From positions 1-39,966 of the IMG/VR virus record IMGVR_UViG_3300022920_000289: DNA of 39,966 nt. The stretch is one strand, 5' to 3'. Shown here piece after piece: positions 1 through 39,966 of the stretch; the stretch's first letter is position 1, and each line of letters begins with the position of its first letter. The position numbers and the translations under genes were made by a program. Below the pieces are notes generated by a model. That model searched no databases. It saw only the letters and a list, made by a program, of their open reading frames with translations, and was not told the origin of the DNA. The stretch is from a virus.

Positions 1-159
1 TACGGATTGACCATTGCCTTTGCCGCGAAGGTCAGAGATAAAATGCTTTTCATCATCGTCCCAGGCGGCTACAGCAACACCATCCTGTCCCTGCACTAGA
101 ACATCTACGTGTAGATACTTTTTGTAGTCAAATGTCGAAATGTCTTTCCAAGTAGTCAT
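1..159 (-). CDS. hypothetical protein, N-terminal part only
   Basis: The start codon lies at 157-159 and the frame stays open to the window edge, giving 53 visible residues that begin MTTWKDISTFDYKKYLHVDV. An AAGGAA ribosome-binding site sits about 7 bases upstream. The visible part is acidic and polar (WDDDEKHF) with no signal peptide or membrane segment. I recognise no family. It is preceded by a roughly 110-base intergenic region holding a promoter-like sequence, so it probably begins a transcription unit that runs out of the window. Confidence 0.7.
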   Translation of the reverse strand, partial: MTTWKDISTFDYKKYLHVDVLVQGQDGVAVAAWDDDEKHFISDLRGKGNGQSV

Positions 160-227
160 TGTGCTGTTCCTTGTTTGTTAGTGATCAGACCCTCCTGAAT
201 CTGCATCCAAGAATCTATTATTTAACT

Positions 228-265
228 TATACACTCAATGTATAGTGATTCGTTTTAAATGTCAA
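228..265 (-). promoter_or_regulatory. probable promoter with overlapping inverted repeat
   Basis: On the minus strand TTGACA (260-265) is followed after 15 bases by TATACA (239-244). The -10 region is one arm of a 6-bp inverted repeat, TATACA-N5-TGTATA (228-244), which could be an operator. The spacer is shorter than the 17 bases usual in this genome, so the assignment is tentative. It would serve the gene starting at 159. The rest of 160-268 shows nothing else recognisable. Confidence 0.4.
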
Positions 266-268
266 GTA

Positions 269-910
269 TTATTTTGCTGATTTGTAGTCGTGGTGATCGC
301 CGTGATCCCAACCCCACCAATTTATTAATCTCATTAGTGGAACGTTTTTACTTTTACCATCTAAATGTGCAAGAACATTAATAGCACTTGCATTATGGAA
401 TGAATACATTACGAACGGTGAAAGTAAGAAGCATACTAGACGTATATCAATGATTGCTAGTAATACTACGATTGTAATATGTGCGGAGAACCAATGCTTA
501 TGTACTAACTTCTGAAACTTTGAACGTGCAAAGTCTGCAATCAATCTTGGATTAATACTCTGTGGTTGCCAGTCTAAAAAGTATACACGCTTCCAGCCGA
601 TATGATGTGGCGAGTGTGGATCTTTTTCTGTATCTGTAAATTTATGATGTTGTCTATGTGATGCGCTAAATGATATAGGAGAACCTAAACCTGTACATAA
701 TGTTAAGAATGTATAGAAATAACTCTTAATGCAATCTTTGTATTTCCCGTGTGCAAAATAGAAATGCATAACATCACTACCTACAAACTTTGCCCAATAC
801 ATAGACAAAAAGAATACAGGTATTGCAACCCAAATATTAAATCCATATAATATGATACCTAATATAAGAGCTAAATGATGTGATAGAATTAATAATAAGT
901 TTTTGTTCAT
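269..910 (-). CDS. membrane fatty acid desaturase
   Basis: A 213-residue membrane protein of the fatty acid desaturase type, a di-iron enzyme that puts double bonds into acyl chains. Histidine clusters that would bind iron are visible: HFYFAHG near residue 50, HRQHH with PHSPHH near residues 86-104, and GDHHDYK at the C-terminus. Hydrophobic segments lie near residues 5-40, 65-80 and 145-170. It is shorter than typical bacterial delta-9 desaturases (about 250-300 residues). The ATG at 908-910 overlaps the stop of the upstream gene (TAATG), which fixes the start; a GTG nine bases earlier is less likely. A role in tuning host membrane fluidity during infection is inferred. Confidence 0.8.
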   Translation of the reverse strand: MNKNLLLILSHHLALILGIILYGFNIWVAIPVFFLSMYWAKFVGSDVMHFYFAHGKYKDCIKSYFYTFLTLCTGLGSPISFSASHRQHHKFTDTEKDPHSPHHIGWKRVYFLDWQPQSINPRLIADFARSKFQKLVHKHWFSAHITIVVLLAIIDIRLVCFLLSPFVMYSFHNASAINVLAHLDGKSKNVPLMRLINWWGWDHGDHHDYKSAK

Positions 911-1842
911 TAAATCCACTCAGAGATTTTACGACCGCCTGCTGGATATATTGAGAAACGTGCGCCTTTAACACCAAAGTTATCACGGTCACCTTTGTAC
1001 ATTGCCATTAGAACTGGCTCAAATTCATCTTCTAAACGCTCACCATTTGTGTGCGCAGATCCCGTAGCAACAAGTTTGTTACCTTTGAACTGTGGTTCGC
1101 CTTGAAGAATTAAGTCAACGTTTTGATGTCCACGTTCGCCACCGAAACCATTACCATAGATTGCGATACCACGCAGTTTACCATTCTGTATCTTACGTGC
1201 ATATGTTGTTGCTCTTGGAATTTCACCGTTAGTAATAGCAATAACATCTTTAGCGAACTTTAAAATTTCTTCTTTTGCTTCTGGCATGTTAGCATAAACA
1301 ATTTTCATTTCTCTATCACTCATGCCGCCCCATTGGCCAAAGTCTCTTGCTTTAGAACCTTTCTTATGTGAGATCCAAGCAACTTCATTGCCACTTGCGT
1401 CAACAGCATGGAAGTCTGATTTAGGAGTACCTTGCGTAGAAACAAACTTAGCAACAGGAACAGTCTTATCACCAATAACAAGATTGACTTCTGACTTACC
1501 TTGTTTCATTTGTTCTAGCATTTCGTTGATTTGTGTTAGTGCGGCATCTTCATCACGTGTTGAAAAGCCTGCACCCTTACCGCCAAACTCACCAGTCTTT
1601 TCTAGACCAGATAGACGAACTTGGCGTCCATCTTCTAGTGGAAAAATATCTGGGATAATGCCTTTTTTAAGATTGTCTAATAATTCAGGATCTTGCGCAA
1701 TTTTAACAGACGGCATTTCTTCACCTCTCAATGTGAAAGGTGAGCCAGTCTCAATCTTATTAATCAAAGCCTGCAGCCTTGCTGGATTTTTAAGTAAGTT
1801 TGGTCTCTGCAATGGACCTTCTGTTATCTCTGAATATTTCAT
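910..1842 (-). CDS. hypothetical phage protein (310 aa)
   Basis: A soluble 310-residue protein whose N-terminus MKYSEITEGP resembles the MK(I/Y)SEI starts of other genes in this window. I recognise no domain. Glycine-rich stretches (GEFGGKGAGF, YGNGFGGERGHQ) and a segment SDFHAVDASGNEVAWISHKKG suggest an enzyme, perhaps a nuclease, but no catalytic motif is firm. ATG at 1840-1842 is preferred; a TTG 15 bases upstream lies inside a late-promoter-like motif. There is no Shine-Dalgarno sequence, so the message may be leaderless. It overlaps the desaturase gene by one base and is probably co-transcribed with it. Confidence 0.75.
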   Translation of the reverse strand: MKYSEITEGPLQRPNLLKNPARLQALINKIETGSPFTLRGEEMPSVKIAQDPELLDNLKKGIIPDIFPLEDGRQVRLSGLEKTGEFGGKGAGFSTRDEDAALTQINEMLEQMKQGKSEVNLVIGDKTVPVAKFVSTQGTPKSDFHAVDASGNEVAWISHKKGSKARDFGQWGGMSDREMKIVYANMPEAKEEILKFAKDVIAITNGEIPRATTYARKIQNGKLRGIAIYGNGFGGERGHQNVDLILQGEPQFKGNKLVATGSAHTNGERLEDEFEPVLMAMYKGDRDNFGVKGARFSIYPAGGRKISEWI

Positions 1843-1846
1843 AATA

Positions 1847-1856
1847 CTATTTATCA
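1847..1856 (-). promoter_or_regulatory. late-promoter-like motif TGATAAATAG
   Basis: The minus strand reads TGATAAATAG, one of the recurring (T/A)GATAAATA motifs that resemble T4 late promoters (TATAAATA). The start codon at 1842 follows after only four bases, so a transcript starting 5-7 bases downstream would be leaderless. The site sits just after a terminator, as expected for a new transcription unit. Confidence 0.5.
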
Positions 1857-1893
1857 AAAAATAAACCCTTCACTAAATTAATAGCTAAGGGTT
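1856..1893 (-). terminator. rho-independent terminator
   Basis: On the minus strand a 7-bp stem AACCCTT / AAGGGTT with a 16-base loop is followed by TATTTTTT. It is oriented to stop transcription coming from the right, where the only upstream unit is the putative noncoding RNA that starts near 2262. Confidence 0.7.
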
Positions 1894-2262
1894 ATTATAA
1901 TTATTATGTGGACTAATAGAATGATTTTCAGTGTCTATTAGACAAATGTACTGGGCGTTAAAAATTTGTCTTGTTCTATGTTTTTTAAAAGGATCTATGA
2001 GCGCCTTCGGATGAACTGCCTTGTGTACAGGTTGTTCCCATATAGTATTATAATGTGATAGGGAGGATTACAGTCTACCTCCAACAACCTAGTAAGTATT
2101 TCATACGTTCAGTTGCGCCTAGTATCAAACAGTTACGTTCGAAATACGTATCTTCATGTCTCCATGCTCATACGCTGCCACTACAGCTACTAGCCAAGTT
2201 ATTGTCCTTACGAAACAACATTTCCTTGCACTATCTAACTAAAAGACCGTCGTCTTAGTTAT
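1857..2262 (-). ncRNA. putative structured noncoding RNA (~400 nt)
   Basis: This stretch has a promoter at its right end (TTGACG, 17 bases, TATATT) and a terminator at its left end, but no credible open reading frame on the minus strand. Several perfect stems occur in order of transcription: GGAGG/CCTCC (near 2060-2080), GACAAAT/ATTTGTC (about 1941-1970) and CTAATAGA/TCTATTAG (about 1913-1941), then the terminator hairpin. A TACGT/ACGTA hairpin lies near 2133-2150. It matches no RNA family I know; RNase P, 6S and tmRNA signatures are absent. A long leader or a small-peptide gene remain possible. Confidence 0.5.
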
Positions 2263-2268
2263 GTTCTT

Positions 2269-2297
2269 AATATAGCACTTCTAAAACGATTCGTCAA
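2269..2297 (-). promoter_or_regulatory. sigma-70-like promoter of the noncoding RNA
   Basis: TTGACG (2292-2297) is separated by exactly 17 bases from TATATT (2269-2274) on the minus strand. The same geometry occurs in front of the tmRNA, porin, yggX and helicase genes. Transcription would start near 2262. Confidence 0.65.
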
Positions 2298-2315
2298 GTG
2301 CTATTTTTATTTTTT

Positions 2316-2420
2316 TTAAATTAATCCTTCAGAAATTACTATTACCCAGGCTCTGGCTTCCTCTTTCGAGTAGCCCTCTTCTCTCATTCTTCTATAGATT
2401 TGTTTCCTTGTTAGTAACAT
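2316..2420 (-). CDS. small protein (34 aa) overlapping the methyltransferase end
   Basis: A 34-residue frame beginning MLLTRKQIYRRMREEGYSKE overlaps the last 29 bases of the FkbM gene in another frame and runs to a TAA at 2316-2318. The sequence is amphipathic and charged in the middle (REEGYSKEEARAW), as in small phage accessory proteins, and the length is conserved-looking rather than random. The ribosome-binding site is weak (AAAGAG just before the ATG), so translation may depend on coupling to the upstream gene. No function can be assigned. Confidence 0.5.
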   Translation of the reverse strand: MLLTRKQIYRRMREEGYSKEEARAWVIVISEGLI

Positions 2421-3135
2421 CTCTTTTTTTATAAATCACGTCAACCCAATCAGTTCTACCGGTAAGTGGGTTCTTACTAACATACCCGATATCAAACAGT
2501 TCAAAACCGAGTGGCAGAATAATACTCTCAATATCATAGAATGAATTTTGCTTTTTATATAAGTCATAAAACATTAATTCAGTTACTATGATGTTAGTAT
2601 TATTTAGAACATTTATGCCACCAGCAAGAATTTCTGGTTCGCTACCTTGAGTATCCATCTTTAACATATCAATATGCGTGATATTGTTTTCAGTTGCCCA
2701 TGTATCTAATGTCTTACTTTGTACTGAAATCTTTTCATTGTCTAAGAAGTTACTGTGTGATGCCTCTGGCTTATTAATAGCAATACTGTCTTTGCTGTTC
2801 TCATTTAATTCATAAAAGCTACTAAGCATAGGTTGATGTTGATTAACATTAAATTCACGTTGTTCATCTTTATCTCCCAACGCTGTATTGTATGTGTGTG
2901 CATCATCATAATACTTTGCTATTTCTTTTAGTTCATCGTAATGTTCTGGTACTGGTTCGATACAATGCATTTGTGCTGTTGGGAATATTTTCTTAACCCG
3001 TGATAGCGTCTGTCCGACATTAGCACCTACATCTACGATTACTGGAGTATCTGATGTGATTAAATGTTGTAACACTTTCTTAGTATCGAAGTTAGCAAGA
3101 TAGTCTTCTGTACGTTCTTTACTTGATTTATACAC
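2392..3135 (-). CDS. FkbM-family methyltransferase
   Basis: A 247-residue SAM-dependent methyltransferase of the FkbM type, which O-methylates sugars or small metabolites. The SAM-binding glycine motif VDVGANVGQT lies near residues 35-44, the acidic adenosine contact CIEPVPEH near 59, and the FkbM hallmark LKMDTQGSEPEIL near 157-170. It overlaps the next upstream gene by 8 bases and belongs to the cassette 2392-6194. Substrates in phages are usually unknown; virion or cell-surface glycans are plausible. Confidence 0.85.
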   Translation of the reverse strand: MYKSSKERTEDYLANFDTKKVLQHLITSDTPVIVDVGANVGQTLSRVKKIFPTAQMHCIEPVPEHYDELKEIAKYYDDAHTYNTALGDKDEQREFNVNQHQPMLSSFYELNENSKDSIAINKPEASHSNFLDNEKISVQSKTLDTWATENNITHIDMLKMDTQGSEPEILAGGINVLNNTNIIVTELMFYDLYKKQNSFYDIESIILPLGFELFDIGYVSKNPLTGRTDWVDVIYKKRDVTNKETNL

Positions 3136-3643
3136 TGTCCCATCCTTTTTCCGCTAACATTACAATTGCTGTTCTTCGAATATCAGTCAATCCTTTAGCA
3201 TCAAAATCATGCCACGTATCATCTTTACGAATAAATCCGTTACCACCATTTGGAATCCAATCAGTTGTCTTAACTAATGTTTGTTGATCTTTAGTATAGA
3301 GTTGTGTTCCAGTGCCTTGATCTGAGATAGCCATTACAAACGTTACCCACTTCTTTGGGTTGTCTGCATGTATTTTATTATACGCCCAACCTGGTTTGAT
3401 AGCATCTAATTGTACTGTAATTTCATGTTCTACTAATGCACCATATTTGATTTCATCTAGTAACTTATACATTGCTCTTGCGAGTATATCATGTACATAA
3501 CCAGAACGTAACACATTCATAGTTCTATCAGATACAACTGGTTGACTTTCTGCATATATCTTTACAGAGTTAAAATCTGATGGGTCTAAGAAATCGTGTA
3601 CTTCAAAATGGTCCCATGGTTCACTGTGTCGGATTACTTTCAT
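3128..3643 (-). CDS. 2-oxoglutarate/Fe(II) oxygenase-like protein
   Basis: A 171-residue protein with the spacing of a small double-stranded beta-helix dioxygenase: an iron-binding HxD (IHADNPKKWVTF, near residues 92-103), a distal histidine (DTWHDF, near 141-146) and a basic residue pair shortly after (RRTAIVML, near 155-162) that would bind 2-oxoglutarate. It overlaps its neighbours by 4 and 8 bases and lies beside a second protein of the same kind, suggesting paired hydroxylases in one pathway. The substrate is unknown. Confidence 0.65.
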   Translation of the reverse strand: MKVIRHSEPWDHFEVHDFLDPSDFNSVKIYAESQPVVSDRTMNVLRSGYVHDILARAMYKLLDEIKYGALVEHEITVQLDAIKPGWAYNKIHADNPKKWVTFVMAISDQGTGTQLYTKDQQTLVKTTDWIPNGGNGFIRKDDTWHDFDAKGLTDIRRTAIVMLAEKGWDSV

Positions 3644-4209
3644 ACTAGCACCGTGTTATCTCTCCAAGTATCGTCTACATAATTTACAATAAGACTTATT
3701 CTTCGTTCTAGCAGAGGATTTAATCCATGCAATTCACGTGCTGTATTAGCAAAGAACCAGCCGTTACCTGACGTAGCTGACGTATTTTGTTTATTAAATG
3801 ACGTGCTTACTGAACTGTCACTTAAATATAATTGTAATGTAAATAGTTTTGCTTTATCATCGTAATGATTATGCAACCAGCTTCCTGCTTCATCTTTGCA
3901 CAACTCAATACGAGTACGACATGCACTATAGTCAACTCCAGTTATATCAGAGAATACTTCTTTTGTTTTGGGTGCATCAAATATCCGACATGTATCCCTA
4001 AAAGATTTGGCATTGTATTTGTTCATCCAAATACGATAATGTTTATCTGTGCGCATACCTTCGATCTTTCCCCAATTAAACATATAACTGGCTAAGGAAA
4101 TTCTTTGCGCAAGACTATCATCGATAACTTTCTCAAATGTATAGAAATCGAAACTAGCATGTGGCATCTTTCTATAGTTAAGTAGCTCTAACGTTTGTAT
4201 ATCTGCCAT
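3640..4209 (-). CDS. 2-oxoglutarate/Fe(II) oxygenase family protein
   Basis: A 189-residue protein resembling the prolyl-hydroxylase-like Fe(II)/2-oxoglutarate oxygenases common in marine T4-like phages. The metal site is read as SWLHNHYDDKAKLFTLQLYL (near residues 111-130) with a distal histidine in TARELHGLNP (near 158-167), followed by RRISLIVNYV with the cosubstrate-binding arginine. Overlaps of 4 bases downstream and 22 upstream indicate translational coupling. Its substrate, protein or small molecule, cannot be read from the sequence. Confidence 0.7.
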   Translation of the reverse strand: MADIQTLELLNYRKMPHASFDFYTFEKVIDDSLAQRISLASYMFNWGKIEGMRTDKHYRIWMNKYNAKSFRDTCRIFDAPKTKEVFSDITGVDYSACRTRIELCKDEAGSWLHNHYDDKAKLFTLQLYLSDSSVSTSFNKQNTSATSGNGWFFANTARELHGLNPLLERRISLIVNYVDDTWRDNTVLV

Positions 4210-4916
4210 TCTTCATTAACCCTTTCTACTGTTGGTCTGTCGCATACATACACAATATCTTTCTTCAATTGATACCATCTAGGAGGGTCGTATAACGTAG
4301 GGTTTCCAAGTTCTGCTGATGGATTATCAGTAAGTTCTTTGTATGTCACATTACGTCCTGCTGGTCTGCGTATAGTGTTAGGACCGTTTATAGTCGTATT
4401 TATTAATACCACTAACCCGTCGATTGAGAACTCAATATCTGTAATAGATTTAAATTCTAAATGAGGATAATCTTCTCGTATGGTTCCCTTATAATCAGTT
4501 ACCATACCAATTACGGTATCAGTATAATATTCACTGAACAGTAAGCGTGTGTTTCCCGGATGCGTTCCCCATTTCGATGTTTCAAAATAATTAAGACTTA
4601 ATGGGTTTTTAATTTTAACTCCACTGCTTAAATCACTTAATATATAATCTAATGAATTAATCTTTTCTAAGTCTCGGTGAGTTAAGTCAGTATCGTTGCT
4701 GTATACAGTATTACGATCTTTAAATAAATTATTAACTTCATCTAAGATACATTGATTAATATCACGTTGAAAAAAGTTGTCGTTTATTTGTTTTAGTGTC
4801 CCAGAAAATATATAAGTTTTAGTCCCTAGAAAATCATCAATTGCTTGTACAACCTGCACAAACGATTCGTAATCTTTTAATTCATATTGATGTGGTATGT
4901 TATTAATCGTAATCAT
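4188..4916 (-). CDS. hypothetical protein (242 aa)
   Basis: A soluble 242-residue protein with no family I recognise. The central stretch [17 protein letters not shown] is the most distinctive and could be a conserved core. There is no signal peptide or membrane helix. It overlaps the ferredoxin gene upstream by 14 bases and the oxygenase gene downstream by 22 bases, so it is embedded in the redox cassette and may act with it. Confidence 0.7.
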
Positions 4917-5241
4917 CTAGTAATTCTGTTTTATCTCCGGTGTATCCTTTTGCAGGATTCATATCATCTGCGCCTGGAAGTGGATCTTTTTTCTCAACAA
5001 TTACAGGCCACATTTCTCCGTACTTAGTATTAATATCAAACAGCCTCTGTGTGAACAGCGGAGATGTATCTGGAATGATAGCTTCTGCTGGACATTCTGG
5101 TTCACATACTCCACAATCAATACATTCATCTGTGTTAATTACTAGTGTTTCTTCGCCTTCATAAAAGCAATCCACTGGACAAACCTCTACGCAATCTGTA
5201 TATTTACATTTAATGCAATCTTGTGTTACTACATATGTCAT
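4903..5241 (-). CDS. fdxA: 7Fe ferredoxin, FdxA type
   Basis: A 112-residue ferredoxin carrying one [3Fe-4S] and one [4Fe-4S] cluster. The N-terminus [17 protein letters not shown] with CVEVCPVDC and then [12 protein letters not shown] is the pattern of Azotobacter ferredoxin I and alphaproteobacterial FdxA. The C-terminal region includes the family's typical [12 protein letters not shown]. It is a soluble one-electron carrier. Between an SGNH-type gene and two Fe(II) oxygenase-like genes, it could supply electrons to those oxygenases or to the radical SAM enzyme at 25.3 kb, but this is inference. Confidence 0.93.
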
Positions 5242-6194
5242 ATTAAAAATTCATCCTTTTCTTCAATTAAACGCATAAACGCTAATGCTGTACTAGTCAT
5301 ATAATACGGAGATGGATGACTCATATCGTATGCCACTCCTTTAAGTCTCAATAATGGCCTCTTAGGGCCTTGGAATAATTGTTTATCAGCATATGACGGA
5401 GTCGTGAACAAATGTTTGATCATTCCGGTTGTGTCAATTCTATACATTTTAAGATTATAATTATTCTTTAGTTTCGCAAAATTAGATATTGTATGTCTAA
5501 ATATTTCTCTTGTTTTATCTTCTGCCAACAAACGCTTTTGATGATCATGGTTTACTTTAGAACCACCAACAGATTGGGTATTATGTAGAATGATTGACCC
5601 ATATCCGTCATAATTTTGCTTGCCGGGTCCCGGTGTACCTTTAATTAACATTTCGATACGAGGATGTAACCAACCTAGTATCAATACTGCTTTAGGAGCG
5701 CAACCAAAATGTTTTAGCCAACTATCTAATATTCTATATGATGCTTGAATTGAGCCGCCTGGTACTCCCAAGTTTAGAGTTTTAATTCCAGTGCGTTCTT
5801 CTATTACGCTAGGCCATGTCTGACATGACGGAATACCAACCCCATATGTAAAACTACAACCCAAACATACATACATATTTTTCCATTGACTCTTCGTTAT
5901 TTTTTCCATATCATCAAAGTGTGGATTGATTCTAAATTCAAAATTGTTACACTGTAGGTCTAGTTCCGTATGAACACTATGGCTGATATCCCACCAAGCA
6001 TTAGGATTAGATATCTCACCATTAAACAAATAGTTACATTCTGCAGCAGTGAGTAATTCTTTAGCTTTTTCTTTTAGAAAATAAAATTCTCCAAAACGAC
6101 CACGATGGTAAGCGTTTCTGTTGCCTGTAAAAACTGCTCCGTATGCTGCTCTATCATCAAATCTATCATAATTAGCAGAAATATAATTACTCAT
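5238..6194 (-). CDS. SGNH/GDSL-type hydrolase-like protein
   Basis: A 318-residue protein with SGNH hydrolase blocks: [11 protein letters not shown] (block I serine, about residue 114), [14 protein letters not shown] (block II glycine, about 144-157) and a C-terminal MSHPSPYYM that can supply the histidine. Such enzymes are esterases or acyltransferases acting on lipids or acetylated sugars. No signal peptide is seen. It begins just after a terminator and overlaps fdxA by 4 bases, so it leads the cassette. A second SGNH protein lies at 9.0-10.0 kb. Confidence 0.65.
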
Positions 6195-6210
6195 TAATTC
6201 GTTTCTCTTT

Positions 6211-6242
6211 TAAAAATGGGAGACCCAATATAGGATCTCCCA
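6211..6242 (-). terminator. rho-independent terminator
   Basis: On the minus strand TGGGAGATCC / GGGTCTCCCA forms a near-perfect stem with a 6-base loop followed by TTTTTA. It lies seven bases after the stop of the 118-aa gene and closes that unit before the cassette 2392-6194. Confidence 0.8.
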
Positions 6243-6248
6243 TAATAA

Positions 6249-6605
6249 TTATTTACCCTTGTTTACGAAATCGTAAAACTGGCGTGCAGTTTCTAGTACT
6301 TGTTCTGAACCTGGGAATGCAGGCATTTCAACTTTAGTTACTACTTCATCATGCTCTTTTCGAACTGATGTTTCTAGTGCGCCTATTTTAGCATAGTAAT
6401 CTTGCCATAGTTGATTTTGTGCCATTTCTAGCATCTGTGTACGAATTTCATAACCATTCTTGTTGAATGATACTTTAGGCAATGCTGGTGCATTTGGTAC
6501 CATTTTTGATAATGCATCTGTAAATGCTTCTGGCTTCAAGCCAGTATTCTTATATAGTTCGCTGAGTTTTTCAGCCATTTCTGTCATTTGTTTTGTATCG
6601 AACAT
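6249..6605 (-). CDS. hypothetical phasin-like helical protein (118 aa)
   Basis: A 118-residue mostly helical protein with an excellent ribosome-binding site (AAAGGAGAACAAAATG). The amphipathic C-terminal half (QNQLWQDYYAKIGALETSVRK and ETARQFYDFV) resembles phasins or polyhydroxyalkanoate-associated proteins, but the similarity is weak and not diagnostic. It is a single-gene unit between the tmRNA upstream and a terminator downstream and could be cotranscribed with the tmRNA. Confidence 0.7.
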   Translation of the reverse strand: MFDTKQMTEMAEKLSELYKNTGLKPEAFTDALSKMVPNAPALPKVSFNKNGYEIRTQMLEMAQNQLWQDYYAKIGALETSVRKEHDEVVTKVEMPAFPGSEQVLETARQFYDFVNKGK

Positions 6606-6688
6606 TTTGTTCTCCTTTATGTGTGTGTGTTTGTGTGTATTGTAACTTTTCTGTTGCTAGGTAAGTCACCAACCCCCACGTGCTTAAA

Positions 6689-6730
6689 TTAAGCCGCTAA
6701 TGCCATTTCTGGCGCTTTATTTGCGTTTGC
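6689..6730 (-). other. tmRNA proteolysis-tag reading frame
   Basis: From the resume codon GCA (6728-6730) the frame reads ANANKAPEMALAA and stops with TAA at 6689-6691. The ending ALAA and the start AN are the hallmarks of ssrA degradation tags recognised by ClpXP and SspB; the charged alanine would give AANANKAPEMALAA. The tag is intact, which argues that the RNA is functional. Confidence 0.93.
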
Positions 6731-6821
6731 AATTAAAAAGTTTATTCGCGGTAACGGCGCTTATATCCCGGTAACTCCATTCATCTATCTTGTCAGTCGA
6801 TCCTAGTTCAGCCCCATTAAA

Positions 6822-6893
6822 AAACACACTGAGGAATCGAACCTCATTTCTAGAATAGTACCATACAACAGGAGCGCGGCCTGCTAGTGTGCT
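6822..6893 (-). tRNA. tRNA-like element inside the tmRNA intervening segment
   Basis: A 72-base element lies between the encoded CCA of the tmRNA acceptor half (three bases away) and the GGGG of the coding half (six bases away). It has a 7-bp acceptor stem AGCACAC/GTGTGTT and a canonical T arm TGAGG-TTCGATT-CCTCA; GCAG/CTGT could be a D stem. The D loop lacks GG and the anticodon arm is irregular (I cannot form five clean pairs with a U33), so the isoacceptor is not assigned. No CCA is encoded. It may be degenerate, or a decoy that recruits RNase P and RNase Z to cut out the intervening segment. Confidence 0.6.
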
Positions 6894-6964
6894 TATTGGT
6901 GGAGCTGCGCGGTACTGCCCCGCGGTCCTGTCCAATCGTCAAATCACTTCAACGTTACATTCTA

Positions 6965-6993
6965 TTTATAACATATTTTGAGAGTGATGTCAA
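6965..6993 (-). promoter_or_regulatory. strong sigma-70 promoter of the tmRNA
   Basis: TTGACA (6988-6993), a 17-base spacer and TATAAA (6965-6970) form a near-consensus promoter. The -10 is embedded in TTATAAATAG, so it also resembles the T4 late element. It is nearly identical to the promoter at 7394-7422 because both lie in the 117-bp duplication. Confidence 0.85.
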
Positions 6994-7020
6994 CAAAAAA
7001 AGGGAGCCTAAGCTCCCTTT
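6994..7020 (-). terminator. rho-independent terminator (copy A)
   Basis: AAAGGGAGC-TTAG-GCTCCCTTT followed by a T run on the minus strand. It is a duplicate of the porin terminator at 7424-7448 and here ends the transcript carrying the 51-aa ORF. Confidence 0.85.
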
Positions 7021-7064
7021 AGTTAATTCTTATTGTATTCTAAATTAGAATGCGAATGTTGCTT

Positions 7065-7089
7065 CACCAGTCGATCCTATTTCGACCCC
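7065..7089 (-). other. truncated second tmRNA 5' half
   Basis: The minus strand reads GGGGTCG-AAATAGGATCGACTGG, matching the functional 5' half at 6815 (GGGGCTG-AACTAGGATCGACTG) except for a few bases, then breaks off into the duplicated porin tail. No tag frame follows. The acceptor bases TCG instead of CTG are matched by CGACTCC upstream (7249-7255 and 7360-7366), so this is a diverged, base-pair-conserving version, not random similarity. Confidence 0.75.
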
Positions 7090-7232
7090 ATCAAAAAGAT
7101 ACGCTCAAGAGTTTTTCTAACTTCTAAAATTTGAAGTCTTAATTCTTCATCTCTTGTGTTATGATGAAGTTCTACCAACTCTTTAGTGTGTTTCAGTTCA
7201 AACTCTAAATATTCTTTTGAATATTGTTTCAT
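7077..7232 (-). CDS. small charged protein (51 aa) in the tmRNA island
   Basis: A 51-residue helical, charged protein beginning MKQYSKEYLEFELKHTKELV with a good ribosome-binding site (AAGGATACACAATG). The frame ends inside the truncated tmRNA half: its final MGSK and stop are read from GATGGGGTCGAAATAG. It is flanked by acceptor-stem modules (CGACTCCACCA 12 bases upstream, GGGGTCG downstream) and so occupies the place of a permuted-tmRNA intervening segment. A coiled-coil-like dimer is possible; no family is recognised. Confidence 0.65.
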   Translation of the reverse strand: MKQYSKEYLEFELKHTKELVELHHNTRDEELRLQILEVRKTLERIFLMGSK

Positions 7233-7244
7233 TGTGTATCCTTA

Positions 7245-7263
7245 TGGTGGAGTCGACGACCCC
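7245..7263 (-). other. joined tmRNA acceptor-stem module (hairpin)
   Basis: GGGGTCG (7257-7263) is followed after one base by CGACTCC-A-CCA (7245-7255). The two arms form a 7-bp stem with a G-U at pair three, the same acceptor stem and alanine wobble as in the real tmRNA. The module separates the tRNA-like element from the 51-aa ORF. Confidence 0.7.
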
Positions 7264-7270
7264 ATCAAAA

Positions 7271-7351
7271 CTATACTGGTAGGATTTGAACCTACATTCG
7301 TTATTGTCTCGGTTTTTACACCAACGGCTTTACCAGTTAGCCCACAGTATA
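7271..7351 (-). tRNA. tRNA-like gene, possibly tRNA-Tyr-like, irregular anticodon arm
   Basis: An 81-base cloverleaf candidate: acceptor TATACTG/CAGTATA, D stem GGCT/AGCC with loop AACTGGTAA (contains GG), and T arm GTAGG-TTCAAAT-CCTAC. Between D and T arms is a 4-5-bp stem TTGG(T)/(A)CCGA enclosing TGTAAAA, then about 13 bases that could be a class II variable arm. GTA after a T suggests tyrosine, which is class II in bacteria, but the loop counts as 6 or 8 bases, not 7, so identity and function are uncertain. It lies between CGACTCC-A-CCA (7356-7366) and GGGGTCG (7257-7263). Confidence 0.65.
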
Positions 7352-7355
7352 GTTA

Positions 7356-7366
7356 TGGTGGAGTCG
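7356..7366 (-). other. tmRNA-like acceptor 3' strand CGACTCCACCA
   Basis: CGACTCC plus discriminator A and CCA lies about 25 bases downstream of the promoter at 7394-7422. It can pair with GGGGTCG at 7257-7263 or at 7083-7089. The T-like arm that precedes CAGCTCCACCA in the intact tmRNA is absent, so this unit cannot itself be a complete tmRNA. Confidence 0.65.
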
Positions 7367-7393
7367 TTTGAATTGCTTCAACGTTACAGTTTA

Positions 7394-7422
7394 TTTATAA
7401 CATATTTTTATAGTGTTGTCAA
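7394..7422 (-). promoter_or_regulatory. strong sigma-70 promoter of the tRNA-like/51-aa unit
   Basis: TTGACA (7417-7422), 17 bases, TATAAA (7394-7399), inside repeat copy B. Transcription would start near 7387 and run through the acceptor module, tRNA-like element and 51-aa ORF to the terminator at 6994-7020. Confidence 0.85.
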
Positions 7423-7423
7423 T

Positions 7424-7448
7424 AAAAAAGGGAGCCTAAGCTCCCTTT
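7424..7448 (-). terminator. rho-independent terminator of the porin gene (copy B)
   Basis: GGGAGC-TTAG-GCTCCC with flanking A and T runs, 25 bases after the porin stop codon. Confidence 0.88.
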
Positions 7449-7472
7449 AGTTAATTCTTATTGTATTCTAAA

Positions 7473-8252
7473 TTAGAATGCGAATGTTGCTGTAACTGAT
7501 GGCGTTACTTGTGCTTCGTCTGTATCGTAATCTACTGTTGATGCGAATGTGATACCGTTAAAGTCACGTGATGCTGATACACCAATGTGCTGTAGTGAGT
7601 CATTTTCATCACCGTTCAAGTAGCCAGTTAGACCTGCTACTGTTGCTTCTGCTTCAAATGCCCATGTATCTAGTGCATACGTTGCAATACCACCAACTGC
7701 GATACCTGTGATATCTGTTGAACCTGCAACTGCATATGTGTACTCTTCTGATGTGCGGTTATAATCAACTGCCGCTGTTACTTCACCGAATGAAAGAAGA
7801 TCACTTGTGTATGATGCTTGGATGTTTGCTACTTCAGATACATCAGTAGTGATGTCTGATAGACCCAATGCAAGACCTAGACCGCGTGTCGATACTTGTA
7901 GAGATTCTTTCATTGCAGCATTTGTGTCTGCTAATGTATCAAAACCTGTTGCCGCATTTGCTTCTGGAAGAATGCCGCCGTGATCACCAAATGATAAACG
8001 TACACCACTTACTGTTGTGCCCACATGCCATTCGTCAACACCAACTGAAGTGTTATCAACTGAGTTAAGTGAGATAGCACCAAATGCTTCATCGTTATCT
8101 GAAGCAACGTCAACGTTAAGAGTTGTTGTAGCTTCGAATTTATCTGTTGTTTGGTTCTCTGCAATTTCTACTTCGATTGAAGCGTCAATATCTGCTGCGA
8201 AAGATGTTGTAGCCATTGCAATAGCGGCTACCGTAGTTAATAGTAGTTTCAT
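7473..8252 (-). CDS. secreted outer-membrane beta-barrel (porin-like) protein
   Basis: A 259-residue protein with a clear signal peptide (MKLLLTTVAAIAMATTSFAA, cleavage after SFA-A near residue 19). The mature part alternates hydrophobic and polar residues in short strands and ends in aromatic TATFAF, the C-terminal phenylalanine signal for outer-membrane barrel assembly. The ribosome-binding site AAAGGAAATATAATG fixes the start. It resembles small alphaproteobacterial porins. A phage-made porin could alter nutrient uptake or mask receptors against superinfection; both are inference. It has its own promoter, hairpin leader and terminator. Confidence 0.8.
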   Translation of the reverse strand: MKLLLTTVAAIAMATTSFAADIDASIEVEIAENQTTDKFEATTTLNVDVASDNDEAFGAISLNSVDNTSVGVDEWHVGTTVSGVRLSFGDHGGILPEANAATGFDTLADTNAAMKESLQVSTRGLGLALGLSDITTDVSEVANIQASYTSDLLSFGEVTAAVDYNRTSEEYTYAVAGSTDITGIAVGGIATYALDTWAFEAEATVAGLTGYLNGDENDSLQHIGVSASRDFNGITFASTVDYDTDEAQVTPSVTATFAF

Positions 8253-8276
8253 TATATTTCCTTTATGTCATGAAAA

Positions 8277-8309
8277 ATGGACACGTAACAGAATGTTATC
8301 TGTGTCCAT
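8277..8309 (-). promoter_or_regulatory. 5' leader hairpin of the porin mRNA
   Basis: ATGGACAC/GTGTCCAT forms an 8-bp outer stem, with TAAC/GTTA pairing further in. It lies between the promoter (start near 8321) and the ribosome-binding site and has no T run, so it is a leader structure, perhaps for mRNA stability or regulation, not a terminator. Confidence 0.6.
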
Positions 8310-8327
8310 CTATATGTTACTTATACT

Positions 8328-8356
8328 AATATAATGTATTTTTCACAATATTGCAA
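8328..8356 (-). promoter_or_regulatory. sigma-70-like promoter of the porin gene
   Basis: TTGCAA (8351-8356), 17 bases, TATATT (8328-8333) on the minus strand, giving a leader of about 70 bases before the porin start codon. Confidence 0.7.
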
Positions 8357-8398
8357 GGCAACACATGATAATATATTATTAGTGTAACATTAATGTCA

Positions 8399-8614
8399 CT
8401 ACCATTTATCTTGTGTTAGTTGTTTGAATTTGCGTTGACTACGTACAGCATCACGTACTCTAGTTAACCTTGATTGTTCATCGCCCGGAAACCAACGGTT
8501 CTTTGTTTTAAATGAACGCTCGTATTCTGATTGACGTTTAAATTCGTTATTTAATATTTTTTCAATCAACGATAAATCTTCGATGTCAAGTTCCTCTATT
8601 TTCCTGCTTGCCAT
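8399..8614 (-). CDS. hypothetical charged protein (71 aa)
   Basis: A 71-residue basic, helical protein starting MASRKIEELDIEDLSLIEKI. The start at 8614 is chosen because GGGAGA lies 8 bases upstream; a longer frame to 8653 has no such site. It overlaps the preceding gene by 29 bases. The arginine- and lysine-rich C-terminal half (RLTRVRDAVRSQRKFKQ) could bind nucleic acid, but no family is recognised. Confidence 0.6.
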   Translation of the reverse strand: MASRKIEELDIEDLSLIEKILNNEFKRQSEYERSFKTKNRWFPGDEQSRLTRVRDAVRSQRKFKQLTQDKW

Positions 8615-8804
8615 TTTGAAAGTTCTCCCAGGCCTCTTCAAAGCCTTTTTCATATTCTTCTAACGGAGCGCCGTCTGCACCTGACAACCATAATCTTTTA
8701 AAATAGCTATCAGCAGAAGAAAGTATTGTGTTTTCAGTAGTATTAATATGACCTTTAACCATCCAGAATAATCTGTATGCTTCTTTAATTTCGTTCTGTG
8801 ACAT
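8586..8804 (-). CDS. hypothetical acidic protein (72 aa)
   Basis: A 72-residue soluble protein beginning MSQNEIKEAYRLFWMVKGHI, acidic in its second half. AAGGA is placed 9 bases before the ATG. It is translationally coupled to the following 71-aa gene. No recognisable family. Confidence 0.65.
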   Translation of the reverse strand: MSQNEIKEAYRLFWMVKGHINTTENTILSSADSYFKRLWLSGADGAPLEEYEKGFEEAWENFQNGKQENRGT

Positions 8805-8870
8805 GTTCTAACATCCTTATTGCTATTATGTCTATTTAATAAGAATGTTAAATGATATCGCTAACGTGTT

Positions 8871-9032
8871 CTATTCTGACTTAAAAATAGTCCAAGCACC
8901 ATATGCGATTGCTGCATAGGCTGCCCATGTAATTAGTCCATCAAACATAAGAGTAATTACGCCAACTGCGATAAGTGCGCCGCCGTCCCATGATGTTCTT
9001 TCTTTTAATCTGTTTTTAATCCATGTAATCAT
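8871..9032 (-). CDS. small membrane protein (53 aa) of marine phages
   Basis: A 53-residue protein with cytoplasmic start MITWIKNRLKERTSWDGG, then one or two transmembrane segments (ALIAVGVITLMFDGLITW and AAYAAIAYGAWTIF). The ribosome-binding site is AGGAGAAG, seven bases from the ATG. The RLKERTSWDG...AAIAYG pattern is one I recall from small proteins of marine T4-like phages; function is unknown, with membrane or lysis-related roles possible. Confidence 0.7.
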   Translation of the reverse strand: MITWIKNRLKERTSWDGGALIAVGVITLMFDGLITWAAYAAIAYGAWTIFKSE

Positions 9033-9042
9033 TTTACTTCTC

Positions 9043-10035
9043 CTATAAATATGAGTAATCTTGTTTTCTAATATAATCTTCTAGTAATTTTGCCACTTGT
9101 ATATTTAAGTCTCGTCCCCAATGATAGCACTCAGTAAGGCCATAATTTTCTAAAGATAATTGTTTACCTAAGGTAACTGCCCACGAATTAACGGTTCTAT
9201 TTGCTGGATCGGGATTTTTGGGATATGCTTCGCAACGTGTCTTAAAATTGAAATAGTGTGGAAAATTAGATGACAAATCGACATATTCTTCTAAGACATT
9301 ATCTATTGAAGTAATATTTAATCCAATGTCTTGTAATTCTTCATACATATTGTCTACAAATGGTACTTTTAACTTATCCTTAAATGATAGATTGTGGCGT
9401 TTAATCTGATAATCAGTATCGTTAATACCGTCAAAAATGATATATGGATATCCAGAACTTTTTAATATCATGTTTAACTCTCTGAAAACTTTAATATGAG
9501 AATATAATACATGTTCACTTGTATGTAGTTTGGTCCAATAGTCCTCCCAAAACCGCTTAGGCAAACCATTTAATGGCAATTTCTCTACTGGACGACCTTT
9601 GATATCGCTGGGTCCGGGGTCTAGAATATCACGTCTGGCTGTAAAGATGTTAGCATATTCTACCCCATGCGCTGTAAACGCTTGAAAATATTCATGTCGA
9701 GTTGGACAAGTTAAATTTATACAAAAAAACAGTTTATCAGTGGAACTTGCAGAATTAATGATTCTATGTAGATACTGAAGTGTATTATAATTAGACGATC
9801 CCATCGTTCCTAGATTAACACTGTTCTTAAAATTTATATTTTTTGATAAATGGTTGGTATAAGAATGAGCGTTATTTAAAATTCTATATAAAGGTCTATA
9901 GTCTTTTGATTTGTCACCATCTTGTCCACGCATCATTGCAGTGAAAGCAAGTAGATCCGAACCACCTTTTATGCTTCCCTGTCCAAAAGTAAAACTGTCA
10001 CCTAGACTTATGAGTGTGTAATCACTGTAGTCCAT
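9043..10035 (-). CDS. SGNH-like protein
   Basis: A 330-residue protein with SGNH block I LISLGDSFTFGQG (serine near residue 13) and block II NLGTMGSSNYNT (near 95-106). A C-terminal Asp-x-x-His pair is not certain; ECYHWGRDLN may supply the histidine. It overlaps the deformylase stop by one base. It shares layout with the SGNH protein at 5.2-6.2 kb but is clearly diverged, so the two probably act on different substrates. Confidence 0.6.
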   Translation of the reverse strand: MDYSDYTLISLGDSFTFGQGSIKGGSDLLAFTAMMRGQDGDKSKDYRPLYRILNNAHSYTNHLSKNINFKNSVNLGTMGSSNYNTLQYLHRIINSASSTDKLFFCINLTCPTRHEYFQAFTAHGVEYANIFTARRDILDPGPSDIKGRPVEKLPLNGLPKRFWEDYWTKLHTSEHVLYSHIKVFRELNMILKSSGYPYIIFDGINDTDYQIKRHNLSFKDKLKVPFVDNMYEELQDIGLNITSIDNVLEEYVDLSSNFPHYFNFKTRCEAYPKNPDPANRTVNSWAVTLGKQLSLENYGLTECYHWGRDLNIQVAKLLEDYIRKQDYSYL

Positions 10036-10547
10036 TACTTTTTCTTACGTGAAATTCTTTTAAGTTTTTCTCTACGCTTTGACTTAGCAAGACTTAATGT
10101 TGTTCCGCCGACACGTTCTTGGAATAGAACCCCATCTAAGTGATCCATTTCATGCTGAATTGCTTGCGCCCATACACCAACAAACTTAGTTGCTTTGCGT
10201 ACACCTTGCGCATTAGTATACTCTAATAGTACTGCGTTTTGACGTTTTACTTTAAGTTCAAGATGTGGGAAAGATAAACATGCTTCTGTATATGTTTCTT
10301 CTTCTGCATCTTCTGCAATTGTCATAACTGGATTAATGCATACTACAAAACCTTGTGACTTGTGTCCGACTACGAATACTCGTTCTGCTAGACCTACTTG
10401 TGGTGCGGCTAAACCGATGCCCTCATGTTCTTGCATTGTATTAATCATATCAACTGCTAGTTGTTCTGTATTCTCAGAGATAATATGCTCTGCACATTTT
10501 TGTTTTAAGATTGGATCGTTTTCGTCTACCAATTTATATTTTGCCAT
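10035..10547 (-). CDS. def: peptide deformylase
   Basis: A 170-residue metallohydrolase that removes the formyl group from nascent N-terminal methionines at the ribosome. All three motifs are present: GIGLAAPQVG (near residue 46), EACLSFP (the metal-binding cysteine, canonical EGCLS) and QHEMDHLDG (HExxH, near 132-140). The start at 10547 is chosen because GAGGAA lies 7 bases upstream; an ATG at 10562 would put that site inside the gene. Phage deformylases are known in marine phages. Here it follows a CDF transporter gene that it overlaps by 14 bases. Confidence 0.92.
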   Translation of the reverse strand: MAKYKLVDENDPILKQKCAEHIISENTEQLAVDMINTMQEHEGIGLAAPQVGLAERVFVVGHKSQGFVVCINPVMTIAEDAEEETYTEACLSFPHLELKVKRQNAVLLEYTNAQGVRKATKFVGVWAQAIQHEMDHLDGVLFQERVGGTTLSLAKSKRREKLKRISRKKK

Positions 10548-11442
10548 AGTATAATTCCTCATCTGGACATTCGTTATGTTCTACTTGTATAGTGGAGTGT
10601 GCAATTCCAAAGTTATCTATTAATAATTTCTTAGTATTCCAGATAGTGTCATTGCAACTACCACCATCAATCATCACTACATGCGCTGTTAGTGCAACTT
10701 GTCCACTAGCAAGTTCCCAGATATGCATGTGATGTATTTCTTTAATGTCATATACGCCTGACATTATGACTTTCTCAATTTCTTTTTCACTGATATTATC
10801 CGGTTTACCCATCATCATAATACGTATACAATCTGCTAATAGTTTCCAACCACTACGTAGAATCAGACTTGCTAACAACACGCTTACAATAGGGTCAGCA
10901 TACATCCAACCTGTAAAGTATATTACTATGCCGCCAATAATAGCACCGATAGATCCTAGAATATCCATTAACACATGCAGTATTGCGCCGCGCATATTAA
11001 TGTTATCATCATGATGGCTTGAATGTAGCACTTTAAATATAATTAGATTAACAATTAGTCCTGCAACTGCCACTGGTATCATTGTTGATATATCTACAGT
11101 CTCAACATTTATTAGTCTATGTATCGCTTCGTAAATAATGTAAGCAAATATGCCGAACCAAAGTAGTGCATTGAATAATGCAGCAATAACTTCTGTGCGC
11201 ATAAAGCCATATGAATATGTTTCTGTTGGTGCCCATCTACCAAGCCAGAAGCCAAGTAATGCAACTCCCAAAGCAAATGCATCTGTTAGAAGGTGCATAG
11301 CATCGCCAAAGAGCGCCAGTGAGTTGCTGTAGTGCGCGCCTACTAGTTCTACTGCTACAAATAGCAATAGAATTACAATTGAACACTTCATTGCACGTTC
11401 ATTATTAGTTCGGGGTCTTATGTGATAATCAGGATGTTTCAT
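10534..11442 (-). CDS. cation diffusion facilitator (CDF) metal efflux protein
   Basis: A 302-residue inner-membrane zinc/cadmium/cobalt-proton antiporter of the CzcD/ZitB type. Six transmembrane segments fit residues 20-205. The metal site pairs HxxxD in TM2 (GDAMHLLTDAF) with HxxxD in TM5 (HVLMDILGS). The family's cytoplasmic C-terminal domain follows with IHHMHIW and HVVMID. A short His stretch (SSHHDD) lies in the TM4-5 loop. Length matches bacterial CDFs. It is a rare gene for a phage and may regulate Zn for phage metalloenzymes or detoxify the host. Confidence 0.9.
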   Translation of the reverse strand: MKHPDYHIRPRTNNERAMKCSIVILLLFVAVELVGAHYSNSLALFGDAMHLLTDAFALGVALLGFWLGRWAPTETYSYGFMRTEVIAALFNALLWFGIFAYIIYEAIHRLINVETVDISTMIPVAVAGLIVNLIIFKVLHSSHHDDNINMRGAILHVLMDILGSIGAIIGGIVIYFTGWMYADPIVSVLLASLILRSGWKLLADCIRIMMMGKPDNISEKEIEKVIMSGVYDIKEIHHMHIWELASGQVALTAHVVMIDGGSCNDTIWNTKKLLIDNFGIAHSTIQVEHNECPDEELYYGKI

Positions 11443-11454
11443 TGATATTATTTA

Positions 11455-12504
11455 TTAACTAAATGCGTTAATCATTTTATTGATTTCTCTGTTTGAAAAG
11501 AATTGTGATAGAAGTTCGATATTACGTTTGTGATAATCGTGTACTGCATCATGTATCATTTCTTTATTATCAAGATATTCCTGGAACAGACCGAATATAG
11601 AAAATAATCTACTCCATTCTAAGTCTTGATTTTTTACAATTAGGTTCTTATAAAGTATTGTTTCACTGTATGAAGATGTAATGTCAAACTGTTCTGCTTC
11701 TAGTCGCACATTATCAGACACATAGGACAGGGTTCTATTATTATTTTTTAATATAGAACTGGTCCAACCAGAGTGCGTTTCTTTACTATAATTTTTTTCT
11801 AATCTACCCATATGCTTCATTTCTCTTAGTGCCTCAGTGTAGATACAACTGTCACCAGAAAGAATGCTAACGTATTTGTAGTCGCCGATGTTCTTATTTT
11901 TGATATCGTAAAAGCAATTCTTATGGTATGGTATATGACCGATATCCCAAGAAAATCCAAACTCAGTTTCAAATTTAGAAAAAATAATATCATGTAGTGT
12001 TGAATAGAAAAATCCAGTACGCTCTATACTAGATAATTCTCTTTCATCTTCAAGTGTGAAATCATAAATTTTCTGTTTACGTATCAAATATTCTCCTAAC
12101 TGTAGATTATCAGTTATTCCCATTAAACGATTTTCTGAGTAGTTGAGAATGTCTCCTCTGGTTACAGGATCAACTATCTTCCCAAGTTGTCTTGTGATAA
12201 TGTTTCGGTTTTCAATGCTGTTATAACAAGAGTAGTTAGATTTCTCAACCATATTATTTAAATATGTAATAACTTCACCCAACGCATGTTGATTGTCATC
12301 ATCTAATAGGCCTCGAATAATCTCTTTTTTTGAGTTTAATGTCAAACTAGATAATATCGCGCTCTGTTTATATGTATATTCATTAATATCGGGGCTTTCA
12401 CCTATTAACTGGTTGTCACCGAGTAATTTAGCAACCTGCCCAAATATAAAATGACCACCTGCGCCGGGCAAGAATATCAAATCTCTTTTCGGAGTATCAA
12501 ACAT
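11455..12504 (-). CDS. hypothetical protein with N-terminal P-loop-like motif (349 aa)
   Basis: A 349-residue protein starting MFDTPKRDLIFLPGAGGHFI. The segment LIFLPGAGGHFIFGQVAKLL resembles the strand-loop-helix of sulfotransferase-like P-loop folds, but no second motif is certain. There are no membrane segments. It overlaps the epimerase gene by 8 bases, pointing to a glycan or surface-modification setting. Sulfotransferase, glycosyltransferase or unrelated fold all remain open. Confidence 0.6.
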   Translation of the reverse strand: MFDTPKRDLIFLPGAGGHFIFGQVAKLLGDNQLIGESPDINEYTYKQSAILSSLTLNSKKEIIRGLLDDDNQHALGEVITYLNNMVEKSNYSCYNSIENRNIITRQLGKIVDPVTRGDILNYSENRLMGITDNLQLGEYLIRKQKIYDFTLEDERELSSIERTGFFYSTLHDIIFSKFETEFGFSWDIGHIPYHKNCFYDIKNKNIGDYKYVSILSGDSCIYTEALREMKHMGRLEKNYSKETHSGWTSSILKNNNRTLSYVSDNVRLEAEQFDITSSYSETILYKNLIVKNQDLEWSRLFSIFGLFQEYLDNKEMIHDAVHDYHKRNIELLSQFFSNREINKMINAFS

Positions 12505-13411
12505 CTGTTATATTCCTATAATAGTCTCTTATTCCCTCAGCTTGTACAATTTTAGGTTCCCATCCCAGTAGCTTTTTTGCTTTTGATATGTCTGCGAGTG
12601 TTTCGTTTGCATATCCTTTTGGCTTCTCTACGTGTTCTACAACTAAATCTGGGACTGTTTCACGCAGAATATCTACTACGCTGTTCACTGAGATATTAGT
12701 TCCGGTACCTAAGTTGAATATTTCACTTTTTACTTTACTTTCCATACTTGCAATAACACCACGTGCAACATCACTAACGTGAATATAATCACGCTTTAGT
12801 TCGCCGTCGCCGTGTACTGTTACAGGCTGTCCTTCATGTGCGAGTCTACCAAACTTAGCAATCATTAATCCCTTATCATCACACCCAGGTTGTTCTGGCC
12901 CATACACTGTAAAGAAACGAACTACGGTGTAGTTAACATCAAACATATTCTTATACTGTCTACATAGATGCTCACCAAACAACTTAGTCATAGCATAGTA
13001 GTTAAGTGGATCTGGTTTATGATAGGGTTTATGTGGTGCTGGATTATTTCCGTAAATTGAACTACTACTTGCATATACAAACTTACGAATACCAACAGCA
13101 TGTGCAGCTGTTAAAATGTTTCGTGTGCCTGTAACATTATCATCATAATAGTCATCAGGATTAATAAAGCTATCTGGAATGCGAGGCCTTGCTGCTAGAT
13201 GAACAATAAAGTCTTGTCCAGCAGATGCCATCACACACTTTGCTGCATTCTGTATATCACCTTTGATATACTTGATATTCTTAAAGTCTTCTGGTTTTTC
13301 TGCTTTATCTAGAACAGTTATTGCATAACCTTTAAGTTGTAGTTGCTTAACAACTTCGCGCCCTACAAATCCAGCACCACCTGTGACTAGGACTTTACCC
13401 TTTAACTGCAT
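12497..13411 (-). CDS. NAD-dependent sugar epimerase/dehydratase (SDR)
   Basis: A 304-residue extended short-chain dehydrogenase that acts on nucleotide sugars. The Rossmann motif VTGGAGFVGREV is at residues 9-20, the catalytic serine in YASSSSIYGNN (about 116-126) and the YxxxK pair in YYAMTKLFGEH (about 140-150). GTGTNISVN and GDGELKRDYIHV are typical of UDP-glucuronate or UDP-glucose 4-epimerases. Product unknown; virion or host-surface glycan synthesis is likely given the neighbouring 349-aa gene. Confidence 0.88.
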   Translation of the reverse strand: MQLKGKVLVTGGAGFVGREVVKQLQLKGYAITVLDKAEKPEDFKNIKYIKGDIQNAAKCVMASAGQDFIVHLAARPRIPDSFINPDDYYDDNVTGTRNILTAAHAVGIRKFVYASSSSIYGNNPAPHKPYHKPDPLNYYAMTKLFGEHLCRQYKNMFDVNYTVVRFFTVYGPEQPGCDDKGLMIAKFGRLAHEGQPVTVHGDGELKRDYIHVSDVARGVIASMESKVKSEIFNLGTGTNISVNSVVDILRETVPDLVVEHVEKPKGYANETLADISKAKKLLGWEPKIVQAEGIRDYYRNITDV

Positions 13412-13790
13412 TAATTACCTCTTTTGGTACTCTGACCACTTTTCTATCTTTGTTTATGAGAGTGAATCTAACCGTTCCTGTTAAACAGTTAGTGTATTCC
13501 TTGCTTTTTGCATCTCTATGTTTTATAGTTACAAGTATACTTATGCTTCCGGATGATATACTTTCTAACTCACCCCATGCTTCAAAGTAGTTATGTGGAA
13601 ATGCAGGTGATATGAATTTTAAGTCCGCACTATTAGTTACAGCAAGAGTATCAGGCATATCGCACAAGAATAACTCATTAATAAATGTCAATGCTGCAAC
13701 ATCGGCTTGTTCAAATATCCATGCACCCCTAACTGACCCATTACCGTTAATAGTATTGCCAGGTATGTAACCTTTTAATAGTAGCTTCAT
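13395..13790 (-). CDS. hotdog-fold acyl-CoA thioesterase-like protein
   Basis: A 131-residue protein with the hotdog pattern of YciA/TesB-type thioesterases: GAWIFEQADVAALTFINELF (central helix, normally GGxxLxxxD, near residues 22-41), FISPAFPHNY, then antiparallel strands ELESISSGSISILVTIKH and TGTVRFTLINKD ending RKVVRVPKE. It would hydrolyse acyl thioesters. It overlaps yggX and the epimerase by 4 and 17 bases. With the desaturase at 0.3 kb it suggests manipulation of host acyl lipids. Confidence 0.7.
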   Translation of the reverse strand: MKLLLKGYIPGNTINGNGSVRGAWIFEQADVAALTFINELFLCDMPDTLAVTNSADLKFISPAFPHNYFEAWGELESISSGSISILVTIKHRDAKSKEYTNCLTGTVRFTLINKDRKVVRVPKEVINAVKG

Positions 13791-14071
13791 GTTAACTTTG
13801 GGATTGCAGGGTCAATAAAGTCATCTGGCATTTCAATTTCTTCCCCTTCGAACAAAAACTTGTTTCGTTGTTCTGCTAAGAATTTACGTGCATCTGCATC
13901 CATTAAATTCAAACGGTTCTCGTTAATAATCATTGTCTGAATATTCAACCATTCATCCCATGCCGCCGATGAAACATTCTCTAATATCTCAATGCCGTCT
14001 TTCCCAGGAAACGGTGCTTTCTCTAATGCTGTTAATTCTTTATTGTACTTAGCGCACATAACTTTAGCCAT
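13787..14071 (-). CDS. yggX: YggX-type Fe(2+)-trafficking protein
   Basis: A 94-residue homologue of YggX, a small cytoplasmic protein that protects Fe-S proteins and limits iron-driven oxidative damage. Family landmarks are all present: the single N-terminal cysteine (MCAKYNKELTALEKAPFPG), the helix AWDEWLNIQTMIINENRLNL and the C-terminal KFLFEGEEIE. Length matches the bacterial protein (about 90). It is first gene of the leftward unit 14071-8.4 kb region, with its own promoter facing away from the plus-strand operon. A phage copy would support ferredoxin and Fe-dependent enzymes. Confidence 0.92.
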   Translation of the reverse strand: MAKVMCAKYNKELTALEKAPFPGKDGIEILENVSSAAWDEWLNIQTMIINENRLNLMDADARKFLAEQRNKFLFEGEEIEMPDDFIDPAIPKLT

Positions 14072-14097
14072 AGTTATTCTCCATTCGATTTATACTT

Positions 14098-14126
14098 AGT
14101 ATAACATAAAAATATTATGATTGCAA
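14098..14126 (-). promoter_or_regulatory. sigma-70 promoter of yggX unit
   Basis: TTGCAA (14121-14126), 17 bases, TATACT (14098-14103) on the minus strand, giving a short leader to the yggX start with GGAG as ribosome-binding site. It is back-to-back with the plus-strand promoter at 14199-14226. Confidence 0.75.
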
Positions 14127-14198
14127 GTATTATTTTACTTGACAGTATGTCACAGTTGCATTAGGTGCATACCGAGTCTTCGTAGAATGCAGTTGTTT

Positions 14199-14226
14199 TT
14201 GGTGTTTTTTAGTGCTATATTATAAT
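14199..14226 (+). promoter_or_regulatory. promoter of the plus-strand small-gene operon
   Basis: TTGGTG (14199-14204), 16 bases, consensus TATAAT (14221-14226), followed by AATAATAGTAG. It drives the only plus-strand genes in the window. An upstream TTGACA (near 14140) has no suitable -10. Confidence 0.6.
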
Positions 14227-14232
14227 AAATAA

Positions 14233-14372
14233 TAGTAGAGAAACACACTATCGTTTCGCTATTCGGCACTGGGAAAGACCAGAGCAGGCGCAGACTGCTT
14301 TATCAAACGAATGACGCTGTGAAAAGACACAGGGTATTGCTTTCCTCAAGCATCCTAACATGGAGAAATAAA
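14233..14372 (+). ncRNA. hairpin-rich 5' leader of the plus-strand operon
   Basis: About 140 bases between the promoter and first start codon hold four successive small hairpins: CTGG-GAAAGA-CCAG, GCAG-GCGCAGA-CTGC, CTGTG-AAAAGA-CACAG and GCTT-TCCTC-AAGC. A leader this long is unusual in this compact genome. It could be a regulatory element, an RNA thermometer or protein-binding leader, or an independent small RNA; it matches no riboswitch I know. Confidence 0.5.
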
Positions 14373-14558
14373 ATGACACTAAACTTATTTGGTGCCTTTG
14401 CAAATCTTTTTGGCGGGCGTAAAATGTCTGCAAGTTACAGAAAAGATTTATTGACTTGGGCAAAAATTGAATATGCAAACGACTGGCAGTTTGCTTATAA
14501 CTATATGATTGAAAACGATGGGCAAGCGCCTACTAGACACACACAAGGAATAAACTAA
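14373..14558 (+). CDS. hypothetical small protein (61 aa)
   Basis: A 61-residue protein starting MTLNLFGAFANLFGGRKMSA, with GGAG 9 bases upstream of the ATG. The aromatic stretch YRKDLLTWAKIEYANDWQFAYNYM recalls small proteins of marine alphaproteobacteria and their phages. It heads the operon and its TAA overlaps the next ATG (TAATG). A longer upstream frame lacks a ribosome-binding site. Confidence 0.7.
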   Translation: MTLNLFGAFANLFGGRKMSASYRKDLLTWAKIEYANDWQFAYNYMIENDGQAPTRHTQGIN

Positions 14559-14806
14559 TGCTTAATAGTATTATCACATCATTAATTAACTTTAATAAAA
14601 ATAGAGAGTATAGAGCGGCTGTTCGCACTACTGTCAATGAACTTTCGAAACTTTCTAACCATGAGCTAAATGATATCGGTATCGCACGTGGCGACATTTA
14701 TCATATTGCACATAGTTCATACAAGAAACCAAAGCAAGTGACACTATCTGATATTTCAGAAATGACAAATATCGAAACAAACGCTAACTTGAAAGGTTTT
14801 GTATAA
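14558..14806 (+). CDS. DUF1127 (YjiS-like) small protein
   Basis: An 82-residue protein with a DUF1127 core: NREYRAAVRTTVNELSKLSNHELNDIGIARGDIYHIAHS (residues about 15-53), namely the L-S-(N/D)-x-x-L-x-D-I-G-(I/L)-x-R motif. DUF1127 proteins are abundant in alphaproteobacteria, where some bind RNA or tune phosphate and C1 metabolism. The phage may use one to mimic a host regulator. TAATG joins on both sides show translational coupling. Confidence 0.85.
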   Translation: MLNSIITSLINFNKNREYRAAVRTTVNELSKLSNHELNDIGIARGDIYHIAHSSYKKPKQVTLSDISEMTNIETNANLKGFV

Positions 14807-14988
14807 TGGCTACACTAGTAATGAATACAACATCTAACTTAGGTAAGATAGTAAGTAGAGGCTTAATTACATTTGCAATGGGCGTATGGGCATTTGGTGA
14901 ATCAGCAGGTCGTGCAAGAGCGGCTGAAGCACTTTGGAGAGAAGGCTTTCACGAAGAAGCAAAACGTCTAATGTTGGAGAACAAATAA
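14806..14988 (+). CDS. hypothetical membrane-anchored small protein (60 aa)
   Basis: A 60-residue protein with one hydrophobic segment ([14 protein letters not shown], about residues 20-33) followed by a helical tail [20 protein letters not shown]. The tail resembles the SIKQLREMGMHDKANEI helix of the sixth gene. No known family. Its stop overlaps the start of the c-subunit gene. Confidence 0.65.
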
Positions 14989-15212
14989 TGACTGGTGATA
15001 TCGCAATGATGGGCGCCTATATTGGTGCAGGGTTAGCAACTTTAGGCATGGGCGGCGCAGCCATCGCAGTAGGAATGATTGTTGGTAGTGTACTTAAAGT
15101 AATGCCAAAGAAAGGCGACACAGGAACAATGTTCGTTGGTGTTGCATTTGCAGAAGCATTAGGTATCTTTGCATTCTTAGTAGCACTACTATTAATGTTC
15201 GCAGTATTATAA
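14988..15212 (+). CDS. atpE: F1Fo ATP synthase subunit c (phage-encoded)
   Basis: A 74-residue two-helix proteolipid. Helix 1 (about 9-36) has the glycine-rich packing face [18 protein letters not shown]; helix 2 (about 47-74) carries the proton-binding glutamate E56 in [20 protein letters not shown], matching alphaproteobacterial c subunits. Length is slightly below the usual 75-85. The loop reads [11 protein letters not shown] and lacks the invariant Arg-Asn/Gln-Pro that contacts subunits gamma and epsilon, and is about five residues shorter. It should insert into the c-ring but may couple poorly, so uncoupling or inhibition is as plausible as augmentation. The ATG is fixed by TAATG overlap. 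Confidence 0.9.
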
Positions 15213-15415
15213 TGAACATAAACGCAGAAATAGTACAACGCATCGGCTTTTACTCTTTCGTAATTATGTCATCATTAATTGTCATTTGCATAGGTTTTGG
15301 TTTCTATGCAGTTATCGACAAATACAAACAACCAGACTGGGCAGAAGTATGCATCGAAAAAGGTGGAGTCCCAGTACAATTAGAAAAGTCATACTTTGAC
15401 TGTAAGGGAATATAA
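15212..15415 (+). CDS. small membrane protein with two exported cysteines (67 aa)
   Basis: A 67-residue protein with one transmembrane helix (FYSFVIMSSLIVICIGFGFYAV, about residues 13-34, itself carrying a cysteine) and a soluble tail holding two further cysteines (EVCIEKGG, FDCKGI) that could form a disulfide in the periplasm. It follows atpE with a one-base overlap and could act on the same membrane complex. No recognised family. Confidence 0.65.
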   Translation: MNINAEIVQRIGFYSFVIMSSLIVICIGFGFYAVIDKYKQPDWAEVCIEKGGVPVQLEKSYFDCKGI

Positions 15416-15416
15416 T

Positions 15417-15560
15417 ATGTTAAAGAAATTTATGAAATTAATGGAATACAGAAGTTATTGTATGAGTATTAAGCAACTTAGAGAAATGGGCATGCATGAC
15501 AAAGCTAATGAAATCTCTGAATTTAAACACAATATGTATAAAACAAGTTAATAAAATAAA
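15417..15560 (+). CDS. hypothetical small protein (47 aa)
   Basis: A 47-residue protein, MLKKFMKLMEYRSYCMSIKQ followed by LREMGMHDKANEISEFK. AGGGA lies 7 bases before the ATG. The helix resembles the tail of the third gene ([14 protein letters not shown]), hinting at a shared origin or partner. Last gene before the terminator. Confidence 0.6.
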
Positions 15561-15577
15561 CACATCAATAAAAAGAA

Positions 15578-15600
15578 AAAAGACCCTTTCGGGTCTTTTC
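15578..15600 (+). terminator. bidirectional rho-independent terminator
   Basis: AAAAGACCC-TTTC-GGGTCTTTT, an 8-9-bp stem with a tetraloop and A/T runs on both sides, lies between the plus-strand operon and the convergent spoVR gene and can serve both. Confidence 0.88.
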
Positions 15601-15602
15601 CA

Positions 15603-17102
15603 TTATTTACGTTTACGTTTACATTCATACACATCAAGTGTTTTATCATTATACTCACTGTGTAGTTTCACATCATAACCCCACAATTTTTGTACATGAG
15701 TTAATACTTGTTCTGCATCACCACGATTTAATCTCTTACCATTAAAAGAGTTATGCGTAAGTGTAAGTTCACGTGTCTCTGCAACATCCGCTTCTGTTAC
15801 TTGAATGTCTGGTATCATTGCTGCTGTTACATATTGCTGTGACAATGCTTTACGTACATTCTTGTATCCTCGTTCATTATGAATAGAACTTACATGATAA
15901 TCATCATAATATTCTTCATCATGCAGAACAAACAATTTCCAATCACGAATAACTTTAGGTCCCAAGAACTGTAAGATAGCACTTTCATCACGATAGTTTG
16001 CAACAACGTCTTTAATCGTGTCACGCCAGTTAGTACCTACGATATGTGGGAACCACGCTTCGTCTTCTTTGTCTGGAGTTTCACATACACGTTGAATATC
16101 TTTCAGAATAGCAAAGCCAAGTGCATATGGGTTAAATCCGCTGTAGTTCTGTGAGTTAAAGTTCGGTTGATATAGAACTGCACTGTGTAAAGCAAAGAAC
16201 TCCATCATTGCGCCATCATCGACTTTTCCTTGATCATATAATTTATTAAAGATGTAATGGTGTGTAAATGATGCAAAGCCCTCGTTCATAACTTTTGTCT
16301 GATATTGTGGATAGAAGTATTGTGCAATACGTCTAACAATGCGACATAGTTCACGTTGCCAAGGTGCAAGAACAGGAGAATGCTTTTCTAAGAAGTATAG
16401 CAAGTTTTCTTCTGGTTCTGACGGCCAGGTATTTTGCGTAGATTTTTCTTCTTTTGCTTTCTTCGGTACTGTATTCCACAATTCATTAACTTGTGATTGT
16501 AAGTACTCACTACGTGCTTTTTGTTTTTCATACTCACGTCTTGCATTTAATTTTGGTGGACGCTTGTACTTGTTGATAGACTGATACTGAATAGCATGAC
16601 ATGCATCAAGTGTTTCTTCTACGATATCTGCACCATAACGTTCTTCGCATTCTCTAATATACTTCTTAGCAAATAACAAATAATCAACAATTGCATCAGG
16701 TGATGTCCACTGTTTAAATAGATAATTGTTCTTAAAGAAGTGATTATGACCAAATGCGGCATGCGCAATCACAAGTGCTTGTGTAGTCATAGAGTTTTCT
16801 TCCATCAAATAGTTGATACACGGATCACTATTGATAACAAGTTCGTATGCTAATCCCATACGACCTGCTTGATACTGTTGCATATTAGAAATGAAACTCT
16901 TACCGTAACTCCAATGGTCATACATCAATGGCATCCCAACTGAACTGTAAGCATCAAGCATTTGTTCTACTGTAATGATTTCAATCTGATTAGGGAAACA
17001 ATCTAGTCCCATGTCTTCGACTGCAATCTCCTCACAAGCATCCATCACTGAGTATAACTTATTAAAGTCCCAATGTGATCCTGTGTAAAGTAACTTACTC
17101 AT
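15603..17102 (-). CDS. spoVR: SpoVR/YcgB family protein
   Basis: A 499-residue cytoplasmic protein of the SpoVR family (E. coli YcgB, about 510 residues), found beside YeaH and PrkA in many bacteria and linked to stationary phase or stress; its activity is not established. Family landmarks include QMLDAYSSVGMPLMYDHWSYGK (near residues 47-68), LAYELVINSDPCINYLMEEN, HAAFGHNHFF and EGFASFTHHYIF. Near full length, so likely functional. It overlaps yeaH by 4 bases and is the last gene of the PrkA operon. Confidence 0.93.
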   Translation of the reverse strand: MSKLLYTGSHWDFNKLYSVMDACEEIAVEDMGLDCFPNQIEIITVEQMLDAYSSVGMPLMYDHWSYGKSFISNMQQYQAGRMGLAYELVINSDPCINYLMEENSMTTQALVIAHAAFGHNHFFKNNYLFKQWTSPDAIVDYLLFAKKYIRECEERYGADIVEETLDACHAIQYQSINKYKRPPKLNARREYEKQKARSEYLQSQVNELWNTVPKKAKEEKSTQNTWPSEPEENLLYFLEKHSPVLAPWQRELCRIVRRIAQYFYPQYQTKVMNEGFASFTHHYIFNKLYDQGKVDDGAMMEFFALHSAVLYQPNFNSQNYSGFNPYALGFAILKDIQRVCETPDKEDEAWFPHIVGTNWRDTIKDVVANYRDESAILQFLGPKVIRDWKLFVLHDEEYYDDYHVSSIHNERGYKNVRKALSQQYVTAAMIPDIQVTEADVAETRELTLTHNSFNGKRLNRGDAEQVLTHVQKLWGYDVKLHSEYNDKTLDVYECKRKRK

Positions 17103-18385
17103 GTTTCTTTCCTATCTTTAGCGAAAATCTTTCTGAATATCGGATATACATCTGATGGTTTCTGTACTCGTTCTGCTACCATGTTTTGATTACTACCGAC
17201 AATATTATCATACACTTCCATTAACTGATGTGCAAAGCCGCCAAGCATTCCCATTCCTCTTGGTTCTCCAACTTCAATATAAGAGAAGAACTGAGATACT
17301 GGTAGAATGTCATTCTGTAGAATTTCAAGTAATTTACCGTTGTCATCGCTCCAGTTATCACCGTCACTTGCTTGTGCAAAATATACATTCCACTCACTCG
17401 GAGAATAACGTTCACTCATAATATCTTTAGCAAGTTCAAATGCACTAGATACAACTGTACCACCACTCTCGCGTCCTGTAAAGAATTCTTCTTCATCACA
17501 TTCTTTAGCTTGTGTATGGTGACGAATGAATACTGCATCGACACGTTTGTACTTACGAGAGATAAACAAGTTAAGCATCATAAAGAAACGCTTTGCTAAA
17601 TCTTTATGGCTCTCTGTCATTGATGCTGAAACATCCATAATAAAGAATACAACAGCTTGTGAACTTGGCTTCGGTGATGTTGTGAAGTTATTATAACGTA
17701 AGTCTACTGGATCAATGAACGCTACCGCTCTAGCACGAATGCGAAGACTACTAATTTCTTCTTCAAGTTCTAAACGCTTATCTTCATCTTCTTCTGTTTC
17801 TAGTAGTGCTTCTAGTTCACGTATCTTACGCATCTTAGGCTTCTGTAGAGCGATCCTACGACCCATAGAGTTAATCATTGACTTCTCTAGATTAAGTTGT
17901 GCAGGATTGCCATCATTAGTGAAGCCACTACGATGCATTTCTACTTTCTCTACAACTTTGTTTTCTTTAGAAATCATATGAGGAAGTTCTAAGTCTTCGA
18001 ATAAGATGTTTACAAATTCATCATTAGATAATGCAAATTGAAAATCATCTTCGCCCTCGCCGTCTGGTGAACCTTGCGATCCTCCTCCGCCTTCGCCGCC
18101 CTGAGGCTTCTGTAGTAGATCACCCTCTACAAAGTCTTCATTGCCTGGAAGTACGATATCACGTGAGCCACTGTCTGACTTGTGACCAAATGATGGCTCA
18201 CTGATACCTTTACGATTGATAGTAACGTCTTGGTCATCGCCAGATCCTTTGATAGAGCGACCACCTAATTTTTCGTGAATACTTTTACGTATTTCATCTT
18301 TGGTGCGTTTGAGAAACTTTTGTCTGTTTCCCGAACTCTTACCACCTGGATTTTTGCGTCTGTCAATAATAGTATTGTTTGGCAT
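17099..18385 (-). CDS. yeaH: YeaH (DUF444) family protein
   Basis: A 428-residue protein of the YeaH/YhbH family with a C-terminal vWA-like domain. The metal site DxSxS is visible as FIMDVSASMTES (near residue 250) and ASDGDNWSDDN follows. N-terminal features are RRKNPGGKSSGNRQKF and IHEKLGGRSIKG; the middle holds an acidic, glycine-rich linker (GGEGGGGSQGSPDGEGEDD). It is thought to work with PrkA kinase in stress response. Length fits E. coli YeaH (427). Ten bases separate it from prkA. Confidence 0.93.
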   Translation of the reverse strand: MPNNTIIDRRKNPGGKSSGNRQKFLKRTKDEIRKSIHEKLGGRSIKGSGDDQDVTINRKGISEPSFGHKSDSGSRDIVLPGNEDFVEGDLLQKPQGGEGGGGSQGSPDGEGEDDFQFALSNDEFVNILFEDLELPHMISKENKVVEKVEMHRSGFTNDGNPAQLNLEKSMINSMGRRIALQKPKMRKIRELEALLETEEDEDKRLELEEEISSLRIRARAVAFIDPVDLRYNNFTTSPKPSSQAVVFFIMDVSASMTESHKDLAKRFFMMLNLFISRKYKRVDAVFIRHHTQAKECDEEEFFTGRESGGTVVSSAFELAKDIMSERYSPSEWNVYFAQASDGDNWSDDNGKLLEILQNDILPVSQFFSYIEVGEPRGMGMLGGFAHQLMEVYDNIVGSNQNMVAERVQKPSDVYPIFRKIFAKDRKET

Positions 18386-18395
18386 TATATGTCCT

Positions 18396-20330
18396 TTAGT
18401 TAGACTTCTGGACTCGCATATACCATTCTACTAGTCGTTTAACTTGACGTTCTGTATAACCTTTTTCAGTCATACGTGAAACGAAATCATCATGCTTACC
18501 TTGGTCATCTTTTGATTTCTTGCTACCGAATGAAATTACTGGAAGTAGTTCTTCTGTTCCTGCAAACATTTTGTTTTCGATAACTTCTTTCATCTTTTCA
18601 TATGCTGTCCAAGGAGGGTTACTACCTTCATACTTTGTTCTCGCACGTAGAACCCAATTCACTACTTCATTTCTAAAGTCTTTTGGATTAGCAATACCAG
18701 CTGGCTTTTCAATCTTTTCTAATTCGTCATTAAGAATAGAACGGTCAAATAAGTTACCAGTGTCTGGGTCTTTGTAATCAATGTTCTGAATCCAGTGATC
18801 TGCATAATCGATATAACGATCAAACAAGTTCTGTCCGTATTCATTATAGCTTTCTAAGTATGCTTTTTGAATTTCATTACCTACATCTTCTGCATATTTA
18901 GGAGCAAGATAATCTTTAATATAACCAATCAAACGTTCTTCGGTTTCTTCTGGGAATTGTTCACGCTTGATAGCATTCTCTAGCACATGCATTAGATGCA
19001 CTGGGTCTGCCGCAACTTCATTTGCATCATGGTTGAATGTCTGAGACAAAATCTTAAATGCGAAACGTGTTGACATACCTGCCATACCTTCGTCTACTCC
19101 TGCTACGTCACGATACTCTTGCATCGTCTTTGCTTTAGGATCAACATCATGTAGGTTCTCACCGTTGTATACACGCATCTTTGCAGGAAGATTACTATTT
19201 GTATGTGTCTTTAGACGTGACAAAATAGAGAACTGTGCAAGCATATCTAGTGTATGCGGTGCGCAACGACTGTCATCAAGGCCAGATGATTTAAGCATCT
19301 TGTCATAGATAGATGTTTCTTCTGTAACACGTAGACAGTAAGGGACTTTAACGATGTATACACGATCCAAGAACGCTTCGTTGTTCTTGTTGTTTCTGAA
19401 TGCTTCCCATTCGCTTTCGTTAGAGTGTGCAACTACTACGCCGTTAAACGGGATTGCTGAGATACCCTCAGTACCCATATAGTTACCTTCTTGTGTCGCT
19501 GTTAACAGTGGGTGTAGAACTTTGATTGGTGCTTTAAACATCTCAACAAATTCCATCATGCCCTGGTTACCACGACATAGACCGCCTGAGAACGCATATG
19601 AATCTGGATCATTCTGTGAGAAATACTCTAGCTTACGAATATCTGTTTTACCAACCAGTGATGAAATATCTTGATTGTTATCATCGCCCGGTTCTGTTTT
19701 CATAATACCGATTTGTTTCAGTTTCGATGGATACATCTTTACTACTGAGAACTTAGAGATATCACCGTCATATTCTTCTAGGCGTTTGACTGCCCAAGGC
19801 GAAAGAAGACCAGATAAGTAACGCTTTGGAATACCGTATTCGTTTTCCATATCATCACTAAAATCTTTTGGATCGAAAAGTCCTAGAGGCGTTTCATATA
19901 CTGGAGAGATTTCATCGCCAGCTTTTAGAACATACATAGGATGCTGTTCCATTAATTCTTTTAGTCGTTCTGCAAGAGAAGACTTACCACCACCAACTGG
20001 ACCAAGAAGATAAAGAACTTGCTTACGTTCTTCTAGTCCTTGTGCCGAATGACGAAAGTATGCTACTAGACGTTCTACTGCTTCTTCCATCCCAAAGAAA
20101 TCTTTAAACGCTGGGTAGACTTTGATTGTTCTGTTTAAGAAGATACGACTTAGACGTTGGTCTGTGCTTGTATCTACGGTTTCTGGCTCACCGATTGCAT
20201 TAAGCATTCTTTCTGGAGCAGTTGCGTATGCTAGTTTATCTTTTTTGCACAACTTCAAATAGTCTTCTAACGACATTTCATCTTGTTGCTTACTAGCATA
20301 TACTTTACTGAATTTTTTTAATACGCCCAT
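18396..20330 (-). CDS. prkA: PrkA/YeaG serine protein kinase
   Basis: A 644-residue protein, the same length as E. coli YeaG. The N-terminal AAA-type domain has Walker A LLGPVGGGKSSLAE (near residue 95); the C-terminal part corresponds to the PrkA kinase domain. PrkA/YeaG is a nutrient-stress and stationary-phase regulator reported to phosphorylate or proteolyse partners. The start at 20330 has AGAGGAC upstream; an in-frame ATG at 20360 would include that site. It leads the PrkA-YeaH-SpoVR operon. Completeness suggests active reprogramming of host starvation signalling. Confidence 0.93.
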   Translation of the reverse strand: MGVLKKFSKVYASKQQDEMSLEDYLKLCKKDKLAYATAPERMLNAIGEPETVDTSTDQRLSRIFLNRTIKVYPAFKDFFGMEEAVERLVAYFRHSAQGLEERKQVLYLLGPVGGGKSSLAERLKELMEQHPMYVLKAGDEISPVYETPLGLFDPKDFSDDMENEYGIPKRYLSGLLSPWAVKRLEEYDGDISKFSVVKMYPSKLKQIGIMKTEPGDDNNQDISSLVGKTDIRKLEYFSQNDPDSYAFSGGLCRGNQGMMEFVEMFKAPIKVLHPLLTATQEGNYMGTEGISAIPFNGVVVAHSNESEWEAFRNNKNNEAFLDRVYIVKVPYCLRVTEETSIYDKMLKSSGLDDSRCAPHTLDMLAQFSILSRLKTHTNSNLPAKMRVYNGENLHDVDPKAKTMQEYRDVAGVDEGMAGMSTRFAFKILSQTFNHDANEVAADPVHLMHVLENAIKREQFPEETEERLIGYIKDYLAPKYAEDVGNEIQKAYLESYNEYGQNLFDRYIDYADHWIQNIDYKDPDTGNLFDRSILNDELEKIEKPAGIANPKDFRNEVVNWVLRARTKYEGSNPPWTAYEKMKEVIENKMFAGTEELLPVISFGSKKSKDDQGKHDDFVSRMTEKGYTERQVKRLVEWYMRVQKSN

Positions 20331-20365
20331 ATTAATTTTGTCCTCTTTTATTATATTCATATATA

Positions 20366-20394
20366 ACTATACTTATCATTTAAGTTACCGTCTA
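20366..20394 (-). promoter_or_regulatory. probable promoter of the prkA operon
   Basis: TAGACG (20389-20394), 17 bases, TATAGT (20366-20371) on the minus strand. The -35 is weak (four of six). ATGATAAGTATAG here also loosely resembles the late motif. Confidence 0.45.
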
Positions 20395-20406
20395 CTTTTA
20401 GATTTC

Positions 20407-21102
20407 TCAAGAATATCGATTAAATCCCCAAAATCTTTCAAAACAGAAATAACATTCTTCACAATGCTTTTCTATATCGTATGCAGGTTCATCAATAAAT
20501 GCTTCACAGCTACGAGTCACCGGATACAATGTATCCATTAGCCCTTGATTTATATAATGTTCTGCTACGCCCTTTTTGTCCACATTTGCTAATGGAGCCT
20601 TTAACGCAAACCATGATTTTTTTGATGACATGCGCTGTCGTTCTTCTATCCCAATACACGGCGATCCCCATTTATCACGCCACGCATAAAGTTCGGGAGC
20701 TTCTTCTTGTGTCGGGTTAGCGGTAATGCCATAGAAATGTGTTGCTAATCTTGCTGTTAAATATGCACGTTTTAAAACCTGCTGCTGGTCACTGACATAT
20801 GTGTCCGCTCTAGCTGTACCAACGAAATGCTCACCCCAGTTGTCATAGCCCGTTAATTCTGTAATACGTTTTATTACACGCTTTGCATAAATCTCTTGAT
20901 ATGGTTTCGTAGGAGTTACTCCAGTAACTGGATATATAACTAATTCTGGTAGTTCTTCTTTTGCAAATTTTGCAAGCATATAAGCTACTATAGCACTATC
21001 TGCGCCGCCACTTATTTTCATACCAATTCGATAATTATTATCATAATTAACAAACATCTCTGGTGTTAGTTCTATAGTTTCCTGTGAGTTTTCGAATATC
21101 AT
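20407..21102 (-). CDS. PP-loop ATPase, QueC-like
   Basis: A 231-residue adenine-nucleotide alpha-hydrolase. The PP-loop KISGGADSAIVAYML is at residues 29-43. The C-terminus CEECYFCFERFWGF recalls the zinc cysteines of QueC (7-cyano-7-deazaguanine synthase). Some phages use deazaguanine to modify DNA, but no QueD, QueE, FolE or DpdA gene is seen here. NAD synthase or asparagine-synthase-like activity is an alternative. It lies 12 bases from the glycosyltransferase gene upstream. Confidence 0.65.
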   Translation of the reverse strand: MIFENSQETIELTPEMFVNYDNNYRIGMKISGGADSAIVAYMLAKFAKEELPELVIYPVTGVTPTKPYQEIYAKRVIKRITELTGYDNWGEHFVGTARADTYVSDQQQVLKRAYLTARLATHFYGITANPTQEEAPELYAWRDKWGSPCIGIEERQRMSSKKSWFALKAPLANVDKKGVAEHYINQGLMDTLYPVTRSCEAFIDEPAYDIEKHCEECYFCFERFWGFNRYS

Positions 21103-21114
21103 CTTAATAAATTT

Positions 21115-21957
21115 CTATGTACTAGTAAATATATTACCAACACTACCACTGAATGTGAAGTGACCGATGTGGTCTAAATTAATGCACGGATCTAGCCATA
21201 CTTCGCCTCCTATAGCTTGCCATCTACGACAAAATGCATAATCTTCTGATAGATAACGTTTTGTATCAGGCTCATGCATACAGTCAAAGAACAGGTATGT
21301 CCACTTAGCAAATTCTTCATCTAGCGACAAATCATTGTTGAAGTATAACTCAGGATATGCCGCAATCATTTTCATAATGACTTCGCGTTTAATTAGCATA
21401 AATCCTGTTGCAGCATCTTTTAGTTTTACAAGTCCATCTTCTGTACGAATTGTTCCTTGTTCAGACTTATCAAAGTTCCATTCAAAATTTAGAGCATAGT
21501 TAGATGCGAGTCGTTGTAGATCATGCATTGTTACAGAATCATTATCAGATGCGGCCTTAGTCATTTTGTCCCAATTCAAATCTTTCTTTGGGTATGCACC
21601 AACAATAATATCTTTGTCATGTTGTAACATATGAAGAATATCAATAGGATCAAAGTTAATATCAGCATCGATAAACATTAGATGTGTTGCTTGCGGATTT
21701 GCCATCATATAAGCAACCATATGACACCTTGCCCTTGAGATAAGAGACTCGTTTGCTGATGTTGTTACTGAATAGGGAATTTCATGCTTCGTATAAAGCA
21801 TATGTGCTTTAGACCATGAACGAAAGAATGGCTCTGTTACCTGTCCGCCGTAGCATGGAGTACAATAATGTACATGTGTTTTTTTGATAAATTCTAAATC
21901 AATGTCTTTACGGTGCTTCCGAAGACTTTCAATTATGTCACTCAACTGTGTATCCAC
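21115..21957 (-). CDS. glycosyltransferase (GT-A fold)
   Basis: A 280-residue GT-A glycosyltransferase with the DxD motif FIDADINFDP (near residue 95) and a second acidic cluster YLSEDYAFCRRWQAIGG (near 240). An N-terminal YCTPCYGGQVTE is typical of this marine phage family. It probably glycosylates virion proteins, cell-wall components or modified DNA. GTG at 21957 is the furthest start; a TTG 12 bases in, with GTGGA at a normal distance, is an alternative. It has its own sigma-70 promoter. Confidence 0.8.
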   Translation of the reverse strand: MDTQLSDIIESLRKHRKDIDLEFIKKTHVHYCTPCYGGQVTEPFFRSWSKAHMLYTKHEIPYSVTTSANESLISRARCHMVAYMMANPQATHLMFIDADINFDPIDILHMLQHDKDIIVGAYPKKDLNWDKMTKAASDNDSVTMHDLQRLASNYALNFEWNFDKSEQGTIRTEDGLVKLKDAATGFMLIKREVIMKMIAAYPELYFNNDLSLDEEFAKWTYLFFDCMHEPDTKRYLSEDYAFCRRWQAIGGEVWLDPCINLDHIGHFTFSGSVGNIFTST

Positions 21958-21975
21958 TTCTTGTTACTTAGATTT

Positions 21976-22004
21976 ATAATACTATAATTAGGCACCTAAG
22001 TCAA
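21976..22004 (-). promoter_or_regulatory. sigma-70-like promoter of the glycosyltransferase
   Basis: TTGACT (21999-22004), 17 bases, TATTAT (21976-21981) on the minus strand. It overlaps the intergenic region right after the kinase gene. Confidence 0.6.
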
Positions 22005-22008
22005 GGAT

Positions 22009-22692
22009 TTATTTTGAAGATTTCTGATCTGCTATCCACTTTTTAGCTCTACGGTCGTTTGGTGCAGACATTAAGAATTTGTCAATAGCTCTATCGACTT
22101 CTAAGAAGTTTGCTTTACGATCTGGATCTTCAAGACCACCACTGTTATCTACAATGTGAAAGTTTCCCGCACCAAAAAGCTGTTGAAACTTCATAAGGTT
22201 TTGCTGAACTGTTTGCCACATCTTAGTTACTTGCTCTTTAGGAAGACTTCTAGCTCTTGCTGAATTACGATCCTGTGCTACGTCTTCACTTGTATTAACA
22301 AATAACATCATAGTTTCATAACCTAATGATTTTAATTGTTCACTCGCTTTTTGTACCTTCGCTACGTCTTTTCCGGTACCATCGATAATAAGTCCTAGAC
22401 GGCCTTCAATATGAGATGCTTCTTTATTTTTTGTAATCTGCTTCGCACGATTGCGAATTTCTTGACCTTCATCTGAATAGATATTGTCAGGTGTTAATTC
22501 TTTGCCTGCTTTCCCCATCATATATTCGTAGATATCATCTGAATTCACAGTACGTAGTCCGGTGCCACTTAGCATCTTATTAGCTACGAATGATTTACCA
22601 CTACCTGGACCGCCAGCTAAAAATACTGCTTTAAAGATATGAGGATCATTGACCCCCTCTTCTACTGGTTTGATGATTTCATTAACGTACAT
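22009..22692 (-). CDS. P-loop kinase (zeta-toxin/polynucleotide-kinase-like)
   Basis: A 227-residue P-loop phosphotransferase. Walker A FLAGGPGSGKSFVANK is at residues 25-40; TVNSDDIYEYMM gives the acidic residues that follow in zeta-toxin and T4 polynucleotide-kinase-like proteins, and an arginine-rich lid (RNSARARSLPKE) is near residue 147. The starting MYVNEIIKPVEEG resembles other virion-region genes. A role in RNA repair with the ligase-like protein at 34.5 kb is possible. Confidence 0.75.
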   Translation of the reverse strand: MYVNEIIKPVEEGVNDPHIFKAVFLAGGPGSGKSFVANKMLSGTGLRTVNSDDIYEYMMGKAGKELTPDNIYSDEGQEIRNRAKQITKNKEASHIEGRLGLIIDGTGKDVAKVQKASEQLKSLGYETMMLFVNTSEDVAQDRNSARARSLPKEQVTKMWQTVQQNLMKFQQLFGAGNFHIVDNSGGLEDPDRKANFLEVDRAIDKFLMSAPNDRRAKKWIADQKSSK

Positions 22693-22720
22693 TTATATTC
22701 ACTCCAAGAATTTATTATAT

Positions 22721-22730
22721 GTATTTATCT
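22721..22730 (-). promoter_or_regulatory. late-promoter-like motif AGATAAATAC
   Basis: The motif lies 29 bases upstream of the kinase start, inside the end of the 640-aa virion gene, with TTGGAG as the following ribosome-binding site. This is the usual arrangement in the structural block. Confidence 0.6.
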
Positions 22731-24647
22731 TGGTCCGCTATAAATTACTTGAGAACGAATTGAGTTCCAACTTCTTTGTATCATATCCAACTCTCGTTTA
22801 AACTTTTCTCTACGAGTGTTTGATCCATTGAGATATCTATCAATATAGGTGTCTCTTGCTGTTATTTCTTTGTCAGGATCTCGACTACCAGTATTGCTCG
22901 TATATGATAATGAAACCTTGGCAGCGTTCATATGCGCTTTTGTTCTTCGAATAATTTTTCTTGCATTATCTACTAGATTTTTCGACTCACCTTTTAGTGC
23001 TGTATTTGGAAAATGTGCAGTATCTAATACTCTCTCAATTTCACTTCTGATCATAGCGGCATCTGAACGTATCTTCAAGAAGTCTGTTAAGTAATTCTTT
23101 TTCCATGTTGCAAATACCTCAGATTCAAACTCACGTGTTGATGTTGGAGTTGGTATTTCATTATCACTTTTAGGTGTAGCTCCCTTACTATCAAGTCTAC
23201 TACTAGGTGTAGCTCCCTTACTATCAAGTCCACTACTAGGTGTAGCTCCCTTACTATCAAGTCTACTACTAGGCGAAGATCCGGTTTCTGGTAATTTAGT
23301 TACGATGCTGTTCCCACTCTGCGTTTCAGTAGATGTAAACTTTTCATCAGTGTTGAATATACTAGAAAAATCTGGCTCAATATCGTGCAAGTATGAGTCA
23401 AATGGCGAATATAATTTAGCAGCCAAGGTCATAGGAGACTGTGGGACCCCTGCCGCGGTTGCCGCTGCATTTTTAGCTTCTTCTACTATGGTATTTACTT
23501 CATCTGCATTTGCTCTAGGATCTAGTTCAGTTGCAATATTAGAAACTACATTAGTTACTGGAGAAATCATGTTCTGTGCGGCTGATTTAAGTTCAGGAGA
23601 TCCGGTGTTTAACAGCACTGCTAGTTTGCATGGATCTAATGTTGCAGCTGCTAGTGCAAGAGCCGCTAACTTTGCAGCGATACTGTCTGCCATACTTTTC
23701 AGGTTTGCTATTTCACTTGTTATCTGATTTGCCAATGCGGCGATGCCATTCATCATAGAATTTGCAATATTACCAATCTCATTGAATACATCTTTGATAC
23801 TCTGTGGTATCATATCTGATATTGCGCCAACGATTGAAGAAATACCATCCGTAATTGCGCCGGTGATACCTGCTGTAATATCACTTATTGCGCCGGTGAT
23901 ACCTGCTGTAATATCACTTATTGCGCCGGTGATACCTGCTGTAATATCACTTATTGCGCCAATTACCGGACCTAATAACTCTTTCACTTTATCTAGACCA
24001 GCATCCATGAAGTCCATTATACCGTCAAATGCGCCTGACATAAGTCCCATCAGTTCATTAAACAAACTACAACTATCCGCCTGTTCGCCGAACTGCTGGT
24101 TCATATCAGCTAGTGAACTCGCTTGTTCTAATGTCTGTGGCAAGTTAGTAATCTGAGAATTTGTATGATTTTGTAAACTACTATACATAGGTATTGCTGC
24201 ACCTGATAACCCGGCGACGAGTAGCATATTACTGAAATCGACCCCCAATGCAGATGACAATCCTGCTAGTAGCAATGATGTTTCAGTTGAGGATAATCCT
24301 GCATCTGAGAATGCACTTGAGAATGCACTTGACAATGCTGCCATCGCTAGTACACCTGGACTTGTTGCGAAATTTGTAAAAGCATTTATACTTGCTGTAG
24401 AACGTGCATCGTATGGATTAGTGAAGTTGTTTGCACTAATTTCACTACTAAAAACTTGTAATGCTTGCGTTCTATTATAATGTGATTGACGTGCTTGTAA
24501 TTCTGCAAGTTGTTCAGGCGTCAAATCTGTAGAACTTACACCATCATAATATTCAGCAGGAGTATTAGTTTCTGCTAATGTTACAGCACCGCCGCCATTT
24601 CTAATCCATTCTTGGTATAATCTTTCAAATTCTGCTTCGCTTGACAT
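22725..24647 (-). CDS. large virion/baseplate protein with internal repeats (640 aa)
   Basis: A 640-residue serine- and alanine-rich protein. The middle holds GAISDITAGIT tandem repeats (about residues 231-263) inside a long hydrophobic, helix-prone zone, and residues about 459-491 hold three copies of SSRLDSKGATP. The C-terminal 130 residues are charged and helical. It lies four bases after a PAAR spike-tip gene, suggesting a baseplate or spike-associated protein, or an injected effector carried by the spike. No family is certain. Confidence 0.65.
   Translation of the reverse strand: MSSEAEFERLYQEWIRNGGGAVTLAETNTPAEYYDGVSSTDLTPEQLAELQARQSHYNRTQALQVFSSEISANNFTNPYDARSTASINAFTNFATSPGVLAMAALSSAFSSAFSDAGLSSTETSLLLAGLSSALGVDFSNMLLVAGLSGAAIPMYSSLQNHTNSQITNLPQTLEQASSLADMNQQFGEQADSCSLFNELMGLMSGAFDGIMDFMDAGLDKVKELLGPVIGAISDITAGITGAISDITAGITGAISDITAGITGAITDGISSIVGAISDMIPQSIKDVFNEIGNIANSMMNGIAALANQITSEIANLKSMADSIAAKLAALALAAATLDPCKLAVLLNTGSPELKSAAQNMISPVTNVVSNIATELDPRANADEVNTIVEEAKNAAATAAGVPQSPMTLAAKLYSPFDSYLHDIEPDFSSIFNTDEKFTSTETQSGNSIVTKLPETGSSPSSRLDSKGATPSSGLDSKGATPSSRLDSKGATPKSDNEIPTPTSTREFESEVFATWKKNYLTDFLKIRSDAAMIRSEIERVLDTAHFPNTALKGESKNLVDNARKIIRRTKAHMNAAKVSLSYTSNTGSRDPDKEITARDTYIDRYLNGSNTRREKFKRELDMIQRSWNSIRSQVIYSGPR
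23173..23271 (-). repeat. three tandem 33-bp coding repeats (11-aa SSRLDSKGATP)
   Basis: Units at 23173-23205, 23206-23238 and 23239-23271 differ by a single base (one unit reads SSGLDSKGATP). They form a polar linker in the 640-aa protein. Near-identity at DNA level suggests recent slippage expansion. Confidence 0.9.
23857..23955 (-). repeat. three tandem 33-bp coding repeats (11-aa GAISDITAGIT)
   Basis: Identical units at 23857-23889, 23890-23922 and 23923-23955, with degenerate flanking copies (GAITDGISSIV). They encode the hydrophobic glycine-paced segment of the 640-aa protein. Repeat number probably varies among relatives. Confidence 0.92.
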
Positions 24648-24651
24648 ACTC

Positions 24652-24957
24652 TTATCCGTTCACTATCACATTGCCACTGCCGCTTGCTACTCTTATGCCA
24701 CAAGAAAACGCATCGCCCACTCTACCAAGAGGTTTACCATTGACTAATACGTTAGACGAACCTTGTCGTAGTGGCGTAACATGCGGCACACAAGATGGCG
24801 GAGAACCTCGCGGAATACCATGTGGGGTATCACTATCTCCAACTCTGAATGCTTGCAATCCATTAATGATTACATTGCTTGAGCCGCTGGAACATTTGCC
24901 CGGTCCACATGTTGGGTGATTAGTTGTACTATCTGTTGTTCTTGCGGCGCTTGGCAT
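24652..24957 (-). CDS. PAAR-domain baseplate spike tip protein
   Basis: A 101-residue PAAR protein that would cap the membrane-piercing spike. It starts MPSAARTTDSTTNHPTCGPG and has the PAAR paired pattern SSNVIINGLQAFRVGD with HxxH-like and cysteine residues (CGPGKC, SCVPH, SCG) as metal ligands, then SSNVLVNGKPLGRVGD and SGNVIVNG. It is followed after 4 bases by the 640-aa gene and preceded by an Sm-like gene, forming a spike cluster. Confidence 0.9.
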   Translation of the reverse strand: MPSAARTTDSTTNHPTCGPGKCSSGSSNVIINGLQAFRVGDSDTPHGIPRGSPPSCVPHVTPLRQGSSNVLVNGKPLGRVGDAFSCGIRVASGSGNVIVNG

Positions 24958-25268
24958 TATGTAATTAATCCTGATTTTTCTGGGACGACAAGACCAGATG
25001 TTGCTGCTCTATATGCGTCTGATGTTTCTTTATTCGTTTTTAACACTGCAACAACTTTAGTTGCTTTGATATTGACTTCGCCTTCACTATCACCTGTGAT
25101 AGTAAAGTTCTGAAATGCTGCACCTTGCGGTCCAATTGCAATAGTAAGTGGACGTGCAAGTGTAATGTACGCATCATCTTCTTTTACTAGTTTGCCTAAT
25201 ACTTCTTGTCCACTCATTAATGAAAGTGTTACGATATCGTTTGTGTTATATTTCTTTTCAATTAGCAT
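24957..25268 (-). CDS. Sm-like small protein (103 aa), baseplate-associated
   Basis: A 103-residue beta-rich protein whose start MLIEKKYNTNDIVTLSLMSG continues QEVLGKLVKEDDAYITLARP, the strand-turn-strand pattern of Sm/LSm-like folds (about residues 10-45). Similar small proteins occur beside baseplate genes in marine T4-like phages. It overlaps the PAAR start by one base and the radical SAM stop by 11 bases. Assignment of fold is tentative. Confidence 0.6.
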   Translation of the reverse strand: MLIEKKYNTNDIVTLSLMSGQEVLGKLVKEDDAYITLARPLTIAIGPQGAAFQNFTITGDSEGEVNIKATKVVAVLKTNKETSDAYRAATSGLVVPEKSGLIT

Positions 25269-26550
25269 TTTTGCCCTCTGTTAATAATTTCCACCATTCC
25301 GGTTCTATTTTTTTATAATTCATCATCTTCTTGTTTGCAAGAAAATAATTTCGTTCTTGTAGTTTAAGTCTATCAACGAACTTACCATTTTCATGTATTA
25401 CTTCTTTATCATTGAGTACAGTGTCCATAGAGTTAATAATAAGATTTAGATTACTATATGCCCTTTCACTTATATCACTTGTATTTATTACTTTATTAAG
25501 TCTGTGCTTAATTATCGGCTTAATATCCGTCGGAATATTAGCAACTGAAAGCCATTTAGGTGATGTTACCATATTTACTGCCCATGTATCTAATATATTT
25601 GGATCATTAAATGATTTTAAATAGTCAATCATAAGTCCCATACTGTAAACATTTAATATACTAACTGTAGTAGCTATACTACACCTGTTACTAATACCTG
25701 GTAATTCATTTCTCTCATTGAAATAATCAATATATTCTCTTATATTACGTTGCTGTTCTTCCCATACTGATCCAGTTCGCATGTATTCGCCAAGTTCACC
25801 AATAGCATCAATACTGAATGATATGTTAATTGATGGGAATTCATTCCATAACTGTCTAATCTCATCAGTAAGTCTTATAGTTGCATTAGTTACATATGAT
25901 ATAGACGGTCTAATATTATTTTTTATTAACCATCTTAGATAGTCATAGTGTTCTTGTATTAATAATGGTTCGCCACCCGTAAACTGTATATATTCTAAAT
26001 CATGTGATACATCATGTAGTCCGTTCCAAAACGTTTCATCGTGTATCCAGTCTGATCCTAACTGTCGTTTTCTTATCCAATCTTTATCTAAAGTTTCAAA
26101 CATCAATAAAGAATCTTCTTTAAGTAATTTGTTTGAACTCTGAGAAGAGCAACTTCTACATGCAAGATTACACTTTGCTCCCAATTTAAGTTCAAAAGAC
26201 TTCAATGTGTGATTATCTTTAGTAACTTTTATATCTTTAAAGTGTTCATTAGCCCACATCCGATGTGAGAAGGCACTATTCTTCTCATACATGTAGCAGT
26301 TTTTGCAACCAGGAGATGGAATATTATTTAATGAGTTATATCGAAGTTGTTTCCATTCTTCGTGTTCATTAAAAATTTCTGTTATAGGCAAGTCTTGATG
26401 TTTTGGCACCAATGAACCGTCTATCTCTTTGCCCAGTACAGGAGACGTTCGCCAATTGTAATTACAACATGCAATTGTATGCCCACGTGCAGTTAAATTC
26501 AAATGAGAGTGTGGTAAAATACAAAAATATTTGCCACTCTTATCAGCCAT
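25258..26550 (-). CDS. radical SAM enzyme with SPASM/twitch-like cysteines
   Basis: A 430-residue radical SAM protein. The [4Fe-4S]-binding CX3CX2C is CNLACRSCSS near residue 131, with downstream FTGGEPLL (SAM contact) near 193. An N-terminal block holds more cysteines (ACCNYNW, GCKNCYMYEKNS). It belongs to the twitch/SPASM-like radical SAM proteins common in marine phages; substrates are unknown but peptide modification is possible. The ferredoxin at 4.9 kb could donate electrons. Confidence 0.9.
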   Translation of the reverse strand: MADKSGKYFCILPHSHLNLTARGHTIACCNYNWRTSPVLGKEIDGSLVPKHQDLPITEIFNEHEEWKQLRYNSLNNIPSPGCKNCYMYEKNSAFSHRMWANEHFKDIKVTKDNHTLKSFELKLGAKCNLACRSCSSQSSNKLLKEDSLLMFETLDKDWIRKRQLGSDWIHDETFWNGLHDVSHDLEYIQFTGGEPLLIQEHYDYLRWLIKNNIRPSISYVTNATIRLTDEIRQLWNEFPSINISFSIDAIGELGEYMRTGSVWEEQQRNIREYIDYFNERNELPGISNRCSIATTVSILNVYSMGLMIDYLKSFNDPNILDTWAVNMVTSPKWLSVANIPTDIKPIIKHRLNKVINTSDISERAYSNLNLIINSMDTVLNDKEVIHENGKFVDRLKLQERNYFLANKKMMNYKKIEPEWWKLLTEGKNAN

Positions 26551-26992
26551 TTGAATTTCTTTCTTTTACCAAACTAATAATTTTATTGGCATCATGTCTT
26601 GTTAATATATCTAAATCATCTTTTATAAGTTCAAACTTATCTAGTTTACCAGTTATTCTGTTTAAAATATAACCATCTACATAGCATACTAGATACATAT
26701 CGCCTTCCGATAGGTCATGTATTAACCATACTTCTGGATTCAAATCAGGACGGGCATGATGGATAGTATAAAAACATCCCAATCCATTACCGCTGTTTGT
26801 GTAAAATTCTTCTGTGATATATTCCCAAACATCTGGCCACGATGCAGGTCTATCATAATCAAAGCCATGCCGACTGTAATCTAATTTCTTCCAGAAGTCC
26901 ATTGCTTTTTGCAAATTCTTTTCAGAAAAGTCTTCTTTTAGATTTAGTCTTGTTTGTCGCCATTCATATAAAAGATTAGCTGTGTCTGTCAT
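26543..26992 (-). CDS. hypothetical protein (149 aa)
   Basis: A 149-residue acidic, tryptophan-rich protein (ASWPDVWEYITEEFY, HARPDLNPEVWLIHDL). No recognised family. It overlaps the radical SAM start by 8 bases and is likely coexpressed with it; it could be a substrate or partner. Confidence 0.65.
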   Translation of the reverse strand: MTDTANLLYEWRQTRLNLKEDFSEKNLQKAMDFWKKLDYSRHGFDYDRPASWPDVWEYITEEFYTNSGNGLGCFYTIHHARPDLNPEVWLIHDLSEGDMYLVCYVDGYILNRITGKLDKFELIKDDLDILTRHDANKIISLVKERNSNG

Positions 26993-26993
26993 A

Positions 26994-27776
26994 TTACATA
27001 GACCAACGTTTGACTGTGTAACTTACCTCTGTTGTGAAGCCTGTATCTTGCGTGAAATTAATTTCTAGATTGTCGCCGTTGATAGTAGTAGAGAATTCGA
27101 TGTTTGAGAATTCATCAACTTCTGCAATACCGTCGCTATCGTCTTGCCAAATTTCAGTATTGTCATCTGTTAGCTTTGCTTGTGCAACACCTAATGGATA
27201 ACCGTTAACTATTTTAAGTTGTCCAACACGAATATACGTTACATTACCATCGTATTGTTTTAGGGAATAATCAACAAAGAATGATGTACACACATCATGT
27301 TGGTATTTTAAGAATACACCGTTTGTATCTGTAAATGTTTTTCTATATAGACTTGGACGTAAACCAGTAACTGCATCTAACGAACTTAGGTGTTGATCTG
27401 CAAATAGTTGATTGAATGAATTTTCCGTAATTACTTCGACTTGTTTTCTTGGGCGACCGTATTCTGCTACGTTGAATGCAGCAGTGTTATTCATTGCAGT
27501 AAGTAATGCTTCTACATCTACCACATTACGAATTACAAGGTCTTCATCTATCATTAATCCAGGCTCTGGGTTGTCTACACTATCTAACCATGACTGTATT
27601 ACCGCATGTGCATTTGCAAATGGATCAAACTGTATCTCATTAATTGCATCATCGATGCCAACAAACAATTGATTGGTGTCTGTAGTAAACCCCATTTCAC
27701 CTGTTTCAAGTGTGGCAGATGTGATTTCATCGCGGAAACCGCGTCTTAATAAAATTTTTACGTTCTCTGTAGACAT
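26994..27776 (-). CDS. tail-fibre-like virion protein
   Basis: A 260-residue protein. The N-terminal MSTENVKILLRRGFRDEITS followed by LETGEMGFTTDTNQLFVGID matches the short attachment domain (major tropism determinant / hyaluronate-lyase N-terminal type) of phage fibres, where RxG...GExGxxTDTxxLFVG is typical. The remainder is beta-rich and has no catalytic motif. It would be part of a fibre or whisker in the virion. AGGAG precedes the start, and a late-promoter motif lies 23 bases upstream. Confidence 0.8.
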   Translation of the reverse strand: MSTENVKILLRRGFRDEITSATLETGEMGFTTDTNQLFVGIDDAINEIQFDPFANAHAVIQSWLDSVDNPEPGLMIDEDLVIRNVVDVEALLTAMNNTAAFNVAEYGRPRKQVEVITENSFNQLFADQHLSSLDAVTGLRPSLYRKTFTDTNGVFLKYQHDVCTSFFVDYSLKQYDGNVTYIRVGQLKIVNGYPLGVAQAKLTDDNTEIWQDDSDGIAEVDEFSNIEFSTTINGDNLEINFTQDTGFTTEVSYTVKRWSM

Positions 27777-27793
27777 AATGTAACTCCTAGTCG

Positions 27794-28483
27794 TTACATG
27801 TATTTATCAAAATACTCTTGAACCTTTAATGCCCATTGCATTGCATACTTGTCGAACTCTTCACCTTCGACTACAAACTCTTGATAATTACCTAGGTTGT
27901 CTGCTTCTGCATCCCAACCAATCATCATAATGACAATAGTACGAATGTTAGTTCCGTACAACTCATTGTGTGCTGATGCATATGCTGCACCTTGTAAGAA
28001 GTAATCATCAATCCACTCACGCTTCTTAGGCTTGCGTGTAGTTTTGAAATCGACCATTGCAGGCTTACCGTTCCATACACCAATGCAATCTGCTGTTCCA
28101 GCATAGAGACCTGGGTAGTATAGAGGTACTTCCGTCCCCCAACATTCGTTTAGATTGCTGAGTCCTTTATCAATTACAATGTCTGAAAGTTCTTTAGCCA
28201 TCTGATGAATAAGATTAGTACCCGTAGGCCTATCTTCTTCAAGAATAAACTTTTCTAAGTGTAAGTGTACTTGTGTACCAATACCAGTAGCAAGGTTCAT
28301 AATACGGTTAGCTTCTTCATTTCCGACACGCTGGCGCCATTCATGTATCGCTGTTTTATCAGCAAGCGCAGATAGTACTGTCGTTACGCTTGGTAATGGT
28401 TTACCCCCAGGCGTCTGATAGTGACGGGATCCATCAACATTCACACGCGACAAGGGGGTATATGTATAAGTTTCTTTTAGCAT
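27794..28483 (-). CDS. PD-(D/E)XK nuclease (RecB-like)
   Basis: A 229-residue nuclease with the PD-(D/E)XK signature GTADCIG...AMVDFKTTRKPK (near residues 128-156) and QGAAYASAHN as the accompanying motif (Q near 168). Such enzymes in marine T4-like phages act in recombination or host DNA degradation. The promoter -10 at 28490-28495 ends only six bases before the ATG, so the transcript may be leaderless. Confidence 0.88.
   Translation of the reverse strand: MLKETYTYTPLSRVNVDGSRHYQTPGGKPLPSVTTVLSALADKTAIHEWRQRVGNEEANRIMNLATGIGTQVHLHLEKFILEEDRPTGTNLIHQMAKELSDIVIDKGLSNLNECWGTEVPLYYPGLYAGTADCIGVWNGKPAMVDFKTTRKPKKREWIDDYFLQGAAYASAHNELYGTNIRTIVIMMIGWDAEADNLGNYQEFVVEGEEFDKYAMQWALKVQEYFDKYM
27800..27809 (-). 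promoter_or_regulatory. late-promoter-like motif TGATAAATAC
   Basis: TGATAAATAC lies 24 bases upstream of the tail-fibre-like start, within the last codons of the nuclease gene, followed by AGGAG. Confidence 0.65.
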
Positions 28484-28489
28484 ACGTAT

Positions 28490-28518
28490 AGTATACTATG
28501 ATTCGAAAAGAATTACAA
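28490..28518 (-). promoter_or_regulatory. sigma-70-like promoter of the nuclease gene
   Basis: TTGTAA (28513-28518), 17 bases, TATACT (28490-28495) on the minus strand. The -35 overlaps the stop codon of the preceding gene. Confidence 0.65.
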
Positions 28519-28980
28519 GCTCTTTTTTATGATTTCAATCATATCCGCTTTCTTTTTTCTGCGGTCAAGTGCTAGTCCAAGTGTTTCTTCTGCCCATTCG
28601 TCTAACTCTTTTTTAGTCATTGCTTCGAAGTCTGGCGTTTCTGCTTTCACATCTTCAGCCGGACTTACTTTAACTACATCATCGTGTTTAATAACAATTG
28701 GGTCTGGACCAGTTTCAACTACAAGTTCATTTGTAACTTCTACAGATGCTTCTTTTAGTTTACGCATTGCTTCTTCTTCAGTACGTGCTACTTTTGCCAT
28801 AAACTCTCTATGGCGTTTTGCGTCTAAGATTTCGCGTCTACGTTCAGCTACTTCCTTAGGTAGTTTAGAAAGTGCTAATTCTTCTGCATTTAGCTCTTCA
28901 CGTTCTGCATGAATTTTTTCATTCATTTCTTTTTTAGAAATAATTTTTAATTCTTTATCACCTTTAATAATTAATGGCAT
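28513..28980 (-). CDS. hypothetical charged protein with SAP/HeH-like C-terminus (155 aa)
   Basis: A 155-residue protein rich in Glu and Lys. A long helix with RREILDAKRHREFMAK lies in the first half and the C-terminus MTKKELDEWAEETLGLALDR..KKKADMIEIIKKSL resembles a HeH/SAP-type helix-extension-helix DNA-binding unit. It overlaps the next upstream gene by one base. A virion-assembly role is possible from position. Confidence 0.65.
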   Translation of the reverse strand: MPLIIKGDKELKIISKKEMNEKIHAEREELNAEELALSKLPKEVAERRREILDAKRHREFMAKVARTEEEAMRKLKEASVEVTNELVVETGPDPIVIKHDDVVKVSPAEDVKAETPDFEAMTKKELDEWAEETLGLALDRRKKKADMIEIIKKSL

Positions 28981-29300
28981 TATCCAATCCTCTTATCAGT
29001 TGCTTTGTTAGCAAGTTTTTTAACTGTTTCTCTATCACTGTTTTCCTCACCTTGAGTTGGGGCTCCGACGAGTGTGATAGCGTCTACTGTTACTTTACTA
29101 GTATACTTGCTATTGCGCATTAAGTCAACAATTGATTCAGGTGTCACAGTGTGACCCATATCATTTAACTCTCTAGCTAAAATATCAGTACCAATAGTGA
29201 AAATTGAATTCGCTTTTAAACGAACTAGATACGCATTGATATCATTAATCAATTGCGCATGTGAATTTGCATCTTCATTTAAAAGTGTTGAAATTTTCAT
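28980..29300 (-). CDS. hypothetical phage protein (106 aa)
   Basis: A 106-residue soluble protein starting MKISTLLNEDANSHAQLIND, sharing the MKIS-type N-terminus of genes in the structural block. The fold looks helix-rich with a possible winged-helix (ILARELNDMGHTVTPESIVDLM). No family is recognised. Confidence 0.65.
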   Translation of the reverse strand: MKISTLLNEDANSHAQLINDINAYLVRLKANSIFTIGTDILARELNDMGHTVTPESIVDLMRNSKYTSKVTVDAITLVGAPTQGEENSDRETVKKLANKATDKRIG

Positions 29301-29303
29301 CTA

Positions 29304-30464
29304 TTATCTCTTTGCACGTCCTAGTGGTTCATCTTCTGGGCCTGACATTGATTCATCACCACCTGAAAATTCCATATCCATTGAGATATCATCTTCCATA
29401 TCTGCGCCCATGTCTCCGCCAAGTTCTGCACCGGTCGCTGCCATGTCTGATGCTGGTTGCTGACCAGTTAGTACTAGTACTGCATCGTTAACTGCATCTT
29501 TAGTTGAACGTGCTTGACCTAATAGACCTGCAATTGCTGAATCAGTTGCTTGCTTGAATGATGCAGATTGTTCTGGACCATGTGAATAAGCCATTTCATC
29601 TGCTAGTGGACCTAGCTGATCATTTTGAATTTTACCTAGTTTTTCGATCATGTCTTGTAGTTCGTCTACAATACCACGAGCCGCCATTGTGATTTCTGCA
29701 TCTGCAGCGTCTGCTTCAAGTAGAGCATTAAGTTGTGCCATAAGGCCTTCTTCTAACTTTTCTTTTTTCATTTTGTATTCCTTTGGTGCTTCGTAAGTAT
29801 TGCTATACTTTTTCATTGTATCAAACTTTGGTGAATCACCTTCGTTTGTTTTTTCTGCTTTTGCCGCATGTACTGCTTTACGCTGTGCATCTGATTTGTA
29901 TTTACCCTCAGTTGCTACTTTTTCTTCAATGACTTCGTAATCGCCGCCTGATGATGCAGATTTCATTACTGCAGCGTCTTGTGCTTCTTTACGGGTTTTA
30001 TATGTTTTATCTGATACGCCATATCCACGTGATTTGTCACGGATTTTAAAGCCCTCTGATACTGATTCATTTTTCTTTAGGAAAGCTGGCTTGTCATCTT
30101 TTGTGCCCATCTTGCCGTCTTTGCCGGCATCCATTGGCATTTTATCTGACTTTGCTTTATCCTTCTTAGGAGCTTTGCCTTTTTTCTTATCTTGATATGC
30201 TTTAAGACCTGGAGGAAGTTCGCCTTCTGCTACATGTGCTTTAAGCAATGATTTAATTGTTTCTAACATAAGCATGTTCTCAACGTATGCACGATCCTGA
30301 TGATCTGCACGTAGTTCACGCTTTTGTGCTTCTAGTGCTACTTTTGCTTCACGTAATGAAGCTAAGTCGCTTTCAACTGAATATCCAAAGTTCGCCTTCA
30401 TATACTCGTTTAAACGAGTAGAAATCGCAACTGGATTTGTGTTATAAAAGATTGTTTTTTTCAT
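29304..30464 (-). CDS. probable virion-associated protein (386 aa)
   Basis: A 386-residue protein with an N-terminal coiled-coil-prone region (LASLREAKVALEAQKRELRA), a lysine-rich middle (KGKAPKKDKAKSDK and GKYKSDAQRKAVHAAK) and an acidic C-terminus rich in Met, Glu and Asp. Start at 30464 is preferred because GGGG sits 10 bases upstream. TGATAAATAC upstream suggests late expression. Scaffolding- or head-core-like composition, but no motif proves this. Confidence 0.65.
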   Translation of the reverse strand: MKKTIFYNTNPVAISTRLNEYMKANFGYSVESDLASLREAKVALEAQKRELRADHQDRAYVENMLMLETIKSLLKAHVAEGELPPGLKAYQDKKKGKAPKKDKAKSDKMPMDAGKDGKMGTKDDKPAFLKKNESVSEGFKIRDKSRGYGVSDKTYKTRKEAQDAAVMKSASSGGDYEVIEEKVATEGKYKSDAQRKAVHAAKAEKTNEGDSPKFDTMKKYSNTYEAPKEYKMKKEKLEEGLMAQLNALLEADAADAEITMAARGIVDELQDMIEKLGKIQNDQLGPLADEMAYSHGPEQSASFKQATDSAIAGLLGQARSTKDAVNDAVLVLTGQQPASDMAATGAELGGDMGADMEDDISMDMEFSGGDESMSGPEDEPLGRAKR

Positions 30465-30498
30465 GGTAATGTACCCCAATACATAATTGTTATATTAT

Positions 30499-30508
30499 GT
30501 ATTTATCA
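30499..30508 (-). promoter_or_regulatory. late-promoter-like motif TGATAAATAC
   Basis: TGATAAATAC lies 35 bases upstream of the start at 30464, in the gap after the 209-aa gene. Nothing else is visible in 30465-30540. Confidence 0.65.
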
Positions 30509-30540
30509 TTTAAGATCATATTTAATTTTTAAGGAAGTGC

Positions 30541-31170
30541 TTATTTGTTGATAGACTCGTAAATAGACTTAATTTTCTTCTTAGCTTGATTTGCATCGCC
30601 TTTTGCTCTTGAAAAACGTGCTTCTGCAATGTCCATTTTATTAAAATCGTTGCGTTTCTTTGCTACTTTGAATGAATTCTTATGCAAAAGTGCATCTTCA
30701 TAGCTTTGTTCAAATAGTGCATTGGTAGCCATTACTCTAGTAATCTCAGTTGAGTTTACTTTTTTGCCTTCATTAAGATGCTTTGAAATAACGAATGCAG
30801 TTTCGTAAATATATAAGCCTTCGAATAACGTATCGTGTGTACGATTATCACGTATGTCGTAGTATCCATCGTCATTTTTCTCCACTGAGTAAAGTCCGAT
30901 ATCAACGCCAGTTGTTGTCTTTTTTGATTCATTGATAGTAGTTGCTACTTTCTTTGAAACATTATTTGATGCATTATGAAAGCCTTTAAGGATGTTTTCC
31001 ATAGCTTTAATGTCTGCTGTTTTTACACCAGGTGCAGTATCAATGATGCCAGCATCTTCACGTGCTTGTGCTTCTTGTTGTGCTTGTTGTTTAACCCCAC
31101 TCTTGTCACCGTTTAGTGCTTTCATAAGGTTGCTCATCGCATCTACATCTTTTTTTGTTGGTGCTGTCAT
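30541..31170 (-). CDS. hypothetical virion-region protein (209 aa)
   Basis: A 209-residue protein, mostly alpha-helical and rich in Lys, Asp and Asn. Two similar segments, DVDAMSNLMKALNGD and DIKAMENILKGFHNA, suggest an internal duplication near residues 8-22 and 53-67. The C-terminus is basic. No family is recognised; location suggests a structural or assembly role. Confidence 0.65.
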   Translation of the reverse strand: MTAPTKKDVDAMSNLMKALNGDKSGVKQQAQQEAQAREDAGIIDTAPGVKTADIKAMENILKGFHNASNNVSKKVATTINESKKTTTGVDIGLYSVEKNDDGYYDIRDNRTHDTLFEGLYIYETAFVISKHLNEGKKVNSTEITRVMATNALFEQSYEDALLHKNSFKVAKKRNDFNKMDIAEARFSRAKGDANQAKKKIKSIYESINK

Positions 31171-31185
31171 TTTTGCCTCTTTCTA

Positions 31186-31380
31186 TTATACAGTTCTATA
31201 ACCACGTAGTGTTGGTACCAACACACCTTTGTGTGTTAGCTTATCAGCTATCAATCCTTCACGGTCTGATAACTGAGATTCATTAACATATTCATTCTCT
31301 GTGAAGAATTTCATAATTAAATCATTTTCTTCTTCTGTGATCATTACATATAGACCACCTAGAACTTCTGTAAGTCTCAT
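31186..31380 (-). CDS. hypothetical small protein (64 aa)
   Basis: A 64-residue acidic protein, MRLTEVLGGLYVMITEEEND..., with AAGGAG placed 6 bases before the ATG. The helix-turn-helix-like spacing (EENDLIMKFFTENEYVNESQLSDREGLIA) is suggestive only. No family. Confidence 0.65.
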   Translation of the reverse strand: MRLTEVLGGLYVMITEEENDLIMKFFTENEYVNESQLSDREGLIADKLTHKGVLVPTLRGYRTV

Positions 31381-31389
31381 AGAAACTCC

Positions 31390-31896
31390 TTACTTATTAA
31401 TCTTATTCAAAAGATTTCTAAATTGTGTTGCTGTCCTTGGATCGCTTGCTAGTTTATCAACTGACGATGCTTGTGCCGCCATTGCTTTGCGCTGTATCGG
31501 CGATAATGTCTTACCTTGACTTGCTTTATCTACTGCATCTGCCGCTTGTTGTCCTGTTGCACCACCCAAGTTTTGTTTACCTAGACGTTGCATAGATTGT
31601 GCTTTTTGCGCTGATGGAGCTGATGTTTTATTTGCTCTCATCTCACTTGGAGATACAGTGCCGCCACCTGAATATGCTTCTCGCACAAGACCTAATAATT
31701 CTTTGATTGCTTGTTCGTCACGGTCACGTAATGAACGCATTAAATTGACATAATCAGGAAAGTCAAGTGATTTCATACGCTCACGCACATCATCCTCAGA
31801 TGCGCCTGCCATATCTGCAATGTTCGCTAAACGTGTATTATATGGTGTTGCTGTTTCACTTAGCATTGCTTTTTCTATGTCTTTTCTTAATGTCAT
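31390..31896 (-). CDS. hypothetical virion-region protein (168 aa)
   Basis: A 168-residue helical protein with a gln/ala/ser-rich central linker (KTSAPSAQKAQSMQRLGKQN). The N-terminal half looks structured and acidic. The C-terminal helix reads ATQFRNLLNKINK. No known family, probable structural or assembly protein by context. Confidence 0.65.
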   Translation of the reverse strand: MTLRKDIEKAMLSETATPYNTRLANIADMAGASEDDVRERMKSLDFPDYVNLMRSLRDRDEQAIKELLGLVREAYSGGGTVSPSEMRANKTSAPSAQKAQSMQRLGKQNLGGATGQQAADAVDKASQGKTLSPIQRKAMAAQASSVDKLASDPRTATQFRNLLNKINK

Positions 31897-31903
31897 TTTC
31901 TCT

Positions 31904-32188
31904 CTACCTATTTAGTGACTTCAATCTACGTGAAGCTGGATTCATACGTTTTGTCATCTTTGACTTTCTAGCCATTCTAGAACCCATTTTAGCTTTAGTA
32001 CGTGCTAATGTAAAACGCTTTTTAATATCTACTGGTTTGAAACACGATGTTGGGTTAGCGACTGTTTTGCCCTTTAGTCTGCCACTTGAACAACGATACT
32101 TACGAACAACTGCTTTGCCTTTACGGGCATATACAAGTTTCGCTTCGTCTAGTTCTTCCTGTGTTCCAATGATTTCTTCAATAAGCAT
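31904..32188 (-). CDS. small highly basic virion-region protein (94 aa)
   Basis: A 94-residue protein with a positive C-terminal half (RTKAKMGSRMARKSKMTKRMNPASRR), pI clearly high, and two cysteines (YRCSSGRLKG, NPTSCFKP) that might bind zinc. Such proteins occur in head gene regions of T4-like marine phages and may bind DNA. It overlaps the next upstream gene by one base. Confidence 0.7.
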   Translation of the reverse strand: MLIEEIIGTQEELDEAKLVYARKGKAVVRKYRCSSGRLKGKTVANPTSCFKPVDIKKRFTLARTKAKMGSRMARKSKMTKRMNPASRRLKSLNR

Positions 32189-32439
32189 TAAAAAGTTACC
32201 TTAAATACAGAAGTTAGTAGTGCGATTAACATAGTACCAAATAATGTTGATATTGCCCATACTACTACTTTCTTTAGTTCACCAATATCTTCTTTGATAT
32301 CAGTATGATTTTTTTCTATCTGTGTTTCGACTCGTGCAATTGACTGGTCGATGTTTTTAAATCTTTCATGATTAGCAGCAACATGTACATCAAGTTTTTC
32401 TGCTTCGACACGTGCTAGTTTAGTTTCTATTTCAGACAT
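32188..32439 (-). CDS. coiled-coil protein with C-terminal membrane helix (83 aa)
   Basis: An 83-residue protein: an N-terminal coiled coil (KLARVEAEKLDVHVAANHER, continuing to about residue 58) and one C-terminal transmembrane helix (VVVWAISTLFGTMLIALLTSV). This layout resembles XhlA-type holin accessory proteins, so a lysis role is possible. A tail or membrane anchor role is an alternative. A late-promoter motif is 30 bases upstream. Confidence 0.7.
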   Translation of the reverse strand: MSEIETKLARVEAEKLDVHVAANHERFKNIDQSIARVETQIEKNHTDIKEDIGELKKVVVWAISTLFGTMLIALLTSVFKVTF

Positions 32440-32468
32440 TGTAGGGCTCCAATGATTAATTGTTTCTT

Positions 32469-32478
32469 GTATTTATCA
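32469..32478 (-). promoter_or_regulatory. late-promoter-like motif TGATAAATAC
   Basis: TGATAAATAC upstream of the coiled-coil gene, followed by TTGGAG before its start. A second weaker copy (AGATAAATAA) is at 32491-32500. Bases 32541-32643 hold no gene. Confidence 0.65.
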
Positions 32479-32504
32479 TTGTTGTCACCTTTATTTATCT
32501 ACGA

Positions 32505-32538
32505 ATAAAAAAACCCGACACAATAAATGTATCGGGTC
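32505..32538 (-). terminator. rho-independent terminator
   Basis: ACCCGATAC / TGTCGGGT stem with AT-rich loop and a long T run on the minus strand, downstream of the 131-aa gene. Confidence 0.85.
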
Positions 32539-32643
32539 TAACATCTCTTGCTTAATGTGTGTCCATATACTGTACGATACTGTAACTATGTACATGTGAC
32601 CCCAAGACCATCAGATGAGTGGGTGCGTACCAAAGAGAATTAT

Positions 32644-33039
32644 TTACAGTAGGTCTGACATTGCAAATTCGATATTCGCCGGTGATGATAATGTCACACT
32701 ATCAATTACTACACCTTCAAAAATCTCTTTTAGAATAGCAACAGTGTCACCATTTCTTTCGAATATTCTGCCGTGTTCAACGGCAAATTTAAAGATGAAA
32801 CCTGCACCTGTTAGTGTTGGTGCACCAACTTGATCCAGTGTTACTGAAATAGGGTTGTTCATGATGACTGGTTGTGCTACTAGATTGATTAAGTTGCATA
32901 CGTCATCAAAGTTTTGTTGTGTTTGGTCAGCTACGTCACCTGTAGTTGTAATATCTAAACCTTTAACATATAATGTGTAAAAGTTAATATTACCTGATAA
33001 GTTCTCGCCTGCACTTGCGGCGCCATGAATTCTTGCCAT
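32644..33039 (-). CDS. probable virion structural protein (131 aa)
   Basis: A 131-residue beta-rich protein, MARIHGAASAGENLSGNINF..., with its own late promoter and terminator, hence likely abundant. GAPTLTGAGFIFKFAVEHGR is a clear beta-strand region. It could be a head or tail decoration protein. No known motif. Confidence 0.7.
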   Translation of the reverse strand: MARIHGAASAGENLSGNINFYTLYVKGLDITTTGDVADQTQQNFDDVCNLINLVAQPVIMNNPISVTLDQVGAPTLTGAGFIFKFAVEHGRIFERNGDTVAILKEIFEGVVIDSVTLSSPANIEFAMSDLL

Positions 33040-33066
33040 TGTTAATCTCCAATGTTAATTATAGTA

Positions 33067-33076
33067 GTATTTATCA
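33067..33076 (-). promoter_or_regulatory. late-promoter-like motif TGATAAATAC
   Basis: TGATAAATAC, 28 bases upstream of the start of the 131-aa structural gene, followed by TTGGAG. Confidence 0.7.
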
Positions 33077-33085
33077 TCTAGCCAA

Positions 33086-33120
33086 TAAAAAAGACCCAGT
33101 AAATTAATACTGAGTCTTTT
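33086..33120 (-). terminator. rho-independent terminator
   Basis: AAGACTCAGTA / TACTGGGTCTT stem with AT loop, followed by a T run on the minus strand, after the 82-aa gene. Confidence 0.85.
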
Positions 33121-33142
33121 AGTTTAACCTGGGGGTTTAAAC

Positions 33143-33391
33143 TTAGTAGTCGAAATCTGCTACTGTGTAACCTGCACCTAGAGCTGCTTCTAGTGATGCT
33201 GCTGTCCATGCGCCGTTGTTTTCAACTGCGATACGTGCGCCGTCTGCGCCTAGGATTACTACTGTTGCACGTGTTGAAGCTGTTTCAACAAGTACTTTCA
33301 TGTCTACTGCTGATGTGTGTGTTACAGTAAAGTGTGTTAGTGAACCTGTTAGGAATTGACCTGCGTCATATGATTCGTGTGCTTTTGCCAT
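33143..33391 (-). CDS. probable small virion protein (82 aa)
   Basis: An 82-residue alanine- and valine-rich beta protein starting MAKAHESYDAGQFLTGSLTH. Own promoter, GGAG site and terminator suggest high late expression, fitting a decoration or structural protein. No enzymatic motif. Confidence 0.7.
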   Translation of the reverse strand: MAKAHESYDAGQFLTGSLTHFTVTHTSAVDMKVLVETASTRATVVILGADGARIAVENNGAWTAASLEAALGAGYTVADFDY

Positions 33392-33437
33392 TTTATTTCT
33401 CCATTAAATGTTTGCGAGACTATGTGTCTCTATACTA

Positions 33438-33447
33438 TTATTTATCT
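33438..33447 (-). promoter_or_regulatory. late-promoter-like motif AGATAAATAA
   Basis: AGATAAATAA lies 47 bases upstream of the 82-aa gene start at 33391. Confidence 0.6.
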
Positions 33448-33458
33448 TTTTTGTTCAG

Positions 33459-34295
33459 TTATTTGTCCCTAGATTGGAACTTTCCGCCAAGTTTTCTACC
33501 TGTCTGATATGATGTTTTACCTAGATATGAACCCAGTTTACCTGCACCATAGATTGCACCTGCCGCCGCAGCCGCTTTAACAATTGGCTTGTCCCAAATC
33601 TTTTTCTTTTTGTCTTTTTTGTCATCAATGATGAAGTTCCCACGCTTTTGAAACTTTAGAAGTGCAGGTGTCAATTCACTGCGCATTGCTGATGAACGCA
33701 TATACTGTGCCATACGTGTTACTACTAGCGCACGTTGATTTTGATTTAGATTATCCCAATCGCCCACCAATCTACGCATAGACTTTAGCATACCATCTTG
33801 TACATTCAATTGTCTTTCTAAACGCATTAGCATAGATTTCTCAAAACTAGCATTAGACTTGTTTGTACCGATGTGATTTAAGTAACGCATTACATCTGCT
33901 TTTTTTACACCAATGCGTGACATAGCAACTTTATCTTTGTCACTAGAATAGTCTTGGTCTTTGCCCATAAGTCTGTTAAGCGCAATATACAAGTCTGTAC
34001 CACTTGTTCTAAAGTAATCAAAACTTTTGAATGCTCCTGTACGACTAGCATACTCACTAGCTAGTGGTGCAAAGTCATAATCTTTGTTAAACACATTTAG
34101 CATCATCATTTGTACAAATGCTAGATTTGCCGCATCATCGATATTGACACTGCTTGCAATCTTTTTGTTTCTGAATAAACGACTTTCTGTAAGTTCGTGT
34201 ACGAGTTGTAACTTACTATCATTATTTTCTTCGAATGTGTGACCACCTTCAATTTGAGCCCACTCATTTGCTGTATATTTTTTCTTACTCATCAT
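33459..34295 (-). CDS. hypothetical virion-region protein (278 aa)
   Basis: A 278-residue soluble, helix-rich protein, starting MMSKKKYTANEWAQIEGGHT. The middle is Arg/Met-rich (MLMRLERQLNVQDGMLKSM), and the C-terminus has a lysine run (KKDKKKKIW) then a small hydrophobic patch (IVKAAAAAGAIYGAGKLGSYLG) that may be a membrane or pore segment. It overlaps the next upstream gene by 11 bases. Confidence 0.65.
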   Translation of the reverse strand: MMSKKKYTANEWAQIEGGHTFEENNDSKLQLVHELTESRLFRNKKIASSVNIDDAANLAFVQMMMLNVFNKDYDFAPLASEYASRTGAFKSFDYFRTSGTDLYIALNRLMGKDQDYSSDKDKVAMSRIGVKKADVMRYLNHIGTNKSNASFEKSMLMRLERQLNVQDGMLKSMRRLVGDWDNLNQNQRALVVTRMAQYMRSSAMRSELTPALLKFQKRGNFIIDDKKDKKKKIWDKPIVKAAAAAGAIYGAGKLGSYLGKTSYQTGRKLGGKFQSRDK

Positions 34296-34494
34296 TCATC
34301 TCTTTAAATCTATCAGCAAGTTCTTTAATCTTATCACTTGCATATGTTTTACAGCATCTAGGAATAAATGAGTGCAAAGTAATTGCAATTACCGCAATTT
34401 GAAGCTCTAACGCAATACCCATTGCAAATCGTGCATGTTGTAGGGGACCCATTTCTGCTTCTTTTAAGTGTGCTTTGCATTCTTTACTAAACAT
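34285..34494 (-). CDS. DUF6356-like small membrane protein (69 aa)
   Basis: A 69-residue protein with an N-terminal cytoplasmic helix (CKAHLKEAEMGPLQHARFA), a hydrophobic segment (ALELQIAVIAITLHSFIP) and a conserved-looking CCKTYASDKIKELADRF tail. This pattern fits the small phage membrane proteins often labelled capsule biosynthesis (DUF6356) in marine T4-like phages. Function is not known. Confidence 0.7.
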   Translation of the reverse strand: MFSKECKAHLKEAEMGPLQHARFAMGIALELQIAVIAITLHSFIPRCCKTYASDKIKELADRFKEMNDE

Positions 34495-34495
34495 A

Positions 34496-36679
34496 TTATC
34501 TTTCCTTACTCATATTTGCAGCACTAAAGCCGCTACGATTTACTAATTTACTGTCACCTTGTCCGATAACATATCCCTCGCCGCCACGTTCTCCAGCTGT
34601 GTATGCTTCTACATCTGCTTCTGCTGAGTCTAGCTGACCGATAATATCATTCTTTACAGCCATTAAATTTGTGATAACTGTGAATAGTGCTTTCATTCCG
34701 TCTGCGTTATTGTTAACATGGTTTGCCATACGTTCACGCATTGGCTCTGACATTTTTTCATTTGCTAACCACTGACCCCAATCACTTACTAGATTGTCTA
34801 ACTTACGTGCTTTTGTCATGTTGTTAACATATTTGTATAGTGCATTTTTAAATGAACCTAGCTTATTAGACTTCAAAAATTCATCTTCTAGTAAAGAATC
34901 AATCTTTGATGCATTTTGTCTTGCAAATGCTGTTACTTTGTCTAAGTTGTCTGCTTCTACTTTAGGCGCTTGTGTGACTGTTACAGGCGGCATGATAAGC
35001 AATCTACCATCGTTTAGTTCTGATGCATCTACTTTAGATTTAGAACCGTCAAGTTCAATCTTAGCATGTAGTACTACGCCTGATTGACTTTGTGCAATCT
35101 GCTTACCAATGTCACTCTTTTGTTTAACACGATATGTAACAATGTTTGGAGTAAACTCATAGTGACCATCATCAATGCCTGGAGTTGTAAAGTATAACAA
35201 ATCACCATGTACATAGCCTCTAAAGTTCTCTGGAGTGGCTTGCTCATAGATGTCCCAAATGTTTACCATCTTCTTAACGAATGCTTTACGATTTGCGTCT
35301 GGTGCTTCTTTACCTCTACGTAAGAACATAGATGACATTTCTTCTTTGCTTGTTACTTTCCCATCGTAGCCCTTTGCACCGAACCCTGATTTATCAGTTA
35401 GTACAAACTCTCCATTTTCATTACGACCAAAGATAACTGCTGGTGAACCATCCCATTTAACAGTAATATTATCTGGTGACGTTTCTAAATCTTTTAGCGT
35501 TTTAATAGATTTTGCAATACCCTGAGAACCATGCCATATAGCAAAGTCTTCTACGTGTTGAATACGTGCATCTGATTCTTTAAGATTGTGTTTTTTTCTA
35601 AAATCATCTAAATCTTTTTGTCCATCTTTACTTCTTTTCTTTGCGTCTTCTGCATCTTTAACATTGTTTGAATGCATCTTATCTACATCAATGCCTTTTC
35701 TTTTTAACTGTTTGTTAAAGTTTGCTCTACCGAATGACTCGCCTAGTTCAGTTGGGACACCTGCATTTTGAATGCTTGGATTGTCTTTGAAGTTCTTGAA
35801 GATAGCATTAGCTACATCTTTTGGATAGTTCTTTTTAACTGCGGCGTATAAAGATTCAAAACTATATAGATCATCTGCACTGTCTAGCTTTAAAATCTTT
35901 GCCCAGTCTGCTGGATCTTTGAATGGGCCTTTAATGATTTCATTCTTATTTGCTTTAGTGTGTCCGATTCCATTCTTCTTTTCGACTGGTCTACGAATTA
36001 CACGCACCATGCCGTCTGAAGGAGAGAACATCCAACGTTCCATTTCTAATGGTCTACCGTCTGATGTTGTATCGTCACTTGCTTTAACTTCTAGCGCACC
36101 AGCAATTGAAGCAATCATAATATTACGATGAATGCCTTTGTAGTTACTACTTCTGCCGTCCTGGCTCATTTCTTTCGAGTGTGGCGAGTGATAGTAGTTC
36201 TTCATAAAGTCTACATCGCCCGGCATAAAGTCAATTTGTACTTTACCTGTACGCTCTTTGCCTTCTAGTTGCTTCTTAGGATCGTATCCTACAATATCAA
36301 CTACTGTCATAAACACACTTGACTTCTTAATTTCTTGTATACTTGGTGCCGCTTCTAGTCGTTCTGCAAAATCTGCAATCTGATCTTTGTCTAGCTTAAC
36401 TGCGATATCAATATCACCAGAGAATTCTTTCTTCCCAACAGAACCAAGAGCATTCTTCATTAGAGGAATACCCAACTCTTTTTCTAGTTTTAGTAATGTA
36501 GGTTTGATTTCTGAATGGTGAATTATGCCAACACCCGGCATTGCGCCACCTTCATTAATAGTGGCATCAAATAAACTAGACATACGTTTATGGAATGACT
36601 TTTGCTTTAGACGAGGTTTACGTGGACCTCTAAATCTACGTTCAATACCCTGACTTAAAATAATCTCACTAATCTTCAT
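34496..36679 (-). CDS. nucleotidyltransferase - nucleotide-dependent ligase fusion (727 aa)
   Basis: A 727-residue protein, apparently two catalytic modules. The N-terminal module shows a polymerase-beta-type nucleotidyltransferase signature GSVGKKEFSGDIDIAVKL (residues 79-96; D89 and D91 as metal ligands). After a lysine-rich linker, a second module has ligase motif I KWDGSPAV (K408 as nucleotide acceptor), TDKSGFGAKG and VHGDLLYF, resembling RNA/DNA ligase or capping-enzyme folds. This could be an RNA repair enzyme. ATG at 36679 with AGAGAC is chosen over a longer frame. Confidence 0.8.
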   Translation of the reverse strand: MKISEIILSQGIERRFRGPRKPRLKQKSFHKRMSSLFDATINEGGAMPGVGIIHHSEIKPTLLKLEKELGIPLMKNALGSVGKKEFSGDIDIAVKLDKDQIADFAERLEAAPSIQEIKKSSVFMTVVDIVGYDPKKQLEGKERTGKVQIDFMPGDVDFMKNYYHSPHSKEMSQDGRSSNYKGIHRNIMIASIAGALEVKASDDTTSDGRPLEMERWMFSPSDGMVRVIRRPVEKKNGIGHTKANKNEIIKGPFKDPADWAKILKLDSADDLYSFESLYAAVKKNYPKDVANAIFKNFKDNPSIQNAGVPTELGESFGRANFNKQLKRKGIDVDKMHSNNVKDAEDAKKRSKDGQKDLDDFRKKHNLKESDARIQHVEDFAIWHGSQGIAKSIKTLKDLETSPDNITVKWDGSPAVIFGRNENGEFVLTDKSGFGAKGYDGKVTSKEEMSSMFLRRGKEAPDANRKAFVKKMVNIWDIYEQATPENFRGYVHGDLLYFTTPGIDDGHYEFTPNIVTYRVKQKSDIGKQIAQSQSGVVLHAKIELDGSKSKVDASELNDGRLLIMPPVTVTQAPKVEADNLDKVTAFARQNASKIDSLLEDEFLKSNKLGSFKNALYKYVNNMTKARKLDNLVSDWGQWLANEKMSEPMRERMANHVNNNADGMKALFTVITNLMAVKNDIIGQLDSAEADVEAYTAGERGGEGYVIGQGDSKLVNRSGFSAANMSKER

Positions 36680-36897
36680 AATTGTCTCTTTCCGAATGGG
36701 CTTTCTCCAGTCAACTGAGGACGAGAAAACCATAATTTAAACCATTCAGGAGTGCCGGGCTGAATATCATTCTTACGTTGATATTCGCCTTTTTCCGTGC
36801 CAGTATGAGAGATATTCTCCTGATGTTGTGAAACATCATAAGGCTTGTATATCCCAGCAAGAACTTTTAATTGTTGTAGTTGTGTTTCTAAATCCAC
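36676..36897 (-). CDS. hypothetical small protein (73 aa)
   Basis: A 73-residue polar protein beginning MDLETQLQQLKVLAGIYKPY and ending WFKLWFSRPQLTGESPF. Its stop overlaps the ATG of the fusion gene by 4 bases and its start follows the upstream stop directly. I recall similar short proteins in marine T4-like phages but no function. Confidence 0.7.
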   Translation of the reverse strand: MDLETQLQQLKVLAGIYKPYDVSQHQENISHTGTEKGEYQRKNDIQPGTPEWFKLWFSRPQLTGESPFGKRQL

Positions 36898-37134
36898 TTA
36901 CTTCTTCTTTGCACTAGTCATGCCTCTCTTAAACTTACGAGGGTCTTTGGCACGGATACTGTTGACTAAACGCTTAGTCAAATCAGACGCAACGTCTTCG
37001 TCAAAAGTACGTTCAATGTACTCCATTAGATTAATTGCGCCGGCAATAATGTGTTCACCCTTTTGTTCAACAAGGCGTTCTTTTTCTAGTGAAAGAGAAT
37101 TAAGTTCTTCGAACAGGCTTTTGCGCTTAGTCAT
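36898..37134 (-). CDS. hypothetical small protein (78 aa)
   Basis: A 78-residue helical protein, MTKRKSLFEELNSLSLEKER followed by a basic tail RKFKRGMTSAKKK. GGAG 9 bases upstream and a late-promoter motif at 37155-37164 support its start. It lies directly downstream of the helicase gene. No family recognised; a nucleic-acid-binding accessory protein is possible. Confidence 0.7.
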   Translation of the reverse strand: MTKRKSLFEELNSLSLEKERLVEQKGEHIIAGAINLMEYIERTFDEDVASDLTKRLVNSIRAKDPRKFKRGMTSAKKK

Positions 37135-37154
37135 GATAAAATCTCCGTTATAGT

Positions 37155-37164
37155 GTATTTATCA
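37155..37164 (-). promoter_or_regulatory. late-promoter-like motif TGATAAATAC
   Basis: TGATAAATAC overlapping the stop of the helicase gene, 20 bases before the 78-aa gene start. It marks the switch from replication genes to the virion block. Confidence 0.7.
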
Positions 37165-38577
37165 AGTTTCGTCAAAAGCTGAACGAGACTTTGTTTTGAG
37201 CATTGCTCTTAGAGAAGATGCGGCTTGACCTTTATCCATTACTGGAGTATCGTCTTCATCTTCTTTACTTACTATAGTTTTCTTGCGCAATGTATCCATT
37301 ACACTTGAAGTATTTCCAGATGGAGTACCAGTACCGTTTTCATCTGGATTATCATCATCTGTGATACGCAAGCTGTCTCTATTGAATAATAGACTTACCT
37401 TACTGCCTACACCAGATGATGAACGTGTTTTTAGAAGTTGTAATTGATATTGACCACGTTCACGCATTGCATTAGATGTAAAGATACCGATCACGTTATC
37501 TGCTGTTTGGATCTTAGAGATACCACCAGCGATGTGACTGTGATCAAATTCTACTTCTTCAACTGCTGAACGATTCAACTGTGATGCTGTAACAAGAACT
37601 GTTTGTGTTTCCATTGCGAAATTACGCATTTCTTCTGTTACGTACTTGTCTTTAATAAACAAATCGCTTGCTGAAATCTTAACAGCCGCAGGAGTAAGAA
37701 GGTCGAGATAATCAACGCACAAGCAATCGACCTTCTTCCCTGTTTGGATTTGTAATTCTTTCAGATATGACCTAATGTCATTAACCGTCGAACCAGAGGG
37801 GAGATATTTCACACGAAGCTGTCCGGACTTCTTGCCTTTTGCTTTGACCTGTAGTTCAACTTCATCTAAGTTCTTGAAAATGCCTTTTGTACTTCTGTCC
37901 GTCTGCATTGCATACATCCGCATTGACGAGAGTGCTTCTGAAAGTTCCAAAGTGATGTAGACACAATTTAGACCAGCCTCTGCCCAATTCAGACTCATAT
38001 TTTGCATGAAAAGTGATTTGCCTGCGCCAGAGCCCCCTGCAAAAATCGTGATCTCCCCACGATTAATGCCACCATATAGCTTATCATCAAGGGCTTTCCA
38101 GCCTGTAGTCATTTGACCGTTATTATCTTTCAGTCCTTCCAGCACACTTCTGGGGTCAGCATAATAATCTGTGCCCAAAGAACGTGCAAGTCCAGTTTGA
38201 ACTGCTTCCTTGATTCTAAGTTCTACTTCACCGTATTTGCCAGTTTCCAACAAATCAGCACTATCGATAATAGCCTTCTCAATAGCCTTATGTCGGCAGA
38301 AAGTTTCAAATTCATCAACAAACCAATCGATATGCTGGTCTATGTTATCCAGTCGTTCAACAGTCACTCCCGTTTCTGCCTTGACCATTTCAAGACTTGG
38401 GATAGATGAATATTCATCACTGTGTTCGATCAACTGCTTCACCACAGGACGGACGCTGCGGTCGAAGTATTCAGGCTTAATGATACTACGAACTCTTGAA
38501 TAAAGTTCTGGATCAGTAAACATGAATTGCACGAATAGTTGCTGTAAATCTGAGCTATAGTTTTTTACTTCTGACAT
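37162..38577 (-). CDS. 41: replicative DNA helicase (T4 gp41/DnaB-like)
   Basis: A 471-residue RecA-fold hexameric helicase that unwinds DNA at the fork with the primase. Walker A IFAGGSGAGKSLFMQN lies near residue 178-193, Walker B CLCVDYLDLL near 289-298, and the N-terminal helical domain occupies the first 130 residues. Length matches T4 gp41 (475). A TTGACA-17-TATATT promoter is directly upstream. Confidence 0.93.
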   Translation of the reverse strand: MSEVKNYSSDLQQLFVQFMFTDPELYSRVRSIIKPEYFDRSVRPVVKQLIEHSDEYSSIPSLEMVKAETGVTVERLDNIDQHIDWFVDEFETFCRHKAIEKAIIDSADLLETGKYGEVELRIKEAVQTGLARSLGTDYYADPRSVLEGLKDNNGQMTTGWKALDDKLYGGINRGEITIFAGGSGAGKSLFMQNMSLNWAEAGLNCVYITLELSEALSSMRMYAMQTDRSTKGIFKNLDEVELQVKAKGKKSGQLRVKYLPSGSTVNDIRSYLKELQIQTGKKVDCLCVDYLDLLTPAAVKISASDLFIKDKYVTEEMRNFAMETQTVLVTASQLNRSAVEEVEFDHSHIAGGISKIQTADNVIGIFTSNAMRERGQYQLQLLKTRSSSGVGSKVSLLFNRDSLRITDDDNPDENGTGTPSGNTSSVMDTLRKKTIVSKEDEDDTPVMDKGQAASSLRAMLKTKSRSAFDET

Positions 38578-38583
38578 AGTATT

Positions 38584-38612
38584 AATATATCACTTTTGTA
38601 GTTGAATGTCAA
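38584..38612 (-). promoter_or_regulatory. sigma-70 promoter of the helicase gene
   Basis: TTGACA (38607-38612), 17 bases, TATATT (38584-38589) on the minus strand, with the helicase ATG at 38577. The -10 end to ATG distance is only six bases, so the transcript would be nearly leaderless. Confidence 0.75.
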
Positions 38613-38615
38613 GGG

Positions 38616-39302
38616 TTAATATGTTGTGATAATATGATCTGCGATCCCATGCTTCAGTGTTTCCTCTGGATTCAACCAGCAATCACTTTCTGGAAGTAGC
38701 CATTTACGAATGTATGCTTCATTCTTACCAGTACATTTCTTGTAGTGATCCATCATACGTTCTGTAGATAGTTCAAATTCTTTTACAATTGACATCAATT
38801 CGTGTTCTTTACCACGTGAACCCCAAGAGTATTGATGTGACATTACGCTAGTGTTCTGTGTAATATAACGATGTCCTTTTTCACCTGCCATCATTAGCAA
38901 TACGCCGCAACTTGCAATCATGCCCATCCCATATGTATATACAGGAATGTCACTCTGCTTGATTACGTCAATCAGATGGAATGCACTGTTCACTGCTCCG
39001 CCTGGAGAGTTGATGTACAGATGAATTACTTCTGGTCTTGTTTCTGCTGGCATCATATTGTATTCCATAATCATTTTGACTAATGGCATACAGTTTTCTT
39101 GGTTAAATTCTTTGTCCATAAAAAGAACGCCTGCATCATATAGCATTTCACCGGGCTTCTTTGGTGGTTGAGGCGGTTGCGGCATAGGCATTGGTGGGGG
39201 TGCAGGTGCCACTTTTGGTGTTGGAATTACCTTTGTTGTCTCTACTGGCTTTTTAGCCGGAGCTTTTTTTGTTACTTTTTTCTTTTTAGGTTCTTTAGCC
39301 AT
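38616..39302 (-). CDS. ClpP-like serine protease with Lys/Ala/Pro-rich N-terminus
   Basis: A 228-residue protein. Residues 1-50 are an unusual low-complexity tail (AKEPKKKKVTKKAPAKKP then PAPPPMPMPQPPQPPKKP); the rest is a ClpP fold with the catalytic serine in MIASCGVLLMMAG (near 131), histidine in VMSHQYSWG (near 155) and aspartate in LPESDCWLNPEE (near 207). INSPGGAVNSAF is the oxyanion segment. It lies between primase and helicase genes. It could be a host-protein or tag-degrading protease, or a head-maturation protease; the tail could anchor it to DNA or to a partner. Confidence 0.88.
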   Translation of the reverse strand: MAKEPKKKKVTKKAPAKKPVETTKVIPTPKVAPAPPPMPMPQPPQPPKKPGEMLYDAGVLFMDKEFNQENCMPLVKMIMEYNMMPAETRPEVIHLYINSPGGAVNSAFHLIDVIKQSDIPVYTYGMGMIASCGVLLMMAGEKGHRYITQNTSVMSHQYSWGSRGKEHELMSIVKEFELSTERMMDHYKKCTGKNEAYIRKWLLPESDCWLNPEETLKHGIADHIITTY

Positions 39303-39314
39303 TTATATTTGTTC

Positions 39315-39966
39315 CTATCCTAAACGCATCTTTACGTTAATCTTTGTACTATTACTTATGCTTCCGTTGATTATACTTTTGAGAGTATATAGCTTGCCAT
39401 ATCTTTGTATAGCATCTCCTGCATCTTTTAAATCATCTTCCCATCTTGGGAAAGATACGCTCCATCCATTTTCGATAGCTTGCTTGATTAATTTCTCGCC
39501 TGGTTTATCTCTATCAGGACAGACAATCACTTCGCCTTTAAACTGATTGATATAGTCTATTTGTGTATCACTTGCTTCATTACTCATAATCGCTACTGCA
39601 TCTAAACATGCCGCATCTATTGTGCCTTCTGTAACGATAAGATATCTTCTATTTCGTTTTATAGCATCTATATTATATAAGAAGTCCTTAGGGGTCTTGC
39701 TCATATACTTTGCTTCATTCTTATCAGTAAAGTCTCTGCCACTATATCCAACAATTCTATCACCTTGATAAAAAGGAAAGATAACTCGCTGTCTGAATAC
39801 AGGATGCGGAGACCAATAAGTTTCTACAAAATCGTATATACCCCTATCTAATAGATATTTAGCGGCTGAGATAGCACGTACATCTGGTTCATCATCACGT
39901 AGTATATCTTCTAATAGTCTTGCGCCTTCGGGAAGTTCACAATCTTTGAATGATGGTATACGTGTT
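39315..39966 (-). CDS. 61: DNA primase, T4 gp61-like (N-terminus beyond window)
   Basis: The open frame runs from the window edge to 39315, 216 residues plus stop, and is missing its start. It includes the primase core RVIFPFYQGDRIVGYSGRDF before AKYMSKTPKDFLYN, and then TOPRIM motifs YLIVTEGTIDA (glutamate) and VIVCPDRDKPGEKL (DxD). With the gp41-like helicase it makes up a T4-type primosome. An internal ATG at 39704 is not the start since the conserved core begins upstream. Confidence 0.9.
   Translation of the reverse strand, partial: TRIPSFKDCELPEGARLLEDILRDDEPDVRAISAAKYLLDRGIYDFVETYWSPHPVFRQRVIFPFYQGDRIVGYSGRDFTDKNEAKYMSKTPKDFLYNIDAIKRNRRYLIVTEGTIDAACLDAVAIMSNEASDTQIDYINQFKGEVIVCPDRDKPGEKLIKQAIENGWSVSFPRWEDDLKDAGDAIQRYGKLYTLKSIINGSISNSTKINVKMRLG

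Follow-up and report, generated by a model that had tools for sequence, protein, structure and literature searches.

Exchangeable cassettes in the IVS of permuted phage tmRNA genes: a probable cargo slot for small protein genes and structured RNAs

The window analyzed here, the whole 39,966-nucleotide stretch of IMG/VR virus record IMGVR_UViG_3300022920_000289, carries on its minus strand a complete permuted alpha-type tmRNA gene with the tag ANANKAPEMALAA, identified by both ARAGORN and Rfam (the features of the tmRNA locus given below also lie on the minus strand). The ARAGORN permuted tmRNA spans 6598-6989; RF01849 (alpha_tmRNA) matched 6639-6997 with 109.3 bits (E value 4e-29, cut-off 50), and RF04321 (tmRNA_permuted) matched the same gene with 100.3 bits, above its cut-off. 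The 3' half precedes the 5' half. The acceptor half (6897-6958 in the RF04321 and RF01849 alignments) consists of the T-arm, the acceptor 3' strand CAGCTCC and a CCA encoded at 6899-6897, while the 5' half and mRNA-like piece (6640-6815) starts with GGGGCTG and contains the tag codons at 6730-6689, so that GGGGCTG/CAGCTCC form an acceptor stem with the G3-U70 pair. The original prediction, which was made from the letters alone, had named this tag, the acceptor half with CCA, the G3-U70 pair, the GGGGCTG 5' half and the tag frame, and all of these were confirmed in the sequence, by the ARAGORN call and by significant covariance model matches. It had left the strand unstated and had overlooked three features treated below, namely the 81-nt structured IVS within the gene, a second and weak alpha_tmRNA match, and a tandem unit further upstream. 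Close relatives, L477-L479, are 95-96% identical in the acceptor half and 94-95% identical in the body and 5' half, with tags ANNNYAPEMALAA / ANANYAPEMALAA (close relatives have ANANY/ANNNYAPEMALAA). The tags of L477-L479 end in APEMALAA, which is the commonest tag ending in the viral set among the matches listed and is absent from the host loci examined; the tag frame, with its hydrophobic-A-A end, is thus conserved in relatives. Promoter-like elements (6963-6993) precede the gene, namely TTGACA at 6993-6988 and a late-promoter-like TATAAATA at 6970-6963, the latter type of element being conserved in L477 and L478. Since a generic sigma-70 scan reported no promoter for this leader, these elements are consensus matches only. 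From its sequence the gene looks like a working tmRNA gene. A search of the window and six related phage records gave no SmpB, and the phage tmRNA would therefore presumably rely on SmpB from the host. As the original prediction proposed, it may replace or compete with the tmRNA of the host. The window region had no match in an INPHARED DNA search, the neighboring gene at 5238-6194 had no relatives in IMG/VR, and no group I intron core was detected between 6500 and 7600 at E ≤ 5.

Phage tmRNAs had been described in the original prediction as uncommon, a view that does not hold: one IMG/VR scan for the conserved tmRNA 5' half gave at least 120 matches on more than 100 viral contigs, and the accessible part of a published report (PMC9004378) gives two-piece tmRNAs in marine phages as 53 of 133 unique phage tmRNA structures, with a description of that of phage Melnitz. 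The label T4-like is not supported, because Gp23 and Portal_T4 both lacked a match in the window and in a 155-kb record whose tmRNA is a close relative (records that may be fragments, searched with a weak portal profile that matched nowhere), although TATAAATA precedes both the intact tmRNA and the unit upstream of it. The ClpP-like protease that had been noted at 38.6 kb does have a CLP_protease fold (38616-39302, 113.8 bits), but its best PHROG is a head maturation protease, so the proposed link to tag-directed degradation is unsupported. We discarded phrog_2 as a phage marker because it also matches bacterial controls. Elsewhere in the window, genes for a PrkA kinase (yeaG), a DUF444 protein (yeaH) and SpoVR are consecutive at 15603-20360 (minus strand), and the PrkA most closely resembles proteins of uncultured ~635-kb phages (57-61%) and of Enterobacter phage LAU1 (66%). 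A peptide deformylase gene (10035-10562, minus strand, 133.8 bits) adjoins one for a cation efflux protein (10534-11442), and 22009-22692 (minus strand) encodes an AAA_33/Zeta-toxin-like P-loop protein.

We use IVS for the segment between the acceptor CCA and the 5' GGGG of a permuted tmRNA gene. In the intact gene of the window the IVS is 81 nt long (6816-6896) and is a tRNA-like cassette, with the T-arm TGAGG-TTCGATT-CCTCA, a TATGGTACTA hairpin and a 9-bp terminal helix. By ARAGORN it is not a tRNA, and RF00005 likewise made no tRNA call at 6816-6896. Homologous cassettes were found in L499, L506, L507, L017 and L089, and of the 23 consensus pairs of this cassette type, 10 show two-sided changes. 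In L477 and L478, both close relatives, a 30-nt hairpin takes the place of the 81-nt cassette.

Just upstream of the intact tmRNA lies a tandem unit (7491-6996) without a tmRNA body, which shares with the leader of the intact gene a 68-nt repeat at 100% and a 62-nt repeat at 85% identity, and in which a second, weak alpha_tmRNA match was found (7070-7261, 16.9 bits). One terminator-like hairpin lies upstream of this unit (7427-7448), and another (6999-7020) separates it from the intact tmRNA. Its leader (7356-7422) contains a TTGACA-like element (7422-7417), TATAAATA (7399-7392), GTAACGTTGAAG and the acceptor 3' strand CGACTCC-ACCA (7366-7356), with the T-arm absent. Acceptor-stem brackets enclose both of its cassettes, one being a putative tRNA and the other a 51-aa gene. 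The putative tRNA in the first slot (7270-7352) has a class II-like variable arm and a 6-nt anticodon loop; it scored 44.4 bits with RF00005 (cut-off 29), and the ARAGORN call, tRNA-?(Leu|Phe), was ambiguous. The slots are joined at GGGGTCG-T-CGACTCCACCA by the minihelix GGGGTCG-T-CGACTCC-ACCA (7245-7263), an acceptor stem with G3-U70 and CCA that has no tmRNA body between its strands and alone folds at -7.8 kcal/mol. A remnant 5' half, GGGGTCGAAATAGGATCGACTGG (7067-7089), recognizable as a repeat and common to L480-L487, contains the TAG that terminates the 51-aa gene. The whole array is predicted to fold as two bracketed hairpins in tandem. A search of IMG/VR for the bracket-array pattern gave six matches, all of them chance matches in coding DNA, and no second such array. 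The 3' end of a gene for a putative secreted or outer-membrane protein (7473-8252, minus strand) belongs to the duplicated repeat, and relatives of this protein adjoin tmRNAs in dozens of viral loci.

The 51-aa gene (MKQYSKEYLEFELKHTKELVELHHNTRDEELRLQILEVRKTLERIFLMGSK, 7077-7232) occupies the second bracketed IVS slot. Base pairing joins its SD-like AAGGA to the 3' end of the slot (AAGGATAC/GTATCTTT), and its translation may therefore depend on opening of the terminal helix. Homologues were found in eight other phage contigs, seven at 100% and one at 88% identity, and all eight sit inside the IVS of intact permuted tmRNAs whose tags differ from that of the window; our homologue search thus found this gene solely in IVS slots. 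The block shared with the eight contigs ends at the acceptor stem and just beyond the D-loop region. The reading frame is intact in the window, where it differs from that of L481 by one synonymous change and from that of L487 by seven synonymous and six nonsynonymous codons. The TAG stop has been lost in L480-L486 through a 1-nt insertion. T4 Gp23 is present in at least three of the phages sharing the gene (L481, L486 and L487).

In order to compare host and viral IVSs, we collected 107 unique alphaproteobacterial IVSs, leaving out one misparse, and a viral sample made up of the matches listed in three IMG/VR scans, two of which targeted particular IVS ends; host DNA may be present among these IMG/VR contigs. 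The host IVSs had a median length of 29 nt and none reached 100 nt, whereas the 104 unique IVSs among the matches listed in the untargeted viral scan had a median of 78 nt, with 64 of at least 60 nt and 30 of at least 100 nt. An open reading frame covered at least 75% of the length in 67% of these 30 long IVSs, compared with 8.7% (maximum 20%) in shuffled controls that preserved the IVS ends. No such excess was present in IVSs of 60-99 nt (18% versus 24% in shuffles), which look like structured RNAs. The small ORFs in long viral IVSs are evidently under purifying selection, with pN/pS between 0.05 and 0.39 in the 13 ORF families that allowed its calculation (simple counts, several from a single pair). 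The 100 IVS ORFs grouped here fall into 36 families; ATG is the start codon of 82 of these ORFs and an SD-like sequence precedes 72, and the pairing of this sequence with the IVS 3' end seen in the 51-aa gene recurs in other cargo families. The stop codon lies within the tmRNA 5' half in 17 of the 36 families, which is no clear preference, and selection for stops inside the tmRNA was dropped for that reason. A helix of at least 8 bp between the first and last 16 nt was found in 93% of viral IVSs and in 25% after ends were swapped between IVSs, indicating that the ends covary. Mid-size IVSs were highly diverse, forming 72 clusters among 135, many of them singletons. Cargo proteins had essentially no match in Pfam, PHROGs or phage records, and none had a known function; Rfam placed no known family inside any IVS at 13 loci with structured IVSs. 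Structured IVS families of 60-80 nt recur in L091, L120, L142, L010, L093 and relatives, with motifs such as CTGATAAA, GGACAAG...ACAAGTC or GGATCGCAACCTTGAG, and some are common to unrelated tmRNA bodies. One viral contig (L286) has two permuted tmRNA genes on the minus strand, at ~5.4 kb and ~8.6 kb, 3.2 kb apart and with different IVSs.

Exchange was examined in the 230 tmRNAs, among the matches listed, whose IVS measured 60 nt or more. In 42 pairs the IVSs were at least 90% identical in bodies less than 65% identical (random-pair bodies, 58%), and in 50 pairs the bodies were at least 85% identical with IVSs below 60%. Since like IVSs occur in unlike bodies and unlike IVSs in like bodies, cassette and body recombine, and the IVS behaves in these comparisons as an exchangeable cassette with a history distinct from that of the tmRNA body. 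Cassettes would probably move by homologous recombination within the conserved flanking sequences CTCCACCA and GATGGGGNNGAANTAGGATCGAC.

Long IVSs also occur in isolated phages. In all four Melnitz records the IVS measures 142 nt and bears both an SD-like sequence and a 54-codon ORF that runs into the tmRNA; the records annotate only SsrA at this locus, leaving the ORF unannotated. The IVSs of roseophages MD18, MAL1, V10, RcXuper and DSS3P8 are structured and 98-111 nt long, and that of HTVC008M is 49 nt. In Sinorhizobium phage Phosso (L463) the IVS is 410 nt long and folds into a pair of hairpins in tandem, separated by a short acceptor-like linker, a possible parallel to the array in the window. 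The roseophage tmRNAs of L462, L464, L465 and L466 lie near GOLLD-like RNA, with matches of 118, 46 and 48 bits that are cut at the locus end and fall below the 150-bit cut-off, and a weak YrlA-like match lies near the tmRNA of RcXuper.

These data make it very probable that the IVS of permuted phage tmRNAs is a cargo slot for exchangeable cassettes, either small protein genes or tRNA-like and other structured RNAs, and that a terminal helix adjoining the acceptor stem closes it. The slot, its cargo, selection on cargo coding, the terminal helix and exchange are apparent from comparison of the loci, and a route of expression may be proposed. As in tRNA and tmRNA processing, RNase P would cut the primary transcript before GGGG, the acceptor half would be trimmed to CCA to give the two-piece tmRNA, and the IVS would be freed as a small mRNA or RNA made together with the tmRNA. 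Where a stop codon lies inside the 5' half, it is tempting to speculate that RNase P cleavage strips the stop and leaves a nonstop message that becomes a target of the tmRNA itself. There is a precedent in E. coli arfA, whose mRNA is cut near its 3' end so that the stop is removed and trans-translation represses the product (PMC3989581, PMC10107115). The arfA cut is made by RNase III at a hairpin, whereas the cut proposed by analogy for the IVS genes is at the tmRNA's own RNase P site. With no preference in stop position and the stop lost in L480-L486, general selection for such a nonstop switch seems unlikely. The fuller idea of a mobile expression slot, in which tmRNA maturation would free the cargo mRNA and the same cut would remove many stops and place the co-made protein under tmRNA control, is offered by analogy and seems unlikely.

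The inserts might instead be neutral filler or decaying gene fragments, added by recombination and tolerated since they are excised. The diversity of IVS content and the failure of any cargo to fall into a known family fit this reading, but purifying selection in 13 ORF families, SD-like sequences ahead of most ORFs, covariation of the terminal helix and two-sided pair changes in the tRNA-like cassette argue against it, and we regard it as improbable. Still harder to credit is that the ORFs are ordinary genes overlapping the tmRNA by chance, at a slot with no special role. Some ORFs do extend from the IVS into the tmRNA; however, cassette boundaries coincide with the acceptor stem, many unrelated ORF families occupy this one site, host tmRNAs are permuted yet lack such ORFs, and our homologue search placed the 51-aa gene in IVS slots alone.

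The upstream unit raises separate questions. It could be a functionless pseudogene of a duplicated tmRNA, in which the 51-aa gene is dead weight; the T-arm and the tag are missing, as is most of the body, the tRNA has an odd 6-nt anticodon loop, and the exact 68-nt repeat suggests recent duplication. Both acceptor brackets nevertheless keep perfect 7-bp pairing and CCA, the 51-aa frame is intact and one synonymous change from that of L481, and promoter- and terminator-like elements bound the unit, so that we consider a pseudogene a real possibility, although not the one we favor. The body-less unit and the tandem arrangement are known from one metagenome contig with an exact 68-nt repeat, and a join error during assembly is therefore possible; no second array was found. 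An artefact nonetheless appears rather unlikely, given that the cassettes differ from one another, that the join is a clean acceptor minihelix, and that the IVS of the isolate Phosso likewise folds as two tandem hairpins.

The tmRNA of the window is itself of a known kind, and it is the IVS as a cargo slot that is provisionally new. Permuted two-piece tmRNA in alphaproteobacteria is credited in the accessible part of PMC9004378 to Keiler, Shapiro and Williams (2000), and the alphaproteobacterial RNAs (RF01849/RF04321) share with the window the gene order, the G3-U70 acceptor stem, CCA and a tag ending in ALAA; they differ from the phages in a short IVS with no gene, where the phage IVS has cargo. 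The two-piece tmRNAs of Melnitz and other marine phages are, like that of the window, permuted, alpha-type and in a phage, and the Melnitz IVS has an ORF. The Melnitz tag and phage differ from those of the window, and the accessible part of PMC9004378 describes the tmRNA and a riboswitch, with no IVS gene. A second paper (PMC11915505) includes, in its accessible part, a tRNA-Ala within a permuted tmRNA IVS of one nominally archaeal MAG, termed unique, and one repetitive element. This resembles the window in having a tRNA inside an IVS, whereas that part makes no mention of protein genes or of exchange between phages. The group I introns with homing endonuclease genes that it includes are also cargo inside a tmRNA gene and absent from the mature RNA; those introns sit in the T-loop and splice, whereas the phage cassettes lie in the IVS, need no splicing and had no Rfam intron match. 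The open-access papers searched gave no account of protein genes lying within tmRNA IVSs, and on that basis the novelty is provisional.

The IVS of permuted tmRNAs has so far been treated as spacer or waste. With the isolate Melnitz, the idea of a cargo slot can be tested now. If it is correct, RNase P processing would be linked to trans-translation in a way that experiments could test, cassette exchange would operate on very small units bordered by conserved tRNA-like sequence, and dozens of small phage protein families may lie hidden where annotation labels RNA, as in the Melnitz records.
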